This document shows positions 1-64,000 of a stretch of 64,000 nucleotides of DNA, piece after piece. A model generated the notes under the pieces. It was given only the letters and a program-made list of their open reading frames with translations. It did not search any database and was not told the origin of the DNA. Source of the DNA: Limimaricola variabilis. Lineage in GTDB: Bacteria > Pseudomonadota > Alphaproteobacteria > Rhodobacterales > Rhodobacteraceae. The translations under genes and the position numbers were made by a program. The stretch spans positions 1 to 64,000 of the forward strand of contig NZ_JACIBX010000005.1 of NCBI RefSeq assembly GCF_014195545.1. Reading direction: 5' to 3'. The number at the start of each line of letters is the position of its first letter. Positions within the stretch are counted from its first letter, which is position 1.

Positions 1-118
1 AGGGCTTGTTTTGCTGGGGCGAATGCCGAAAGAAGTGCCTGCAACAGGACCTGAACCAGGGCGGCAAACCGCTTGGAACAGGCCGCGGGCACCAACGGAA
101 TTTGACGAAGGACGGATC

Positions 119-1096
119 ATGACCGGGGTCACCTTGATTTCGACGGGCGGCACCATCGCCTCGCGCCATTCCGAGGCCGAGGGCGCGGTGGTGGCGGGGC
201 TGGGCGGCAGCGCGCTGCTCGCGGCGCTGCACGACCCGCTCGAGGGGATCGAGGTGCGGGTCGAGGAATTCCGCGAACTCAACAGCTTCGCCCTGACGCT
301 CGCGGATGCGCATGGCCTCGTCGCGGCGATCCGCGCGGCGCTGGCGCAGCCCGATTGCGCCGGCGTGGTCGTGACCCACGGTACCGACACGATGGAGGAA
401 AGCGCCTATCTCGCCGACATCCTCGTGGACGGCGACAAGCCGGTGATCTTCACCGGGGCGCAGCGCCACGCGGGCGATCCCGACAGCGACGGGCCGCGCA
501 ACATCGCCGACGCGATCCGCGTCGCGGCCTCTCCGGCGGCGCGCGGTATCGGCGCGGCGATCGTCTTCGAGGGCGAGATCCACGCCGCGCGCGACGTCAC
601 CAAGGCGCATGCCTCGCGCACCGACGCCTTCCGCTCTCCCGGACTGGGCAAGATCGGCGAGGTCGATCTGGACGAGGTGCATCTCTATCGCCATCCCGGT
701 CCGCGCCGGCTGGTCGAAGATGCGGGCCTCGTCGAGGAGGTCGAGCTGATGCGCATGGCGCTGGGCATGACCCCGGCCTTTCTCGACTACTGCGCCGCCA
801 ATGGCGCGCGTGGGGTCGTGATCGAGGGCTTCGGTCGCGGCAACGCGCCGCGCGGCTTCGCGCAGGCGGTGGCGCGGCTCACCGAGGCGGGGGTGCCGGT
901 GCTGGTCGCGTCGCGCTGCGGCGAAGGCCGGACGCGCACGGTCTATGGCGGCGACAGCGGGGCCGCGACGCTGGTCGGGGCGGGCGCGATGCTCACCGGG
1001 ACGCTGTCGGGCCTCAAGGCGCGGCTGCTGCTCTCGGCGCTGCTGGCGGCCGGTGTGGGGCGGGACGGGATCGCGGCGGCGCTGGCGCGGGCCTGA
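119..1096 (+). CDS. L-asparaginase (asparaginase/glutaminase family)
   Basis: Predicted to hydrolyse L-asparagine to aspartate and ammonia. Seen: the N-terminal TGGTIAS box with a nucleophile threonine, and the second box HGTDTMEESA near residue 85. The length of 325 residues is normal for the family. I start at ATG 119 because AAGGA lies just upstream and the protein then begins directly before the TGGTIAS strand; an upstream in-frame ATG at 11 would add 36 residues without family character. No signal peptide is visible from the chosen start, so it is probably cytoplasmic. It converges on the response regulator gene with only 5 bases between stops. Whether it prefers asparagine or glutamine cannot be told. 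Confidence 0.9.
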   Translation: MTGVTLISTGGTIASRHSEAEGAVVAGLGGSALLAALHDPLEGIEVRVEEFRELNSFALTLADAHGLVAAIRAALAQPDCAGVVVTHGTDTMEESAYLADILVDGDKPVIFTGAQRHAGDPDSDGPRNIADAIRVAASPAARGIGAAIVFEGEIHAARDVTKAHASRTDAFRSPGLGKIGEVDLDEVHLYRHPGPRRLVEDAGLVEEVELMRMALGMTPAFLDYCAANGARGVVIEGFGRGNAPRGFAQAVARLTEAGVPVLVASRCGEGRTRTVYGGDSGAATLVGAGAMLTGTLSGLKARLLLSALLAAGVGRDGIAAALARA

Positions 1097-1101
1097 ACCG
1101 G

Positions 1102-1707
1102 TCAGATCAGGCTGCGGTCGCGCGCCATCATCGCCGCCTGGGTGCGGTTCCGCGCGCCCAGCTTGCGGCACAGCGTCTTGACGTGCAGCTTGACCGTCAC
1201 CTCCTGGATCTCGTGGTCGCGGGCGATCTCCTTGTTCGATTTCCCCTCTGTCAGCCCCTGCAGCACCTGCCGCTCGCGCGGGGTGAGCAGGTGCCGCTCC
1301 GTGGGAACGTCATTGGCGCTCAGGAAGTCGTGCGGCGCGTAGGTCTCGCCCATCGCCATGAACTTCACGGCGTTGACCAGCGACCGCGCGGTCATGGTCT
1401 TGGGCACAAACCCGGCCGCCCCGGCGGCGAGCGCGGCTTCGGCCACGGCGCGGTCGGCGATGCCCGACATCAGCGCCACCGGGTTGCCGCCGGCGAGGTC
1501 GAGCGCGGCCTGTAGCCCGTTCAGCCCCTCCATGCCGGGCATCATGTAGTCGAGCAGCACCAGCTCGAAGGGCCCGGCCCGCTGCATCTCGGTCATGGCG
1601 GCGGTGTGGCTGTCGCACTGGATCACCCGCATGCCGCCGTCGAGCTCCAGAAGAGCCGCCATCATTTCCCGCACCAGACCATGATCGTCGGCGATCAGAA
1701 TTCGCAT
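1102..1707 (-). CDS. LuxR/NarL-type response regulator (copy 1)
   Basis: A 201-residue two-domain regulator. The receiver domain (1-120) has the acidic pair D8-D9, the phosphoacceptor D53 in LVLLDYMMPG and K102. The C-terminal LuxR helix-turn-helix (about 139-195) starts LTPRERQVLQGL and contains the recognition stretch EVTVKLHVKTL. The start at 1707 is where MRILIADDH begins; a longer in-frame ORF adds 16 non-family residues. It is divergent from the SUOX-like gene at 1977. It is about 70 percent identical by eye to the regulator at 21694-22302, which lies next to a similar SUOX-like gene and a hybrid kinase. No kinase lies next to this copy, so it may be driven by the kinase at 23145-25736. 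Confidence 0.92.
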   Translation of the reverse strand: MRILIADDHGLVREMMAALLELDGGMRVIQCDSHTAAMTEMQRAGPFELVLLDYMMPGMEGLNGLQAALDLAGGNPVALMSGIADRAVAEAALAAGAAGFVPKTMTARSLVNAVKFMAMGETYAPHDFLSANDVPTERHLLTPRERQVLQGLTEGKSNKEIARDHEIQEVTVKLHVKTLCRKLGARNRTQAAMMARDRSLI

Positions 1708-1836
1708 TTCACCCTCCGGTGGTGGCAAGGACTGGTCAGATCCCTTATGCGGCAAGAACCTTGACGAATTCGGGCAACGGTGTGTCCGGCTGCCCGATCA
1801 TGCGCGTGACGGTGCGTCGCTTTCGTCGCGCCGCCT

Positions 1837-1854
1837 CCCGGCTCCGCTGCCGGG
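1837..1854. repeat. inverted repeat between regulator and SUOX-like gene
   Basis: CCCGGC (1837-1842), six bases, GCCGGG (1849-1854): a perfect 6-bp inverted repeat inside the 269-base divergent intergenic region. It could be an operator or an RNA hairpin on either transcript; there is no U-tract, so a terminator is unlikely. The rest of this spacer shows no promoter I can name with confidence. Confidence 0.3.
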
Positions 1855-1976
1855 CGACCCTATGCGGACAGGTCGGCGACCCTACCCATCTGAGTAAGAA
1901 GCTCTCCCAATGCGAAGTGGCCTTGGGAATAGAGTTGGGGCATTTTCCTGGAGATGCAACCGGAAGGCGATAACGC

Positions 1977-2462
1977 ATGTTCAGGACTGCACTCAATCCC
2001 TTGCTCTTTCTGCTTCTGGCTGCGCTGCCTCTCCCGCTTTCCGCCGAGACGGGCCTGCCGCTTCGGGTGACCGGGCCGGATCGGACGGTGACACTGTTCG
2101 ACCTCGAGGCGCTAGACGCGCTGCCGCAGGAGAGCTTCGTCACCGGCACGATCTGGACCGACGGCCAGGCACAATTCTCCGGCGTGCCGCTGGCGGCGCT
2201 GCTCGACCGGACCGGTATCGCGGGCATGGCTGACCAAGTGGAATTGGTGGCGCTGAACGACTACCGGATCGAGATTCCGGTCGCGGAGATCGATCCGAAC
2301 GCGCCGATCATCGCGACCCGGGTCGATGGCCGGGCCATGCCGGTGCGCGAAAAGGGGCCGTTCTGGCTGGTCTATCCCTATGACCGGGATTCGCGCTACC
2401 GCACCGAGACGACCTTCGCGCGCAGCATCTGGCAACTCACGCAGGTCAACGCCGCACGCTGA
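1977..2462 (+). CDS. secreted SUOX-like (molybdopterin-binding-fold) protein, copy 1, cysteine-free
   Basis: 161 residues. The N-terminus is a signal peptide (about 1-23, ending LPLSA). The rest resembles the oxidoreductase molybdopterin-binding (SUOX) fold in a short form: TGTIWTDGQAQFSGVPLAAL near residue 55, ALNDYRIEIP near 90, and REKGPFWLVYPYDR near 122. There is no cysteine in the entire protein, so the cysteine that ligates molybdenum in sulfite oxidase-type enzymes is absent. That suggests a binding or sensing role rather than catalysis (inference). It is divergent from response regulator copy 1. It closely matches the protein at 22550-23131, with a similar core and a shorter N-terminal linker. 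The function is unknown; an exported ligand-sensing partner of a kinase is my best guess. Confidence 0.8.
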   Translation: MFRTALNPLLFLLLAALPLPLSAETGLPLRVTGPDRTVTLFDLEALDALPQESFVTGTIWTDGQAQFSGVPLAALLDRTGIAGMADQVELVALNDYRIEIPVAEIDPNAPIIATRVDGRAMPVREKGPFWLVYPYDRDSRYRTETTFARSIWQLTQVNAAR

Positions 2463-2618
2463 GAGGGTGAAGATGGTGGCGACCATCGCGGCCCGGTGGC
2501 ACGAGAATCGTCGTGCGCCGGCCGGACTTGGTATAGAATATTACCTCTAGCCAAAGGACTCACCGAATTCATCGTGGTCAGGCCCGCCGTATCGGCGCGG
2601 CCCATGCGAGTGATCGTC

Positions 2619-3089
2619 ATGAAACGTGCAATGCTCGGAGTCGCCCTCGCCGGGGCGCTCGTGCTCTCCGGTCTCGCGACGGCGCAGGCCAAACGCCGTC
2701 CGGCCCTTGCCCCGCAACCCCCTTCGGCCCAGCTCGACGAAGATGCAGCCGCCGCCGCCTTGGCGCGGCTGACCCCGCATGAATGGCGGCAGGTGCGCCG
2801 CTGGATCGCCGCTTGCCTCGACGAACGTCCCCGCGACGCGCCGCCGCTTCCTCCGATGGAAATCACCCTGCGGATCGGTTCCGACCGGCTGCTCGGGCTG
2901 CTGCCCGCCTCGGTCGGCGACAGCCGTCCGCCGGGCGCGGCCAAGATGGCGCCCGCTAGGCTCGAAGCGGCCCTCGCCGAGTGCGGCGCGCCAGCGCTCT
3001 ACGCGCCGCCCGGTCCCGATCCGCTCGACCTGCTGATGCGGATCAACCCGGTCACCGGAGAGAGCCAGCCTGTCCGCCGACTCCCCTGA
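2619..3089 (+). CDS. hypothetical secreted protein
   Basis: 156 residues, not recognised. Residues 1-24 (MKRAMLGVALAG...ATAQA) look like a Sec signal peptide, which fixes the start at 2619; ATG 2604 upstream is possible. The mature part is rich in proline and alanine with a short helical stretch (LTPHEWRQVRRWIAACL) and has two cysteines (about C66 and C122), which could form a disulfide. It follows the SUOX-like gene by 156 bases in the same direction, so co-transcription is possible but not shown. The spacer before it holds a hairpin GCACGA-N6-TCGTGC at about 2497-2514. Confidence 0.6.
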   Translation: MKRAMLGVALAGALVLSGLATAQAKRRPALAPQPPSAQLDEDAAAAALARLTPHEWRQVRRWIAACLDERPRDAPPLPPMEITLRIGSDRLLGLLPASVGDSRPPGAAKMAPARLEAALAECGAPALYAPPGPDPLDLLMRINPVTGESQPVRRLP

Positions 3090-3215
3090 AACCCGTGGGG
3101 CGGCGTGCCACGCGCGGCACGGATCGCGTGTTCCGCACGAACTTCCCGCATCGTAACCTGTTGACCCGCCACGGCGGTTGACTTTCACGGGCAAGAGATC
3201 AGCCTTAGGCGCACA

Positions 3216-3231
3216 GATCGCCTAGGCGATC
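3216..3231. promoter_or_regulatory. perfect 16-bp palindrome upstream of TRAP genes
   Basis: GATCGCCTAGGCGATC reads the same on both strands and ends 33 bases before the TAXI receptor start. Perfect 16-bp palindromes with no spacer are typical of dimeric repressor operators. No regulator gene sits beside it, so the binding protein is unknown. Confidence 0.4.
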
Positions 3232-3264
3232 CATGATAATGTAAAACCCGAAGGGAGAGACCGC

Positions 3265-4233
3265 ATGAACATCCGTATCGCAGGCGCCGCGGCGGCGCTG
3301 GCGCTGGTCGCCGGCGGCGCATCGGCCCAGGACGACCAGACCTTCATCTCGATTGGCACCGGTGGCGTGACCGGCGTCTACTACCCGACCGGCGGTGCGA
3401 TCTGCCGTCTGGTGAACCGTGGCCGCGCCGATCACGGCATCCGCTGCGGCGTCGAGTCGACCGGCGGTTCCGTCTACAACATCAACGCGCTGCGCTCGGG
3501 CGAGCTGGAATTCGGCGTCGCCCAGTCCGACTGGCAGTTCCACGCCATCGAGGGCACCTCGCAGTTCGAGGAGCAGGGGGCCTTCGAGGACCTGCGCGCG
3601 GTGTTCTCGGTCCACCCCGAGCCCTTCACCGTCGTGGCCCGCGCCGATGCCGGCATCGAGACCTTCGAGGATCTCAAGGGCAAGCGCGTCAACGTCGGCA
3701 ACCCGGGCTCCGGCCAGCGCGGCACCATGGAAGTGCTGATGGAGGCCATGGGCTGGACCATGGACGACTTCCAGCTGACCTCCGAGCTGCAGGCAGCCGA
3801 GCAGAGCCAGGCACTGTGCGACAACAACATCGACGCGATGGTCTACACCGTTGGCCACCCGTCGGGCTCGATCCAGGAAGCCACCACCGCCTGCGACGCG
3901 GTGCTGGTGGACGTCTCCGGCGAGGCCGTCGACAAGCTCGTCGAGGAGAACCCCTACTACCGCACCGCCACCATCCCGGGCGGCATGTATCGCGGCAATG
4001 ACGAGGACACCGCGACCTTCGGCGTCGGCGCGACCTTCGTGACCTCGGCCACCGTGCCTGAGGAGGTCGTCTACGAGGTGACCAAGGCGGTGTTCGAGAA
4101 CTTCGACCAGTTCAAGGGCCTGCACCCGGCCTTCGCCGATCTCACCAAGGAAGAGATGGTCGCCGATGGTCTCTCCGCCCCGTTGCATGCGGGCGCCGAG
4201 AAGTACTATCGCGAGGCCGGGCTGATCGAGTGA
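3265..4233 (+). CDS. TAXI-family TRAP transporter solute receptor
   Basis: 322 residues. A signal peptide (about 1-21, ending GGASAQ) is followed by the hallmark start of TAXI receptors, [19 protein letters not shown]. That marks a periplasmic substrate-binding protein of a secondary TRAP transporter. Further family features are the [16 protein letters not shown] segment near residue 150 and YYREAGL at the C-terminus. The length is normal. The start has GGGAGA 7 bases upstream. The permease follows after 106 bases, so the two form one uptake system. Characterised or proposed TAXI substrates include glutamate and other dicarboxylic acids; the substrate here cannot be read from sequence. Confidence 0.93.
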
Positions 4234-4339
4234 TCGCCAGACAACGCTGAATGATTGGCCGGGGCGCGTGTGAAACGCGCCCCGGCCCGACCCGTCTCGG
4301 CGACGGGGTTTCGGGACAACATGAGAGGGAGCGCGTCCG

Positions 4340-6979
4340 ATGGCAGAGCAGCGCGAGGACCGGGACGACCGGCAATTTTCGGACGACGACCTTCAGGATC
4401 TCGTCACCAGCAGCGATTCCGGCGCTCGCGCGCCCGTGAACCGCGCCACCGCGATGTTGATCGCCGGCACCGCCATGGCCTGGTCGCTGTTTCAGCTCTG
4501 GATCGCCCAGCCGCAGCTGTGGTTCGGGGCCTACCTGCCGGTCCTCAACTCCTCGCAGACGCGGCCCATCCACCTCACCTTCGCGATCTTCCTCGCCTTC
4601 CTCGCCTATCCGGCCTTCAAGTCGAGCCCCCGGCACAAGGTGCCGCTGGTCGACTGGGCGCTGGCCCTGATCGGCGCCTTCTGCGCCTTCTACGTCTTCT
4701 GGTTCTCCGACACGCTGGCGATGACCGCGCGCTCGGGTCTGCCCACGCAGGCGCAGGTGATCATCGGCTCGGTCGGCATCCTGGTGCTGCTCGAAGCTTC
4801 GCGCCGGGCGCTCGGCCCGGCCCTCACCGTGGTCGGCGGCCTGTTCCTCGCCTATGCCTATTTCGGCACCGGCTGGCTCATTCCAGACCTTGTCGAGCAT
4901 GAGGGGCTGTCCTTCACCTCGCTGATCAACGCGCAGTGGCTCGACACCGCGGGCGTCTTCGGCATTCCGCTGGGCGTCTCGACGGCCTTCGTCTTCCTCT
5001 TCGTGCTGTTCGGCTCGCTCTTGGACAAGGCGGGCGCGGGCAACTACTTCATCCAGCTCGCATTCGCGGGTCTGGGCCATCTGCGCGGCGGTCCGGCCAA
5101 GGCCGCCGTCGTCGGCTCGGCGATGACCGGCCTGATCTCGGGCTCGTCCATCGCCAACGTGGTTACCACCGGCACCTTCACCATTCCGCTGATGAAACGG
5201 GTGGGCTTTTCAAAGGAGCAGGCGGGCGCCGTTGAGGTGGCTTCTTCGGTCAACGGCCAGATCATGCCCCCGGTGATGGGCGCAGCCGCCTTCCTGATGG
5301 TCGAGTTCATCGGCATCTCCTATCTCGAGGTGATCAAGCACGCCTTCATCCCGGCGGTGATCTCCTACATCGCGCTGGTCTACATCGTGCATCTCGAGGC
5401 GCTGAAGCGCGGCATGCCGGCGCTGGGCGAAAGCAAGAGCTTCTCCGGCATGATCATCAAGTTCGCGCTGGGCTTCGTGGTGGCAGGCGTTGGCTTCACC
5501 GCGCTGATCTACGGCGTCGATGCGCTTGAAGGCGCGCTGCCCTCGCTGGCCGCGCCGGTGATGATGATCGTTCTCGGCCTCGTCTATCTCGGCCTCGTCG
5601 CGGTGGCGGCCAAGCGGCCGGACCTCGCCATGGACGACCCCTCCGACGAAGAGATCCGCCTGCCGACGGTGGGCGAGGTCTATGCCACCGGCCTGCACTA
5701 CGTTCTGCCGATCCTAGTGCTGGTGTGGTTCCTGATGGTCGAGCGGCAGAGCCCGGCCAAGTCGGCTTTCTATGCCACCTGCCTGATGCTGCTGATCATC
5801 GTCACCCAGCGTCCGCTCAAGGCGCTGTTCCGGGGGCAGGGGGGGCACCTCGCCTCCGAATTCGCGGCCGGTTTCCGCGACCTGCGCGACGGCCTCGTGG
5901 CAGGGGCGCGCAACATGATCGGCATCGGCGTCGCGACCGCGGCCGCCGGCATCATCGTCGCCACCGTCACCAAGACCCCGATTGGGACCGAGCTCGCCGG
6001 TCTCGTCGAGCAGCTCTCGGGCGGCATCCTGATCCTGATGCTGATCTTCGTGGGGCTGTTCTCGCTGATCCTCGGCATGGGGCTACCGACCACGGCGAAC
6101 TACATCGTGGTGTCGTCTCTGATGGCCTCGGTCGTGGTCAATCTCGGCGCACAGGAGGGGCTGATCGTGCCGCTGATCGCGGCCCACCTCTTCGTGTTCT
6201 ACTTCGGCATCATGGCCGACGTGACACCGCCCGTGGGCCTCGCTTCCTTCGCCGCCGCCGCCGTCTCGGGTGGCGACCCGATCAAGACCGGCTTCACAGC
6301 CTTCTTCTACTCGCTGCGGACCGTCGCGCTGCCGTTCCTGTTCATCTACAACCCGGCGCTGATCCTCTACGGCATCGATCTTGGCACGTGGTTCGGGATC
6401 GGGCAGGCGGTGTTCATCTTCGTGGTGGCGACCTTCGCGATGCTGCTCTTTGCCGCCGCGACGCAGGGCTATTTCCTCGCGCCCTCGAAGATCCATGAAT
6501 CCGCCGCGCTCCTGCTGGTGGCCTTCACGCTGTTCGTGCCGGGCTTCTGGCTCAACCAGATCCAGAGCCCGTTCCAGACCTTCCCCCCGGCCGAGTTCGA
6601 AACGGCGGTGGCCGAGGCCGATCCGGGCGACACGCTGCGGCTCAGGATCGAGGGGCCGGACTTCACTTCCGGCGCAATGACCGAGACCACGCTGGTGATG
6701 CAGGTGGCCGAAGGCGAGGTGGCGGAGCGGATCGACGCCTCTGGGCTCCTGCTCTTCCCCGAGGGTGACACGATGCGGCTCGACGAGCCGATGTTCGGCA
6801 CCACCGCGGCCGAGAAGCTGGCGAATTTCGACTTCTATTCCGACACGCCGGTGGCGCTGTCGCAGATCCAGGCCCCGCGCGAGCGGATCACGAAGTACGT
6901 GTTCTACGTTCCGGCCCTGCTGTTGCTGGCGGGGGTGGTGCTGCTCCAGCGCCGCCGCCAGACCGTGCCGGCCTTCTGA
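4340..6979 (+). CDS. TRAP transporter fused permease (DctQ-DctM type, TAXI class)
   Basis: 879 residues joining the small (about four-helix) and large (about twelve-helix) membrane subunits in one chain, as is usual for TAXI systems. Large-subunit motifs include GSAMTGLISGSSIANVVTTG near residue 260, NGQIMPPVMGAAAFLMVEF near 307 and LILGMGLPTTANYIV near 576. After the last core helices there is an extra segment at about residues 740-850 (DTLRLRIEGPDFTSG...) followed by a final helix and a basic tail (QRRRQ). This resembles the soluble DUF3394-type extension of such permeases. It is energised by an ion gradient together with the receptor encoded upstream. The start follows GAGAGGGAG. Confidence 0.92.
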   Translation: MAEQREDRDDRQFSDDDLQDLVTSSDSGARAPVNRATAMLIAGTAMAWSLFQLWIAQPQLWFGAYLPVLNSSQTRPIHLTFAIFLAFLAYPAFKSSPRHKVPLVDWALALIGAFCAFYVFWFSDTLAMTARSGLPTQAQVIIGSVGILVLLEASRRALGPALTVVGGLFLAYAYFGTGWLIPDLVEHEGLSFTSLINAQWLDTAGVFGIPLGVSTAFVFLFVLFGSLLDKAGAGNYFIQLAFAGLGHLRGGPAKAAVVGSAMTGLISGSSIANVVTTGTFTIPLMKRVGFSKEQAGAVEVASSVNGQIMPPVMGAAAFLMVEFIGISYLEVIKHAFIPAVISYIALVYIVHLEALKRGMPALGESKSFSGMIIKFALGFVVAGVGFTALIYGVDALEGALPSLAAPVMMIVLGLVYLGLVAVAAKRPDLAMDDPSDEEIRLPTVGEVYATGLHYVLPILVLVWFLMVERQSPAKSAFYATCLMLLIIVTQRPLKALFRGQGGHLASEFAAGFRDLRDGLVAGARNMIGIGVATAAAGIIVATVTKTPIGTELAGLVEQLSGGILILMLIFVGLFSLILGMGLPTTANYIVVSSLMASVVVNLGAQEGLIVPLIAAHLFVFYFGIMADVTPPVGLASFAAAAVSGGDPIKTGFTAFFYSLRTVALPFLFIYNPALILYGIDLGTWFGIGQAVFIFVVATFAMLLFAAATQGYFLAPSKIHESAALLLVAFTLFVPGFWLNQIQSPFQTFPPAEFETAVAEADPGDTLRLRIEGPDFTSGAMTETTLVMQVAEGEVAERIDASGLLLFPEGDTMRLDEPMFGTTAAEKLANFDFYSDTPVALSQIQAPRERITKYVFYVPALLLLAGVVLLQRRRQTVPAF

Positions 6980-6990
6980 GACGCGAAACG

Positions 6991-7012
6991 GCGCCCTGCA
7001 TAGGCAGGGCGC
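6991..7012 (+). terminator. hairpin after the TRAP permease
   Basis: GCGCCCTGC (6991-6999), loop ATAG, GCAGGGCGC (7004-7012): a perfect 9-bp stem between the stop of the TRAP permease and the stop of the convergent DedA-LssY gene. There is no U-tract on either strand, so it may be a weak or Rho-assisted terminator serving both genes. Confidence 0.5.
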
Positions 7013-7050
7013 TGTCCATGACCGCGAGACGCGACCTCTCGCCGGTATGC

Positions 7051-8355
7051 CTAGCGGGCGACGCCTTCGCAGAGCGTCGCGAGATCCGGCGCGCCGGGGG
7101 CCGTCAGCACCGCGATCCGTCCGTCGCTCTCGAATTGCCAATCGGATTCCGCGCGCGTGGCGGGCCCCGCCAGTCGCCAGCGCACGCCGGGCACGGCGCT
7201 GGTGATCACCTCCGCCTCGCGGTTGCGGGCGGTGTCGGTATAGGGAAACAGGTCGTAGGCCAGCACCGGCACGCGGCCCTGCAGCCGCAGCGTCACCGCG
7301 TCGATCCGCCCCACAGAGGCCAATTGCACGGCCGGGGCACCCTCGGGCATGGCGACGGGCCAGAGACGCAGTTGCGTACGCGGTACTGCGCCGCGCTCCT
7401 CTTGCCAGGCGAGATCGGTGGCGATGCCCTTGAGCAGCAGCGACGAGGCCGGCGGCAGGCCGCGTAGCGTCAGCACCAATATCTCAAGCGGCTCGAGGTC
7501 GCCACGCGCATAGGTGCGGTTGCGCAGCCAGCCGAGGCTCTCGAGCAGGCGCGCCGGGTTGTCGAAGCCGATCAAGGCGAGGTTCACCGGCTGTGCTTCG
7601 TGCAGGGGGGTCTCGCCGGTGCGCGCCACCAAGGTTTCGTCGAGGGCGCGGCAGGCGGTCGCCAGCGGTACCGGCGCCACGCGCTCGACCGCCTCGACCC
7701 GGGCGGTCAGGGTGCCGAGATTGACCGCGACGAACATCGCGAGCGCCAGCACCACCGAATAGGCGATCCGGATTGACAAGGCGTGCCGCGTCTGGCGCAG
7801 GATCAGCGCCGTGCCGAGAAGCAGGATCGCGGCGAGGCCGATCAGCACCCAGTAGGGCGACAGCCAGATCAGCAGCGAGTCGCCCGGCTCCAACCCGAAT
7901 ACGGCGAGACCGCGCGCGGTCGCGTAGCCGATCGCCACGTATTGCGCCACGGCGAGCACCGCGCCCAGCGCCGAGACCGCCAGATAGGTGAGGGGCCGCA
8001 TGCCCCAGGCGCCGGCCAGCACCTGGCTGAGCGTGGCGATCGGCCAGATCAGCTGCGCCAGCACCACGAAGGGCGCGCCGCGCCGCATGAACAGCCGACG
8101 GGCCCGCGCCATCGCGCCCGGCGCCGCGTCCATCCGCGCCAGCACCCGCGCACCCGCCAGCCGACCGAGCCAGAACGAGGCCTGCGCGCCGATCCACGCC
8201 CCAAGCATGCAGGCAAGGATCGAGCTCCAGCCGCCCTGCGGTAGCTGCGTGCCGAGATAGACATAGACAGGTTCGGTGGGCACGAAGGCGCTGATGATCG
8301 GCAGCTGGTTCACCATCGTTGCCAGCAGCAGCGCCGGTATGCCCCACGACAACAT
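7051..8355 (-). CDS. DedA/VTT membrane protein fused to LssY-like C-terminal domain
   Basis: 434 residues. The N-terminal half (1-200) is hydrophobic and DedA/SNARE-associated-like: FVPTEPVYVYLGTQLP, then GAWIGAQASFWLGRLAG and the FMRRGAPFVVLAQLIWP segment. DedA proteins are associated with lipid scrambling and membrane homeostasis. A further helix near 205 leads into a soluble domain of about 210 residues resembling LssY-type C-terminal domains (NLALIG near 255, PYTDTARNREAEVIT near 370). The start at 8355 (MLSWGIP) precedes the first helix; the longer ORF adds 11 basic residues only. It is divergent from nasT, 315 bases away, with no evident link to nitrate use. Confidence 0.8.
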   Translation of the reverse strand: MLSWGIPALLLATMVNQLPIISAFVPTEPVYVYLGTQLPQGGWSSILACMLGAWIGAQASFWLGRLAGARVLARMDAAPGAMARARRLFMRRGAPFVVLAQLIWPIATLSQVLAGAWGMRPLTYLAVSALGAVLAVAQYVAIGYATARGLAVFGLEPGDSLLIWLSPYWVLIGLAAILLLGTALILRQTRHALSIRIAYSVVLALAMFVAVNLGTLTARVEAVERVAPVPLATACRALDETLVARTGETPLHEAQPVNLALIGFDNPARLLESLGWLRNRTYARGDLEPLEILVLTLRGLPPASSLLLKGIATDLAWQEERGAVPRTQLRLWPVAMPEGAPAVQLASVGRIDAVTLRLQGRVPVLAYDLFPYTDTARNREAEVITSAVPGVRWRLAGPATRAESDWQFESDGRIAVLTAPGAPDLATLCEGVAR

Positions 8356-8670
8356 GCAACGACCCCTTCGGTGGCGCGCCCGGCGCACCGTTCTCGCCCT
8401 GCGCCTTGCCGGTCCGCTGTAGCGTCTCGCGCGCGAACGTGCATCCCCGTTCGGCCCGTCCGGGTCCCCTGCGCCAACCGGGGGTGGCAGGGCTGCCGCA
8501 ATCGGGCGTCACAACGGGCGCCCGCGCGGCAGGCGAAATGTGCCCAATAAAGCATCATTCCGGGCGCATGGGCGGACAGGAAGCATGCAGGTGCCGAATT
8601 TCATCGCATCTCGCAGGCGGTCCGGAGGGCCGACGTTGACCACGCGCGGTGGTGGCCGGATGGCTGCGCC
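8356..8670. other. 315-base divergent intergenic region before nasT
   Basis: No convincing gene is present; the small open frames here are shadows. It must hold the promoters of the DedA-LssY gene (leftward) and nasTS (rightward). The only element I can point to is a weak sigma-54-like site at 8485-8500, listed separately. Confidence 0.6.
8485..8500 (+). promoter_or_regulatory. weak sigma-54-like promoter candidate for nasTS
   Basis: TGGCAGGGCTGCCGCA keeps the GG-N10-GC spacing (GG 8486-8487, GC 8498-8499) and five of six bases of the -24 element, but the -12 element is CCGCA rather than TTGCA. It is also a small inverted repeat (GGCAG/CTGCC), which could explain the match by chance. Confidence 0.25.
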
Positions 8671-9255
8671 ATGGGCGACAGGTTGAGCATCGTAGTGGTG
8701 GAGCCGGATCGGGAGCGCGCGCGCCTGATCGTCGAAAGCCTGCGCGCCACCGGCGACCACGAGATCCGCGTGCTGCATGAGGCGACCGGTCTCGCCCGGC
8801 GGATCGGCGAAGCCGACCCCGACATTGTGCTTATCGACATCGCCGATCCGTCCCGCGACACGCTCGAAGAGCTGGCGCTGGCCTCGGGCCCGCTCGACCG
8901 GCCGGTGGCGATGTTCGTCGATCGCAGCGAGCAGGGGCTCACACGCGCGGCGATCGAAGCCGGGGTCTCGGCCTATGTGGTCGACGGTCTGCGCCCCGAG
9001 CGGCTCAAGCCGGTGCTCGACGCGGCGATGGCGCGGTTTCAGGTGTTCCGGCAGATGAGGACCGAGCTGGCGGCGACGCGCCGCGCGCTCGAGGAGCGCA
9101 AGGTGATCGACCGGGCCAAGGGCATCCTGATGAAGGCGCGCGGCATCGACGAGGGCGAGGCCTATGCGCTGCTGCGCCGCACGGCGATGGATCAGGGGCG
9201 GCGGCTGGCCGAGGTGGCGGAGTCCTTGGTCACCGCGGCGGGGCTGCTGTCATGA
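8671..9255 (+). CDS. nasT: NasT, ANTAR-domain nitrate antitermination regulator
   Basis: 194 residues. The N-terminal half is receiver-like (LSIVVVEPDRERARLIVESL; LIDI at the usual phosphoacceptor position). A coiled-coil linker (FRQMRTELAATRRALEERK) leads into the C-terminal ANTAR RNA-binding domain: IDRAKGILMKARGIDEGEAY then LLRRTAMDQGRRLAEVAE. NasT binds two-hairpin leader RNAs and blocks transcription terminators of nitrate assimilation genes. It is held inactive by NasS without nitrate. The nasS start overlaps its stop (ATGA). A matching RNA target lies just downstream of nasS at 10477-10546. Confidence 0.95.
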   Translation: MGDRLSIVVVEPDRERARLIVESLRATGDHEIRVLHEATGLARRIGEADPDIVLIDIADPSRDTLEELALASGPLDRPVAMFVDRSEQGLTRAAIEAGVSAYVVDGLRPERLKPVLDAAMARFQVFRQMRTELAATRRALEERKVIDRAKGILMKARGIDEGEAYALLRRTAMDQGRRLAEVAESLVTAAGLLS

Positions 9256-10376
9256 ACCTGCCGGTGATCGCGCTGGGCTTCACGCCGCTGGTCGACGCGG
9301 CCCCGGTCATCGTCGCGCGCGAGATGGGCTTCGCCCGCGCCGAGGGTATCGACATCGCGCTGCACCGTGCGCCCTCCTGGTCTGCCTCGCGCGACATGCT
9401 GGCTTTTGGCGCGGTGGACGCGGCGCACATGCTCTCGGCGGTGCCCGTCGCCACGGCGCTGGGGCTGGGCGGGGCGGGCGCGCCGATCCATGCGCTGTCG
9501 GTGCTGTCTCTCAATGGCAATGTGATCGGCGTCAGCCGCGATCTTGCCGCGCGGATGCGCGCGCGGGGGCATGGCTTCGGCTTCGACGATGCAGGCACCG
9601 CCGTGCTGGCGCTGCGCGACGCCGCAGGGGCGGGGCTCAGGATCGGCGTGCCCTTTCCCTTTTCCATGCATGCCGAACTGATCCGCCACTGGCTCGCCAC
9701 CGCGGCACCGGGCGCCGAGGTGCAGATCCGCAGCGTGCCGCCGCCGCTGATGGCCGAGGCGATCGGGGCGGGCGAGATCGACGCCTTCTGCGTCGGCGAA
9801 CCCTGGGGCTCGATCGCAGTGGAAACCGGCACGGGCGAGCTGCTGCTGCCGGGGGCCGCGATCTGGGACGCCGCGCCTGAAAAAGTGCTGGCGGTGCGCG
9901 CCGGAGAGGCGGGTGACCCGGGCTTCGAGCCGTTGCTGCGGGCCGTGTGGCGGGCCGGGCGCTGGCTGGCGCAGCCGGGTAGCCGGACCGCCGCCGCCGA
10001 ACTCCTGGCCCGGCCGGAATATCTCGACATGCCGGCCGAACTGGTCGATCGGGCGCTATCGGGGCGTCTCACGGTCTCCTCGCGCGGCGAGGTGCGGCGC
10101 GTGGATCGGCTGGTGAGCTTCGATCCCACCGAGGCCGGCTACCCCTGGGGCGCACAGGCGGCATGGATCGGCCGCCGCCTGGCAGCGCGCGCCGGGCGCG
10201 ACCCGGAGGCGGCGGCGCGCAGTGTGACGGCCGTGTTTCGCGGTGATCTCTACCGCCGGGCGCTGGCGGCTACCGGCGCTGCGTTGCCCCCGGGCGATTC
10301 CGATCCGCAGGCCCCCGGGCTGCGGCCCGAGCGGTTCTTCGACGGACGCATTTTCGACTCTTCGCCGGTCCGGTGA
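9252..10376 (+). CDS. nasS: NasS, cytosolic nitrate/nitrite sensor
   Basis: 374 residues of the NrtA/CmpA substrate-binding fold but with no signal peptide (it starts [19 protein letters not shown]), the hallmark of NasS. In known systems it binds NasT without nitrate and lets it go when nitrate binds. Nitrate-site regions shared with the transporter protein at 10636 include [10 protein letters not shown] near residue 80, [16 protein letters not shown] near 135 and FCVGEPWGS near 180. It is translationally coupled to nasT through a 4-base overlap, which suits a 1:1 complex. Confidence 0.93.
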
Positions 10377-10426
10377 TCAATTTTCGGGCAGTTCCGCGCA
10401 TGACGTCCGGAGGCAACGCCGCATCG

Positions 10427-10441
10427 CGGCAATGCCCTTGC
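10427..10441 (+). promoter_or_regulatory. sigma-54-like promoter of the nrt-nirBD-nasA operon
   Basis: CGGCAATGCCCTTGC has GG (10428-10429) and GC (10440-10441) at the exact -24/-12 spacing and a full TTGC -12 element; the -24 element is CGGCAA instead of TGGCAC. Transcription would begin near 10453, about 24 bases before the first antiterminator hairpin. Sigma-54/NtrC control would fit nitrogen regulation. No NtrC binding site was identified. Confidence 0.55.
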
Positions 10442-10476
10442 GGCAAGGGAGCGGAAGGGTCCTAATCGACAATGTA

Positions 10477-10546
10477 GGCCGGGCAATGGCGCCGGGCCGA
10501 CCGAATTCTCCCAGCGAATGGGCGATCTGGAGCAAAGCCGCTCGAT
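10477..10546 (+). promoter_or_regulatory. NasT (ANTAR) antiterminator leader, hairpins P1 and P2
   Basis: Two hairpins with six-base loops carrying A at position 1 and G at position 4, the ANTAR recognition signature. P1: stem GGCC-G-GGC (10477-10484) with GCC-G-GGCC (10491-10498), one G-G mismatch, loop AATGGC (10485-10490). P2: stem GAGC (10530-10533) with GCTC (10540-10543), extended by ATC (10525-10527) with GAT (10544-10546), loop AAAGCC (10534-10539). P2 shares bases 10536-10541 with the terminator that follows, so P2 and terminator cannot form together. Position, spacing and gene context all fit NasT-driven antitermination. Confidence 0.8.
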
Positions 10547-10597
10547 GGTTCCGTGACCTTCCGGTCGCGAGATCTGTCGGCGGCTCTTTTTGTTTTT
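10536..10597 (+). terminator. regulated intrinsic terminator in the nas leader
   Basis: AGCCGC (10536-10541) pairs with GCGGCT (10580-10585), extended by CGA/TCG, and encloses a second hairpin CGTGACC/GGTCGCG (10552-10558/10563-10569, loop TTCC). The U-rich tract TTTTTGTTTTT (10587-10597) follows directly. It lies 39 bases before the nrtA start. A further 6-bp hairpin GCCCGG/CCGGGC (10598-10614) follows. Termination here would silence the whole operon without nitrate. Confidence 0.85.
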
Positions 10598-10635
10598 GCC
10601 CGGACCTGCCGGGCCACGGACAGGGAACGACCTTC

Positions 10636-12003
10636 ATGACAAGGCTGACCGCGATCCTCGCTGCTTCCACATTCCTCGCCGGCCCCGCCATGGCCGAAAT
10701 GCTGACGCTGGAGAAGGACGAGCTCACCTTCGGCTTCATCAAGCTCACCGACATGGCGCCGCTCGCGGTGGCCTATGAGCAGGGCTACTTCATGGATGAG
10801 GGGCTGTTCGTCACGCTCGAGGCGCAGGCGAACTGGAAGGTGCTGCTCGACGGCGTCATCGACGGCCAGCTCGACGGCGCGCACATGCTGGCGGGCCAGC
10901 CGCTCGCCGCGACCATCGGCTACGGCACCGAGGCGCATATCGTCACGCCCTTCTCGATGGATCTCAACGGCAACGGCATCACCGTGTCGAACGCCGTCTG
11001 GGAGGCGATGAAGCCCAACATCCCGACCGACGCCGAAGGTCGCCCGCAGCACCCGATCTCGGCCGCGGCCCTGAAGCCGGTGATCGAGCAGTACCGCGCC
11101 GAGGGAAAGCCCTTCAACATGGGCATGGTCTTCCCGGTCTCCACCCATAACTACGAGCTGCGCTACTGGCTCGCCGCAGGGGGCATCGAGCCGGGCTACT
11201 ATTCCGAGCAGAACACCACCGGCCAGATCGGCGCCGAGGCACTGCTGTCGGTGACGCCGCCGCCGCAGATGCCCGCGACGCTCGAGGCCGGCACCATCTA
11301 TGGCTACGCCGTGGGCGAGCCGTGGAACCAGCAGGCTGTCGCCATGGGCATCGGCGTGCCGGTGATCACCGATTACGAGCTTTGGAAGAACAACCCTGAG
11401 AAGGTCTTCGGCCTGACCGCCGACTTCATCGAGGAAAACCCCAATACCACGATCGCCATCACCAAGGCGCTGATCCGCGCCGCGATCTGGCTCGATGAGA
11501 ACGACAACGCCAATCGCGAGGAAGCGGTCGAGATCCTGTCGCGCCCCGAATATGTGGGCGCCGATCCGGAAGTGATCGCGGCCTCGATGACCGGCACCTT
11601 CGAATACGAGAAGGGCGACGTGCGCGAGGTGCCGGACTTCAACACCTTCTTCCGCCACCACGCCACCTATCCCTTCTATTCGGACGCGGTGTGGTACCTC
11701 ACCCAGATGCGCCGCTGGGGTCAGATCGCCGAGGCCAAGCCCGACAGCTGGTACGACGAAGTCGCCAAATCCGTCTACAAGCCCGAGATCTACCTCGAAG
11801 CGGCGCGGATGCTGGTCAAGGAGGGGCTCGCTGACGAGGCCGACTTCCCTTGGGACAGCGACGGCTACAAGGCGCCGACCCCGGCCGCCGATATCATCGA
11901 CGGCATCGGCTATGACGGCCGCACCCCCAACGCCTATCTCGACAGCCTGCCGATCGGGCTGAAGGGCGACCAGACCGTGGTCGGCTCCGAAATCCAGGGC
12001 TGA
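10636..12003 (+). CDS. nrtA: nitrate ABC transporter substrate-binding protein (NrtA/CmpA family)
   Basis: 455 residues, starting with a signal peptide ([20 protein letters not shown]), so it is periplasmic. The family region begins [20 protein letters not shown]. Nitrate-site regions are [12 protein letters not shown] near residue 113, [15 protein letters not shown] near 168 and [15 protein letters not shown] near 220. The C-terminus [20 protein letters not shown] is typical of NrtA. ATG 10636 is chosen for the signal peptide; the frame is open far upstream, but through the leader region. It is the first gene of the operon and delivers nitrate to the permease encoded at 12078. Confidence 0.93.
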
Positions 12004-12077
12004 CCCCCGACAGGGACCCCGCCCGGGGTCCCGCCACTCCCATTCCCTCCGCAGATCCCAACCCCCGGAGCACCCCC

Positions 12078-13160
12078 ATGACCGCAGTCGATCCCACCGC
12101 CATCGAGGCTGGCCACAAGGAGGCCCGGCGTGCCCGCTGGTTCGCGCGCCTCGGTGCTGCCGACCGCTGGTTCCAGGTCCTCGGCCTGGCCTGGCTCACC
12201 CCGCTGATCAAGGCCGCCGCCGGTGACAACCCGCGCGCGCAGATGCGCGATGTCTGGCGACTCCTGGGCGTGCCGCTCCTGGCCATCGCGGGCTTTCTCG
12301 CGCTCTGGGCCGCGCTGGCGCCGCAGGTCCAGACCTCGCTCGGCGCGATCCCCGGGCCGGGGCAGGTCTGGACCGAGGCCGTGGGCCTGCACGAGGACGC
12401 GGTTCGCACCGCGGAAAAGAAGGCCCGCTTCGAGGAGCAGGTGGCCCTGCGCAACGAGCGGCTGGTCGAGCAGGGCAGGGCGGATGAGGTCAAGGAAATC
12501 GCCTTCACCGGCTCGCCCTCCTATTACGACCAGATCGGCACCTCGATCATGACCGTGTTCTTCGGCTTCCTGGTGGCCAGCGCCGTGGCGATCCCGCTGG
12601 GCATCATGGCGGGCCTTTCGGCCACCGCCAACGCGGCGCTGAACCCGCTCATCCAGATCTTCAAACCGGTCTCGCCGCTCGCATGGCTGCCGATCGTGAC
12701 CATGGTGGTCTCGGCCGTCAGCGCCGCCGAGGGCGGGCTGTTCGCCAAGTCGTTCCTCGTCTCCGCGATCACCGTGACGCTGTGCTCGCTCTGGCCGACG
12801 CTGATCAACACCGCGCTCGGCGTGGCGCAGGTCGACCGCGATCTGGTCAACGTCTCCAAGGTGCTGAAGATGAGCCCGCGCGCCAAGATCACCAAGCTGG
12901 TGCTGCCCTCGGCGCTGCCACTGATCTTCACCGGGCTGCGGCTGTCGCTCGGCGTGGGCTGGATGGTGCTGATCGCCGCCGAGATGCTGGCGCAGAACCC
13001 GGGCCTCGGAAAATTCGTCTGGGACGAGTTCCAGAACGGCTCCTCCTCCTCGCTGGCGCGGATCATCGTCGCGGTGCTGACCATCGGCATCATCGGCTTC
13101 CTGCTCGATCGGGTGATGTTCGCGCTGCAGTCGCTCTTCACCTACGCCCCGAACCGGTGA
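12078..13160 (+). CDS. nrtB: nitrate ABC transporter permease
   Basis: 360 residues, binding-protein-dependent permease family. A cytoplasmic N-terminal segment and first helix (LLAIAGFLALWAAL) are followed by a charged stretch (EKKARFEEQVALRNERL), then the conserved five-helix core from about 160. The EAA-type cytoplasmic loop lies near residues 257-275 (VNVSKVLKMSPRAKITKLVL), followed by TGLRLSLGVGWMVLIAAEML. Family members form the membrane dimer of nitrate, bicarbonate or taurine importers; the NrtA neighbour points to nitrate. It lies 74 bases after nrtA and 5 bases before the ATPase gene. Confidence 0.92.
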   Translation: MTAVDPTAIEAGHKEARRARWFARLGAADRWFQVLGLAWLTPLIKAAAGDNPRAQMRDVWRLLGVPLLAIAGFLALWAALAPQVQTSLGAIPGPGQVWTEAVGLHEDAVRTAEKKARFEEQVALRNERLVEQGRADEVKEIAFTGSPSYYDQIGTSIMTVFFGFLVASAVAIPLGIMAGLSATANAALNPLIQIFKPVSPLAWLPIVTMVVSAVSAAEGGLFAKSFLVSAITVTLCSLWPTLINTALGVAQVDRDLVNVSKVLKMSPRAKITKLVLPSALPLIFTGLRLSLGVGWMVLIAAEMLAQNPGLGKFVWDEFQNGSSSSLARIIVAVLTIGIIGFLLDRVMFALQSLFTYAPNR

Positions 13161-13165
13161 TCGCC

Positions 13166-14851
13166 ATGACAAGCATCCTGACATTCGACGACGTCTCCAA
13201 GGGTTTCGGCGAAGGCAAGACGCGCAAGGACGTGCTGCGCGGGATCGATCTCGACGTCGCAGAGGGAGAGTTCGTGGCGATCCTCGGCTTCTCGGGTAGC
13301 GGCAAGTCGACGCTGATGAACCTGATGGCCGGGCTGGTGACGCCCGACCAGGGCAGCGTCAGCTTCAAGGGCAAGCCCGTCTCCGGCCCCGGTCCCGAGC
13401 GCGGGCTGGTGTTCCAAAGCTACTCGCTGATGCCCTGGCTCACCGTGGCGGGCAACGTGATGCTCGCGGTCGAGGCGGTGCATCCCAAGCTGTCGAAGGC
13501 CGAGAAGGCCGCCAAGGCGCAGCGCTATATCGAGATGGTGGGTCTGGGCCATGCCACGACCCGCCGCCCGGCCGAGCTGTCGGGTGGCATGCGCCAGCGC
13601 GTCTCTGTCGCCCGCGCCTTGGCAATGGAGCCCGAGGTGCTGCTCCTCGACGAGCCGCTCTCCGCGCTCGACGCGCTGACCCGGGCCAATCTCGCCGACG
13701 AGATCCTCGAGATCTGGGAGCGCGAGCGCACCACCTGCGTGCTGATCACCAACGACGTCGACGAGGCGATCCTGCTCGCCGACCGCATCGTGCCCCTGAA
13801 CCCGGACGGCACGCTGGGCGAGGCGGTGCAGGTGACGCTTCCGCGGCCACGTGACCGGGCGGCCATGAATTCCGACCCCGCCTTCAAGGCGCTGCGGGCC
13901 CGGGTGACGGGCTATCTGATGGATGTCGGCATCAAGTCCCGCGTCGAGGGCACGCGCCGCCTGCCGAACATCCGCCCGGTCCACGACCTGCCCGCCGCGC
14001 AGAAGGCGGCGCAGGAAGGCCTGATCGACGAGCGCTTCCTCGACTTCAGCCAGCTCCACAAGATCTACCCGACGCCGAAAGGCCCGCTGACAGTGGTCGA
14101 GGACTTCAATCTCAAGATGAACCGTGGCGAGTTCATCTCGCTGATCGGCCATTCGGGCTGCGGCAAGTCCACCGTGCTGACCATGGCCGCCGGTCTTAAC
14201 GAGATCTCCAAGGGTGCGATCAAGCTCGACGGCCGCCATGTCGAGGGCGCCGATCCCGAGCGCGCCGTGGTGTTCCAGAGCCCCTCGCTCTTCCCGTGGC
14301 TCACCGCGCGCGAGAACGTCGCGGTGGGGGTCGACCGGGTCTATCCGCGGGCCAGCCAGGGCGAACGGCAGGAGGTGGTCGAACATTACCTTGAACGTGT
14401 GGGTCTCGGCGACGCGATGGACCGGATGGCCTCGGAGATGTCGAACGGCATGCGCCAGCGCGTCGGCATCGCCCGGGCCTTCGCCCTCTCGCCGAAGCTG
14501 CTGCTGCTCGACGAGCCCTTCGGCATGCTCGACAGCCTCACCCGCTGGGAGCTGCAGGAGGTTCTAATGGACGTCTGGGACCGGACCAAGACCACGGCGG
14601 TCTGCGTCACCCATGACGTCGACGAGGCGATCCTCTTGGCCGACCGGGTGGTGATGATGACCAACGGCCCCCGCGCCACCATCGGCAAGATCGTCGACGT
14701 GAACCTGCCGCGTCCGCGCACCCGCAAGGAGCTGCTGGAGCACGCGGACTACTACCACTACCGGCAGGAAGTGCTCGATTTCCTCGAGGAATACGAGCAC
14801 GGCCGTGACCCTCGCAAGAAATCGGCGCCCAGCGCCATCGCAGCGGAGTGA
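13166..14851 (+). CDS. nitrate ABC transporter ATPase with two fused ATP-binding domains
   Basis: 561 residues holding two complete ABC cassettes. Domain 1 (about 1-235): Walker A GFSGSGKS, signature LSGGMRQRVSVARAL, Walker B EVLLLDEPLSALD. A linker of about 60 residues follows (MDVGIKSRVEGTRRLPN). Domain 2 (about 295-545): Walker A GHSGCGKS, signature MSNGMRQRVGIARAF, Walker B KLLLLDEPFGMLD. Cyanobacteria use separate NrtC and NrtD; here both sites of the ATPase dimer are in one chain. NrtC's usual NrtA-like C-terminal domain is absent. The start at 13166 lies 5 bases after the permease stop. Confidence 0.9.
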   Translation: MTSILTFDDVSKGFGEGKTRKDVLRGIDLDVAEGEFVAILGFSGSGKSTLMNLMAGLVTPDQGSVSFKGKPVSGPGPERGLVFQSYSLMPWLTVAGNVMLAVEAVHPKLSKAEKAAKAQRYIEMVGLGHATTRRPAELSGGMRQRVSVARALAMEPEVLLLDEPLSALDALTRANLADEILEIWERERTTCVLITNDVDEAILLADRIVPLNPDGTLGEAVQVTLPRPRDRAAMNSDPAFKALRARVTGYLMDVGIKSRVEGTRRLPNIRPVHDLPAAQKAAQEGLIDERFLDFSQLHKIYPTPKGPLTVVEDFNLKMNRGEFISLIGHSGCGKSTVLTMAAGLNEISKGAIKLDGRHVEGADPERAVVFQSPSLFPWLTARENVAVGVDRVYPRASQGERQEVVEHYLERVGLGDAMDRMASEMSNGMRQRVGIARAFALSPKLLLLDEPFGMLDSLTRWELQEVLMDVWDRTKTTAVCVTHDVDEAILLADRVVMMTNGPRATIGKIVDVNLPRPRTRKELLEHADYYHYRQEVLDFLEEYEHGRDPRKKSAPSAIAAE

Positions 14852-14856
14852 CCGCC

Positions 14857-17298
14857 ATGACCCAGAAACTCGTCGTCATCGGCGCCGGCATGGCCTCCGG
14901 CCGGATGCTTGAGCACCTGTTCGAAAGCGACCCCTCGGCCTATGAAGTCACCCTCTTCAACGCCGAGCCGCGCGGCAACTACAACCGGCTGATGCTCTCT
15001 CCGGTTCTGTCTGGCGAGAAGACCTATGCCGAGATCGTCACCCATGACGAGGATTGGTACGCGGCCACTGGCGTCGCCTGCCGCTTCGGCGAGCGGGTGG
15101 TCGAGATCGACCGGGATCGCAAGGTCGTGGTCGGCGAGAAGGGCGAGGTACCCTATGACAAGCTCGTCGTCGCGACCGGTTCCGACCCCTTCATGATCCC
15201 GCTCCCGGGCCATGACCTCGAAGGCGTGATCCCCTACCGCGACCTCGAGGACACCGAGCGGATGATGGGCCTTTCGGCCAAGCCCGACGCGAAGGCGGTG
15301 GTCATCGGCGGCGGGCTCCTCGGTCTGGAGGCGGCGGCCGGCATGGCCGCGCGCGGCGTCGAGGTCACCGTGGTGCACATCATGGGCCACCTGATGGAGC
15401 GCCAGCTCGACGAAGCGGCGGGGTATCTCCTGCGCCGGGCCCTCACCGACAAGGGCATCAAGGTGATGTGCTCGGCCAACTCCAAGGAGATCCTGGGCGA
15501 GAACGGCCAGGTGAAGGCACTGCTGCTCGATGACGGCACCGAGCTGCCCTGCGACCTGCTGGTCATGGCGGTGGGCATTCGCCCGAGCGTGGCGCTCGCG
15601 AAATCCGCCGGTCTCGCGGTCGGGCGCGGCGTGCATGTCGACGACCAGATGGTCACCTCCGATCCGGACGTGTTGGCGCTGGGCGAATGCGTCGAGCACA
15701 ACGGCGCGGTGTTCGGCCTCGTCGCCCCGCTTTACGACCAGGCCAAGGTGCTGGCCCAGACGCTGCTCGGTCAGGAAGCCGCGTTCCAGCCCAAGGAGGT
15801 CGCGACCAAGCTCAAGGTCACCGGTTGCGACCTGTTCTCGGCTGGCGACTTCGCCGAAGGCGAGGGCCGCGAGGACATCGTGTTCCGCGACCCGGCCCGC
15901 GGCGTCTACAAGCGGCTCGTGCTGGAAGGCGAGCGGCTGATCGGCGCGGTGATGTATGGCGACACCGCCGACGGCGCCTGGTTCCACGGCCTCATCAAGG
16001 ACCGCGAAGACGTCTCGGAGATGCGCGACACGCTGATCTTCGGACCGGCCTTCCAGGGGGGCGCCCAAGCGGACCCTATGGCGGCCGTTGCAGCCTTACC
16101 GGCTGACGCAGAGATCTGCGGCTGCAACGGCGTGTGCAAGGGTCGGATCGTGGAGGCCGTCGAAGGCGGCGCCACGACCATCGAGGACGTGCGCGCCGTG
16201 ACGAAGGCGTCGGGCTCCTGCGGCACCTGCACCGGGCTGGTGGAGCAGGTCATGGCCCTGTCCTTGGGTGATGATTTCGTCATGCCGACCGCCAAGCCGG
16301 TTTGCGGCTGCACCGACCTCACCCACGAGGATGTCCGTCGCCTCATCAAGGCGCGGGAGCTGAAGTCGCAGCCAGCGGTCTGGCAGGAGTTGGGCTGGAC
16401 CACGCCCAATGGCTGCCATGTCTGCCGCCCGGCGGTGAACTACTACCTGCTGGCCGACTGGCCGCTCGAATACCAGGACGACCCGCAAAGCCGCTTCGTC
16501 AACGAGCGCAACCACGCCAACATCCAGAAGGACGGCACCTATTCGGTGGTGCCGCGCATGTGGGGCGGGCTGACCAATTCGCGCGAGCTGCGTGCCATCG
16601 CCGATGCCGCCGACAAGTACGGCGTGCCGACCGTCAAGGTCACTGGCGGCCAGCGCATCGATCTCCTGGGCGTGCGCAAGGAGGATCTGCCCGCGATGTG
16701 GGCCGATCTGAACGAGGCGGGCCTCGTCTCTGGCCACGCCTACTCCAAGGGGCTGCGCACCGTGAAGACCTGCGTCGGGCGCGAGCACTGCCGCTTCGGC
16801 ACGCAGGACAGCACCGGCCTCGGCGTGAAGCTTGAAAAGCGGCTCTGGGGCTCCTGGACGCCGCACAAGGTCAAGCTCGCGGTCTCGGGCTGCCCGCGCA
16901 ACTGCGCCGAGGCGACCTGCAAGGATCTGGGCATCGTCTGCGTCGACTCGGGCTTCGAGATCGGGGTCGGTGGCGCGGCGGGCATGGATCTCAAGGAGAT
17001 CCAGCCCCTGGTGAAGGTCGCGACCGAGGCCGAGGCCGAGGAATGGTCGGTGGCCTTCGTGCAACTCTACCGCGAGCACGCCAAGTATCTCGACCGACCT
17101 TACAAGTGGATTGCCAAGGTCGGCATGGACTGGGTGCGCGCGGCGCTCTCGGACGCGGATGAGCGCGCGGCGTTGGTGGCGCGCTTCGACCTGAGCCAGA
17201 CGATCTATCAGAAGGACCCTTGGGCCGAGCGGGCCGAACCGGCGCAGGCGCGCCGCTTCCAGCCGCTGGCTGATCTCACGCTGGAGGCTGCGGAATGA
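14857..17298 (+). CDS. nirB: assimilatory nitrite reductase [NAD(P)H] large subunit
   Basis: 813 residues. Reduces nitrite to ammonium in the cytoplasm with NirD. Order: an FAD/NAD(P)H domain (1-400; KLVVIGAGMASGRMLE, then VVIGGGLLGLEAAAGM), two BFD-like [2Fe-2S] regions (CGCNGVCKG...GSCGTC near 420-455 and CGCTD...GCHVC near 480-525), a ferredoxin-like repeat, and the siroheme/[4Fe-4S] half (CVGREHCRFGTQDS near 640, SGCPRNCAEATCKDLG near 675). I use ATG 14857; GTG 14848, overlapping the ATPase stop, is an alternative. The nirD start overlaps its stop by 4 bases. No siroheme synthase gene lies in the window. Confidence 0.95.
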   Translation: MTQKLVVIGAGMASGRMLEHLFESDPSAYEVTLFNAEPRGNYNRLMLSPVLSGEKTYAEIVTHDEDWYAATGVACRFGERVVEIDRDRKVVVGEKGEVPYDKLVVATGSDPFMIPLPGHDLEGVIPYRDLEDTERMMGLSAKPDAKAVVIGGGLLGLEAAAGMAARGVEVTVVHIMGHLMERQLDEAAGYLLRRALTDKGIKVMCSANSKEILGENGQVKALLLDDGTELPCDLLVMAVGIRPSVALAKSAGLAVGRGVHVDDQMVTSDPDVLALGECVEHNGAVFGLVAPLYDQAKVLAQTLLGQEAAFQPKEVATKLKVTGCDLFSAGDFAEGEGREDIVFRDPARGVYKRLVLEGERLIGAVMYGDTADGAWFHGLIKDREDVSEMRDTLIFGPAFQGGAQADPMAAVAALPADAEICGCNGVCKGRIVEAVEGGATTIEDVRAVTKASGSCGTCTGLVEQVMALSLGDDFVMPTAKPVCGCTDLTHEDVRRLIKARELKSQPAVWQELGWTTPNGCHVCRPAVNYYLLADWPLEYQDDPQSRFVNERNHANIQKDGTYSVVPRMWGGLTNSRELRAIADAADKYGVPTVKVTGGQRIDLLGVRKEDLPAMWADLNEAGLVSGHAYSKGLRTVKTCVGREHCRFGTQDSTGLGVKLEKRLWGSWTPHKVKLAVSGCPRNCAEATCKDLGIVCVDSGFEIGVGGAAGMDLKEIQPLVKVATEAEAEEWSVAFVQLYREHAKYLDRPYKWIAKVGMDWVRAALSDADERAALVARFDLSQTIYQKDPWAERAEPAQARRFQPLADLTLEAAE

Positions 17299-17627
17299 AC
17301 TGGATCGATGTGGGCGCCCTCGACGATATTCCGCTGCGCGGCGCGCGGCTGGTCAAGACGCCGGTCGGCTGCGTAGCACTGTTTCGTACCGGCGAGGACG
17401 AGGTCTTCGCCGCCTCCGACCGCTGCCCGCATAAGGGCGGGCCGCTGTCGGAGGGCATCGTGCATGGCCGCGCGGTGACCTGCCCGCTGCACAATTGGGT
17501 GTTCGACCTCGAGACCGGCGATGCACAGGGCGCGGATGAGGGATCGATCCCGACCTATCCGCTGCGGGTCGAGAACGGACGGCTGCTGCTCGATGGCGAC
17601 GCGGTGGGCCGCAGGGCGGCGGCATGA
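17295..17627 (+). CDS. nirD: nitrite reductase small subunit, Rieske-like
   Basis: 110 residues, the normal length of NirD. A Rieske [2Fe-2S] fold with both ligand boxes intact: CPHKGGPLSEG near residue 43 and CPLHNWVFDLETG near 64, each with Cys and His in the usual C-x-H and C-x2-H spacing. Many NirD proteins have lost these ligands, so a real cluster is likely here. Its start overlaps the nirB stop and its stop overlaps the nasA start, so the three reductase genes are translationally coupled. Confidence 0.93.
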   Translation: MNWIDVGALDDIPLRGARLVKTPVGCVALFRTGEDEVFAASDRCPHKGGPLSEGIVHGRAVTCPLHNWVFDLETGDAQGADEGSIPTYPLRVENGRLLLDGDAVGRRAAA

Positions 17628-20278
17628 CCGGGCCCGCGCATCTCTCCGCGCAGCCCGGCGAGATCCGCACCACCTGCGCCTATTGCGGCGTCGGCTGCGG
17701 CGTTCTTGCCAAGCCGGACGGGCAGGGCGGCCTGGCGGTGCGCGGCGATCCGGACCACCCGGCCAATCGCGGGCGGCTCTGCTCCAAGGGCACGGCGCTG
17801 GGCGAGACGATGGGCCTCGAGGATCGGCTACTGCATCCCGTGATCGGGGGGGTACGGGCCGATTGGGACACGGCGCTGAACCACGTCGCCGACCGGTTCC
17901 GCGAGACGATCGCCGAACACGGCCCCGACAGCGTCGCCTTCTACGTCTCGGGGCAGATGACCACCGAGGATTACTACGTCGCCAACAAGCTGATGAAGGG
18001 CTTCATCGGCTCAGCCAATATCGACACCAATTCGCGGCTCTGCATGGCCTCGACCGTGGCGGGCCACAAGCGCGCCTTCGGCACCGATACCGTCCCCGGC
18101 ACCTACGAGGACCTCGAACTCGCGGATCTCGTGGTGCTGACCGGCTCCAACCTCGCCTGGTGCCACCCGGTGCTCTACCAGCGCATCGTCGCGGCCAAGG
18201 CGGCCCGGCCCGCGATGCGCGTCGTGGTGATCGATCCGCGCCGCACCGCGACCTGCGACATCGCCGATTTGCACCTCGCGATCGCGCCGGGGGCGGACGT
18301 GGCGCTGTTCAACGCGCTTTTGGCGGAGATCGACCGCCGCGGTGCGCGCGACCCGCGTTTCGCGCGTCATCTCGACGGCATGGCCGAGGCGCTGGCCGCC
18401 GCCCGGGTGGAGGATGTCTCGCTCACCGGGCTGAGTGCGGCAGAGATCGCAACCTTCCTCGACATGTGGATCGGCACCGAGAAGGTCGTGACCGTGTTCA
18501 GCCAAGGCGTGAACCAATCCGCCTCCGGCAGCGACAAGGTCAACGCCATCATCAACTGCCATCTCGCCACCGGCCGTATCGGGCAGCCGGGCATGGGCCC
18601 GTTCAGCGTCACCGGTCAGCCCAATGCCATGGGCGGGCGCGAGGTGGGCGGCCTCGCCAACGCGCTGGCGAGCCATCTCGACATCGACAACCCCGCCCAT
18701 CGCGACGCGGTGCAAAGCTTCTGGAATGCCCCGGACATGCCGGCGGGCGCAGGTCTCAAGGCCGTCGACATGTTCCGCGCGGTCGAGCGCGGCGAGATCA
18801 AGGCGCTGTGGATCATCTGTACCAACCCGGCGATGTCGATGCCCGAGGCCGACCGGGTCCGCGCGGCCATCGCGAATTGCGATTTCGCGGCCGTGAGCGA
18901 CATCACCGCCTCCACAGATACGGCGCGGCTCGCCCATGTGCTGCTCCCGGCTGCTGGCTGGGGCGAGCGCGACGGCAGCGTCACCAACTCCGACCGCACG
19001 ATCAGCCGCCAGCGTGCCGTGCTGCCCGCCCCGGGTGAAGCGCGCCCCGACTGGGCAATTCTGGCCGAGGTCGGTCAGCGCATGGGCTGGCCGGGGGCCT
19101 TCGATTGGCCCGACGCGGCGGCGGTGTTTCGCGAGCACGCGGCGCTGTCCGGCGTGGCCGGGCGGCTGGGTGCCGATTTCGACATCTCTGATCACGCGGC
19201 GCTCGATGCGGAGGGCTATGCCACGCTCGCGCCGTTCCGCTGGCCCGCCGCCGGGGCGCGGCAGGGCGGGCGCTTCTTCCGCGACGGTCGGTTCTTCACG
19301 CCCTCCGGACGGGGCCGGATGATCCCGGTCACGGCGCGGCCGCCGGTGGCAGAGCCCGATGGGAACCACCCGTTCCAGCTCAACACCGGGCGCATCCGCG
19401 ACCAATGGCACAGCATGACCCGCTCGGGCCGTTCGGCGCGGCTCAATCGGCACATGGGCGAGCCCTTCGTCGAGATCCACCCCGAGGATGCGGAGCGGCT
19501 CGGCCTCGTTCCGGCCGGTCTGGCCGAGCTGCGCAACCACGCCGGACGCGCGGTGCTGCGCGTGCTGGTCACCGACCGGGTGCGCCGGGGCGAGGTCTTC
19601 GCGCCGATCCACTGGAGCGGCGAGACCGCGCCCACGGGCCGGGTCGACGCGCTGGTGACGGCGCATGTCGATCCGGTGTCGGGGCAGCCCGAAAGCAAGG
19701 CGGTACCGGTCTCGGTCGCCCCCTATGCCGCGCGCTGGTTCGGCTTCGCGGTGACCCAAGCCCGGCCCGTGCCGGAATGCGGCTACTGGGCGCGTGCCCG
19801 GGTCGAGGGCGGCTGGCAAGTCGAGATGGCCGGAATCGAGACGCCGGAGGACTGGGAGGAGGAAGCACGGCGTCTGTTCGGCCTACCGGATGCGCAGATC
19901 ATGCGCGTCTCGGACCCGGCGCGCGGAACTGAGCGGCTGGCCCTGATGGAGGAGGGGCGGCTGGTGGCGGCTCTCTTTGTCTCGCCCGAGCCGGTGGCGC
20001 TGTCGCGCGCGCATCTGGCCGGGATGCTGGGCGGCGAGGATCGGCAGGCGCTGTCGGGGCGGGCCGCCGCCGGTCGGCCCGATCCGGGGCCGGTGCTCTG
20101 CGCCTGCCTCGGTGTCGGCGTCAACACCATCCGGGAGGCGATCGTGACGGGCCGCGCCACCAGCGTCGCAACGATCTCCGAAGCACTGGGCGCGGGGAGC
20201 AATTGCGGCTCCTGCCGTCCGGAGATCGCGGCGCTGATCGCCGCCGCGCGGCCGGCGGCCACGCCGCGCGCCGCCTGA
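17624..20278 (+). CDS. nasA: assimilatory nitrate reductase catalytic subunit
   Basis: 884 residues of the Mo-bis-MGD oxidoreductase family, without a Tat signal, so cytoplasmic. The N-terminal [4Fe-4S] box is CAYCGVGCG (C18, C21, C25) with the fourth Cys in RLCSKGT. The cofactor domains include YVSGQMTTEDYYVANKLMKG near 105 and VFSQGVNQSASGSDKVNAI near 290. The molydopterin dinucleotide-binding C-terminal domain has HPFQLNTGRIRDQWHSMTRS near 583. It ends with a BFD-like [2Fe-2S] domain (CACLGVGVNTI...GSNCGSCRPEI near 825-870), as in Klebsiella-type NasA. No separate electron-transfer subunit gene follows, so the donor is unknown; the C-terminal cluster may take electrons from ferredoxin or NirB-type flavoprotein (inference). 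Confidence 0.94.
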   Translation: MTGPAHLSAQPGEIRTTCAYCGVGCGVLAKPDGQGGLAVRGDPDHPANRGRLCSKGTALGETMGLEDRLLHPVIGGVRADWDTALNHVADRFRETIAEHGPDSVAFYVSGQMTTEDYYVANKLMKGFIGSANIDTNSRLCMASTVAGHKRAFGTDTVPGTYEDLELADLVVLTGSNLAWCHPVLYQRIVAAKAARPAMRVVVIDPRRTATCDIADLHLAIAPGADVALFNALLAEIDRRGARDPRFARHLDGMAEALAAARVEDVSLTGLSAAEIATFLDMWIGTEKVVTVFSQGVNQSASGSDKVNAIINCHLATGRIGQPGMGPFSVTGQPNAMGGREVGGLANALASHLDIDNPAHRDAVQSFWNAPDMPAGAGLKAVDMFRAVERGEIKALWIICTNPAMSMPEADRVRAAIANCDFAAVSDITASTDTARLAHVLLPAAGWGERDGSVTNSDRTISRQRAVLPAPGEARPDWAILAEVGQRMGWPGAFDWPDAAAVFREHAALSGVAGRLGADFDISDHAALDAEGYATLAPFRWPAAGARQGGRFFRDGRFFTPSGRGRMIPVTARPPVAEPDGNHPFQLNTGRIRDQWHSMTRSGRSARLNRHMGEPFVEIHPEDAERLGLVPAGLAELRNHAGRAVLRVLVTDRVRRGEVFAPIHWSGETAPTGRVDALVTAHVDPVSGQPESKAVPVSVAPYAARWFGFAVTQARPVPECGYWARARVEGGWQVEMAGIETPEDWEEEARRLFGLPDAQIMRVSDPARGTERLALMEEGRLVAALFVSPEPVALSRAHLAGMLGGEDRQALSGRAAAGRPDPGPVLCACLGVGVNTIREAIVTGRATSVATISEALGAGSNCGSCRPEIAALIAAARPAATPRAA

Positions 20279-20283
20279 GCTGG

Positions 20284-20309
20284 GCCGCCGCCAGGGGAGG
20301 GGCGGCGGC
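20284..20309 (+). terminator. hairpin after the nas operon
   Basis: GCCGCCGCC (20284-20292), 8-base loop, GGCGGCGGC (20301-20309): a strong 9-bp stem starting 5 bases after the nasA stop. It is followed by AAAACCGCTTT rather than a U-tract, so it may act as an RNA 3'-end stabiliser or imperfect terminator. Confidence 0.5.
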
Positions 20310-20377
20310 AAAACCGCTTTATGCGGCCGGGCTTTCCCGCCATACCGCTGGGGAAAGCGAAGGCGGGAGACCAGTCG

Positions 20378-20815
20378 ATGAACCGGCGCATCTACATCCT
20401 CAACGGACCCAACCTGAATCTGCTCGGCAAGCGTCAGCCCGAGATCTACGGCCACGACACGCTCGCGGATGTGGAGCGCGACTGCGCGGCGTTGGGCGCG
20501 GAGCTGGGGCTTGAGACGGCGCTGTTCCAGTCCAACCACGAGGGCGACATCATCGACCGGATCCACGAGGCGCGCGATCAGGCAGCGGGGATCATCATCA
20601 ACCCGGCCGCCTATACCCATACCTCGGTGGCGATCCTCGACGCGCTCAACGCCTTCGACGGGCCGGTGCTGGAGGTGCACATCTCCAACGTCCACAAGCG
20701 CGAGAGCTTCCGCCACCATTCCTACGTTTCGCTGCGGGCCGACGGCGTGATCGCGGGTTTCGGCGTCCAAGGCTACACGCTGGCGCTGCGCCGCATGGCG
20801 ACGCTGCTGGCCTGA
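20378..20815 (+). CDS. aroQ: 3-dehydroquinate dehydratase, type II
   Basis: 145 residues. Converts 3-dehydroquinate to 3-dehydroshikimate in the shikimate pathway. The type II signature [17 protein letters not shown] near residue 8 carries the catalytic Arg and Tyr; [12 protein letters not shown] near 76 holds the catalytic His, and EVHISN near 101 is the product-binding loop. The start at 20378 ([12 protein letters not shown]) is the family start; the in-frame upstream ATG adds 19 unrelated residues. It lies 99 bases after nasA and is probably an independent unit. Confidence 0.96.
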
Positions 20816-20819
20816 CGCC

Positions 20820-21689
20820 GTGGCCGTCCCCGAGAACCGCATCCCGCAGCTCTCGTCCGAGGCGGATTGCGAGGAGATCGCGCGGCTCCTGACGACCTAC
20901 GCCTTCTCTTGGGACATCGAGCGAGCGCTCGAACTGGCGCTGTTTCGCAGCTACGCCGTGCCGTCGATCTCGGATCTCTTGATGAAGACCCGCGAATTCG
21001 CCGAACGGCCCCGCAAGCGTTATGATGACACCGAGCTGCTGATCTCCGAGCCGATGGAGAACGGCATCGACAGCGACCGCGGCCGCGCCGCGATCGGCCG
21101 CATCAACGCGATGCATGGCCATTACCGCATCGCCGATGACGACATGCTCTACGTGCTGTGCACCTTCGTGCTCGAGCCGATCCGTTGGCTCGACCGTTTC
21201 GGCAGACAGCCGATGACGGCGCATGAGCGCGCGGCATGGACCAATTATCACCGCCGGCTCGGGGCCCGGATGGGGATCGCCGGAATCCCGGCGGATCTGG
21301 CCGGCTTTGAGGCATTTGCCGCCGCCTTCGAGCGCGACCGCTTTCGCTTTGCGCCGAGCAACGCGGCGCTGGCCGGGATCACCTTGGAGCTGTTGCTCGG
21401 CTTCTACCTGCCGCGCCGCCTTCATCGTTTCGGTCGACCGGTGGCACTGGCGCTGATGGACACGCCGCTGCTGTTGGCGACCGGCCTGCCGGCCCCATCC
21501 GACCGGCTGCGGCGCTGGGTGCATCTGGCGATGCGTGGGCGGGCCCGACTGCTGCGCTGTTTGCCGCGTCGACGCTGGCCACGGCTGGTGACCGCGCGGC
21601 GGCGGCCAGGCTATCCCGGCGGCTACCGGATTTCGGAACTCGGCACATGGCCGCAGACAAAGGAGAGGGCCGAACGGGCCGGGGCCTGA
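20820..21689 (+). CDS. MpaB-family (DUF2236) oxygenase-like protein
   Basis: 289 residues starting at GTG, 4 bases after the aroQ stop. It resembles the oxygenase MpaB / rubber-oxygenase catalytic domain family: GRINAMHGHYRIADDDMLY near residue 95 with the family's His, then LCTFVLEPIRWLDRFG near 119 and MTAHERAAWTNYHRRLG near 138. Members are haem proteins or putative oxygenases of unclear substrate. The C-terminus is very basic (RARLLRCLPRRRWPRLVTARRR) and ends GYPGGYRISELGTWPQ. It converges on response regulator copy 2 with 4 bases between them. The biochemical role is unknown. Confidence 0.75.
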   Translation: MAVPENRIPQLSSEADCEEIARLLTTYAFSWDIERALELALFRSYAVPSISDLLMKTREFAERPRKRYDDTELLISEPMENGIDSDRGRAAIGRINAMHGHYRIADDDMLYVLCTFVLEPIRWLDRFGRQPMTAHERAAWTNYHRRLGARMGIAGIPADLAGFEAFAAAFERDRFRFAPSNAALAGITLELLLGFYLPRRLHRFGRPVALALMDTPLLLATGLPAPSDRLRRWVHLAMRGRARLLRCLPRRRWPRLVTARRRPGYPGGYRISELGTWPQTKERAERAGA

Positions 21690-21693
21690 GACG

Positions 21694-22302
21694 TCAGACC
21701 ATTTCCTGATCGCGCGCCATCATCGCGGCCTGAGTGCGGTTCTTGGCACCCATCTTGCGGCACAGCGTCTTCACGTGGAGCTTGACCGTGACCTCCTGGA
21801 TGTCGTGGTCGAGGGCGATCTCCTTGTTCGACTTGCCCTTGGAGATGCCCTCGAGCACTTGCCGCTCGCGCGGGGTGAGATGGGCCAGGGCCGGGTTCTC
21901 GACCTCCTTGGCGGTCATGAAGTCGACCGGCACGAAGGTCTCGCCCATGCTCATGAACTTGACCGCGTTGGTCATCGAGCGGGCCGACATGGTCTTGGGC
22001 AGGAAGCCCGCGGCGCCTGCGGCCAGCGCCTCTTCGGCGACCGACTTGTCGGCACTGCCGGAGATCAGCGCGACCGGGTTGCCGCCGGCAGCCTCGATCG
22101 CCTCGCGCAGCCCTTCCAGACCGCGCATTCCCGGCATCCGGAAATCGAGCAGCACGAGTTCGAAGGGGCCATTGCGCACCATCTCGCCCATCGCTTCCTC
22201 GAAGCTGGCGCACTGGATCACCTGCATGCCGCCGTCCCGCTCGAGATATGCCGCCATCATCTCGCGTACCAGGTCGTGGTCATCTGCGATCAGGATACGC
22301 AT
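21694..22302 (-). CDS. LuxR/NarL-type response regulator (copy 2)
   Basis: 202 residues. Receiver with D8-D9, D53 in LVLLDFRMPG and K102; the LuxR DNA-binding domain (about 140-196) begins LTPRERQVLEGI. The start at 22302 is MRILIADDHDL. About 70 percent identical by eye to the regulator at 1102-1707, with near-identical recognition helices (both EVTVKLHVKTLCRK), so both probably bind the same DNA sites. It is divergent from the SUOX-like gene and hybrid kinase at 22550-25736, and is the natural output regulator of that kinase. Confidence 0.93.
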   Translation of the reverse strand: MRILIADDHDLVREMMAAYLERDGGMQVIQCASFEEAMGEMVRNGPFELVLLDFRMPGMRGLEGLREAIEAAGGNPVALISGSADKSVAEEALAAGAAGFLPKTMSARSMTNAVKFMSMGETFVPVDFMTAKEVENPALAHLTPRERQVLEGISKGKSNKEIALDHDIQEVTVKLHVKTLCRKMGAKNRTQAAMMARDQEMV

Positions 22303-22323
22303 GGTCGGTCCTTTCGATTTCCG

Positions 22324-22350
22324 CCACGATCCGGCCGATCCGGGTCGTGG
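22324..22350. repeat. inverted repeat in the 5' region of response regulator copy 2
   Basis: CCACGATCCGG (22324-22334), five bases, CCGGGTCGTGG (22340-22350): an 11-bp inverted repeat with one mismatch, 22 bases before the regulator start. It could be an autoregulatory operator or a leader RNA hairpin. A second inverted repeat, AACCCC-N8-GGGGTT (22431-22450), lies nearer the SUOX-like gene. I did not find the same sequences upstream of copy 1. Confidence 0.4.
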
Positions 22351-22549
22351 CAACGTCATATTTAGGATACCGAGAATCGATAGGTCTTGAAACGGGCGAA
22401 TCCGAGGCCATCAAGCAGATTTCATAGGTTAACCCCCCGAAGCTGGGGTTTCGTGGCCACGGTCTGCGCGAGTGATAGCGAGGGGATTCGCAAATTGCGT
22501 CCAGATCGCGCATTCTGGACGTGGTTGCGCGAAGCGGAAAGGAGCCAGA

Positions 22550-23131
22550 ATGCAGTTGGTCTATGCGAGTGCTGTGATGGGATTGACCTTTTCCGGTCTG
22601 GCCCTGGTCGGACTCTCGATGCCCGGCTTCTCGGCTGCCGAAACCGATTCGACCCGCACCGAGGTCCAGCACGCCCCGGTCACGGACGAAAGCCGCTCCC
22701 AGATCGAGCCGGGCAAGCTGCGGATCGGCGGCCCCGATGTGACGCCTCTGGTGCTTGACCTGGCGGCGCTCGACGAGCTTGAGCAGGAAAGCTTCGAGAC
22801 CGGAACGATCTGGACCGATGGCGAGAGCCTGTTTTCCGGCGTACCGGTCGCGGCGCTGATCGAGGCGGCCGGGCTGAGCGAGCTCCGCAGCGACCCCGAC
22901 GCGGTGCTCGAGATGACGGCGCTCAACGACTACCGCGTGCGGATCCCGCTCTCGGACATCGAGGACCGGGTGCCGATCGTCGCCACACGGATCGACGGCG
23001 AAACCGTGTCTATCCGGGAAAAGGGTCCTTTCTGGATCGTCTATCCCTATGATCGGGGGCCGGAGTACCGCACCGAAGAGCATTACAAGCGGAGCATCTG
23101 GCAACTTGCGCAGATGACCGTGACGGAGTGA
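22550..23131 (+). CDS. secreted SUOX-like protein, copy 2, cysteine-free
   Basis: 193 residues. The N-terminus is a signal peptide or anchor (about 1-31, hydrophobic VMGLTFSGLALVGLSMPG), then a polar linker of about 30 residues, then the SUOX-like core: TGTIWTDGESLFSGVPVAAL near 85, MTALNDYRVRIPLSDI near 124 and REKGPFWIVYPYDRGPEYRT near 157. Like copy 1 it has no cysteine, so no canonical molybdenum ligand. Starts at ATG 22550 after AAAGGAG. The hybrid kinase gene begins 13 bases after its stop, so the two are one transcript. It is most likely a periplasmic partner of the kinase. Confidence 0.8.
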   Translation: MQLVYASAVMGLTFSGLALVGLSMPGFSAAETDSTRTEVQHAPVTDESRSQIEPGKLRIGGPDVTPLVLDLAALDELEQESFETGTIWTDGESLFSGVPVAALIEAAGLSELRSDPDAVLEMTALNDYRVRIPLSDIEDRVPIVATRIDGETVSIREKGPFWIVYPYDRGPEYRTEEHYKRSIWQLAQMTVTE

Positions 23132-23144
23132 CGGAGCCGCGCCG

Positions 23145-25736
23145 GTGAGTGTCCGGGAAGGCATCGGACATGGACTGGCGCGGCACCTCAACATCCGCAG
23201 TGGTCTGGGCATCGCCGCCGCGATCGTGCTCACGGCGGTGCTATCGCTCGGCTGGATGCTGGGCCGCCAGATCCGCGATCTCGAAAGCGCCGGCATCGAC
23301 AACACCCAGTGGACGCTGGCGCAGCTCGAACTCGAAACCGCGATCTTCGCGCGTGACGTGATCGCCGCCGGGCAGGGCGGCGCGCTGGGGCAGGGCCGCG
23401 ACGTCGCAGCCCTCAAGCTGCGTTTCGACATCCTTCTCAGCCGGCTCGGTCTGGTGCGCAGCGGCGAGATCGGCCGGCCGCTGCTCGAACATCCGGGCGT
23501 TCCGGCGCTGCTGGCGCAGATCGACGCCTATGCCGACCGGGTCGACGCGCTCTTCGCCGCGCCCGATGTCGGCTCGGAGGAGCTGCAGCGGATCTTCGAG
23601 GAGACGATCGGTGTGCAGCCGGTGATGCGGGAGCTGTCGCTGAACGGCCTCGACATCCTCGCCGAGGACGCCGAATCCTACCGCCACCGGGTGCGCAGGC
23701 AGGCCGAACTCACCGCCCTTGCCGGGGGGCTCCTGCTGATCCTGCTCGGCGCGCTGTTGCGGCTGATCGACGTGCAGCGCCGCCGCGTGGTCGAACGCGA
23801 CCGGGTGCTGTCGCGTACCGCCGAGCGGCTCAACTCGGTGATCGGCAACTCGCTCGATGCCATCGTGGTGGCGGACCGGCAGGGACGGATCATCGACTTC
23901 AACCCCGCCGCGGAAGAGATGTTCGGCTGGCGCAAATCCGAAATCCTGAGCCGGAAGGTGCGCGACACGCTGGTACCGGTGGAGCGGCGCGAGATCTTCG
24001 AGGAGCGGATCCGCACCTTTGCCGCGACTGGCCGGGAATACCTGATCGGCGCCGGCCGGGTCGAACTGGTGGCGCGGCGGCGTAATGGCGAGTTGTTCCC
24101 GATCGAGGCGGTGATGACCCATGTCGAGGGTCCGGAAGCGCCAGTCTTCATCGGCTATCTGCGCGATATCACCGATCTCAAGGCCAGCCAAGCGCGGCTG
24201 ATCGCGGCCCGCGACACCGCCGAGCGGGCCGACCGTGCCAAGTCGCGCTTCCTGTCGGTGATGAGCCACGAGATGCGCACCCCGCTCAACGGCATCATGG
24301 GGGTGCTCGACCTTCTCAACACCACCGCGCTGAGCCCCGACCAGCGGCGCCAGGTCGGCGTCGCTCTCGCCTCCGCCGAAATCCTGCTGCAGCTGGTCAA
24401 CGAATCGCTCGACATCACCCGCATCGAAACCGGCGAGGAGCGGATCGAGACAGTGGCCTTCGCGCCTGGCCCGATGCTGCAACGGCTGATCTCGGTGCTG
24501 CGCCCGCTCGCGGCCGAGAAGGATCTGCCGCTCGACCTCGATGCCGATGAGACCGATCTCGGCGCCTGGTTCGAGGGCGACCCGAACCGCGTCGCGCAGG
24601 TGGTCACCAACCTGATCGGCAACGCCATCAAGTTCACCGAGCGCGGTGGCATCACCGTGTCGCTCCGCCTCGCGGAAACCGGGATCGAAATCACGGTGCG
24701 CGACACCGGCATCGGCATCGCCGAAGCCGACCTCGAACGGGTCTTCGCGGAGTTCGTGACCCGGGCCCGCCCGGAGGGACGGCAGGGGCGCTCCGACGGG
24801 CTTGGCCTTGCCATTTCGCGGCGGCTGGCGCGGATGATGTCGGGCGACATCACCGTCTCCAGCGTCCCGGGCGAGGGCAGCACCTTCCGGCTGTCGCTGC
24901 CACTGCCCCAGATTGCCCCGCAGCTGGAGGCGCCCGAGCCGATCCCGGAACCCGCGACGCCCGGATCGGCGCTGTCGGTGCTCGTGATCGAGGATAACGC
25001 GGTCAACCGGATGGTGCTGCGCGGCATGCTCCAGCAACTCGGTCACATCGTCTCCGAGGCCTCGAACGGGGCGAAGGGGCTGGAGCGGCTGCGGGCAGAG
25101 CATTTCGACCTGGTGCTGATGGATTTCGAGATGCCGGTGATGGGCGGGATCGAAGCCGCGCAGGCGATCCGCGACAGCTTCCCGGCCGATCGTCGGCCAC
25201 CGGTCATCGGGCTGACCGCGCATGGCACCGCCGAGGCCCGCGCCGCGGGCGTCAATGCCGGCATGAGCGAGGTCTATGCCAAGCCGCTGCGCCTGCCGGT
25301 GATCCGGCGCATCCTCGACGGGATCGGTACGCGCGGCGAGATGCGCGGAGCTATACCGGATTGTCCTCCCGATCCGATGCCGGTCGGCGCGCTGGTGGAT
25401 TCGGATGATTTCGAGGAAGTGGTCGAGATGCTGGGTGCCGAGCGGATCGGGGCGGCGCTCGACGGCTTCGAGCGCGAATGGCACGAGGCCCGTCCCGTGC
25501 TGGCGGGACTGATCGAGGCTGAAAATGACGTCGTGGCAGTGGCGCACAAGCTGCGCGGTGGTGCGGCGATGCTGGCGCTGGCGGGCCCGGTCCAGAGCCT
25601 TGGCCGGATTGAGCGCCGGGCGCCGCAGCGATGCACGACGGCGGAGGTGGAGGCGCTGAACGCGCAGGTCGAGGCGGCGCTGGCCATGGCCCGCGACTGG
25701 CTCGCGGCCTGGGAGCCGGACGGGGCCGACGCCTGA
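23145..25736 (+). CDS. hybrid sensor histidine kinase (PAS-HisKA-HATPase-REC-HPt)
   Basis: 863 residues, GTG start. Two membrane helices (about 20-40 and 188-208) flank a mostly helical periplasmic segment of about 145 residues. A PAS domain follows (about 230-345; SLDAIVVADRQGRIIDFNPA), then HisKA with H375 in SHEMRTPLNG, an ATPase domain with N box NLIGNAIKF and G box DTGIGIA, a receiver with D660 (LVLMDFEMP), and a C-terminal HPt domain with H801 (VAHKLRGGAAML). This is a complete His-Asp-His chain that needs a separate response regulator; the divergent LuxR gene supplies one. Co-transcribed with the SUOX-like gene, so that protein may deliver the signal to the periplasmic segment (inference). 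Confidence 0.93.
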   Translation: MSVREGIGHGLARHLNIRSGLGIAAAIVLTAVLSLGWMLGRQIRDLESAGIDNTQWTLAQLELETAIFARDVIAAGQGGALGQGRDVAALKLRFDILLSRLGLVRSGEIGRPLLEHPGVPALLAQIDAYADRVDALFAAPDVGSEELQRIFEETIGVQPVMRELSLNGLDILAEDAESYRHRVRRQAELTALAGGLLLILLGALLRLIDVQRRRVVERDRVLSRTAERLNSVIGNSLDAIVVADRQGRIIDFNPAAEEMFGWRKSEILSRKVRDTLVPVERREIFEERIRTFAATGREYLIGAGRVELVARRRNGELFPIEAVMTHVEGPEAPVFIGYLRDITDLKASQARLIAARDTAERADRAKSRFLSVMSHEMRTPLNGIMGVLDLLNTTALSPDQRRQVGVALASAEILLQLVNESLDITRIETGEERIETVAFAPGPMLQRLISVLRPLAAEKDLPLDLDADETDLGAWFEGDPNRVAQVVTNLIGNAIKFTERGGITVSLRLAETGIEITVRDTGIGIAEADLERVFAEFVTRARPEGRQGRSDGLGLAISRRLARMMSGDITVSSVPGEGSTFRLSLPLPQIAPQLEAPEPIPEPATPGSALSVLVIEDNAVNRMVLRGMLQQLGHIVSEASNGAKGLERLRAEHFDLVLMDFEMPVMGGIEAAQAIRDSFPADRRPPVIGLTAHGTAEARAAGVNAGMSEVYAKPLRLPVIRRILDGIGTRGEMRGAIPDCPPDPMPVGALVDSDDFEEVVEMLGAERIGAALDGFEREWHEARPVLAGLIEAENDVVAVAHKLRGGAAMLALAGPVQSLGRIERRAPQRCTTAEVEALNAQVEAALAMARDWLAAWEPDGADA

Positions 25737-25766
25737 GCGCCGACCCGCCTGTGCGGGACCGCCGGG

Positions 25767-26561
25767 TCAGCCCTGGATGCGGGCCGCCATCAGCGCGATC
25801 GCCTTCTGATAGACGCCGGCGGCGTTCCATTCCTGGATCACCCGGAAGTTCGGCTGCCCTTCCTGGTAGCCGGCGCCGGGCTGCCAGCCCTTCTGCCGCA
25901 GGTAGTTGGCGGTCGAGGCCATGGCATCGGTCAGGTTGGTCAGGTCGACCCGGCCGTTGCCATCGCCGTCGACGCCGTAGCGCAGGATGTTGCCGGGCAG
26001 GAACTGGGTATGGCCCAACTCGCCATGCATGGCCCCGATCGAGTTGGGGGAGACCGCGCCGCGATCGACCAGCATCAACGCGGCCAGAGCGTGCTGCGAG
26101 AAGAAGTCGGACCGGCGGCAGTCATAGGCCAGCGTCGCGATCGCCGAGAGCACGTTCGAATCGCCCATGAAGTTGCCGAAGCCGGTTTCCATGCCGTGGA
26201 TCGCGATCAGCACGCCCGCCGGCACGCCGTACTGGCTCTCGAGGCTCTGCCAGAAGCCGGGATTGGAGGCGAGCTTCTTGCGGCCCTGCGCGACGATCGT
26301 GTCGGCACCGCGCACCTGCAAGAACTTGTCGAGCGAGTAGTTGAAGCTCTTCTGGTTGCGGTCGGCATTGATGGTGCGCTGGGCGTAGCTGGTCTGGGCC
26401 AGCGCGTTCAGACCGGCCTGTCCGACGCCCTGCGCCGCTGCCTCGGCGGCGAATTCCTGTTTCCAGCGTTCGAAGCCCGAGGCGTCGTTGCCGCAAGTGG
26501 CGGCTGCGGCGGAACCGGCACCGAGGCCCAGCGCGAGAAGGGTGGAAAGCACGTATCGCAA
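25767..26561 (-). CDS. lytic murein transglycosylase (MltB-like)
   Basis: 264 residues. A signal peptide at the N-terminus (MRYVLSTLLALGLGAGSAAA) leads to the periplasm. The domain cleaves peptidoglycan to give 1,6-anhydromuramyl ends. The catalytic glutamate is in IAIHGMETGFGNFMGD near residue 123; ALMLVDRGAVSPNSIGAMHG and GHTQFLPGNILRYGVD follow, as in the MltB/SLT-2 fold. I choose the TTG codon at 26561-26559, because the only good signal peptide begins there and GGGAG lies 7 bases upstream; there is no ATG in frame nearby. Divergent from the HtrA-like protease gene. Confidence 0.88.
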   Translation of the reverse strand: MRYVLSTLLALGLGAGSAAAATCGNDASGFERWKQEFAAEAAAQGVGQAGLNALAQTSYAQRTINADRNQKSFNYSLDKFLQVRGADTIVAQGRKKLASNPGFWQSLESQYGVPAGVLIAIHGMETGFGNFMGDSNVLSAIATLAYDCRRSDFFSQHALAALMLVDRGAVSPNSIGAMHGELGHTQFLPGNILRYGVDGDGNGRVDLTNLTDAMASTANYLRQKGWQPGAGYQEGQPNFRVIQEWNAAGVYQKAIALMAARIQG

Positions 26562-26664
26562 GGGGTAACTCCCATGAAAATTGAGGCCGTCCGCTGGATG
26601 GACGGGGTTTGGAGACCACTTAGCCCGTGCCGGTGTAGCGGCAACGTCGAATGGGGGGACCAGA

Positions 26665-27759
26665 ATGCGCGCCAGTCTCGCGGGGGCTCTGCTGGCCCTG
26701 CTGCTCGTCGCGGCCTTTCTTACTGGGCGTTTCGCGGCCACGCCCGAGCCCGCGCCGCCAGCCGCCCTCCCGCCCGAGCCGGCCAGTCTCGAGCCCGAAG
26801 AGTCGCGGACCATCGCGGTGTTCCGCGCCGCCCGTGACAGCGTGGTGGCGATCACCACCCGGACCCGGGTCGTCGACCCCTTCACCCGTCGCACCGGCGA
26901 GACGCCTCTCGGCTCAGGTTCGGGTTTCCTGTGGGACGCGGCCGGCCACGTCGTCACCAACGATCATGTCATCCAGCGCGCGAGCCGCGCCGTCGTGCAG
27001 CTCGCCGATGGACGTTCGCTCGAGGCTCGGGTGATTGGCCGTGACCCGACGCATGATCTCGCGGTGCTGAGGATCGAGGGCCAGGATCTGCCCGCGCCGC
27101 TGCCGCGCCCCGAGGCGGGCGAGGGGCTGGAGGTCGGGCAGTCGGTGCTGGCGATCGGCAACCCGTTCGGGCTCGACTGGACGCTGACCACCGGCATCGT
27201 CTCGGCGCTGGACCGCGAGCTGCCGGGTGATGGCGGGCGGGCGATCCGCGGGCTGATCCAGACCGACGCCGCGATCAATCCCGGCAATTCCGGCGGCCCG
27301 CTGCTCGATGCGCGCGGCCGCCTCGTCGGCGTCAACACCGCGATCTTCTCTCCTTCGGGCGCCAGTGCCGGAATCGGCTTCGCGGTGCCGGTGGCGACAG
27401 TGGCGCGGGTTGTGCCGCAGCTGATCGAGACCGGGCGCTACAGCCCGCCTTCGCTGGGTCTGGGCTTCGACGCGCGGATCAATGCGGCGGTCAACCGGCA
27501 GGGGCTGTCGGGGGCGCTGGTGCTCGAGGTGGCGCCGGGGTCGCAGGCGGCCCGGGCGGGGGTCGAGCCGGCGCGGGTGGCGCGTGGACGGCTGTTGCCC
27601 GGCGACGTGGTGGTGGCGATCGACGGGACGCCGGTGGAAAACCTCGACGATCTGTTGGCGCTGGTCGATCGGCGGCGCGCGGGCGAGGCGGTCACGGTGA
27701 CGCTGTCGCGCGGCGGCCGCCTGCGGGAGGTCGAACTGGAATTGATCGAGGGGCGCTGA
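26665..27759 (+). CDS. HtrA/Deg-type periplasmic serine protease
   Basis: 364 residues. An N-terminal signal anchor (ALLALLLVAAFLTGRFA) and proline-rich linker are followed by a trypsin-like domain with the triad His (VTNDHVIQ), Asp (THDLAVLRIEG) and Ser (NPGNSGGPLLD), then one PDZ domain (about 265-360; GDVVVAIDGTPVENLDDLLA). One PDZ and an N-terminal anchor match DegS-like or plant Deg1-like proteins more than two-PDZ DegP. Likely role: quality control or signalling proteolysis in the envelope. Divergent from the transglycosylase gene with about 100 bases between; its stop abuts the convergent gene that follows. Confidence 0.92.
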   Translation: MRASLAGALLALLLVAAFLTGRFAATPEPAPPAALPPEPASLEPEESRTIAVFRAARDSVVAITTRTRVVDPFTRRTGETPLGSGSGFLWDAAGHVVTNDHVIQRASRAVVQLADGRSLEARVIGRDPTHDLAVLRIEGQDLPAPLPRPEAGEGLEVGQSVLAIGNPFGLDWTLTTGIVSALDRELPGDGGRAIRGLIQTDAAINPGNSGGPLLDARGRLVGVNTAIFSPSGASAGIGFAVPVATVARVVPQLIETGRYSPPSLGLGFDARINAAVNRQGLSGALVLEVAPGSQAARAGVEPARVARGRLLPGDVVVAIDGTPVENLDDLLALVDRRRAGEAVTVTLSRGGRLREVELELIEGR

Positions 27760-28248
27760 TCAGTCCTCGGCGGCCGGTCCGCCGAGGCTGCCGCCCAAGG
27801 CAGCGGCGAACAGCCCCGCCAATGCCAGAACGCCAAGCACCAGATCGTTCTTCGGCGCCGCGGCAAGGCCGCGGAATTCCGGCACCGCGCGGTCGATCAG
27901 GGCGGGGGCGAAGACCGTGGCGGCGGTCACGACCATGGCAAGCAGGGCCCAGGCGCAGATCCCGTGCAGCGCGGCGATGCGGCGTCGGGGTGCGCCCGAC
28001 AACGTCGCGGCGGCCCAGCCTGCGGCCCAGAGTGCGGGCAGGGGCAGGAGGGCGGACCAGAAGCCCGCGGGCCCCGGAAGAACGCCCGCGAGACCGCGCC
28101 ACAGCAGCATCAACGGCAGCATCAGCGCCAGCCCGATCACGGCCCCCGCCAGCACCGACCCCCAAGAGGTCCAGCCGAACGCTCCGAAGGGGTCAGGCGG
28201 CGCGAGGACGCCGCGGGTGGTCGGGATCCGTCGAAGGGGCTTGCTCAT
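27760..28248 (-). CDS. hypothetical membrane protein
   Basis: 162 residues, not recognised. About four hydrophobic segments are visible: VLAGAVIGLALMLPLMLLW, ALLPLPALWAAGWAAATL, ICAWALLAMVVTAATVF and LVLGVLALAGLFAAALGG. The short cytoplasmic N-terminus contains PFGAFGWTSWGS. The start at 28248 follows AGGAGCGACCG. It converges on the protease gene with no spacer. No function can be assigned. Confidence 0.65.
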   Translation of the reverse strand: MSKPLRRIPTTRGVLAPPDPFGAFGWTSWGSVLAGAVIGLALMLPLMLLWRGLAGVLPGPAGFWSALLPLPALWAAGWAAATLSGAPRRRIAALHGICAWALLAMVVTAATVFAPALIDRAVPEFRGLAAAPKNDLVLGVLALAGLFAAALGGSLGGPAAED

Positions 28249-28340
28249 CGGTCGCTCCTGGCTTGCCACGCCAGACTAGCGCAACTTGCACGTGACCGAT
28301 CCAGCCCAATCTTTCCCTAGGCGTCGAATTTCCGCGTGGC

Positions 28341-30053
28341 TCAGCCGCGAGTGCCGGCGAAGCGCTCCTGCCACTCCGCCCGTTCCTCGTCGGTGATCTT
28401 GCGGAAGGTGACGTCCGGCACCGCGAAGCCATGACCCACCGACAGCGTCTGCAGCGCCGCGCCGATATTGCCGGGCCAGGCGTCGTCCTCGGTCTTCATC
28501 GCCTCGAGGAGCTGCGCGCTCGCATCGGGGATAAAGGGCGCGGAGAGCACCGCGTAGAGCCGTATCAGGTTGAGCGCGAGACGGATCTGCATCGCGGCGG
28601 TCTCGGGCTCGGTCTTGAAGGTGGCCCAGGGCGCCGCATCCTGCAGGTACTCGTTGCCCGCCACCCAGATCGCGCGCAGCTCGGCCGCGGCCTTGCGCAC
28701 TTCGATCGCGTCCATGTGCCCCTCATATGCGCGCACGCGGCGCTCCAGATCGGCGATGAGCGCCTGTTCGCGGTCGCCGTGGGCGCCGCCTGCCGGCACC
28801 TCCTCGCCGAACTTGGAGCGGCAGAACTTGCTGACGCGGCTGACAAAGTTGCCGAGCACGTCGGCGAGATCCTTGTTCACCGACTGCTGGAAGTTCTCCC
28901 AGGTGAACTCGGCGTCGGAGCTTTCGGGCGCGTGGCTCAGCAGCCACCAGCGCCAGTAGTCGGCGGGCAGCACCTCTAGCGCCTGGTCCATGAACACGCC
29001 GCGCCCGCGCGAGGTCGAGAACTGGCCGCCATCATAGTTCAGGTAGTTGAACGACTTGATGTAATCGACGAGCTTCCAGGGCTCGCCCGAGCCGAGGATG
29101 GTCGCCGGGAAGGAGAGCGTGTGGAACGGCACGTTGTCCTTGCCCATGAACTGGGTGTAGCGGACGTCGTCGGCGCCATGGTCAGTGCGCCACCAGCGCT
29201 CCCAATCCGCACCCTTGCCGGCATCGACCCATTCCTGCGCGCAGGCGATGTACTCGATCGGCGCGTCGAACCAGACGTAGAAGACCTTGCCCTCCATGCC
29301 GGGCCAGTCCGCGTCGCCCTTCTTCACCGGGATGCCCCAGTCGAGGTCGCGGGTGATGCCGCGGTCCTGCAGGCCGTCGCCGTCATTGAGCCATTTCTTG
29401 GCGATCGAGGTGGTCAGGATCGGCCAGTCGGCCTTGGAATCGATCCAGTCCTGCAGCTCGCCGCGCATGCCGCTCTGTTTGAGATAGAGGTGCTTGGTTT
29501 CGCGCGGCTCCAGATCGGTGGAGCCCGAGATCACCGAGCGCGGCTCGATCAGGTCGACGGGATCGAGCTGCTTGGTGCAATTGTCGCACTGGTCGCCACG
29601 CGCGCTTTCGAAGCCGCAATTGGGGCAGGTGCCCTCGATATAGCGGTCGGGCAGGTAGCGGCCGTCGGCCTTGGAGTAGATCTGTGTCTCGACCCGCTCC
29701 TCGATCAGCCCGGCCGCGTCGAGGCGGGCGGCGAAATGCTGGGTCAGCCGGTGGTTCTGCGGGCTGGACGAGCGACCGAAATGGTCGAAGGACAGCCGGA
29801 AGCCGCGCGCGATCTCGGCCTGGGTCTCGTGCATCTCGGCGCAGTATTCGGCCACCGGCTTGCCTGCCTTGGCGGCAGCCAGCTCGGCCGGGGTGCCGTG
29901 CTCGTCGGTCGCGCACAGGAACAGCACCTCGTGGCCGCGCCCGCGCTGGTAGCGGGCATAGAGATCGGCCGGGAGCTGGCTGCCCACCAAGTTGCCCAGA
30001 TGCTTGATCCCGTTGATGTAGGGGATGGCCGAGGTGATGAGATGCCGTGCCAT
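28341..30053 (-). CDS. metG: methionyl-tRNA synthetase
   Basis: 570 residues. Charges tRNA-Met. The HIGH-type motif is in [14 protein letters not shown] at the N-terminus, a zinc knuckle pair CPNC...CDNC lies near residues 142-161, and the anticodon-binding helical domain follows. The KMSKS loop reads [13 protein letters not shown] near residue 342, which lacks both lysines of the classical motif; this archaeal/eukaryote-like loop type is the branch found in many alphaproteobacteria. There is no C-terminal dimerisation/tRNA-binding domain. Start 30053 is fixed by [16 protein letters not shown]; the reading frame is open about 450 residues further upstream but through the divergent aldo/keto reductase gene. 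Confidence 0.96.
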
Positions 30054-30206
30054 GCGTGCGTCCTTCGCTGCGTCCGCGCCCCCTGTAGCGGGCGCGCGCC
30101 GCCGATGCCAGTGCCTGCCCGCTTGCCGTTGCTCGCATGGCGGCCTACCTCTTCGCCTCGCGGACCGGGCGTGACGCCCGGCCCGGAGATCACGGAAGGC
30201 CCCGAC

Positions 30207-31247
30207 ATGAAGAAGATCCCCCTTGGCCGCAGCGGCATTGAGGTCAGCGAATGGTGCCTGGGCACGATGACCTATGGCAGCCAGACCCCCGAGGACGACG
30301 CACATCGCCAGCTCGACATGGCGCTCGAGGCGGGGATCGACTTCCTCGACGCGGCCGAGATGTATCCCGTGAACCCGGTCAAGGCCGAGACGGTGGGCCG
30401 CACCGAGGAGTTCATCGGCAACTGGATCGAGAAGAGCGGCAAGCGCGACCGCTACAAGATCGCCACCAAGGCCGCCGGCCCGAATCCCGGCTGGGCCCGC
30501 GACGGCAAGGGCTATGACGGCGCCAACCTGCGCGAGATCGTCGAGGGATCGCTGCGGCGGCTGAAGATCGACATGATCGACCTCTACCAGCTGCACTGGC
30601 CCGAGCGCGGCCATTACCATTTCCGGCAGTACTGGAACTACGACCCCTCGGGGCAGGACCCGGCACGCACCCGCGATCATATGGACGGCGTGCTGGCGAC
30701 GCTCAAGGATCTGGTGGCCGAGGGCAAGATCCGCGCCTTCGGCCTGTCGAACGAGACCGCCTGGGGCACCACCCGCTGGATCGACCGGGCGGAAGCCACC
30801 GGCGGGCCGCGCGTGGCCTCGATCCAGAACGAGTACTCGCTGCTGTCGCGTCTGCACGACACCGATCTCGCGGAGGTGAGCGTGAACGAGGACGTGCTGC
30901 TCCTGGCCTATTCGCCGCTGGCCTGCGGCTATCTCACCGGCAAGTATCAAAACGGCGTGCCGGAAGGCTCGCGGCTGTGGATCAATGGCAATCTCGGCGG
31001 GCGCAAGACCGACCGGGTGATCGGCGCGACGCAGGCCTATCTCGACATCGCGCAGAAGCATGGCCTCGACCCGGTGCACATGGCGCTGGCCTGGCAGCGG
31101 ACCCGGCCCTTCGCGGTCTGCCCGATCTTCGGCGCGACCAATGTGGAGCAGCTCGAGCGGATCCTGGCCGGCCGCGAGGTGGTGCTGTCCGACGAGGTGG
31201 TGGCCGAAATCGAGACGGCGCACAAGCAGCACCCAATGCCGTACTGA
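30207..31247 (+). CDS. aldo/keto reductase (Tas-like)
   Basis: 346 residues, NADPH-dependent oxidoreductase barrel. Seen: the start [20 protein letters not shown], the active-site Asp/Tyr segment [10 protein letters not shown] near residue 50, the Lys in KIATKAA near 90, the His in [10 protein letters not shown] near 130, and the C-terminal cofactor loop [17 protein letters not shown]. The insert [12 protein letters not shown] after the catalytic His is typical of Tas/NADP(H)-dependent AKRs of about 345 residues. Divergent from metG over 153 bases. The physiological substrate is unknown. Confidence 0.93.
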
Positions 31248-31272
31248 TGATCGGGGCAAAGGGGAGCAGCGC

Positions 31273-31818
31273 ATGATGGGACGCAACCGGAAGACGCAGG
31301 GTAGCCTAGCCGAAAGCCGGGCCACCCGCTGGGGCCACTGGGCACTTCTGCCGCTGCTCGCCGCGTGTGGCGCGGCCGCGCCGCCGCCCGAGACGGCGCC
31401 GGTGTTCCGGGCCACGGATGCGCCGATCGCCTCCAGCCTGCGTGGCAGCCCGACCGATCTGAACGGCGACTGGGTCGTCGCCGCCGCCTATCCGGGCGGA
31501 CCGCTCGCGCCGAACGACCGGGTGACGCTGCAGCTCGACGCTAAAGGCGCGGGCGTGGCGCGGCTGTCGGGGGCGGGCGGGGCGCGGCTGGTGCCGGTGG
31601 CGTCGGCGGGGCGCGGGCGCATGATGGTCGCGGGCGCGCCCTGGTGGCTGCTCTGGACCGATGACGACTTCCGTACCGCGGTGATCGGTGCGCCGGATGG
31701 CGCCTATGGCTGGATCATGGACCGGCCGGGACAGGCCGGGGTCGACCGCGCCCGCGCAGCCCGCGAAATGCTCGATTTCAACGGCTACGACACCGGCGCC
31801 CTGGTCACGAACCGCTAG
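31273..31818 (+). CDS. putative lipocalin-like lipoprotein
   Basis: 181 residues. An N-terminal basic stretch and hydrophobic segment end in a lipobox (LPLLAAC, Cys about 34), so it is a likely lipoprotein. The mature part has a lipocalin-like GxW start ([15 protein letters not shown] near 58) and beta-rich segments ending [20 protein letters not shown] and YGWIMDRPG. The start ATG 31273 is followed at once by a second ATG. It lies 25 bases after the aldo/keto reductase stop and may be co-transcribed. Its 3' end overlaps the convergent Nudix gene by 14 bases. Confidence 0.65.
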
Positions 31819-32467
31819 AATCGAAGGATTCGGCCGCCGTCGTGCCGTTGAAGAACGGCAGCGGCCGATCGGCCCGGAGATCGTCGCGACGCGCCTCGAC
31901 TTCGTGCAGGACCAGCCGGGTGATGTCGGGCAGGTCGAGGTCATGGACCCGCGCCAGCGGTACCCAGTGGAGATGGGTCAGCTCATCCTCGGCGCGCCCG
32001 AAATCGTCGGGATCGCTGGCCAGCGCCGTTGCCGGCGCGAGGAAGAACCGCGCGTCGAAGCGGCGCGGTCGGCCGGGCGGCGTTATGGCGCGGAACACCG
32101 GCACCAGCGCGGAGGCGTCTGGCTGGTGACCGGTCGCCGCAAAGCCGCGCCAGCCAGCGGGCGGATCCGGCCAGTCGCCACGCCGGCCGAGGATCTGGCC
32201 GGTCTCTTCCCACAATTCGCGGATCGCGCAGGCGGCCAGCGCCGCCGCACCGGGGCCGAGCCGTCCGGCATGTTCCGGCGGCAGCTGGGCCATCGCCGCG
32301 ATTCCGGCATCGCAGGCATCGAGCGCACCGCCGGGGAAGACGTATTTCGACGGCATGAACACCGCCCGCGCGCCGCGCCGTCCCATCAGAACCGACGGCC
32401 CCTCGGGCCGCTCGCGCAGCACCACCACCGTCGCCGCATCTCGTATAGGGACGGCGCCGGAACTCAC
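31805..32467 (-). CDS. Nudix hydrolase
   Basis: 220 residues. The Nudix helix is seen as CAIRELWEETGQILGRRG near residue 85, keeping the REXXEE core; the N-terminal part of the box is separated by an inserted segment after FPGGALD. This layout is typical of RNU-type/NUDT19-like hydrolases acting on CoA or nucleotide diphosphates. I start at GTG 32467, which overlaps the stop of the DUF983 gene as GTGA; an in-frame ATG at 32503 would overlap that gene by 40 bases. Substrate unknown. Confidence 0.85.
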   Translation of the reverse strand: MSSGAVPIRDAATVVVLRERPEGPSVLMGRRGARAVFMPSKYVFPGGALDACDAGIAAMAQLPPEHAGRLGPGAAALAACAIRELWEETGQILGRRGDWPDPPAGWRGFAATGHQPDASALVPVFRAITPPGRPRRFDARFFLAPATALASDPDDFGRAEDELTHLHWVPLARVHDLDLPDITRLVLHEVEARRDDLRADRPLPFFNGTTAAESFDSSGS

Positions 32468-32865
32468 TGCGGCTTGCCGAAGCCGTGCATCCGGCGCGCC
32501 CACTGGATGCCGACCACCAGCCCCTTCAGGCGCGGCAGCAGGTAGAGCGACAGCGCCACCGCCGCCACCGTCAGCACCGTTGCCATCACCAGAGGTTCGG
32601 GTCGGAATCGGGTGAAGCCGATATGGATCACCGGGGCCAGCAGGTGGCCGACGATCAGGATCGTCAGATAGGCCGGGCCGTCATCGGCACGATGATGATA
32701 CAGCTCTTCCCGGCAGACCGGGCAGCGGTCGACGACCTTAAGATAGCCCTGGAACAGGCCGCCCTCGCCGCAATTCGGGCATCGCCGGCGAAACCCGCGC
32801 AGGATCGCGGGCCGGGTCGGGCGCTCCTCTTCGGGAGTGGGGGGCTGTGGGGCGTCTTCGCTCAT
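32464..32865 (-). CDS. DUF983 membrane protein
   Basis: 133 residues. A zinc-knuckle-like pair CPNC...CPVC (about residues 29-51) precedes two membrane helices (ILIVGHLLAPVIHIG, MATVLTVAAVALSLYLLPR). This pattern, with FRRRCPNCGEGGLFQGYLKV, defines DUF983; the function is unknown. It overlaps the downstream Nudix gene by 4 bases, and the pair is likely one transcript. Confidence 0.88.
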   Translation of the reverse strand: MSEDAPQPPTPEEERPTRPAILRGFRRRCPNCGEGGLFQGYLKVVDRCPVCREELYHHRADDGPAYLTILIVGHLLAPVIHIGFTRFRPEPLVMATVLTVAAVALSLYLLPRLKGLVVGIQWARRMHGFGKPQ

Positions 32866-32989
32866 CCGGGAACCTCGGGCGGTGGCGTGTGACCCTCACA
32901 TGCGCCCGCCGGGCCGAATTTGAAAGACCGAGCCGCCAGGTTGCGTCGCGATGCCGCGCGTGGCGCCGGGCAGCGGTTCGGCGCGAAAA

Positions 32990-33016
32990 GGCCCGCCGCG
33001 GGGATCGCGGCGGGCC
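32990..33016 (-). terminator. intrinsic terminator of the fasciclin gene
   Basis: On the minus strand, GGCCCGCCGC (33016-33007) pairs with GCGGCGGGCC (32999-32990) around a 7-base loop, followed by TTTT. A perfect 10-bp stem 36 bases beyond the fasciclin-protein stop. Confidence 0.8.
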
Positions 33017-33051
33017 GGGTCGGCACGGGAGAGCCGACTGTCCCTGGGGGA

Positions 33052-33624
33052 TTATTCGACCGCGGGAAGCAGCACACCGTCGATCACGTGGATCACGCCG
33101 TTCGATTGCTTCACGTCGGCCACGGTGACGTTGGCGGTGCGGTCCTGACCGTCGGTGATCATGATCGTGCCATCTTCGCCTTCGGAAACCATGAACTTGC
33201 AGCCGCCGACGGTCTCGACTTCGTGCATGCCGCCATCATCGGCGATCATGCCCGAGATCGCGTCCGACATCGCGTTGGCCGCGACCACGTGGCAGGTGAG
33301 GATCTCGGTCAGGCGATCCTTGTTCTCCGGCTTGAGCAGGTCTTCGACCGAACCGGCCGGCAGCGCTTCGAAGGCGGCGTTGGTCGGCGCGAAGACGGTG
33401 AAGGGGCCTTCGCCCGACAGCGTCTCGACCAGGCCCGCGGCCTGAACGGCGGCGACGAGGGTGGTGTGATCGGCCGAGTTCACGGCGTTCTCGACGATGT
33501 TCTTCTCGGGGAACATGGGCGCGCCGCCGACCATCGGGTTGCCGGTCTCGGCATGGGTCTCGGCCAGCGCGACCGTGGAGGTGAGGGCGAGGGCGGTGCC
33601 TGCGATAAGGGCCTTGAGGTTCAT
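33052..33624 (-). CDS. secreted fasciclin (FAS1) domain protein
   Basis: 190 residues. Signal peptide 1-22 (MNLKALIAG...VALAE), then a short segment and one FAS1 domain (about 40-190): ENAVNSADHTTLVAAVQAAG, GPFTVFAPTNAAFEALPAG, then TCHVVAANAMSDAISGM and the C-terminal H2 box GVIHVIDGVLLP. FAS1 proteins mediate adhesion or bind small ligands outside the cytoplasm. Monocistronic, with its own terminator. The two cysteines (TCHVV and GGCKF) could form a disulfide. Confidence 0.93.
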   Translation of the reverse strand: MNLKALIAGTALALTSTVALAETHAETGNPMVGGAPMFPEKNIVENAVNSADHTTLVAAVQAAGLVETLSGEGPFTVFAPTNAAFEALPAGSVEDLLKPENKDRLTEILTCHVVAANAMSDAISGMIADDGGMHEVETVGGCKFMVSEGEDGTIMITDGQDRTANVTVADVKQSNGVIHVIDGVLLPAVE

Positions 33625-33718
33625 CTTGTCGTCTCCCTGACGGTTCGGGGGGCGTCCGTGCCCCCTCGTGACGCCAGCAGACACGGCAGCAAGATGCGCC
33701 GGGTTGCAGCCGATGCGA

Positions 33719-34423
33719 TCACGCCTTCGTGAGCAGACTGTCGAGCCAGTCCGGCAGGCCCCCGATGTCGTCCAGAACCGCATCGGCATGGGGTTCGAGG
33801 ACATGGCGAGGCGCCGGGCCGGTCAGCACCGCGATCGCCCGCATCCCGGCCGCACGGGCCGCATGCAGGTCGTGCAGGCTGTCGCCGATCATCGCGCACT
33901 CGGCGGGGAGCCGGCCCAGCGCCCGCGCGCAGGACAGGAGCTGGCCGGGACCGGGCTTGGCCCCGTATCCGCTATCGGCTCCGGCGACGAAGCCGAAGAC
34001 CTCGGTCAGCCCCGCCACCCCCAGATGCGCACGCGCGGGAGCTTCGGCATCGTTGGTCACGAGGCCGAGGCCGAGGCCCCGCGCGGTGAGCCGTTCGAAC
34101 AGCGGGAGAAGCGGCACCGCCTCGACCTGCGGCGCCTGGGCCGCACGGGCGTTCATGCGCGCGACCAGCGTCGCGCGGTTGGTGCCCGGCAGATGCGGCA
34201 GCATCACGTCGGCGATCTCGCCCGGGGTCGACGCGACGACCGGGCTGTCGGGCAGAAAGCGTCCCGAAGCCAAGTCGTAGCCGAGCGCCGTGGCGATGGA
34301 TGTGGCGCGCGCCGTATCGCCCTCCGCCTCGGCCAGGATCAGGCCGCGCGACCAAAGGCCCCAGGTCGCCTGAAAGTCGAACAGCGTGCCGTCCTTGTCG
34401 AAGATCAGCGCGCGCGGGGTCAT
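33719..34423 (-). CDS. HAD-family phosphatase (phosphoglycolate phosphatase-like)
   Basis: 234 residues. HAD motif I is FDKDGTLFD near residue 9, motif II is GLVTND near 120, motif III is the Lys in YGAKPGPGQL near 155, and motif IV is MIGDSLHDLHAARAAG near 178. The helical cap after motif I suggests class Gph-like enzymes acting on small phosphate esters. Its start overlaps the stop of the DUF3572 gene (ATGA), so the two are coupled. Confidence 0.9.
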   Translation of the reverse strand: MTPRALIFDKDGTLFDFQATWGLWSRGLILAEAEGDTARATSIATALGYDLASGRFLPDSPVVASTPGEIADVMLPHLPGTNRATLVARMNARAAQAPQVEAVPLLPLFERLTARGLGLGLVTNDAEAPARAHLGVAGLTEVFGFVAGADSGYGAKPGPGQLLSCARALGRLPAECAMIGDSLHDLHAARAAGMRAIAVLTGPAPRHVLEPHADAVLDDIGGLPDWLDSLLTKA

Positions 34424-34698
34424 GTCCAGTTCATCCGGGACGGCCCCGCCAGCATTAGCATCGCCGTGTGCGGGGCGTCATACTCGTACCCCGCCCCGTC
34501 GCAGAAGGCGGTGACCCAGCCATCATCCATGGTCAGGAATTCGAGCACCGAGGCCTGGAACTCGGCTTCGCCTGCGCGATCGCGCAGGTCCTCGGCCGCC
34601 GCGCCCGAGGAGCCGAGAAACACCGGCCAGAGCTCGTCATTGGCGGCAAGCCAGCCCAGCGCCTGCAGCGCGATCACCTCGGCCTGTTCCCGCTTCAT
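34420..34698 (-). CDS. DUF3572 small protein
   Basis: 92 residues, cytoplasmic. Recognised by QAEVIALQALGWLAANDELW at the N-terminus, LGSSGAAAEDLRDRA, and VLEFLTMDDGWVTAFCDGAG at the C-terminus. In Rhodobacteraceae it commonly lies divergent from pleD, as here. The start is MKREQAEV at 34698; the upstream ATG adds 10 residues. Function unknown. Confidence 0.85.
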   Translation of the reverse strand: MKREQAEVIALQALGWLAANDELWPVFLGSSGAAAEDLRDRAGEAEFQASVLEFLTMDDGWVTAFCDGAGYEYDAPHTAMLMLAGPSRMNWT

Positions 34699-34813
34699 GC
34701 CGACCGCTCCCCGGTGTTTTGCAAGCATTTGTTAACCATTCTTTCCGACCCTCGATGGCGGGAGTGGGCGCTGGGCCCGGAAGCGGGCCGCTGGCCCGAA
34801 CAAGGACATCTGC

Positions 34814-36222
34814 ATGTCGGGTCGTATCCTGATCACTGGTCGAATCGCAACGGAGGCGGCGCAGCAGGGCCGGGCTCTGGTCGACGCTGGTTTCGAGTGT
34901 GACTTCTGTCCGGGTTTCGCGGGCATTCTGGCGCGGCTGCCCGACCCGGGCGTCGATCTCGTGCTGGCCGAGCTGCCGGAGGGGGACACCGGGTCGAAGG
35001 AGATCACCGCCTTTCTCGTCCGATTGCGCGCGATGCCAGGAGGTGAGCGGCTGCCGGTGGTGGTGCAGGGGCACTGGGCGGCGGGTGCGACCCGGCTCGC
35101 CTTACTCAAGGCCGGCGCGGACGAGGTGGCCGAGGCGCCGGTCTCGTCGGCGCTGATGCAGGCGCGGATTCGCAACCTGATGCGGGCCCGCGACACGCTC
35201 GAAGAGCTGGCGCGGCGCGAGGCGACGCATCGGATGCTGGGCTTCTCGGAGGCGGCGCCCGGCTTCGCGTCCCGGCCGCGTACGACCCTGATCGCGCCTG
35301 ACCGGGTGCAGGGAACACTCGTGGACGCGCGTGATCTGCTCTGCGCGCCGCGCCGCGCCGCGTGGGGCCGCAGGGGCCATTCGCCGCCGCCACCCGCGAG
35401 GAGGATCTGTTCGTGATCGACGGCGCCGCGCTGCGGGCGGCGGGCGCCCCCTCGCGCGAGCTGTTCCGGATCGTCGCCGAGCTGCGCAGCCGCTCCGCGA
35501 CCCGCCGCGCGGCGCAGCTCGTGCTGCTTCCCGAGCCGGGGCGCGAAGCGGCGATGCTGCTCGATCTCGGTGCAGATGACATCGTTCCGGCGGCGGTGAC
35601 GGAGGCCGAGATCGGTTTCCGGGCGCGTCGCCTGCTGCACCGCAAGACGCTCGCCGATCGGTTGCGCATGACCGAGCGACACGGATTGGAAGCCTCCTTG
35701 ACCGATGCGCTGACCGGACTGTGGAACCGCCGCTACGCTCTACCGCATCTCGCCCGACTGATCACCGAGGCTCGGAAGCGCAACCGGCCGCTGGCTGTGA
35801 TGTTGCTCGACATCGACCTGTTCAAGGCAGTCAACGACCGGCATGGCCACGCCGCCGGAGATGCGGTGCTGGCACAGGTCGCGGCACGGCTGCGGGACGG
35901 GCTGCGCCCCGCCGACCTGATTGCGCGGATCGGCGGGGAGGAGTTTCTGGTAGCGATGCCCGACGCCACGCTCGATCAGGCCCGCCGCGCGGCCGAGCGG
36001 CTGCGCCGCCGTATCCGCGAACGACCGTTCGACATTGGCGGGTCGGGCCAAGCCTCCCTGCAGGTCGTGACCGTCTCGGTCGGGGTGGCGCTGGGGCCGG
36101 GGCCAGCCGGGGCTGCGCCGGACATGGCAGCCGAAGCGCTGATGCGGCGCGCCGACACGGCGCTCTACGCGGCCAAGCGGACCGGCCGCAACCGCGTCAA
36201 GGTCAGCCTCAGCGCCGCCTAG
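34814..36222 (+). pseudogene. pleD: PleD-like diguanylate cyclase, frameshifted
   Basis: Two overlapping frames together encode a REC-REC-GGDEF protein of about 467 residues. Frame one (34814-35416) gives receiver 1 and the start of receiver 2; frame two (from GTG 35362 to 36222) gives the rest of receiver 2 and an intact cyclase domain with RPAD (I-site), LIARI, then GGEEF, and DIDLFKAVNDRHGHAAGD. The frame breaks at three tandem GCGCC units (35345-35359); removing one unit restores a continuous frame. Receiver 1 lacks the acidic pair and the phosphoacceptor Asp (ILITGRIATE; LVLAELPEGD). It could be a decaying gene, a phase-variable one, a sequencing error, or a locus where the cyclase part is translated alone. 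Confidence 0.75.
35345..35359 (+). repeat. 3 x GCGCC tandem repeat at the pleD frameshift
   Basis: Three perfect copies of the pentamer GCGCC, followed by GCG. Five-base units change the reading frame when gained or lost; two copies would join the two pleD frames, as would five. Confidence 0.8.
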
Positions 36223-37160
36223 CCGAGACAGTCCTCATAGGCCGCCGCCAGCCCTTCCATCAGTGCCGGATAGAGGTCGGGGCCCGGCTCCAGCCTCAGC
36301 GCATCGGGGTCGGTCGCCGCGGTAGCAGCGTCGCTGTTCTCGCGCAGCAGGGCGACCAGATCGGGCGCCGTCTCCGGATCGGTCAGCACACATGTGATGC
36401 CGCCTGCCTCTACCATGTCGCGCAGCGCCGCGATCCGCGCGGGCCCCGGGGCCGAAGCGTCGGAAAGCGCCAGCGCGCCGGCAGCAGGCAGGCCGAAGCG
36501 CGCCTCGAAATACTGGTAGGCGTCATGCGCAACGAGGTAGGGGCGATCCGCGAACGGCGCCAGCCGCTCCGCGATCCGGGCCGTCATCTCGGCATCCGCC
36601 GCGATCGCCGCCTTGGCGTTGTCGCGGTAGAGTTCGGCGTTCTCCGGGTCCGCGGCGGCGAGGGTTTCGGCGATGGCTTCGCTCCAGGCGGCCGCCACCT
36701 CGGGGTCGAGCCAGGCATGCGGGTCGGTTGCGCCAAAGGCATCGTGCGATCCATGCTCTGCCTTTTCCTCGGCCTCACCACGATCGTCATGCCCTTCGGT
36801 CTCGAAGGCAGGATCCTCGCGCAGCGGCAGTCGCGTCCAGCCATCGGTTTCAAGCAGTGCCAAGCGCTGCGCTTCGGGTGCGAGCGCGGTCAGGCTGTCT
36901 TCGAGCCATGGCAGGAAATCCGGCCCGGTCCAGATGATCAACTCCGCCTCCGACAGCCGCTGCGCATCCGAGGGGCGCAGGCTCGCGTCGTGTGGCGAGC
37001 CACCGGGTGCCAGCAGCAGGTTGGGCGTGCCGACCCCTTGCATGACCCGGGCCACGAGGCTGTGCACCGGCGCGGTATCAGTCACGACACGGGGCGCCTC
37101 GGCCAGAACCGGGCCGGCCAGAAGGATTACCGCGACGGCGGTGGGGACGGTGCAGCGCAT
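36219..37160 (-). CDS. znuA: zinc ABC transporter substrate-binding protein
   Basis: 313 residues with a signal peptide (MRCTVPTAVAVILLAGPVLA). Cluster A-I zinc receptor: VVTDTAPVHSLVARVMQG near residue 25 with the first His, a charged loop with histidines (GHDDRGEAEEKAEHGSHD, about 133-150), then TDPHAWLDPEVA with the next ligand and YLVAHDAYQYFEARFG near 205. It binds zinc in the periplasm for ZnuBC. Divergent from zur with the Zur-box-like site between, so repressed by zinc-loaded Zur. Its stop overlaps the end of pleD by 4 bases. Confidence 0.94.
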   Translation of the reverse strand: MRCTVPTAVAVILLAGPVLAEAPRVVTDTAPVHSLVARVMQGVGTPNLLLAPGGSPHDASLRPSDAQRLSEAELIIWTGPDFLPWLEDSLTALAPEAQRLALLETDGWTRLPLREDPAFETEGHDDRGEAEEKAEHGSHDAFGATDPHAWLDPEVAAAWSEAIAETLAAADPENAELYRDNAKAAIAADAEMTARIAERLAPFADRPYLVAHDAYQYFEARFGLPAAGALALSDASAPGPARIAALRDMVEAGGITCVLTDPETAPDLVALLRENSDAATAATDPDALRLEPGPDLYPALMEGLAAAYEDCLG

Positions 37161-37201
37161 GAAAGCCTCTTGAGCCTGCGGGAATCGGGAGCTACGAGCT
37201 A

Positions 37202-37216
37202 TGTTATAACGTAACA
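37202..37216. promoter_or_regulatory. Zur-box-like operator between znuA and zur
   Basis: TGTTATAACGTAACA: TGTTA and TAACA in inverted repeat with a 5-base spacer, inside an AT-rich patch (ATGTTATAACGTAACAAAT) of an otherwise GC-rich spacer. It resembles Zur boxes of the GTTATAACNTAAC type. It would cover promoters of both divergent units. Confidence 0.75.
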
Positions 37217-37252
37217 AATGGTCAAGAAGCGGCCGGCAAGAAGGAGCAGCGC

Positions 37253-37723
37253 ATGAACGGAGCCGGATTCGCCTGCGGCGATCATGCCGCCTGCATCCGA
37301 GGCGCACTCGATGTCGCCGAGGCGCGCTGCGCGGCCGATGGCGCGCGGCTCACGCCGCTACGCCGCCGCGTCCTGGAGATCCTGCTCGAAGGGCACGCGG
37401 CGATGGGTGCCTATGACGTGCTGGCCCGGCTCGATGCCGAGGGCCTCGGTTCGAAGCCGCCAGTGGCGTACCGCGCGCTGGGGTTCTTGGTCGATCACGG
37501 CCTGGCGCACCGGATCGAGAGGCTTTCGGCATATGTCGCATGCGCCCGGCCGGGTGCCGACCATGCGCCGGCGTTCCTGATCTGCCGGGGCTGCGGCGCG
37601 GTGGCCGAGATGCAGGGGGCGGACGGGCTCGATCGCCCGGCCGCCGAGGCGGGCTTTGCCATCGAGCGGGTGGTGGTCGAGGCCGAGGGTCTGTGCCCTG
37701 CCTGTCAGGAGCATTCGGCATGA
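37253..37723 (+). CDS. zur: zinc uptake regulator, Fur family
   Basis: 156 residues. A winged-helix DNA-binding half (LTPLRRRVLEILLEGHAAMG near 35, then PVAYRALGFLVDHGLAHRIE near 72) and a dimerisation half with the structural zinc cysteines CRGCG near 110 and CPAC near 150. Regulatory His residues include HAPAFLICRGCG. Assigned Zur rather than Fur because it heads the znuCB operon and faces znuA across a Zur-box-like site. Starts after AAGGAG. Its stop overlaps the znuC start (ATGA). Confidence 0.93.
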   Translation: MNGAGFACGDHAACIRGALDVAEARCAADGARLTPLRRRVLEILLEGHAAMGAYDVLARLDAEGLGSKPPVAYRALGFLVDHGLAHRIERLSAYVACARPGADHAPAFLICRGCGAVAEMQGADGLDRPAAEAGFAIERVVVEAEGLCPACQEHSA

Positions 37724-38481
37724 ACGCGCTGCTCTCTGCGACCGGGCTCGAATTCGGTCCGCGCGCCGCACCGGTCTTGCGCGACGTTTCGATCTCGGTC
37801 GCGCCGGGGGAGATCGTGACGTTGGTCGGGCCGAACGGCTCGGGCAAGAGCACGCTGCTGCGCCTGCTGATCGGGGCACTCGCGCCGCGCCGGGGCAAGG
37901 TGCATCGCGCGCGGGGGCTACGCATCGGCTACGTGCCGCAAAGCCTCGTGCTCGACGCCTCGCTGCCGATCACCGTGCGGCGCTTTCTGGACCTGCCGCA
38001 TCGAGTCTCGGACGCCGACGCAGCCGCAGCGTTGGAGCAATCCGGCGCGACCGGCCTCGAGGGGCGGCAGATGGCGGCGCTCTCAGGTGGGCAGTTCCAG
38101 CGCGTGCTGCTGGCGCGCGCCGTGTTGAACCGACCCCAGATCCTTATCCTCGACGAGCCGACCCAAGGCCTTGACCAGCCCGGCCAGGCGGCCTTCTATC
38201 GCCGGATCGCGACGCTCAGGCGCGATCTGGGCTGTGCGGTGCTGATGGTGAGCCATGAGTTGCACGTGGTGATGTCGGCCACTGACCGGGTGATCTGCCT
38301 GAACGGCCATGTCTGCTGCGAAGGCACGCCCGAGGTGGTCACCGCCGCCCCGGCCTGGCGCGAGCTGTTCGGCACCGGCACCGGTGGCCAGCTGGCGCTC
38401 TACCGGCACGAGCACGACCATGCGCACGAGGCTGGCGGCGCCGCGCATCACCATCACCACCATTCCCACGCCGAAGGCTGA
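37720..38481 (+). CDS. znuC: zinc ABC transporter ATPase with His-rich tail
   Basis: 253 residues. Walker A GPNGSGKST near residue 36, signature LSGGQFQRVLLARAVL near 123 and Walker B ILILDEPTQGLD. Energises ZnuB. After the cassette, the last about 24 residues are histidine-rich (HEHDHAHEAGG, then six consecutive His and SHAEG), a cytoplasmic metal-binding tail. It may buffer zinc or sense it (inference). Translationally coupled to zur. Confidence 0.94.
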   Translation: MNALLSATGLEFGPRAAPVLRDVSISVAPGEIVTLVGPNGSGKSTLLRLLIGALAPRRGKVHRARGLRIGYVPQSLVLDASLPITVRRFLDLPHRVSDADAAAALEQSGATGLEGRQMAALSGGQFQRVLLARAVLNRPQILILDEPTQGLDQPGQAAFYRRIATLRRDLGCAVLMVSHELHVVMSATDRVICLNGHVCCEGTPEVVTAAPAWRELFGTGTGGQLALYRHEHDHAHEAGGAAHHHHHHSHAEG

Positions 38482-38482
38482 C

Positions 38483-39280
38483 ATGCTCGATGATTTCCTG
38501 ATCCGTGCGGGGCTCGCCGCGCTTGGCACCGCCATGGCCGCCGGGCCCTTGGGCTGCTTCGTGGTGTGGCGGCGCATGGCCTATTTCGGCGACGCGACGA
38601 GCCATGCGGCGATTCTCGGTGTGGCGCTTGCGCTGGGGCAGGGGATTGCGGTGTTCCCGGGCGTGCTCGGTACGGCGCTGGCGATGGCGCTGGCGGTGCA
38701 TGCGCTGTCCGGGCGTGGCCTCGCCCATGACACGGTGCTCGGGGTGCTGTCGCACGGGGCGCTGGCCACGGGCATCGTCGCAGTGGCGCTGACCGGCGGC
38801 GTTCGGGTGAATCTCGAGCTATACCTGTTCGGGGATGTGCTGACCGTGACACGGAGCGATCTCGCCTGGATCTGGGGCGGCGCGGCGCTCGTGGCGGGGG
38901 TGCTGGCCTGGCGCTGGCGGCGGCTGCTCACCGCGACGCTGTCGCCCGACCTCGCCCATGCCTCGGGAATCGCGCCGCGTCGTGAGGCGCTGGTGCTGAC
39001 CTTGCTGCTCGCTGCCGTGGTCGCGGTGGCGATCAAGGTGGTCGGCGCGCTGCTGATCACCGCGCTTCTGGTGATTCCCGCGGCCGCGGCGCGCGGCGCC
39101 GCCCGTACGCCGGAGGCGATGGCAGTGCTTGCGGGGGGCGCAGCGGCCCTTTCGGCGCTGGGCGGGCTATGGGTGGCGCAGTGGCTCGACACGCCGGTCG
39201 GCCCCTCCATTGTCTGCGTCGCCGTGACGCTGTTCGCAGGCAGCTTGCCGCTCAGGCTTCTTGCGGGGACGCGCGGATGA
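38483..39280 (+). CDS. znuB: zinc ABC transporter permease
   Basis: 265 residues of the ABC-3 metal permease family with about eight membrane helices. Family features: GPLGCFVVWRRMAYFGDATSH near residue 20, FLFGDVL-type loop (LYLFGDVLTVTRSDL) near 115, and the coupling/selectivity region KVVGALLITALLVIPAAAAR near 180. The start ATG 38483 lies one base after the znuC stop. Forms the zinc channel with ZnuA and ZnuC. Confidence 0.94.
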   Translation: MLDDFLIRAGLAALGTAMAAGPLGCFVVWRRMAYFGDATSHAAILGVALALGQGIAVFPGVLGTALAMALAVHALSGRGLAHDTVLGVLSHGALATGIVAVALTGGVRVNLELYLFGDVLTVTRSDLAWIWGGAALVAGVLAWRWRRLLTATLSPDLAHASGIAPRREALVLTLLLAAVVAVAIKVVGALLITALLVIPAAAARGAARTPEAMAVLAGGAAALSALGGLWVAQWLDTPVGPSIVCVAVTLFAGSLPLRLLAGTRG

Positions 39281-39331
39281 TCGCGCAAACCCTATCCTGA
39301 ATTTCCTCTCGCCTTGCTCTTGCCACGTTTC

Positions 39332-39349
39332 TTTTGCGAACTAGCAAAA
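39332..39349. promoter_or_regulatory. TTTTGC-N6-GCAAAA inverted repeat before the CAP-domain gene
   Basis: TTTTGC (39332-39337), GAACTA, GCAAAA (39344-39349): a perfect 6-bp inverted repeat with a 6-base spacer, 21 bases before the CAP-domain gene start. It is AT-rich against a GC-rich background, so it could be an operator overlapping the promoter. Regulator unknown. Confidence 0.45.
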
Positions 39350-39369
39350 AACGCGCTTGAGGAGAGCAG

Positions 39370-39882
39370 ATGAAAAAGACCCTGAAGGCCGCGGCCCTTG
39401 CCGCGCTGCCCGTGCTCGGGCTTGTGCCCGCGATCCCCGTCTTCGACGCCGCCCCTGCCGCCGCTTCGACCGCTGGCTGCGCATTGCCGGCCGATGCCAA
39501 CAGCAAGGCGACCAGCGTCGCCTCGGGACTCAACGCGTTCCGCGCCTCGCGGGGCCTCGGCCGGGTATCGCACGACCCCGCTCTGTCCCGCGCCGCTCAG
39601 GTTCAGGCCTGCGATCTGGCCCGCACCGGCCAGTTCGGCCATCGCGGCAGCGACGGCTCGAATCATCGGGTCCGGGTGGAGCGTACCGGCTATTGCGCCG
39701 GCGTCAGTGGCGAGAATCTTGCCTGGGGCTACCCCCGTCCTAACCAGATCATCACTGGCTGGCAGGGCTCGCCCGGCCATCGCAAGGTGATGGAGCTCGA
39801 CCGGGCGCAGGAATTCGGCGTGGGCATCGCACAGGGTGCCAAGGGGCCGGTCTGGGTGCTGGTGATGGCCCAGCCCTGCTGA
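39370..39882 (+). CDS. secreted CAP (SCP/PR-1-like) domain protein
   Basis: 170 residues. Signal peptide about 1-33 (hydrophobic AALPVLGLVPAIPVF, ending APAAAS). CAP domain: LNAFRASRGLGRVSHDPALS, then the His of GQFGHRGSDGSNHRVRVERT and the Glu of GVSGENLAWGY, and the final GSPGHRKVMELDRAQEFGVG with the second His. The conserved His/Glu pocket is intact. Bacterial CAP proteins are secreted and of mostly unknown role. Starts after GAGGAGAGC. Confidence 0.9.
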   Translation: MKKTLKAAALAALPVLGLVPAIPVFDAAPAAASTAGCALPADANSKATSVASGLNAFRASRGLGRVSHDPALSRAAQVQACDLARTGQFGHRGSDGSNHRVRVERTGYCAGVSGENLAWGYPRPNQIITGWQGSPGHRKVMELDRAQEFGVGIAQGAKGPVWVLVMAQPC

Positions 39883-39888
39883 GACGGT

Positions 39889-40332
39889 TCAGCCGGTGAC
39901 CTCCAGCGGGATGGTCACCGGCCCGTCATTGACCAGCGCCACCTTCATGTCGGCGCCGAAGCGGCCGGTCTCCACCGGTACGTCCAGCGCACGCAGCTCC
40001 TCGGCCAAGGCCAGGTAGAGGCGTTCGCCGATCTCGGGCGCCGCCGCGGTCGAGAAACCGGGGCGGTTGCCGGTGCGGGTGTCGGCGGCCAATGTGAACT
40101 GGCTCACCACCAAGGTGCTGCCACCGATATCGAGCAACGAGCGGTTCATCCGCCCCGCCTCGTCGCGAAAGATCCTGAGCTTGGCGATCTTGGCCGCCAT
40201 CTTCGCGGGCAGGGTGTCGGTATCGCCCTGCATCGCGCAGGCCAGGACCAGAAGCCCCGGCCCACAGCGACCCACCACCTCGCCATCGACGCTGACACTG
40301 GCCTCGCTGACGCGCTGGACCAGTGCCCTCAA
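39889..40332 (-). CDS. dtd: D-aminoacyl-tRNA deacylase
   Basis: 147 residues, full family length. Removes D-amino acids wrongly attached to tRNA. Both signatures are present: SQFTLAADT near residue 77 and NDGPVT near 137. Its start overlaps the stop of the upstream sugar kinase gene (ATGA), so the two are coupled. Convergent with the CAP-domain gene, 6 bases apart. Confidence 0.96.
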
Positions 40333-41243
40333 AGCTCGTGGTCCCAGGGCGGGTTGGCGCCTGCGCGGCTCACGGTGATCGCGGCGGCCTTGGCGCCGAG
40401 GCTGAGCGCGTTGCGGATCTCGTCTTCGTCGAGCGTGGCGATGTCCGCCTTGTTGAGCAGCCCCGCGCGATCGAGGCTGACCAGCACCCCGGCGTTGAAG
40501 GTATCGCCCGCGCCGACCGTGTCGGCCACTTCGACCCGCTGGGAGGCCACGCTGACCGTATGCTCGGCGGTGTAGCCGGTGGCGCCCTTCGAACCTTCGG
40601 TGATGCAGACCAGCTTGGGTCCCTTGGCGAGCATCTTGCGCGCGAGATCGGCGGTCTCGCCCGTGCCCTCGATCCAGTGCAGGTCCTCGTCCGAAACCTT
40701 CACGATGTCGGCGCGCGCGATCATCCGCTCCAGCCGGGCACGATAGGCCGCTTCGTCGCGGATGAAGGAGGGGCGGATGTTCGGGTCGATCATGGTGACG
40801 CGGGTCGGTGCTTCGCGCGCCTGCAGAGCCTCGTAGGCGGCGCCGCAGGGCTCGACCACGAGGGAGATGCCACCGAAGAACAGCGCCTCGGCGCCCGGCT
40901 CGGGCAGGTCGTCCTCGGACAGCATCCGTCCGGCGGTGTTCTCATCGTAGAAGTTGTAGGTGGCATGACCGTCGGTCAGCTTGACGAAGGCCAGCGTCGT
41001 CGGCCGGTCCGAGATATGCGCCGGGAAGGTGTCGACCCGCGAGGCTTCGAGCGTCTGGCGCAGGATGTCGCCGAACATGTCCGAGGAGATGCCCGAGAAG
41101 AACCCGGTGGGCGCGCCGAGACGGCCCATGGCGATGGCGGTGTTGAACACCGCGCCGCCGGCATAGGGCGCGAAGGCGGTTTCGCCCGCTTCGGTGCGAC
41201 GGGGCAGCATGTCGATCAGGGCTTCGCCGCAGGCGAGGATCAT
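40329..41243 (-). CDS. PfkB-family sugar kinase (fructokinase-like)
   Basis: 304 residues. Ribokinase fold: [16 protein letters not shown], the glycine pair [16 protein letters not shown] near residue 30, and the C-terminal ATP/anion-hole motif [14 protein letters not shown] near 247 with the catalytic Asp. The N-terminus resembles bacterial fructokinases, so fructose to fructose-6-phosphate is the likeliest reaction, but other ketoses are possible. Start 41243 is set by MILACGEA; upstream open frame is shadow. Confidence 0.88.
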
Positions 41244-41320
41244 CGGGTTTCCTTCCGGGTCTTGGAGGCGTCTGGATCGGCGCGGACAATGCCGCCTGAC
41301 GCCGGGTCGTGCAAGCGTGG

Positions 41321-42445
41321 TTACTGGTTGAGATAGCCGAAATAGCCAAGGATCGCCGCCACGATCAGCGCCAGGAGGACCGCGATCGCGATCTTCCACT
41401 TGGAGTAGGGCCGCGCGCCCTGCACCTTGCCCGAGCGGGCATTGACCACGAAGGCATAGCTCTGGCCACGGTAGCGGTAGGCGGCGGTCCATACCGGCAG
41501 CAGGACATGCTTGAAGGTGACATCGCTCACCTGGGTGTTCATGTCGTCGATCCGCTGCTGGTCGCCGCCGATGTCGCGGCGCACATCCGTGCGGATCACG
41601 TCCTCCATGATCTGCCGTGCCTCGGCATAGGCCGCGTCGAGCTCGACCTGGTAACCCTCGGCCATGAAGCCCGCCACGTATTCCGGCCGGTATGGGATGA
41701 GCGCGGGCAGGTCCCACGGCCCGAGCGCGTCGGTATGGGCCTTGGGCAGCGATTTCGAGCCGAGCACGAGGATGTCGTCGAAGAAGCGCGCGACGCGCCC
41801 GCGCACCCGGCGCCAGCGGATGCGCGGCTCGCTCACCTGGGTGGGCTTGCCGTCGCGCATCACGGTGCGGGTGACGTAATAGGTGTCGCCGCGCTGGCCG
41901 CGATACTCGGTCTGGGTGGCCGCGTCGAAGGTCCAGAACGGCACGTAGATGCCGTTCATCCGCCGCCCCTTGCGCGCGTATTGCCTGAGCCCGTTCGGCG
42001 CGAACCACCGGCTGCCGAGCCACTCGGTCAGGGCCTTCTGCGCACGGGCCTCGTCGACCTCGAAGGGCAGCAGCGCGCGGGGCTTGATGTGGCGATGGGT
42101 GCCGGTGTCGGCGACCACCGCCGTGTCGCAATAGGGGCAGCGGGTGGCGTGGGTGCCAGGCGCGAACTCCACCTGCGCCCCGCAATTGGGGCAGGAGGCG
42201 ACCCGGGTCTCCTCGATCTCGGAGACCGGCACGTCGCCGCGTCGGGCGCTCTCGAAATCGATCTCGCGCGTGGCCTCGGGGTCGGGCCGCGATGCGATCG
42301 CCTCGCGATGGCCGCAATGGGTGCAGGCCAGCTCGCTAGTGCCCGGGGCGTAATGCATGTCGCTGCCGCAGACCGGGCAGGGGAAACGGTGCTCCTCGAC
42401 CACGCCGCTGGGCGCGCCGGGCGCGGGGTCGGCCAGATCCGTCAT
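41321..42445 (-). CDS. zinc-ribbon membrane protein (YdjG-like)
   Basis: 374 residues. Two zinc ribbons at the N-terminus: CPVCGSDM...CTHCGHRE (about 23-46) and CPNCGAQV...CPYCDT (about 84-107). A soluble middle part follows with FEVDEARAQKALTEWLGSRW and GIYVPFWTFDA, and one membrane helix at the very C-terminus (IAIAVLLALIVAAILGYFGY). This layout matches the TFIIB-type zinc-ribbon proteins found beside SPFH proteins, such as Bacillus YdjG. Last gene of a six-gene operon; only 7 bases separate it from the SPFH gene. Probable role in envelope stress (inference). Confidence 0.8.
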   Translation of the reverse strand: MTDLADPAPGAPSGVVEEHRFPCPVCGSDMHYAPGTSELACTHCGHREAIASRPDPEATREIDFESARRGDVPVSEIEETRVASCPNCGAQVEFAPGTHATRCPYCDTAVVADTGTHRHIKPRALLPFEVDEARAQKALTEWLGSRWFAPNGLRQYARKGRRMNGIYVPFWTFDAATQTEYRGQRGDTYYVTRTVMRDGKPTQVSEPRIRWRRVRGRVARFFDDILVLGSKSLPKAHTDALGPWDLPALIPYRPEYVAGFMAEGYQVELDAAYAEARQIMEDVIRTDVRRDIGGDQQRIDDMNTQVSDVTFKHVLLPVWTAAYRYRGQSYAFVVNARSGKVQGARPYSKWKIAIAVLLALIVAAILGYFGYLNQ

Positions 42446-42452
42446 GTCCGGC

Positions 42453-43565
42453 TCACGGGGCGGGCGGCGGCGGTGGCGGCATCACGGTGAAGAGCTGCGC
42501 CAGCTCGTCCACATCCTCGGCCGGTTTCCAGCCATCTTGCCCGGCGGTCCAGACGAGGGTGTCGCGGTTGAAGCCGCCCTCGGTCACCATCCGCCCGAGC
42601 CGCGCCTTGGAGAAGGGGCCGGTGACCTCGCCGTTCACCGCGAGGTGCCAGACATGCTCGGCGGGCGGCGGTGGTGGCGGCGCGGCCTGCGGCGCCTGGG
42701 TTTGCGGCTGGCCGGGCATCGGGCCCCACGGCCCTTGTCCCGCGACCATGCCCATGCCGAAGCCCATGCCCGCCCCCATCGTGCCGGAGGGGTTGGCGGC
42801 GGCGGTGGTCATCGCCTCGGCGGCGGAATACTGGCCGAAGCGGCCCAGATCGCCGACGATCCCCATCGAGGTGCGCTTGTCGAGCGCCCGCTCCACCGCG
42901 TCGGGGAGCGAGATGTTCTCGACGTAGAATTCGGGGATCTCGAGGCCGTATTGCGCCACCACGGGCGAGATGGCGTCGCGCACGACCTTGCCGAGATCGC
43001 CGGTGTTGGCCGCCATGTCGAGCACCGGGATGCCCGAGCCTGCGAGCACCCGGCTCACCTCCTGCACCACGATGTTGCGGATCTGGTAGGAAATCTCCTG
43101 GGTCGTGAACTCGCCATCGGTGCCGACGATCTCGCGCAGGAACAGGGCCGGATCCTTGACCCGCATCGCGTAGGAGCCGAAGGCGCGCAGCCGTACAGGG
43201 CCGAATTCGGGGTCGCGGCACATCACCGGGTTCTTGGTGCCCCATTTGCGGTCGGTGATCCGGGTGGTGTTGACGAAATAGACCTCGGACTTGAACGGCG
43301 AGCGGAAGCCGTGGTCCCAGTGCTGCAGCGAGGTCATGATCGGCATGTTGTTGGTCTCGAGCATGTAGAGACCGGGCTTGAACACATCCGCGAGCTGGCC
43401 CTCATGCACGAAGACCGCAGCCTGGCCTTCGCGCACCGTCAGCTTGGCGCCGTACTTGATCTCGTGGCCTTCGCGCTCGAAGCGCCAGACCATGGTGTCG
43501 CGGTCGTCCTGGGTCCAGTGGATGACGTCGATGAACTGGCCGGAGAGAAAGTCGAGAATGCCCAT
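42453..43565 (-). CDS. SPFH-domain protein with C-terminal GYF_2 domain (YdjI-like)
   Basis: 370 residues, of the 'virion core protein'/YdjI type SPFH family. N-terminus IDVIHWTQDDRDTMVWRFER, then the SPFH core (GQAAVFVHEGQLADVFKPGL near 50; RLRAFGSYAMRVKDPALFLR near 123), a Gly/Met/Pro-rich linker (about 255-305) and a GYF_2-like domain (HVWHLAVNGEVTGPFSKARL near 312). SPFH proteins assemble into membrane-linked rings. Its neighbour with zinc ribbons is the usual partner. The linker and proline tail (MPPPPPPAP) suggest protein-protein contacts. Confidence 0.88.
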   Translation of the reverse strand: MGILDFLSGQFIDVIHWTQDDRDTMVWRFEREGHEIKYGAKLTVREGQAAVFVHEGQLADVFKPGLYMLETNNMPIMTSLQHWDHGFRSPFKSEVYFVNTTRITDRKWGTKNPVMCRDPEFGPVRLRAFGSYAMRVKDPALFLREIVGTDGEFTTQEISYQIRNIVVQEVSRVLAGSGIPVLDMAANTGDLGKVVRDAISPVVAQYGLEIPEFYVENISLPDAVERALDKRTSMGIVGDLGRFGQYSAAEAMTTAAANPSGTMGAGMGFGMGMVAGQGPWGPMPGQPQTQAPQAAPPPPPPAEHVWHLAVNGEVTGPFSKARLGRMVTEGGFNRDTLVWTAGQDGWKPAEDVDELAQLFTVMPPPPPPAP

Positions 43566-43585
43566 GGTCGTCTCCCGTGTTGCGC

Positions 43586-44590
43586 TCAGACGTTGCCGCC
43601 CAAGAGTTCCGCCGCGATGTCGCGGGCGATCGGCGCCGCCTCGACGGCGCTCATCCCCGGCCGCATGCGCCGATCGTAAAGCATCTTGAGCAGCAGCTCG
43701 TCATGCTTGGTCAGCAGGCCGAACTCCTCGTCATCGTTGAAGATCGAGGGGCGGGCCTGGGGGCTGTCATTGGCGAGGCCCATGCCCTGCGCCAGCTCCT
43801 CGTGGATGCAGGCGAGGCGCAGCAGGTCCGGATGCTCGCCCCGGATCAGTGCCACGGCGCGGCTGTAGGTGCTGCCGCCATCCTGCGAGAAGGCGATGAC
43901 CAGGCACAGCGTCGAGCGTGGCGGGTTGAGGAAGGCGCGGACCGAGCTTTCGGCGATGCCCGGGACCATGCGGCGCAGCTCGCTTTCGAAGCCGCGGCGG
44001 TCGTCCTCGTTCAGGATCAGTACCGAGAAGTTGCCTTCCTCAGCGGTCTGGGTGATCGGCACGCCGGTGAGCCGCGACAGCCGCGCGCCATAGGCGGCGA
44101 CGGCATTTCGATCCCGTACCCTCTGCTTGGCCGGAACCGTGTCGCCGAACCGCACATCCATGCGGATCGGGCTTTCCCAGCGCCGCAGCCGGCTCATCGT
44201 CGCCTCGGCGCGCAGTTCGGTGCCGTCGGCGACATATTCGTCGAACAGCGCGATCCGGATGAAGTTGCGGGCCAACATGGTGTCGGTGAAGGGGGTGTCG
44301 GGCCCGCCGCCATCGCCGCGCAGAAGTCCCTGCGCCACGAGGTCGGATTGCAGCTTGGCGTAATGCTGTGACAGGGCCTGGCTCGCGGCCGAACGGACCG
44401 GATCGGCCACGGGCTCGGGCCGCGGCTGCGGGCTCGGGGTGGAGGGCTGTGCCATGGCCGCCGGCGCGGTGGCGACCGGCTGGTTGCGCGGCGGCGTCAC
44501 CGGCACGAGTTCGGGCGGCTCGGCGCAGGCTGCGACGAGCGACAGGGCCATGAACCCCCCGACCAATCCGGACGCGCGATCGAGCCTCAC
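43586..44590 (-). CDS. DUF2927 lipoprotein
   Basis: 334 residues, GTG start, with signal peptide and lipobox (MALSLVAAC, Cys near 21). A proline-rich segment (about 25-60) leads to a DUF2927 domain with IHEELAQGMGLANDSPQARP near 265, a short HEELxQ motif that recalls zinc-peptidase helices but lacks the second His. I start at GTG 44590, 4 bases after the upstream telA stop; the longer frame overlaps telA. Envelope-located partner of the same operon; function unknown. Confidence 0.75.
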   Translation of the reverse strand: MRLDRASGLVGGFMALSLVAACAEPPELVPVTPPRNQPVATAPAAMAQPSTPSPQPRPEPVADPVRSAASQALSQHYAKLQSDLVAQGLLRGDGGGPDTPFTDTMLARNFIRIALFDEYVADGTELRAEATMSRLRRWESPIRMDVRFGDTVPAKQRVRDRNAVAAYGARLSRLTGVPITQTAEEGNFSVLILNEDDRRGFESELRRMVPGIAESSVRAFLNPPRSTLCLVIAFSQDGGSTYSRAVALIRGEHPDLLRLACIHEELAQGMGLANDSPQARPSIFNDDEEFGLLTKHDELLLKMLYDRRMRPGMSAVEAAPIARDIAAELLGGNV

Positions 44591-44594
44591 CGCG

Positions 44595-45767
44595 TCACCC
44601 CCGCCGATCGCCCTGTGCCGCAGCCCGGCCACGGGCCGCGCCGAGTGCCGATTTCAGCTCGGCCTCCATGCGCCGCAATTCGGCCTCGGCCTCGGCGCGC
44701 TTGCGCTTGCCCTCGTCGGCGATGGTCAGGCTCTCGTCGATGGTGGCGATCAGGTTGGCATTGGCTTCCTTCACCGCCTCGATGTCGAACACGCCGCGCT
44801 CCATCTCGGTGCGGATCGCCTTGTTGGCGGTGCGCAGGTTCTCGGCGTTCGAGCGCAACAGGTCGTTGGTGAGATCGTTGGCCTCGCGCACCGCGCCTGC
44901 CGCCGCCGCGCCGCGCTGGATCGTCACCGCCTGCGCCAGCTGGGTCTCCCAAAGCGGCACCGTGTTGACGAGCGTCGAATTGATCTTGGTGACCAGCGAC
45001 TTGTCGTTCTCCTGCACCAGCCGGATCGAAGGGAGCGACTGCATCGTCACCTGCCGGGTGAGCTTGAGATCATGCACCCGCCGTTCAAGGTCGTCGCGGG
45101 CCGCGCGCATGTCGCGCAGTTCCTGCGCCGCCATCACCTGGCGCTCCTCGGAGGCCGCCTCCATCCGCGCCTGCTGCGCAGGGATCTCGGTCTCGTCGAT
45201 CTCCTTCAGACGGGCCTCGCCGGCGGCGATGTAGAGCGCCAGCTCGTCGTAGAAGGCGAGCGTCTTGTCGTAGAGCACGTCGAGGCTCTCGATGTCCTTC
45301 ATCAGGGCGTGCTCGTGGCGCAGAAGCTCGTCAGTGATCCGGTCGATCTGGCCCTGCACCTCGCGGTAGCGCTCGGTGAACTTGGCCAGCGGCTTGGCCC
45401 GACCCATCAGCTTGTCCCAGAGCGACCGCTTGCGGTTCGGATCGAGCTCGCCGACGTCGAAGCCGCGGATCGTGGCGACGATATCGCGCAGGCTGTCGCC
45501 CGCCGGGCCCACATCCTTGTTCTGCACGCCTTGCAGCATCGACTGGCTGATCTGCTGCAGCTCGGCCTGCGCGCCGGAGCCGAAGCGGACGATGGAATTG
45601 GTATCGCCGAGAGCGATCTCGGTCATCCGCTTGCGGATTTCCTCGGTCTGCGCCGGCGCGGCGCTCTCGAGGCTCAGCTCGGGCGCCGGGTCGGGCAGGC
45701 GGGCGTCGTTCAGCGTATCGATTTCGGCCATCCGGGCCGCGGCCGCGTCGCGGGTCTTGTCGGACAT
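44595..45767 (-). CDS. telA: TelA-like toxic-anion-resistance protein
   Basis: 390 residues, all-helical and cytoplasmic. TelA features: LGDTNSIVRFGSGAQAELQQ near residue 53, KLMGRAKPLAKFTERYREV near 118, and ETQLAQAVTIQRGAAAAG with the N-terminal face of the C-terminal helices. Named after tellurite resistance but now known as a broader family often next to XpaC. ATG 45767 overlaps the XpaC stop (TGATG); a GTG just before is possible. Likely acts with XpaC at the membrane. Confidence 0.9.
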   Translation of the reverse strand: MSDKTRDAAAARMAEIDTLNDARLPDPAPELSLESAAPAQTEEIRKRMTEIALGDTNSIVRFGSGAQAELQQISQSMLQGVQNKDVGPAGDSLRDIVATIRGFDVGELDPNRKRSLWDKLMGRAKPLAKFTERYREVQGQIDRITDELLRHEHALMKDIESLDVLYDKTLAFYDELALYIAAGEARLKEIDETEIPAQQARMEAASEERQVMAAQELRDMRAARDDLERRVHDLKLTRQVTMQSLPSIRLVQENDKSLVTKINSTLVNTVPLWETQLAQAVTIQRGAAAAGAVREANDLTNDLLRSNAENLRTANKAIRTEMERGVFDIEAVKEANANLIATIDESLTIADEGKRKRAEAEAELRRMEAELKSALGAARGRAAAQGDRRG

Positions 45768-46663
45768 CACTCGTTCCCTCTTTCAGACGACGCAACAACG
45801 CCTTCGCATGCGAGTCGGTCCCGCAGCACCCTGATCTCGATATCCATGTCGGTCCGGTCCGAGAGCAGCATCGTCTCGGTCCGGGCCGCGAAGTTGCGGT
45901 CGAGATCCGTCAGGAGCGATTCATACTCGGCCCGCGCGGCGCTGTCGCGGTTGCGGGACCAGAGATCGGCAAATTTCACCGAGGCGTCACGCGCGCCCAT
46001 CAGATAGACGCCCAGATAGCGCCGCGCCTGCGTCAGGTCACGCGGATCGCGCTCGACGCTGCGGATCATCTCGCGCGCGCGGGCCTGAAAGGCGGCCACG
46101 CGCTCGTCGAGCTGGCGGTCGCGCAGCGCGGCGATCGCCGAGCGCATCTGCGCAAGATAGGTCTCGGCCTCGTCGACCACCTTGGCCACGCGGTCCTGCT
46201 GGTGGTCGTCGACGCCCTCGATACGCTTGTCGGACATCGGATCGATGCCGAAGGCTGCAACGTGCAGCCCCGCTGCGGCGAGGCCGTAGAGCGCCGCGCC
46301 CAGCACGCCGCCATCGCCCGACCATGCAGCGAGTGCCACGCCGAGCCCGGTCAGCCCCGAGGCCATCATCTTGCGCGGCCAGGCCGGCCTGCGGGCGACG
46401 GGTCGGGCCCGCCACTCGGCCTCGGCCCGCAGCCCGTCACGCAGCAGGAAGGCCGCGAGCGTCAGCACGCCCGCGCCGACCAGACCGGCGACGAGGCCGG
46501 CGGGACCCGCACCGAGCGAGAACAGCGCCAGAAGGGCAGGGGGCACGAAGAGGAGGTTCACCCGCGCGCCCGCCGGGTCGACCCGCGCGGTGTCACCTGG
46601 ATCGGCGGCCGGCTGGCCGGGCTGCGCGCCGGGGCTGTATCGCCCGCCGAAGCGCCGGGCCAT
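45767..46663 (-). CDS. XpaC-like (5-bromo-4-chloroindolyl phosphate hydrolysis) protein
   Basis: 298 residues. Two to four N-terminal hydrophobic segments (LLFVPPALLALFSLG, GLVAGLVGAGVLTLAAFLL, GLTGLGVALAAW, LGAALYGLAAAGLHVAAFG) precede a helical cytoplasmic part (VDEAETYLAQMRSAIAALRD; DLTQARRYLGVYLMGARDAS). That pattern and the coupling to TelA identify XpaC. The enzymatic name is historical; the role is unclear. Start overlaps the stop of the small membrane protein gene. Confidence 0.82.
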   Translation of the reverse strand: MARRFGGRYSPGAQPGQPAADPGDTARVDPAGARVNLLFVPPALLALFSLGAGPAGLVAGLVGAGVLTLAAFLLRDGLRAEAEWRARPVARRPAWPRKMMASGLTGLGVALAAWSGDGGVLGAALYGLAAAGLHVAAFGIDPMSDKRIEGVDDHQQDRVAKVVDEAETYLAQMRSAIAALRDRQLDERVAAFQARAREMIRSVERDPRDLTQARRYLGVYLMGARDASVKFADLWSRNRDSAARAEYESLLTDLDRNFAARTETMLLSDRTDMDIEIRVLRDRLACEGVVASSERGNE

Positions 46664-46875
46664 CAGCCGGCCCCCAGAAGACCGGTGGCGGTGCCGGCCA
46701 TCAGGGCCAGCAGCACGAGATAGGCGATGGTACGGAATGGCGCTGGCATGGCGTCCTCCTGAGTGGCTGGCAATCCCCCGCGCCGCCGCGCGACATCGCG
46801 CAGCGCCGAGAGGAATTGCGCCCCGGCAAAGACCAGCGCGGAGGCGACAAGCAGCAGCAGAATCAATCGCGTCAT
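46663..46875 (-). CDS. small two-helix membrane protein
   Basis: 70 residues with helices at about 2-22 (RLILLLLVASALVFAGAQFL) and 48-66 (IAYLVLLALMAGTATGLLG), joined by a basic then polar loop (RDVARRRGGLPATQEDAMP). Not recognised. First gene of the XpaC-TelA operon, overlapping XpaC; probably a membrane partner. Confidence 0.7.
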   Translation of the reverse strand: MTRLILLLLVASALVFAGAQFLSALRDVARRRGGLPATQEDAMPAPFRTIAYLVLLALMAGTATGLLGAG

Positions 46876-46942
46876 GGCCGGGCGGTCCCTTGGCTAGGCC
46901 CTCTTGATAATAGGAGGTGGCGCGCGGCTTTTCGAGAGGCGC

Positions 46943-48022
46943 TCAGCGTTTGAAAGGTTTGGCGCTCTTGCCGCCTCCGGGGCCGCCGCGCGTCGGGCGG
47001 TCGCCCCTGTGTGCTGGCCGATCGCCCTTCGGACCCGGTCTCTCGCCGCCCGAGGCGGGGCGTTCGCCGCCACTCGCCACCTTCGCGCCGAACACGCGAC
47101 CGGTGCCGCCCGGCCGCTTGCTGGCCTCGGGCGCGCCGGTCTTGGCCGGGCCGGTCTTGCCGGGGCCCGTCCGCTTGGCCTCGCTCGCCTGCTTGCGCGC
47201 GCCGCCCGGTCCCTTGGGTGCACCGCCGCGCACAGCGGGCTTGGCGCCCGGGCTGCCATCGGGGCGGCGCCGCTGCACCTTCGGCCCATCCTTCTCGCCG
47301 AGCTGCTCGCGCAGCACCTTGGGGCGGATCTCCTCGACTTCGCCGGGCTCGAGATTGCCGATCTGGAACGGGCCGTAGCTGATCCGGATCAGCCGGTTCA
47401 CCGTCACCTCGAGCGCCGCCATGGCGCGCCGGATCTCGCGGTTCTTGCCCTCGCGCAGCCCGACCGTCAGCCAGGCGTTGGCGCCCTGCTGGCGGTCGAA
47501 GGTCACCTGCATCGGCTGGTAGTCGACGCCCTCCACGGAGATGCCCTGACGTAGCCGGTCGAGCTTCTCCTCGCTCACCGAGCCGTTGATCCGGACCCGG
47601 TAGCGGCGCAGCCAGCCGGTCGAGGGCAGCTCCAGCCGACGCTTGAGCTCGCCGTCATTGGTCAGCAGCAGCAGCCCTTCGGAGTTGAGGTCGAGCCGGC
47701 CCACGCTCATCACCCGGGGCATGTCCTCGGGCAACTCGTCGAAGACCGTCTTGCGGCCCTTCTCGTCCGAGGCGGAGGTCACCAGCCCGGCGGGCTTGTG
47801 ATAGAGCCACAGCCGTGCCGGTTCGGGCGCGGCGAGCGGCGCGCCGTCGACGGTGATGCGGTCCTTGGCCGTGACGTTCAGCGCCGGGCTGAAGATCCGC
47901 TCGCCGTTTACCTTGATGCGGCCGTCCTCGATCATGCGCTCGGCTTCGCGACGCGAAGCCACGCCGGCGCGCGAGAGAACCTTGGCGATCCGATCGCCCT
48001 CGGGGATTTCGTTCTTGTCCAT
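46943..48022 (-). CDS. rluB: 23S rRNA pseudouridine synthase (RluB-like)
   Basis: 359 residues. An S4 RNA-binding domain (RIAKVLSRAGVASRREAERM) is followed by the RsuA/RluB catalytic domain with the active-site Asp in VGRLDLNSEGLLLLTNDGEL near residue 108, and REGKNREIRRAMAALEVTVN near 195. The last about 120 residues are a basic, Gly/Pro/Lys-rich tail with repeated GxxP blocks (GERPASGGERPGPKGDRP), as in many proteobacterial RluB proteins. RluB modifies helix 80 region of 23S rRNA; RluE/RluF alternatives are less likely given the tail. Divergent from tadA. Confidence 0.9.
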   Translation of the reverse strand: MDKNEIPEGDRIAKVLSRAGVASRREAERMIEDGRIKVNGERIFSPALNVTAKDRITVDGAPLAAPEPARLWLYHKPAGLVTSASDEKGRKTVFDELPEDMPRVMSVGRLDLNSEGLLLLTNDGELKRRLELPSTGWLRRYRVRINGSVSEEKLDRLRQGISVEGVDYQPMQVTFDRQQGANAWLTVGLREGKNREIRRAMAALEVTVNRLIRISYGPFQIGNLEPGEVEEIRPKVLREQLGEKDGPKVQRRRPDGSPGAKPAVRGGAPKGPGGARKQASEAKRTGPGKTGPAKTGAPEASKRPGGTGRVFGAKVASGGERPASGGERPGPKGDRPAHRGDRPTRGGPGGGKSAKPFKR

Positions 48023-48085
48023 CCTCCCGCCATAGCCGCTCGCGCCCGGCCTTGCCAGCGCCGGGTGCGCCGGGCATCAGGGCCT

Positions 48086-48559
48086 ATGCGTTTTCGCTCG
48101 CACATGGATATCGCGCTCGAGGAGGCGCGCGCCGCCGCCGCGCGCGGCGAGGTGCCAGTCGGCGCCGTGGTTGCCGACGCCTCCGGGCGACCCATCGCCC
48201 GGGCCGGCAATCGCACCCGCGAGATGAACGATCCCACCGCCCATGCCGAGATGCTGGCGATCCGGGCCGCCTGCGCGGCGCTGGGCTCCGAGCGGCTGAC
48301 CGGCTGCGCGCTGTGGGTGACGCTGGAGCCCTGTCCGATGTGCGCGGCGGCAATCTCCTTCGCCCGCATCGCGCGGCTGCATTACGGCGCGGCCGATCCC
48401 AAGTCGGGCGGCGTCGCGCAAGGCGCGCGCGTGTTCTCGCACCCGCAATGCCACCACAGGCCCGAACTGTTCGACGGCATCGCGGCCGCCGAGGCGGAGG
48501 CGCTGCTCTCGCGGTTCTTCGCGGGCCTACGCGAGGGGCCGGCGGGACGCGAGAAGTGA
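48086..48559 (+). CDS. tadA: tRNA-specific adenosine deaminase
   Basis: 157 residues. Converts A34 to inosine in tRNA-Arg. Zinc motifs: PTAHAEMLAIR near residue 50 (His ligand and catalytic Glu) and PCPMCAAAI near 82 (two Cys ligands). Start ATG 48086 (MRFRSHMDIALEEA); ATG 48104 six codons later is possible. The C-terminal end SRFFAGLREGPAG is family-like. Confidence 0.94.
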   Translation: MRFRSHMDIALEEARAAAARGEVPVGAVVADASGRPIARAGNRTREMNDPTAHAEMLAIRAACAALGSERLTGCALWVTLEPCPMCAAAISFARIARLHYGAADPKSGGVAQGARVFSHPQCHHRPELFDGIAAAEAEALLSRFFAGLREGPAGREK

Positions 48560-48616
48560 TCGGTCGAGGGCGGGCTGGTTCTGGACTTGCCCCCCGCCCG
48601 GCCCGATATTGACGCC

Positions 48617-50581
48617 ATGAGTCTGCCCCCCGGTTTCCTCGACGAATTGCGCACGCGCCTCAGCCTCGGCCAGGTGGTCGGGCGCAAGGTCGCGTGGGAC
48701 ATGAAGAAGTCGAACCAGGGCAAGGGCGATTTCTGGGCGCCGTGCCCGTTCCACCAGGAAAAATCGGCGAGCTTTCACGTCGATGACCGCAAGGGGTTCT
48801 ACTACTGCTTCGGCTGCCACGCGAAGGGCGACGCGATCTCCTTCGTGCGCGAGACCGAGAATGTCGACTTCATCGACGCGGTGAAGATCCTCGCCGCCGA
48901 GGCGGGCATGGCTATGCCCGAACGCGATCCGCAGGCGCAGAAAAAGGCCGATCGTCGCTCCGAGCTGGTGGAGGTGATGGAGCAGGCCGTTCAATGGTTT
49001 CGGATGCAGCTGCGCAGCTCGGTCGCCAGCGCCGCACGCGACTATCTCGCCGGGCGCGGCCTCGACGAGGCGGCGCAGTCGCGCTGGGAGCTGGGCTTCG
49101 CACCCGACGACCGGGCCGCGCTGACCCGCGCGCTCAAATCCAAGGGCATCGCGGAGGAAATGATCGTCGCCGCCGGCCTCGCCGCACGGCCCGAGGGCGG
49201 CGGCGCGCTCTATGACAGGTTCCGGGGCCGCATCATCTTTCCCATCCGCGACGCGCGCGGCCGCGCCATCGCGCTGGGCGGGCGGGCGATGGATCCCAAT
49301 GCGCGGGCGAAATACCTGAACTCCCCGGAAACGGAGCTCTTCGACAAGGGGCGCAATCTCTACAACCTCGCCCAGGCGCGTCAGGCTGCGGGCAAAGGCG
49401 CGCCGCTTGTGGTGGCCGAGGGCTACATGGACGTGATCGCGCTGTCGGAGGCGGGGCTCGAGGCCGCGGTGGCCCCGCTCGGCACCGCCGTGACCGAGAG
49501 CCAGCTGCAGCTGATGTGGCGCGTGCATCCCGAGCCGGTGATCGCGCTCGACGGCGACGCGGCGGGGCTGCGCGCCGCGCAGCGGGTAATCGACCTCGCG
49601 CTGCCGTTGATCGGCGCGGGGCATGGGCTGCGATTCGCGCTGATGCCGGAAGGGCTTGATCCCGACGACCTGATCCGGGCCAAGGGTGCGGGCGCGATGC
49701 GCGAGATCGTGTCGAACGCGCAGCCGATGGTGCAGCTGCTGTGGCGGCGCGAGACCGAGGGGCATGATTTCGACAGCCCCGAACGGCGGGCCGCGCTCGA
49801 CAAGCGGCTGCGCGACGCGGTGGCGCTGATCCGCGATCCGGATCTGCGCGGCCATTACGAGCAGGAACTGAAACGGCTGAAATGGGAGCTGTTCAACCCG
49901 CGCCGGCAGGGCGGGCCGACCCGGATCGACCGCAAGGGGCAGGGCGGGTTCTTCAAGCCCGGCCAACTGCCGCTGGCGCCCAGCCCCTCGGCGCGCGCCT
50001 CAATGCTCGCCACCGGCGGCGCGGTCGAGGATCACCTGCGCGAGGCGGTCATCCTCGCCACGCTGATCGCCACACCCGAGGTGCTGCCCGAGTTCGAGGC
50101 AGCGTTGGAACGGATGGAGTGCCGCGATTCCGATCACGCGGCGCTGGTACATGGCATTCTCGCCTGCCACCACGAGCCGGACCTGCGCGGCGCGCTCGAG
50201 GCCCGGCTGGGGCCGGAAGCCCTTGAATCCCTGTTCGCGCAGCGCCATGTGGCGATCAGCCCGGGCGTCCGCCGACCCGGCGATGCCGAGACGGCGCGGA
50301 TGTGCCTTGCTGAGGAACTGGCCAAACTCGATGCCCGACGCGGTCATGCCCGCGAACTGGCCGAGGCGGTCGAGGACCTCTCGGGGCTGAGCGACGAGGG
50401 GCTGACCTGGCGCCTGTCGCGGGCCGCCGAGGCGCTGGATCGGGCGGGGCGTGGCGACGGGGAGGATACGACCGAATACGAATACGGTACCAACGGCGCG
50501 CCGATGCGGCGTGACGAGCGGACCGAATTCGATGCCTTGCTGGGCACGATCGCCTTCGGAAAGGCGAAGCCCGGCAGCTGA
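48617..50581 (+). CDS. dnaG: DNA primase
   Basis: 654 residues. A CHC2 zinc domain ([11 protein letters not shown]...[11 protein letters not shown] near 40-65), TOPRIM core ([20 protein letters not shown] near 265; [16 protein letters not shown] near 308) and a helical DnaB-binding C-terminal part. Makes RNA primers for replication. The start at 48617 is [15 protein letters not shown]; the frame opens 10 codons earlier. It lies between tadA and rpoD; dnaG-rpoD linkage is the classic macromolecular-synthesis order. Confidence 0.95.
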
Positions 50582-50675
50582 TCGGCGACGCGCTGCACCC
50601 GATTCGGCAGTGGACGTTGCGACTGCGTGAAAGAATCGGACGCCGGGAGGTTGCGAATCGCGGCCCTTGCGGCTT

Positions 50676-50694
50676 GATTCGGGCAGTCCGAATC
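50676..50694. repeat. inverted repeat in the rpoD leader
   Basis: GATTCGG (50676-50682), GCAGT, CCGAATC (50688-50694): a perfect 7-bp inverted repeat 46 bases before rpoD. No U-tract follows, so a terminator is unlikely; an operator or leader hairpin is possible. Confidence 0.4.
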
Positions 50695-50739
50695 ACTGCC
50701 CGGCGCTGGACAGGACGTTCACCGAACGAGGAGCCCTTC

Positions 50740-52731
<1,992 letters not shown>

Positions 52732-52751
52732 GCCAAGGCGATGAATTCAGG

Positions 52752-52781
52752 ACGGCGGCGGGACATCCTGCCGCCGTTTTT
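52752..52781 (+). terminator. intrinsic terminator of rpoD
   Basis: ACGGCGGC (52752-52759), 10-base loop, GCCGCCGT (52770-52777), then a run of five T ending at 52781. The stem is perfect and begins 20 bases after the rpoD stop. Confidence 0.85.
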
Positions 52782-52855
52782 CGTATCTGCAACGCCGGGT
52801 TGACGGATCGGGGTCGAACCGTGAACATCGGCGCAGTTCCAGCAAGGATGCCCCC

Positions 52856-54400
52856 ATGCCCAGCGATCTCCTCAGCGTCGTTTCCCTAGGTGCGGCCCTC
52901 GTACTGCTCGTGGCCCTCGTTGCCGCCGTCACCGCCCTCAAGGGCGCGCGCGCCGCGCTGGCGGCGCTGCGCGGCGATCTGGAGGCAGGACGGCGCGCGG
53001 CCGACGAGGTGCGCAGCCAGGCCGAGGGGCGGCGCACCCGGCTGGAAGAGCGCGAGCGTGAGCTGGCCGCGCTCAAGGAAGAGCTGACCGCGGCCCGGCG
53101 GGCCCAGTTCGAGAGTGATGCCGCCCATGGCGAAACCCGTGCGGCCAAGGCGGCGCTGGAGGAGGCCAAGCGCGGGCTCGAACAGGCGCGCGACGATCTG
53201 AAGGGGCAGCTTTCGGAGATCACCGCCGAGATGCGCGAGCTGCAGGAGCGCCATGCGCAGCTCCAGTCGGACCATGCGACGCTGCAGGCGAGGAGCGCGG
53301 GCGAAATCGAGGCCGCCGAGATCCGGATCAAGGAACTCAAGGAGCTGCGCGAGGAGATGTCGCGTCGCTTCGAAGAGCTTGCCACGAAAACCCTGCGCCA
53401 GACCGGTGAGGATTTCTCCAAGGCCAACACCCAGAAGCTCACCGAGCTTCTCACCCCGTTCCGCGACCATGTCTCGCGCTTCGAGACCGAACTTCGGCAG
53501 GTGCATGGCAAGGCCGACGAGGAACGCGCACGGCTCGGCAAGCAGATCGAGATGCTGACCACCCAGTCCGAGACGATCCGCTCCGAGGCCGCCGCTCTCA
53601 CCCGCGCGCTCAAGGGCGACAAGCAGAAGCAGGGCGCCTGGGGCGAGATGATCCTCGAGCGGATTCTCGAAAGCTCGGGGCTCGAGCGCGGCACCCATTA
53701 TGTCGTGCAGGAGAGCCGCACCGACGATCAGGGCGCGCGCTGGCGGCCCGACGTCGTGGTGAAGATGCCCCGCGACAAGAGCCTGGTGATCGACAGCAAG
53801 GTCAGCCTCGTGGCCTATGAGGCCGCCGTGAATGCCGAGACCGAGGAAGAGCGCGCAAGGCATCTGCGCGAGCATGTCGCGGCGGTCCGCCGCCATATCG
53901 ATCAGCTCGCCGCCAAGGGCTACCAAGCGATGCAGGACGGCTCGGTCGATTACGTGCTGATGTTCATGCCGATCGAGGGGGCGCTGTCGGCGGCGCTGGC
54001 CGAGAGCGGCGACCTCACGGCCTATGCGGTGTCCAAGGGGGTCGGGGTGATGACTCCCTCGACGCTGATGGTGACGCTGCGCACGGTGGACCACATCTGG
54101 ACGGTCGAGCGGCGCGAGAGCAATGCCGAGGCGATCGCCGACCGGGCCGGCAAGCTCTACGACAAGGTCGCGGGTTTCGTGGGCAACATGGAGCAGGTCG
54201 GCAAAGCACTTGCGACCGCGAGCCGCGCGCATGACGACGCGATGGGCCAACTCTCCACCGGGCGCGGCAACGTGTTGGGCCAGATCGAAAAGCTCAAGGT
54301 CATGGGCGCGCGCACTCAGAAGAGCCTCGGCGTCGATTTCGACGAGGCTGAGGACGAGGACGGGACCCCGGCGCTGGGGCTGCGCGAACCCGCCGAGTAG
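52856..54400 (+). CDS. rmuC: DNA recombination protein RmuC
   Basis: 514 residues. An N-terminal membrane helix (VVSLGAALVLLVALVAAVTA), a long coiled coil (about 30-170, Glu/Arg/Ala-rich), then the RmuC nuclease-fold domain: LKGDKQKQGAWGEMILERIL near 250, RPDVVVKMPRDKSLVIDSKV near 297, DYVLMFMPIEGALSAAL near 364. RmuC limits DNA inversions and rearrangements and is membrane-anchored. It has its own start 74 bases after the rpoD terminator. Confidence 0.94.
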   Translation: MPSDLLSVVSLGAALVLLVALVAAVTALKGARAALAALRGDLEAGRRAADEVRSQAEGRRTRLEERERELAALKEELTAARRAQFESDAAHGETRAAKAALEEAKRGLEQARDDLKGQLSEITAEMRELQERHAQLQSDHATLQARSAGEIEAAEIRIKELKELREEMSRRFEELATKTLRQTGEDFSKANTQKLTELLTPFRDHVSRFETELRQVHGKADEERARLGKQIEMLTTQSETIRSEAAALTRALKGDKQKQGAWGEMILERILESSGLERGTHYVVQESRTDDQGARWRPDVVVKMPRDKSLVIDSKVSLVAYEAAVNAETEEERARHLREHVAAVRRHIDQLAAKGYQAMQDGSVDYVLMFMPIEGALSAALAESGDLTAYAVSKGVGVMTPSTLMVTLRTVDHIWTVERRESNAEAIADRAGKLYDKVAGFVGNMEQVGKALATASRAHDDAMGQLSTGRGNVLGQIEKLKVMGARTQKSLGVDFDEAEDEDGTPALGLREPAE

Positions 54401-54519
54401 GGGGTGAAAGGCGGGAGTGTTGCGCTCCGGCCACTGGTCTCGAGGCGCCGGTGAACTAGCGTGAAACCATCTCCGTCCCTGCGTGTTGTTCAGGCAGGAT
54501 CGAGACGGGAGACACCGCC

Positions 54520-54762
54520 ATGAATAAGCTGATCGCCTTCGCCTTCGTTGCTGCCGTCACGACGCCGCTGATGGGTGTCACGCCGATCCTTTCCTCCGCT
54601 GCGGGGTTTCAGGACGTGACCGAGCCGGCCGCGCGCTACGACCTCGACGGCGCCATCGAGATCCCGGTCTCCGCCAACGAACTGGCCGAGTGCCGTGCCA
54701 CGCTGGAGAGCGTCTTCATCGGCGGCGGCACCCCCGAGGTCCGCTGCGTGGTGACCGGCTGA
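54520..54762 (+). CDS. small secreted protein, unknown
   Basis: 80 residues, not recognised. A signal-like N-terminus (MNKLIAFAFVAAVTTPLMG), then a short mature part with two cysteines (AECRATLES and VRCVVTG) that could form a disulfide. Preceded by GACGGGAGAC. The next gene begins 2 bases after its stop, so the two may be co-transcribed. Confidence 0.6.
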   Translation: MNKLIAFAFVAAVTTPLMGVTPILSSAAGFQDVTEPAARYDLDGAIEIPVSANELAECRATLESVFIGGGTPEVRCVVTG

Positions 54763-54764
54763 AC

Positions 54765-55181
54765 TTGCACACCGGCTTCTCAATCGAAACCCGCGGCCCC
54801 GGCCTGATCGAATTTACCGGCCGGGTCGCCGATTGGGTGGCCGATGTCGCGCCCGAGGAAGCGCTCCTGACTCTGTTCGTGCGCCACACCTCCTGTTCGC
54901 TGCTGATCCAAGAGAACGCCGACCCCGAGGTGCAGAGCGACCTTGCCGCGTTCTTCCATCGCCTCGTTCCGCCGAGCGACGATGCCTCGATGCGCTACCT
55001 CACCCACACCTATGAAGGGCCGGACGACATGCCGGGCCACATTAAGTCGGCCTTGTTGCCGACCTCGCTGCAAATCCCGGTGATCGACGGGCGCATGAGC
55101 CTCGGCACTTGGCAGGGGATCTACCTATTCGAGCATCGTACCCGCCCGCATCGGCGCGAGGTCACGGCGCTGCTGCGCTAA
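54765..55181 (+). CDS. YjbQ family (UPF0047) secondary thiamine-phosphate synthase-like enzyme
   Basis: 138 residues starting at TTG 54765, the only start in frame that gives the normal family N-terminus (LHTGFSIETRGPGLIEFTGR). Family motifs: FVRHTSCSLLIQENADPEV near residue 42 with His and Asn ligands, YLTHTYEGPDDMPGHIKSAL near 78, and LGTWQGIYLFEHRTRPHRRE at the end. E. coli YjbQ has a weak thiamine-phosphate synthase activity; the true substrate is unclear. Its stop overlaps the next convergent gene by 4 bases. Confidence 0.9.
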   Translation: MHTGFSIETRGPGLIEFTGRVADWVADVAPEEALLTLFVRHTSCSLLIQENADPEVQSDLAAFFHRLVPPSDDASMRYLTHTYEGPDDMPGHIKSALLPTSLQIPVIDGRMSLGTWQGIYLFEHRTRPHRREVTALLR

Positions 55182-55564
55182 AGACGGTAGTTGCTGACGC
55201 TGCCCTGACCCCGATCACGGATGGAGCGCGCCCGGTCCCCCGATATCTCCCAGAGCTGACAGTTCTCGGGCAACTCGAAACCGACGGTCCCGGTGCGGCA
55301 GAAATACCCGTCGCGCCACAGCCACGTGCCGGCATAGGCGGTACCCTCGTAGACGCCCTCCATGGTGCCGTCGGCGTTCACGACGAGAAAGCTGGGGCTG
55401 CTCGTATCCTCGATGGTGAGACGTTTGCCGACGATCGCGGCCGCGAAGGCGGCCTGCTCGGTCAGCGGGGCGAAATTGGCCGAGGGCTCGACCGGCATCG
55501 GCGCGCATCCGGCGGACAGGGCGGTGATGAGGGCAGGGCTGAGGGAGGCAATTGTCCTGTACAT
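55178..55564 (-). CDS. hypothetical lipoprotein
   Basis: 128 residues, not recognised. MYRTIASLSPALITALSAGC ends in a lipobox (LSAGC, Cys 20). The mature part has a conserved-looking beta pattern: IVGKRLTIEDTSSPSFLVV, GTMEGVYEGTAYAGTWLWRD, then GYFCRTGTV and ENCQLWEISG, with two further cysteines. Such proteins are small beta-barrel-like periplasmic lipoproteins in Rhodobacteraceae. Start 55564 after GGAG; ATG 55582 adds six residues. Confidence 0.65.
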   Translation of the reverse strand: MYRTIASLSPALITALSAGCAPMPVEPSANFAPLTEQAAFAAAIVGKRLTIEDTSSPSFLVVNADGTMEGVYEGTAYAGTWLWRDGYFCRTGTVGFELPENCQLWEISGDRARSIRDRGQGSVSNYRL

Positions 55565-55803
55565 GAGAATCTCCGATGTCATACGGCTCACTCGAAATCG
55601 CCGCTGCAACCAGAACGGCATGGCCCCAAGGGTAACATAATACCGAAGCTGCATTAACCCTCAGGGTTGCGCCGGGCGGGCAGGGGCCGAAGCCACGTCA
55701 TCTGGTGTGTGGATATTTCGCCCTACCCATTCTGTGGGTGGTCTCCTATAGTCGTCGTGGACCAGGGCCGTCAGGCCCCCAGCATGATGGCAAGAGGACC
55801 GGG

Positions 55804-56268
55804 ATGCGCTGCCCGTTTTGCGGAAATGTCGACACGCAGGTGAAGGACTCGCGTCCCGCCGAAGACCACGCCGCGATCCGCCGCCGCCGCTTCTGCCCCT
55901 CCTGCAACGGCCGTTTCACCACTTATGAACGCGTGCAATTGCGTGATCTCGTGGTGATCAAGTCGAACGGCCGGCGCGAGGAGTTCGACCGCGACAAGCT
56001 CGAGCGCTCGATCCGCATCGCCCTGCAGAAACGCCCCGTGGAGCCGGAGCGGATGGACCAGATGATCTCTGGCATCGTCCGGCGGCTGGAGAGCATGGGC
56101 GACACCGATATCCCCTCGGCCAAGATCGGCGAGATCGTGATGGAGTCGCTCGCCCGGATCGACACGGTGGCCTATGTGCGTTTCGCCTCGGTCTACATGA
56201 ACTTCCAGGCCGTGGGCGATTTCGACCGCTTCATGTCGGCGCTGCGCCCGAACCCGGCCGGGAAGTGA
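55804..56268 (+). CDS. nrdR: transcriptional repressor NrdR
   Basis: 154 residues. N-terminal zinc ribbon CPFCG...[13 protein letters not shown] (about 3-45) and an ATP-cone domain ([20 protein letters not shown] near 54; [20 protein letters not shown] near 125). Represses ribonucleotide reductase genes when dATP/ATP is bound. Start ATG 55804. The ribD start overlaps its stop (GTGA), the common nrdR-ribD arrangement. Confidence 0.96.
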
Positions 56269-57380
56269 ACGGCAGCACCGATCGCCGCTTCATGGCGCTG
56301 GCGCTGTCGCTGGGGCGGCGCGGGCTGGGACGGGTCTGGCCCAATCCCAATGTCGGCTGCGTGATCGTACGGGACGGCCGCATCGTCGGACGCGGGCGCA
56401 CCGCGGATGACGGACGCCCGCATGCGGAAACGCAGGCGCTGGCTCAGGCGGGGGACGCCGCGCGCGGCGCCACGGCCTATGTCACGCTCGAACCTTGCGC
56501 CCATCACGGCCGGACACCGCCCTGCGCCGAGGCGCTGGTGGCGGCGGGCGTGGCACGGGTCGTCGTCGCGGCCCAAGATCCCGACCCCCGTGTCGCAGGG
56601 CGTGGCCTGGAACGGCTGCGCGCGGCCGGCATCGTGGTCGAAACCGGGTTGATGGAGGCGCAGGCACGGCGCGACATGGCGGGCTTCCTGAGCCGGGTGG
56701 AACGCGGGCGGCCCTTCGTCACGCTCAAGCTCGCCACCAGTCTCGACGGCCGCATCGCGACCGGCTCGGGCGAGAGCCGCTGGATCACCGGCCCTGCCGC
56801 GCGGGCGCGGGTTCACATGATGCGGGCCCGCCACGACGCGGTGATGGTGGGCGGCGGCACGGCGCGGGCCGACGACCCGATGCTCGACGTGCGGGATCTC
56901 GGCATCGATCGACAGCCGGTGCGGGTGGTGCTGTCGCGCAGGCTCGACTTGCCGATCGACGGGCGGCTGGCGCGGACGGCGGGCACGGTGCCGCTCTGGC
57001 TGTGCCACGAGGAGGGCACCGACACGGCGCCGTGGCAGGCCGTTGGCGCCCGCAGCCTGCCCTGCAAGCTGGCCAGCGGCCAGATCGACCCGGCGGCGGC
57101 GCTCGGGGCGCTTGCGGAGGCGGGGCTGACCCGGGTGTTCTGCGAGGGCGGGGCCGGGCTTGCCGCCTCGTTGCTGGGGACGGGGCTGGTCGACGAGCTG
57201 GTGTTGTTCACGGCCGGGCTCGCGATCGGCGCCGAAGGCACGCCGGCATTGTCGGCGATGGGGATCGACGCGCTTGCCAAGGCGCCGCGACTGACCCTCG
57301 TGACGCAGGAGCGGGTGGGCGCCGACGTGATGAGCGTCTGGCGTCCCACCAAAGGCGCGGAAGGCGACCGCCCCGGATAG
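56265..57380 (+). CDS. ribD: bifunctional riboflavin deaminase/reductase
   Basis: 371 residues, GTG start overlapping nrdR. The deaminase half has [13 protein letters not shown] near residue 48 and [17 protein letters not shown] near 75 (zinc ligands and catalytic Glu). The reductase half has [20 protein letters not shown] near 150, [17 protein letters not shown] near 190, and [20 protein letters not shown] near 285. Acts in the second and third steps of riboflavin synthesis. Its pathway partner ribE lies 5.4 kb away, across the capsule genes. Confidence 0.95.
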
Positions 57381-57395
57381 GGCGGCCGCAAAAGT

Positions 57396-57824
57396 TCAGT
57401 TCGGCGCGCCGACCGAAAGCCCGGCGTCGAGATCGACCGAGGCATCTGCCCCGCCTGCCTCGACCTCGGTCTCGGAGGAGGCTTCCGCTTCGACTTCCGC
57501 ATCTTCCTTGGCTTGCTCAACGGCCTCGCCGGCTGCCTCTGCCGCGGTCTCCGCGGCTCCGGTCGCGGTCTCGCCCTGAGCCTCGACCTCGGCCCGGGCC
57601 TCATTGCGCGCCTGCATTTCCTCGGCGCTCAGCCGACCGTCGGCGTCGAGGTCGTAGCGCAGCAATTGGGTGCCGACCTCGCCGAAGGCGGCGGTCAGCT
57701 CGGCTTCCACCAGAAAGCCGTCGCCGTCGGCATCCACCATGGCAAAGGTCGCCTCCTGAGCAGTGGCGGTATTGGCAAGGCCCGCGAGGGCGAGGGGAGC
57801 GATGAACTTGAAGCTACGAGTCAT
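57396..57824 (-). CDS. secreted EF-hand protein with Ala/Glu-rich tail
   Basis: 142 residues. Signal peptide MTRSFKFIAPLALAGLANTATA. Two EF-hand loops: DADGDGFLVEAE (about 31-42) and DLDADGRLSAEE (about 58-69), with Asp/Glu at the calcium positions. The C-terminal half is a low-complexity acidic tail (AAETAAEAAGEAVEQAKEDA...). Probably a periplasmic or exported calcium-binding protein. Start 57824; ATG 57851 is possible. Convergent with ribD. Confidence 0.8.
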   Translation of the reverse strand: MTRSFKFIAPLALAGLANTATAQEATFAMVDADGDGFLVEAELTAAFGEVGTQLLRYDLDADGRLSAEEMQARNEARAEVEAQGETATGAAETAAEAAGEAVEQAKEDAEVEAEASSETEVEAGGADASVDLDAGLSVGAPN

Positions 57825-57978
57825 GGTCTGTCCTTTGTCGTGATCGGGCGACATGCGCCCCCGGCGCATCGGCCGGCTGCGGACGGGCTAACAGGTTCGA
57901 CGGGGCGCTGTCGCCTGCCCCGTAGGCGCGGACGCGGCATCCTGCCGGGTGCGCCGTCCGGTGCCGGCGGGCCGCTGC

Positions 57979-59973
57979 CTAGCGGCGCCAGAGGCCGGGA
58001 AATCCGGCCAGAAGCCCTTGAATTCGCGCCAATGCGCGCAAGGCGGGCGCGGTCCGGCCCTGACCCTCGATCAACCGGTCCAGCGTCACTTCCGGCGGGC
58101 AGGGGCGGCCCGATACCGGGTCGAAATAGCGCGGCCAGCCGATGAGCGCGGCATGCGCCAGCGCCGTGATATCGGGCCGGGCGGTGCGACGCGGGCAGGG
58201 CGGTCCGAGATCGCGCGTCAGCCCCCAGCCGGCATAGAAGGGCGTGCCGAGACAGGTAACCGGAATGCCGCGCAGCAGCGCCTCAAAGCCGGTGCCGGAG
58301 GTGATGGTCCAGACCTCGTCGGCCACGGCAAGCGCCGCGTGGATGTCGGCCTGGACCAGCACGACATCGGCCAGCGCGCCGGCATCGGCCACCGCCCCGG
58401 GCCGCAGCCCGGCCTCGACGTCGGGATGCGGCTTGTAGAGGATGACCGCGTCGGGATGGGCGGCTCGCACGGCCTCGAGCAGGCCGCGGTTGGTCTTTAT
58501 CTCTCCCGCGCCCAGACGGATCGCGGCGTCGTCCTCGACCTGTCCCGGCACGAGGATGCGCCGGCCCGGGGGAAGCTCGGGCGGCATGTCTCCGGCGAGG
58601 TTGTATTTCGTCAGCCGTGCCGCGACGAGCCGCTGCACCAGCCGCTCGGCGCGACGTCGCGCGTGGTCGGGCAGGGTGGGCGCGGCGGTGATAAGCCGCT
58701 CCAGGCGGCTCTCGCGGGCGGGATCGTAATGCAGCCCCAGATCGTCGAGCGCGAGACTCGCGGGCGGCACCAGGGCAGCGCCGAGGCCGCGCGATCGCAA
58801 GAGGCCGTCCTCGACGCGTAGCGCCCCTGCCGGGGCGGGCCGGTCGCCCCAAGTCATCAGCCGGCGTCCGCTCCGCTCTGCGAGCCGCGCCGCGCGTCTG
58901 GGCGGATCGGCGAAGATCACCGGGCGATAGGTGCCGAAGCCCGCCTGCAGATGCCGCCTCTTCCAGAGCCGCATGCCCGTCGCGACCCAGCCCTTGCGAT
59001 CCTCGCGCCAGGCGCGGGTCTGCGCTTCGAAGGTGTCGAGCGCCGCCTCGAATCCGCAGGCACGGTCGCGATACGGGTCGTGCCAACGCGGGTAGAGGAT
59101 CATCGCCGCGGCGAAGAGCTGCGCGCGGGTCAGGCTGCGCTGCCGCCGCGCCACCGGCGCGCGGTCATCGGTCAGCCCCCAGCCGACATAGAAGGGCTGG
59201 CCATGGATGACGGGGCGATGCCCGGCGAGAATTGCCTCGAAGCCCATCTGCGAGGAGAAAGCATGGACGGCGATCGCCCCTTCGAGGAGCCGCCAGGGCG
59301 AAACCGGGCTGTCGCAGAACTCCATGCCGGGCCCCAGATCGCTGTCGCGGTAGTGACCTGCGCGAAAGCCTTGCTGGGTCTCGGGGTGGGTCTTGATGAC
59401 GATCCGGGCATGAGGATGCGCCTCCCGCGCGTCGAACAGCATCTCGAGAAACGCCGCGCGGTCGCCCCGACTGGCGCGCACCGCCGCATCTCCGGCGGTC
59501 TGGTCGATCACCAGAACGTAGCCTGGCTCGGGCAGCGGTGTTTCGGGGTCGAAGGCGGAATATTTCGACAGCTCGGCCCAGTGCAGCCGGGCCATGCCGT
59601 CGCGCGCGCGGTCGAGCAGGGTGGTATCGTCGAGCGGGGAGGTTGCGAGCAGCGTTTCGAGGTCCGACGGCGCGGAAGGGTCGAAATGCGCACCGCAGTG
59701 GTCGATCAGCAGGCCAAGGGGCGGCGTTCCGGAGCGGCCCGGCAGGACCGAGCGCAAGAAGGCGTCCTCGATCCGCACCAGTGCCGCGCCGCGCCGTTTG
59801 GCGAGTGCCTCGCCGCGCCAGGCGGTCGGGCTCTGGCCCCAGACACCGACGAGATCACTCGCACCCGGCAGGCCGAGCCGCGGCGCGTAGCCGGCCCCGC
59901 GCAGCCGTGCGCGGATCGGTCGCGCCAGCAGCCCTCCATTGCAGACGAACAGGCGGCGCGGGTGCTCGGCCAC
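57979..59973 (-). CDS. kpsC: capsule polysaccharide KpsC-like dual-domain glycosyltransferase
   Basis: 664 residues made of two related halves. Half 1 (1-330) has FLRSVLPGRSGTPPLGLLID and VIKTHPETQQGFRAGHYRDS; half 2 (335-664) has GLLRSRGLGAALVPPASLAL, LGLHYDPARESRLERLITA and ILYKPHPDVEAGLRPG. This matches KpsC, which together with KpsS builds the beta-Kdo linker on phosphatidylglycerol for group 2 capsules. The stop of the upstream gene is 2 bases away from its start, so they are co-transcribed. The kpsMT exporter genes are not in the window. Confidence 0.9.
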   Translation of the reverse strand: MAEHPRRLFVCNGGLLARPIRARLRGAGYAPRLGLPGASDLVGVWGQSPTAWRGEALAKRRGAALVRIEDAFLRSVLPGRSGTPPLGLLIDHCGAHFDPSAPSDLETLLATSPLDDTTLLDRARDGMARLHWAELSKYSAFDPETPLPEPGYVLVIDQTAGDAAVRASRGDRAAFLEMLFDAREAHPHARIVIKTHPETQQGFRAGHYRDSDLGPGMEFCDSPVSPWRLLEGAIAVHAFSSQMGFEAILAGHRPVIHGQPFYVGWGLTDDRAPVARRQRSLTRAQLFAAAMILYPRWHDPYRDRACGFEAALDTFEAQTRAWREDRKGWVATGMRLWKRRHLQAGFGTYRPVIFADPPRRAARLAERSGRRLMTWGDRPAPAGALRVEDGLLRSRGLGAALVPPASLALDDLGLHYDPARESRLERLITAAPTLPDHARRRAERLVQRLVAARLTKYNLAGDMPPELPPGRRILVPGQVEDDAAIRLGAGEIKTNRGLLEAVRAAHPDAVILYKPHPDVEAGLRPGAVADAGALADVVLVQADIHAALAVADEVWTITSGTGFEALLRGIPVTCLGTPFYAGWGLTRDLGPPCPRRTARPDITALAHAALIGWPRYFDPVSGRPCPPEVTLDRLIEGQGRTAPALRALARIQGLLAGFPGLWRR

Positions 59974-59975
59974 CC

Positions 59976-61109
59976 CTAGCGGACGGCGTCGACGGCGCCG
60001 CGCGAGCTGGTCAGCGTCCCGGTCAGCCCGTTGATGACCCGGCCGAACTCGACGATCGGGGCCTCGGTGACATAGACCGTGTCGTCGTCGCGGATCGCGA
60101 AGTCGCGCGCCATGAACATGCCGTTTGGCCGGGTGAGGTCGAGCACGTAGACGAGGCGCTGGGTGCCGACGAGATCCGGAATGCCGGTGATCTGGCTGGC
60201 GATCACGGCGGGCTCGTTTCGGAACACGAAGACGCCGGTCGGATCGGCCAGCTGCGGGTTCAGGCCGCCCACGCGGGCGATCGCCTCGATTGCCGAGATG
60301 TTGCGGCTTTCAAAGGGGACCAGCTCCTGCGTGCCGGTGGCGCCCAGCGCGGTGAAATCGCGGGTGTCCGCTTCGACCAGGATCCGGTCGCCGGCGCGCA
60401 GCGCGATATCGGCGCGCGGATGCTCGTAGAGATCCTGGAACCAGACCTCGCCGGTGGTGCCCCCACGGGTGACGGTGACCTGCGCCAGTTCGGGCCGCAC
60501 GGTGACGCCACCGGCCGCCGCCAGCATCGCCGAGAGGGTGCGGGTCGGCCGTTCGATCGGGTAGACGCCCTGCGCGCCGACATCGCCCACCACCGACACG
60601 GTCGACCCGTCGCCAGCGAGGCGGCGGACCTGCACCTGCGGATCGGGGGTCTGCGCTTCGAGCTTCTCGCTGATGATCCGGCGGATCGCCTCTGGGCTGT
60701 TCCCGGCGGCGCGGATCCGGCCAGCATAGGGCACGAAGATGAAGCCCGAACCGTCGACCTGCACCTCTTCGAGCACAGTGGCGTTCTGGCCGCTCGGCAC
60801 CAGAAGACCGTCATCGACGTTCTCCCAGATCGTCAGCCCGAGCACGTCGCCCGGCTGGATCGTGTCCGACCCCAGCAGGGCCGCGTTCTCGAAGGTCGCG
60901 GCGAAGCCCAGCGCCGGGGTGACGCCGGCGATGCGGTTCACCCGGTCGTCCACCGCCACCACGAAGGCATCGCCTTCGCGCAGCACGGAGCCCGCGAAGA
61001 TCTCGCGCTTGTTGGGGCCCGAACGCGGGGTCAGCCCGCAGCCTGCGACGAGGGCGATCGCGGCCAAGAGGGCCGCACCGCGGGCGAGGCGGTGGGGGAG
61101 GTGTGTCAC
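59976..61109 (-). CDS. outer-membrane polysaccharide export lipoprotein (Wza/KpsD class)
   Basis: 377 residues, GTG start. Lipobox LVAGC (Cys about 24). Poly_export domain IQPGDVLGLTIWENVDDGLL near 85, followed by VQVDGSGFIFVPYAGRIRAA, and two SLBB-like domains (VSVVGDVGAQGVYPIERPTR near 170, then PFESRNISAIEAIARVGG near 260). Forms the outer-membrane exit channel for capsule or exopolysaccharide. A Wza-like protein with KpsC/KpsS neighbours is common in alphaproteobacteria. Confidence 0.9.
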   Translation of the reverse strand: MTHLPHRLARGAALLAAIALVAGCGLTPRSGPNKREIFAGSVLREGDAFVVAVDDRVNRIAGVTPALGFAATFENAALLGSDTIQPGDVLGLTIWENVDDGLLVPSGQNATVLEEVQVDGSGFIFVPYAGRIRAAGNSPEAIRRIISEKLEAQTPDPQVQVRRLAGDGSTVSVVGDVGAQGVYPIERPTRTLSAMLAAAGGVTVRPELAQVTVTRGGTTGEVWFQDLYEHPRADIALRAGDRILVEADTRDFTALGATGTQELVPFESRNISAIEAIARVGGLNPQLADPTGVFVFRNEPAVIASQITGIPDLVGTQRLVYVLDLTRPNGMFMARDFAIRDDDTVYVTEAPIVEFGRVINGLTGTLTSSRGAVDAVR

Positions 61110-61325
61110 TGCGCGGTCTCCTCGACCTGTTCCTGTCTGCCTGCGACCCCGCGCCGGGGCCGGTCTGCCTGCAGCCCGTTGTGTCCCGGGCCTGTCATGA
61201 TGCGGGGCATGTTCTGCCCGTCGCGGGCAAGGCTAGCGCGCGCGCCGGGGCCTGACCAGTTGCCGTGAGGGCGCGGTGCGGCGGCGAGGCGGGCGGTGTG
61301 GCCTGCGGGTCGCGCTCGCGCGCCG

Positions 61326-62624
61326 TCAGGGCAGCGCGCGCAATGGCTGGCGTGGGGCGGCGCGGCCCGCGCGCAGGGCGTCATAGGGGTCCTCGGCCGC
61401 GAGCATCATGTCGGCCACCTGCCGCAGCAGCCGCCGTCGCCCCGCCGCCGAGTAGAACCCGCCCGAGACCTGACTGGTCTCGAGAAGGAAGCGGCGGTAG
61501 TCGCGATAGGCGCGGCGGTCGGGCCGGACCGGCTGGGCGAAGAATTCGGGCAGGGCCTGGGTCGAGGCGAGGTCGGGCTTGGAATAGACCGCGCGGCCGA
61601 ACGCCTTGAGCGGGATGCCACGCCACAGCACCTGCTGCGCCGCGGTGGAGTTCACGGTGACGGCGGTGCGCGCCGCGTCCAGAAGCCGTGCCAGCTTGCC
61701 GCCGCGCAGGTAATGCACCCGGGCCTCGACGCCATGCGCGCGCGCCAGGTCGCGGATCATCCGCTTGAGCGGCGCCTGCCCGTTCTCGAGCGGATGCGCC
61801 TTGAACACGAGGTGATGGTGGCGCGGCGCCCCCTTGGCGAAGCCCGCGATCACCAGCTCGAGAAACTCCGCCATGCGCGAGAAAGGCGAATGCGCGCGAA
61901 AGCTGGCGTCGTGTTCGAGCTGCAGCAGCGCGAGGTGATAGGGATAGCCGCCATACCGGATCCGCGCCGTGGCCACGATCCGGTCGAGCGCAATGAAGGG
62001 CATCAGCAGCAGCCGGGTGGTATAGAGGCGCGCCTCGGTCGCGAGGGGCAGCTCGCGATGCGCGCGGAAGCCTGGATAGGCGCGGTTCCGGAACAGCACG
62101 AACCAATGGTAGAGCGCGCCATAGAAGACGTGCTGGCGCATGTCGCCCCAATGGGCGGGCGCTTCCGTGATCTCGGGGTCGGATCGCTCCAGCGCCGTGC
62201 GCATCTCGTCGATGCCGATCTCCATCAGGCGCGAATGGCCGTTGGTGCCGCCGCGCTCATAGGTGACCCACCAGGGCCGCAGATAGCCTTCTTCGAAGAC
62301 ATGGACGGTCAGGCCACGCGCCCGGGCCTCGGCCACGGCGGTGGCGTGGACGGGGCGCGTGTCGCCATAGAGCACGATGTCGGTGATGCCGTGCTCCGCG
62401 ACCAGCGTGCCGAAGGTCGCGGCCCAGCCCGCCGCATCGCCGCGATAGGGGATATAGCCTGCGCGGTCGCGCCAGAAGGCCGCGTCGCCCGCGTTGAACC
62501 CGACCCGCCAAGTCCGCGCCCCGGCGGCACGCAGCATGGCGGCGAGCCGGTCGAAGAAGGGCCCGTGCGGGCCTTGCAGGAACAGAAAACGCTTGGTCGC
62601 GGGATCGGTCATGATGCGGGCCAT
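61326..62624 (-). CDS. kpsS: capsule polysaccharide KpsS-like glycosyltransferase
   Basis: 432 residues, single-domain. FLFLQGPHGPFFDRLAAMLR near residue 13, VFEEGYLRPWWVTYERGG near 110, HHHLVFKAHPLENGQAPLKR near 270 and TAVTVNSTAAQQVLWRGIPL near 318, as in KpsS/LipB. Adds the first beta-Kdo to the lipid acceptor in group 2 capsule assembly. Start 62624 (MARIMTDP) or 62612 (MTDP); the longer frame is non-family. A 216-base spacer separates it from the export lipoprotein gene, so it may have its own 3' end. Divergent from ribE. Confidence 0.88.
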   Translation of the reverse strand: MARIMTDPATKRFLFLQGPHGPFFDRLAAMLRAAGARTWRVGFNAGDAAFWRDRAGYIPYRGDAAGWAATFGTLVAEHGITDIVLYGDTRPVHATAVAEARARGLTVHVFEEGYLRPWWVTYERGGTNGHSRLMEIGIDEMRTALERSDPEITEAPAHWGDMRQHVFYGALYHWFVLFRNRAYPGFRAHRELPLATEARLYTTRLLLMPFIALDRIVATARIRYGGYPYHLALLQLEHDASFRAHSPFSRMAEFLELVIAGFAKGAPRHHHLVFKAHPLENGQAPLKRMIRDLARAHGVEARVHYLRGGKLARLLDAARTAVTVNSTAAQQVLWRGIPLKAFGRAVYSKPDLASTQALPEFFAQPVRPDRRAYRDYRRFLLETSQVSGGFYSAAGRRRLLRQVADMMLAAEDPYDALRAGRAAPRQPLRALP

Positions 62625-62759
62625 GGTGACGGTCGATCCCTTCGATTTCGCAAAAGCGCCGGGCCCTTTTATGGCACCGGGAGGGCAGGGAAAAGCGCCT
62701 GCCCTTGTGCGGGGCGAACCGCGCATCTAGGTCTTGGGGCGCAAGACAGGAGCGCACCC

Positions 62760-63365
62760 ATGTTCACAGGCATCATCACCGACGTCGGAGAGGTTCTCGA
62801 GGTGGTGCAGGAGGGCGACCTGCGCGCCCGCATCGCCACCGCCTACGATCCCGACGGCATCGACATCGGCGCCTCGATCGCCTGCGACGGCGTCTGCCTC
62901 ACGGTGGTGGCGCTGGGCCGCGAGCCCCGCAATTGGTTCGAGGTTCAGATTTCGGCCGAAACGGTGAACCTCACCAATATCGGCCGCGATGGCTGGCAGG
63001 TAGGCAAGCGCCTCAACCTTGAACGCGCGCTCAAGGTCGGCGACGAGCTGGGCGGGCACATCGTCTCGGGCCATGTCGACGGCGTGGCCGAAGTGGTCTC
63101 GACCCGCGACGAGGGCGACAGCTTGCGGGTGCGTTTTCGCGCCCCCGACGCGCTGGCCAAGTTCATCGCGCCCAAGGGCTCGGTGGCGCTGAACGGCACC
63201 TCGCTCACCGTGAACGAGGTCGAGGACGCCGAGTTCGGCATCAACCTGATCCCGCATACCCGGGAGGTGACCAACTGGGGCGAGGTCGTCGTGGGCAAAT
63301 CGATCAATCTCGAGATCGACACCATGGCGCGCTACGTGGCGCGGCTGCGTGAATGGGATCGGTAA
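62760..63365 (+). CDS. ribE: riboflavin synthase alpha subunit
   Basis: 201 residues. Two lumazine-binding repeats: MFTGIITDVGEVLEV at the N-terminus, GHIVSGHVDGVAEV near 101 between the repeats, and FIAPKGSVALNGTSLTVNEV near 138. Condenses two 6,7-dimethyl-8-ribityllumazine molecules to riboflavin. There is no FMN riboswitch upstream that I can see; the spacer has a hairpin AGGGCAGG/CCTGCCCT at 62682-62705. Start ATG 62760. Confidence 0.96.
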   Translation: MFTGIITDVGEVLEVVQEGDLRARIATAYDPDGIDIGASIACDGVCLTVVALGREPRNWFEVQISAETVNLTNIGRDGWQVGKRLNLERALKVGDELGGHIVSGHVDGVAEVVSTRDEGDSLRVRFRAPDALAKFIAPKGSVALNGTSLTVNEVEDAEFGINLIPHTREVTNWGEVVVGKSINLEIDTMARYVARLREWDR

Positions 63366-63901
63366 TCGGCCATAATGGCGGCCCGACGCTCGAGCCCGGC
63401 GCGAGCTGGCGCCGCCATGCCTGGGGTCGGGCGCGGTGCGAACTGCTGCCTGTGCTGCCGATCGAAGTGGTGCGGCTGCGGGTGAAGCGCGCCGCCGAGC
63501 TCGGTCTCGACTATCGCAGCTACGCCTCGGTGCGGGCGGCAACCGGGCATGACCTGATCGGCTTTCTGTTTTCGTCGAACGCGCTGCGGCTCCTACGCGC
63601 GAGTGACCGGCTGCCCGAGGCGCGGCGCGCGAAGCTGGCGGCTCTCGATGCGCTGCGGATTGCCGCCGTGCAGCCGCCGCTCGACCCGAACCGGGTGCTC
63701 CGGGCTGCGCCGCTCGACGCCGCGCATGCCGCGCCAGGGCTCTCCGCGGGCTGGGGCGAGACCCGCGCCCGGCTGCGCGACATGCTCGACGGCCCAGCCG
63801 ACCGCTACCTCGTGGTGGGGGACACCGCGCTGGAGCGCGACTGGTGCGCGACGGTGCGCGCGGCGGGCTATCTCCCGGCGGATCGCTACTTCGCCGGCTG
63901 A
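63353..63901 (+). CDS. hypothetical protein overlapping ribE
   Basis: 182 residues, overlapping the ribE 3' end by 13 bases. Not recognised by function. Soluble; N-terminus SVIGHNGGPTLEPGASWRRH, then a helical part (VVRLRVKRAAELGLDYRSYA) and DLIGFLFSSNALRLLRAS. The GHNGGP-type N-terminus is common in small Rhodobacteraceae proteins. The strong overlap suggests translational coupling to ribE. The remaining 99 bases to the window end show no gene. Confidence 0.7.
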   Translation: MGSVIGHNGGPTLEPGASWRRHAWGRARCELLPVLPIEVVRLRVKRAAELGLDYRSYASVRAATGHDLIGFLFSSNALRLLRASDRLPEARRAKLAALDALRIAAVQPPLDPNRVLRAAPLDAAHAAPGLSAGWGETRARLRDMLDGPADRYLVVGDTALERDWCATVRAAGYLPADRYFAG

Positions 63902-64000
63902 GGCGTCGCGCCTCTCTTCGTAAGGGCTTCTTTTGGGGCGTCCGGATGATCACCTCAGGTGGCGCTGCCTTCCGGTGGCTGCGGCAGGCGCGGTGCGGTG

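Follow-up and report, generated by a model that had tools for sequence, protein, structure and literature searches.

A 64,000-nt stretch of DNA from the marine bacterium Limimaricola variabilis, of the Rhodobacteraceae (the window), probably encodes a pterin-sensing phosphorelay of the PruR-DTB class whose PruR-regulator half has been duplicated, giving one hybrid kinase, two PruR proteins and two response regulators. Sequence comparison establishes the membership in the PruR and DTB families and the conserved gene order; by their best PDB matches both SUOX-like proteins of the window are members of the pterin-binding PruR family, and presumably bind a pterin themselves. The earlier note on this DNA knew of no described system of this kind, a statement that does not hold, since the SUOX-like proteins are PruR and the kinase of locus 2 belongs, with its WX7E domain, to the published class of PruR-DTB (DcpA-TorS-BaeS type) systems, exemplified by Ruegeria pomeroyi DSS-3 WP_011045932.1 (PMC13259868).

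Organization of the two loci

Two divergent pairs of a regulator and a SUOX-like protein lie 20 kb apart, and a hybrid kinase follows one pair only (locus 2), where the pruR2 ORF is directly upstream of the kinase ORF with 13 bases between them. All five genes of this layout, already described in the earlier note, were found at the positions below; no kinase adjoins the locus-1 pruR, the segments TGTIWTDG, FSGVP, ALNDYR, REKGPFW and VYPYDR are indeed common to both SUOX-like proteins, and the regulators, said to be about 70% identical, measured 73%.

1102..1707 (-), RR1, NarL/FixJ-type response regulator, orphan (kinase-less) copy; mechanical ORF 1102-1755; REC 3.8e-19, GerE 1.7e-20
1881..1898 (no strand), candidate palindrome, weak form CCTACCCATCTGAGTAAG; 4.8 bits under a model trained without sequences of the genus
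1977..2462 (+), PruR1, SUOX-fold protein of the pterin-binding family, orphan copy; phmmer to 7kos, E 1.2e-25; signal-like N-terminus; AlphaFold2 and Foldseek
21694..22302 (-), RR2, NarL/FixJ-type response regulator, kinase-linked copy; mechanical ORF 21694-22359; REC and GerE
22550..23131 (+), PruR2, SUOX-fold protein of the pterin-binding family; mechanical ORF from 22472; phmmer to 7kos, E 9.1e-22
23145..25736 (+), DTB-type hybrid kinase; TM, periplasmic helical domain, TM, PAS, HisKA, HATPase, REC, HPt
23310..23336 (+), WX7E motif W56-TLAQLEL-E64 in the periplasmic domain of the kinase; motif as in PMC13259868

Conservation suggests starts at 1707 for RR1 and 22302 for RR2 (the M of MRILIADDH), and makes 22550 (MQLVYAS) the likely start of PruR2. 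Both regulators combine a REC domain carrying the phospho-acceptor Asp with a GerE DNA-binding domain, and D7, D8, D53 and K103 are invariant in a 16-row regulator alignment.

The hybrid kinase and related systems

The kinase had been presented as HisKA-REC-HPt, and these domains are present, in the fuller order listed above: PAS at residues 228-342, HisKA at 365-430, HATPase at 478-588, REC at 612-722 and a weak HPt at 775-846. The Hpt match, at 20.3 bits, lies under the Pfam cut-off of 24.6, a value reached or exceeded by all five of the relatives' REC-HPt kinases that were scanned. The model of the periplasmic domain (pLDDT 91.1) consists of long helices, and among 48 aligned periplasmic domains the W of WX7E is invariant and the E nearly so. 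A Foldseek comparison of this domain with the PDB gave no match at E <=0.001, only generic helical bundles, some of which come from chemoreceptor and kinase sensor domains. At locus 2 a WX7E periplasmic domain is joined to a two-component kinase, as in PruR-DTB systems; locus 1, with no neighbouring kinase, lacks the pruR-adjacent receptor of that class.

The likeness to PruR-DTB systems lies in a pruR gene directly upstream of a kinase with a WX7E periplasmic domain, PAS, HisKA, HATPase and REC (PMC13259868). Those systems, of which several per genome are known, are described as two-gene pruR-receptor operons (PMC13259868), whereas here there are in addition a NarL-type regulator, an HPt domain, a palindrome, an association with exopolysaccharide (EPS) genes and a kinase-less PruR-regulator copy. 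The terms 'LuxR' and 'response regulator' are absent from the main text of PMC13259868, and our literature searches found no regulator, palindrome or EPS link for PruR-DTB, although the 2024 primary PNAS study may mention a regulator. The PruA-PruR-DcpA system of Agrobacterium tumefaciens shares the PruR family, a WX7E membrane receptor and an output in polysaccharide and attachment (PMC13259868). DcpA, however, makes and degrades c-di-GMP (PMC13259868), whereas the system described here would pass a phosphorelay to a transcription factor, with a polysaccharide output that only the neighbouring genes of some relatives suggest; no GGDEF or EAL domain was found among the Pfam matches of the kinase, and membership in DcpA was rejected. 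NCBIfam model NF006598 (PruA) was exceeded in none of eight Limimaricola genomes, and likewise in none of 14 control genomes.

The present system also resembles TorT-TorS-TorR and those other systems in which a hybrid kinase with REC and HPt domains takes its input from a soluble periplasmic protein; the TorT fold, however, differs from that of PruR, and membership in TorS (TIGR02956) was rejected, the kinase scoring 338.5 bits against an equivalog cut-off of 676.5.

Duplication within Limimaricola and proposed wiring

Both trees point to a duplication of the PruR-regulator half within Limimaricola, which we take as established: that of PruR and that of the regulators each unite the two copies in a single supported clade confined to the genus (the kinase-linked regulator of genome G002, split over two frames, was left out of the regulator tree). 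Because both copies are, in addition, retained in seven of the eight Limimaricola genomes examined, that of the window included, the two-locus arrangement goes beyond chance; a PruR match with internal stops in genome G014 had been left out before counting. None of the seven orphan loci includes a kinase, and purifying selection is evident on both arms (dN/dS 0.02-0.38 in close pairs). The duplication offers a natural case of a split sensor-kinase-regulator triplet.

In the phosphorelay that we propose, a reduced pterin, the presumed ligand, would bind PruR in the periplasm, and pterin-loaded PruR would contact the kinase at its helical WX7E domain. Phosphate would pass from His to Asp to His through the REC and HPt domains and from there to both NarL-type regulators, RR2 and RR1, which may bind a palindrome, CCTATCC-N4-GGATAGG, the DNA binding and the direction of regulation both being conjectural. 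The earlier note had a periplasmic SUOX-fold protein feeding a kinase that controls two regulators; the protein encoded with the kinase and the duplicated module were recovered, and the control of two regulators is inferred.

One kinase plausibly serves both regulators, given that a profile search returned a single WX7E-domain protein in seven of eight Limimaricola genomes, the window's own among them (two in G002), and that alpha-1 is preserved, 13-16 of its 16 positions in six orphan regulators being identical to RR2 against 4-9 of 16 in seven outgroups. A second periplasmic match, from a single-sequence query, was weak (29%, E 0.05) and did not recur in the profile search, and beta5-alpha5 of the orphan regulators (14-15/19) is kept no better than the remaining REC. 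The single WX7E-domain protein, the preserved alpha-1 and the selection on both arms all speak against separate wiring, in which PruR1 would be a decoy or pterin buffer or act on a non-WX7E receptor, and RR1 would be phosphorylated by another kinase or work unphosphorylated. We consider such wiring unlikely; it would nevertheless fit the absence of a kinase from the orphan loci, the divergence of PruR1 from PruR2 (cores 54-56% identical, about 46% of core positions differing), the lone third PruR of five Limimaricola genomes, whose surroundings, over the stretch examined, include neither kinase nor regulator, and one same-family regulator that adjoins a REC-HPt kinase without a WX7E domain.

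Gene order and a palindrome in relatives

The earlier note had made its proposal depend on co-occurrence of the SUOX-like gene with the kinase or regulator in other genomes; this co-occurrence proved strongly conserved, so that the proposal withstood this first of its two tests. Among 75 pruR loci outside Limimaricola, 58 have a kinase with a WX7E-type domain (by profile), 40 a regulator within 5.5 kb, and 39 both. A second set was made up of the 80 most similar among 590 matches, related loci not being independent; ten Limimaricola loci already represented were removed before the counts of gene order, kinase tails, HPt motifs and EPS genes, and 60 of the 70 further loci have both a WX7E-type kinase and a regulator. 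A tail of REC-HPt length is present in every kinase at regulator-linked loci (106/106) versus 14/35 other pruR-linked kinases, and an HPt-like His motif in 75/106 versus 7/35 in its wider form (15/106 versus 2/35 in the initial narrow form).

At regulator-linked loci the 18-bp palindrome lies upstream of pruR, with a log-likelihood of 191.6 versus 40.9-46.2 in four shuffles; shuffled sets were run from fewer starts, 25 where the real family set was given 60 and 40 where the real genus set was given 80, and four near-duplicate intergenic regions were removed before training. It was detected at 33 of 40 held-out regulator-linked loci versus 3-4 of 35 regulator-less ones, and in the second set, drawn from the best 80 of 590 matches, at 52 of 60 and 6 of 10, respectively; at three of these last six the contig ends within 5 kb upstream. 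Across the loci compared, both REC-HPt kinases and the palindrome go with a NarL-type regulator near pruR. The position upstream of pruR in the wider family means that the loop would be autoregulated.

It is improbable that the palindrome is the site of some other regulator accompanying these loci rather than of the adjacent NarL-type one. Binding by the latter is a prediction, and the palindrome also turns up at some loci that lack the regulator (4 of 35, and 6 of 10 in the second set); against this stand the contrast between regulator-linked and regulator-less loci in the held-out set, the rarity of the strict form (only 44 places in 199 genomes, 3 for the reversed control), and the recurrence of the palindrome between a same-family regulator and a REC-HPt kinase where neither a WX7E domain nor pruR is present.

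Within Limimaricola the site was found at the kinase-less copy in six of seven genomes and at the kinase-linked copy in none of seven; with the palindrome left only there, the kinase arm of our proposed relay would tune PruR and regulator in a further, separate pool. At each of the six remaining orphan loci in the genus a strong site (12.7-22.0 bits) is set back from pruR by roughly as much as 1881-1898 is in the window. Against our reading, the window's own locus-1 site is weak, locus 2 lacks the palindrome altogether, and a site of at least 10 bits was found neither in the window nor in the sugar-transferase regions of five Limimaricola genomes. A scan of seven Limimaricola genomes allowing 2 mismatches gave 48-73 places each versus 76-109 for the reversed control, and therefore yields no Limimaricola regulon. 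A palindrome search confined to the genus brought up another motif, a weak one that we do not claim; at width 18 its log-likelihood was 48.7, and shuffles reached 28.9-30.7.

In three genera, palindromes also occur close to a pseudouridine synthase gene, and in two close genomes they lie within a DUF1153 gene, before a REC/Trans_reg_C regulator gene that we take to be ctrA-like; neither is claimed as a target.

Exopolysaccharide genes near regulator-linked loci

EPS-type genes lie near 31 of 100 regulator-linked loci versus 1 of 45 regulator-less loci, often with extra palindromes: they accompany 27 of the 37 regulator-linked loci with at least two palindrome sites, versus 4 of the other 63. 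None of these genes is present at 69 of the 100. This neighbourhood suggests surface-polysaccharide genes as the output in some relatives, and in many roseobacters the palindrome would also stand near the promoters of the surrounding EPS-type cluster. A roseobacter-type Wza was not found in seven Limimaricola genomes by a search run without a positive control.

We tentatively entertain, as somewhat less than an even prospect, a branched pterin phosphorelay in which one WX7E kinase serves two PruRs and two regulators, the ancestral site persists only at the kinase-less copy, so that pterin sensing would determine, as a feed-forward arm, how large a second PruR-regulator pool is, and in the wider roseobacters the relay controls EPS transcription directly, replacing the c-di-GMP route of Agrobacterium. 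If true, surface polysaccharide would be coupled to a redox-active pterin outside the cell with no need of c-di-GMP. Our reading of PMC13259868 found neither a partner regulator nor a DNA target nor an output named for the kinase-type PruR systems; with the conserved regulator, palindrome and EPS neighbourhood, each of the three can be put to the test in culturable roseobacters.

Assignment of the SUOX-like proteins to PruR

The first seven Foldseek matches of the PruR1 model (AlphaFold2, pLDDT 92.7) are all PruR crystal structures. PruR1 has 161 residues and PruR2 193 (from 22550), in a family of about 170, with N-termini judged hydrophobic by eye. In the alignment to chain 7kos the Trp of TIWTDG falls on W51, and it is invariant or nearly so in family alignments; its column is presumably that of the Mo-ligating Cys of SUOX. 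The N, Y and W of the pterin pocket are present in both proteins, at 7kos chain positions 83, 85 and 141, which are offset by a constant 19 from the published Asn102, Tyr104 and Trp160 (PMC13259868). That the two proteins are ordinary Mo-cofactor oxidoreductases whose genes just happen to neighbour a two-component system is scarcely credible and was rejected: PF00174 does match, above its cut-off for PruR1 and below it for PruR2, and PruR proteins are frequently annotated as molybdopterin oxidoreductases (PMC13259868), but PruR heads both the sequence and the fold matches with sulfite oxidases ranking lower, the expected cofactor Cys is replaced by Trp, and the gene order is conserved across many genera.

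The SUOX-like proteins and the kinase as a PruR-type system

Open reading frames were found at both loci where the earlier note had placed its genes, in an assembly of 37 contigs and 3.65 Mb:

1102-1755, minus strand: LuxR-type regulator of locus 1 (RR1), ORF; conserved start suggests 1707
1977-2462, plus strand: SUOX-like protein of locus 1 (PruR1), ORF
21694-22359, minus strand: LuxR-type regulator of locus 2 (RR2), ORF; conserved start suggests 22302
22472-23131, plus strand: SUOX-like protein of locus 2 (PruR2), ORF; conserved start suggests 22550
23145-25736, plus strand: kinase of locus 2, ORF

The best solved-structure matches of both PruR1 and PruR2 were 7kos/7kou, 7rkb, 7kom and 7kp2 (E 1.7e-15 to 1.2e-25), all titled as pterin-binding protein PruR. 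The AlphaFold2 model of PruR1 (pLDDT 92.7) retrieved crystal structures of Agrobacterium, Vibrio and Klebsiella PruR as the top seven Foldseek matches, with sulfite oxidases ranking below. According to a review, a Trp in PruR replaces the Mo-ligating Cys, and N102, Y104 and W160 are pocket residues (PMC13259868); these correspond to 7kos chain positions 83, 85 and 141 (constant offset 19), and both PruR1 and PruR2 retain their equivalents. The same review defines PruR-DTB systems, in which the gene after pruR encodes a kinase whose periplasmic domain carries WX7E (PMC13259868). In the locus-2 kinase the motif is W56-X7-E64, and across 48 aligned domains the W is invariant and the E nearly so; the periplasmic domain is predicted with high confidence to form long helices.

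The two regulators, about 70% identical by eye in the earlier note, are 73% identical when aligned and both contain REC and GerE domains (Pfam), while the SUOX-like cores of the two loci share 54-56% identity. PAS, HisKA, HATPase and REC domains were detected in the kinase, besides a sub-threshold Hpt match (Pfam); Hpt was at or above the Pfam cut-off in 5/5 long-tailed kinases scanned from relatives, and absent in the Pfam scan of the shorter kinase of a regulator-less locus (L066). A 289-aa ORF convergent with RR2 (20820-21689) gave no Pfam match at E 0.1.

Conserved neighbourhood and the long-tailed kinase

A survey of 90 Rhodobacteraceae genomes, each standing for one genus, detected PruR in 58. 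We mapped 96 pruR loci, 75 of them outside Limimaricola, leaving out a match with internal stops in G014. The association of the SUOX-like gene with kinase and regulator, which the earlier note had proposed to search for, recurs widely: 39 of the 75 non-genus loci combine a WX7E-type kinase (profile match) with a NarL-type regulator within 5.5 kb, and both genes are present in 60 of 70 further, named loci (the best 80 of 590 matches minus ten duplicates), the regulator being divergent and at most 900 bases upstream in 35 of these 60. The remaining non-genus loci have a WX7E-type kinase without regulator (19), another kinase only (7), neither (9), or, at L060, a regulator and a 251-aa receptor fragment whose frame ends near the contig end. 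This truncated receptor gene lies beside pruR (L060 1-1090), with a transposase-like ORF, by eye, nearby.

The regulator goes with a long-tailed kinase, since a tail of REC-HPt length (at least 225 aa beyond the catalytic core) is found in 106/106 regulator-linked kinases versus 14/35 other pruR-linked ones, and an HPt-type histidine motif in 75/106 versus 7/35. Judged from sequence, this pairing is what a phosphorelay would require.

A palindrome linked to the regulator

An 18-bp palindrome, cCTATaCnatnGtATAGg, was found in intergenic regions of 41 loci (log-likelihood 191.6, width 18), compared with 40.9-46.2 in four dinucleotide shuffles, which were run with fewer starts than the real data. 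In four-fold cross-validation on non-genus loci it was recovered in 33/40 held-out regulator-linked loci versus 3-4/35 regulator-less ones, depending on the fold. Among named loci outside the training set (from the best 80 of 590 matches) it occurred in 52/60 regulator-linked loci and 6/10 others; in three of these six the contig stops no more than 5 kb upstream. A strict scan of 40 genomes with CTATMCNWWNGKATAG gave 30 places versus 2 in the reversed control, 13 of the 30 lying 180-310 bases before a PruR domain. At L161 (270-3860) the palindrome stands between a NarL-type regulator of the same family and a facing PAS-HisKA-REC-HPt kinase that does not match the WX7E domain, and the 6.1 kb retrieved there contain no pruR; because it is present there beside the regulator, the palindrome appears tied to the regulator.

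In three genera the palindrome also precedes a gene for a pseudouridine synthase (PseudoU_synth_2 and S4; L164 3033, L171 2996, L173 3021). In two close Limimaricola genomes (L169 1626, L167 2963) a perfect copy overlaps a DUF1153 gene at its 3' end, immediately ahead of a ctrA-like regulator gene, and may be a coding coincidence.

Exopolysaccharide genes

At loci from Ruegeria, Roseobacter, Phaeobacter and Thioclava the system is surrounded by exopolysaccharide-type (EPS-type) genes, and several palindromes lie near promoters in such clusters. Five of the seven seeds (Ruegeria and Roseobacter examples) are Pfam-supported, namely a WecG/sugar-transferase fusion, a nucleotidyl transferase, a polysaccharide export protein, a flippase-like polysaccharide protein and a glycosyl transferase; a chain-length-like seed had a weak match and the seventh none. 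Among 100 non-genus regulator-linked loci, one or more of these seven genes occur in 31 and three or more in 22, the other 69 having none in the fetched stretch; the count is 1/45 for regulator-less loci and 0/19 for Limimaricola loci, the window's included. Within the 100, EPS-type genes accompany 27/37 loci with two or more sites versus 4/63 others. No strong site was found in the sugar-transferase regions of five Limimaricola genomes. A polysaccharide output would fit that of the Agrobacterium PruR-DcpA pathway (PMC13259868).

Duplication within Limimaricola and a proposed shared kinase

The kinase-less and full copies occur together in 7 of 8 Limimaricola genomes; the exception, G004, carries just one pruR-kinase pair, of a more distant type, whereas a third such pair, lacking a regulator, is found in G002. 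The PruR tree places each of the two copies in its own supported clade of 7 rows (96/87 and 99/98); together with the third G002 copy these clades make up one genus-only clade (100/97) with no resolved inner order. All 13 regulators of the genus group in a single clade (100/100) in which the six kinase-linked ones are nested as a clade (100/100), the orphan regulators forming no single resolved clade. Both arms are under purifying selection (dN/dS 0.02-0.38, two close genome pairs). With a palindrome model trained without genus sequences, 6/7 orphan loci score 12.7-22.0 bits and window locus 1 scores a weak 4.8 bits; the palindrome is absent from 7/7 kinase-linked loci (at most 1.5 bits).

A profile search detected one WX7E-domain protein per Limimaricola genome (two in G002); a single-sequence query of the window's own genome added one weak match (E 0.05). 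The alpha-1 segment of response regulators contacts phosphotransfer partners, and here six orphan regulators are identical to RR2 at 13-16 of 16 positions, seven regulators of other genera at 4-9. The beta5-alpha5 segment of orphan regulators (14-15/19) is no more conserved than the remainder of REC, and recognition-helix segments are identical at 16/17 positions. We favour the reading that one kinase feeds both regulators, and infer the binding, phosphotransfer and regulation that the proposed relay would involve.

In G002 (L037 6746-7413 and L039), the genome with the third pruR-kinase pair, the kinase-linked regulator falls in two reading frames, by a frameshift or an assembly error. The window's own genome also holds a degraded third pruR interrupted by in-frame stops (L003 1330-1710; contig C8, near 24354), and an intact lone pruR of the same, more distant type is present in five congeners, with similar neighbours in some.
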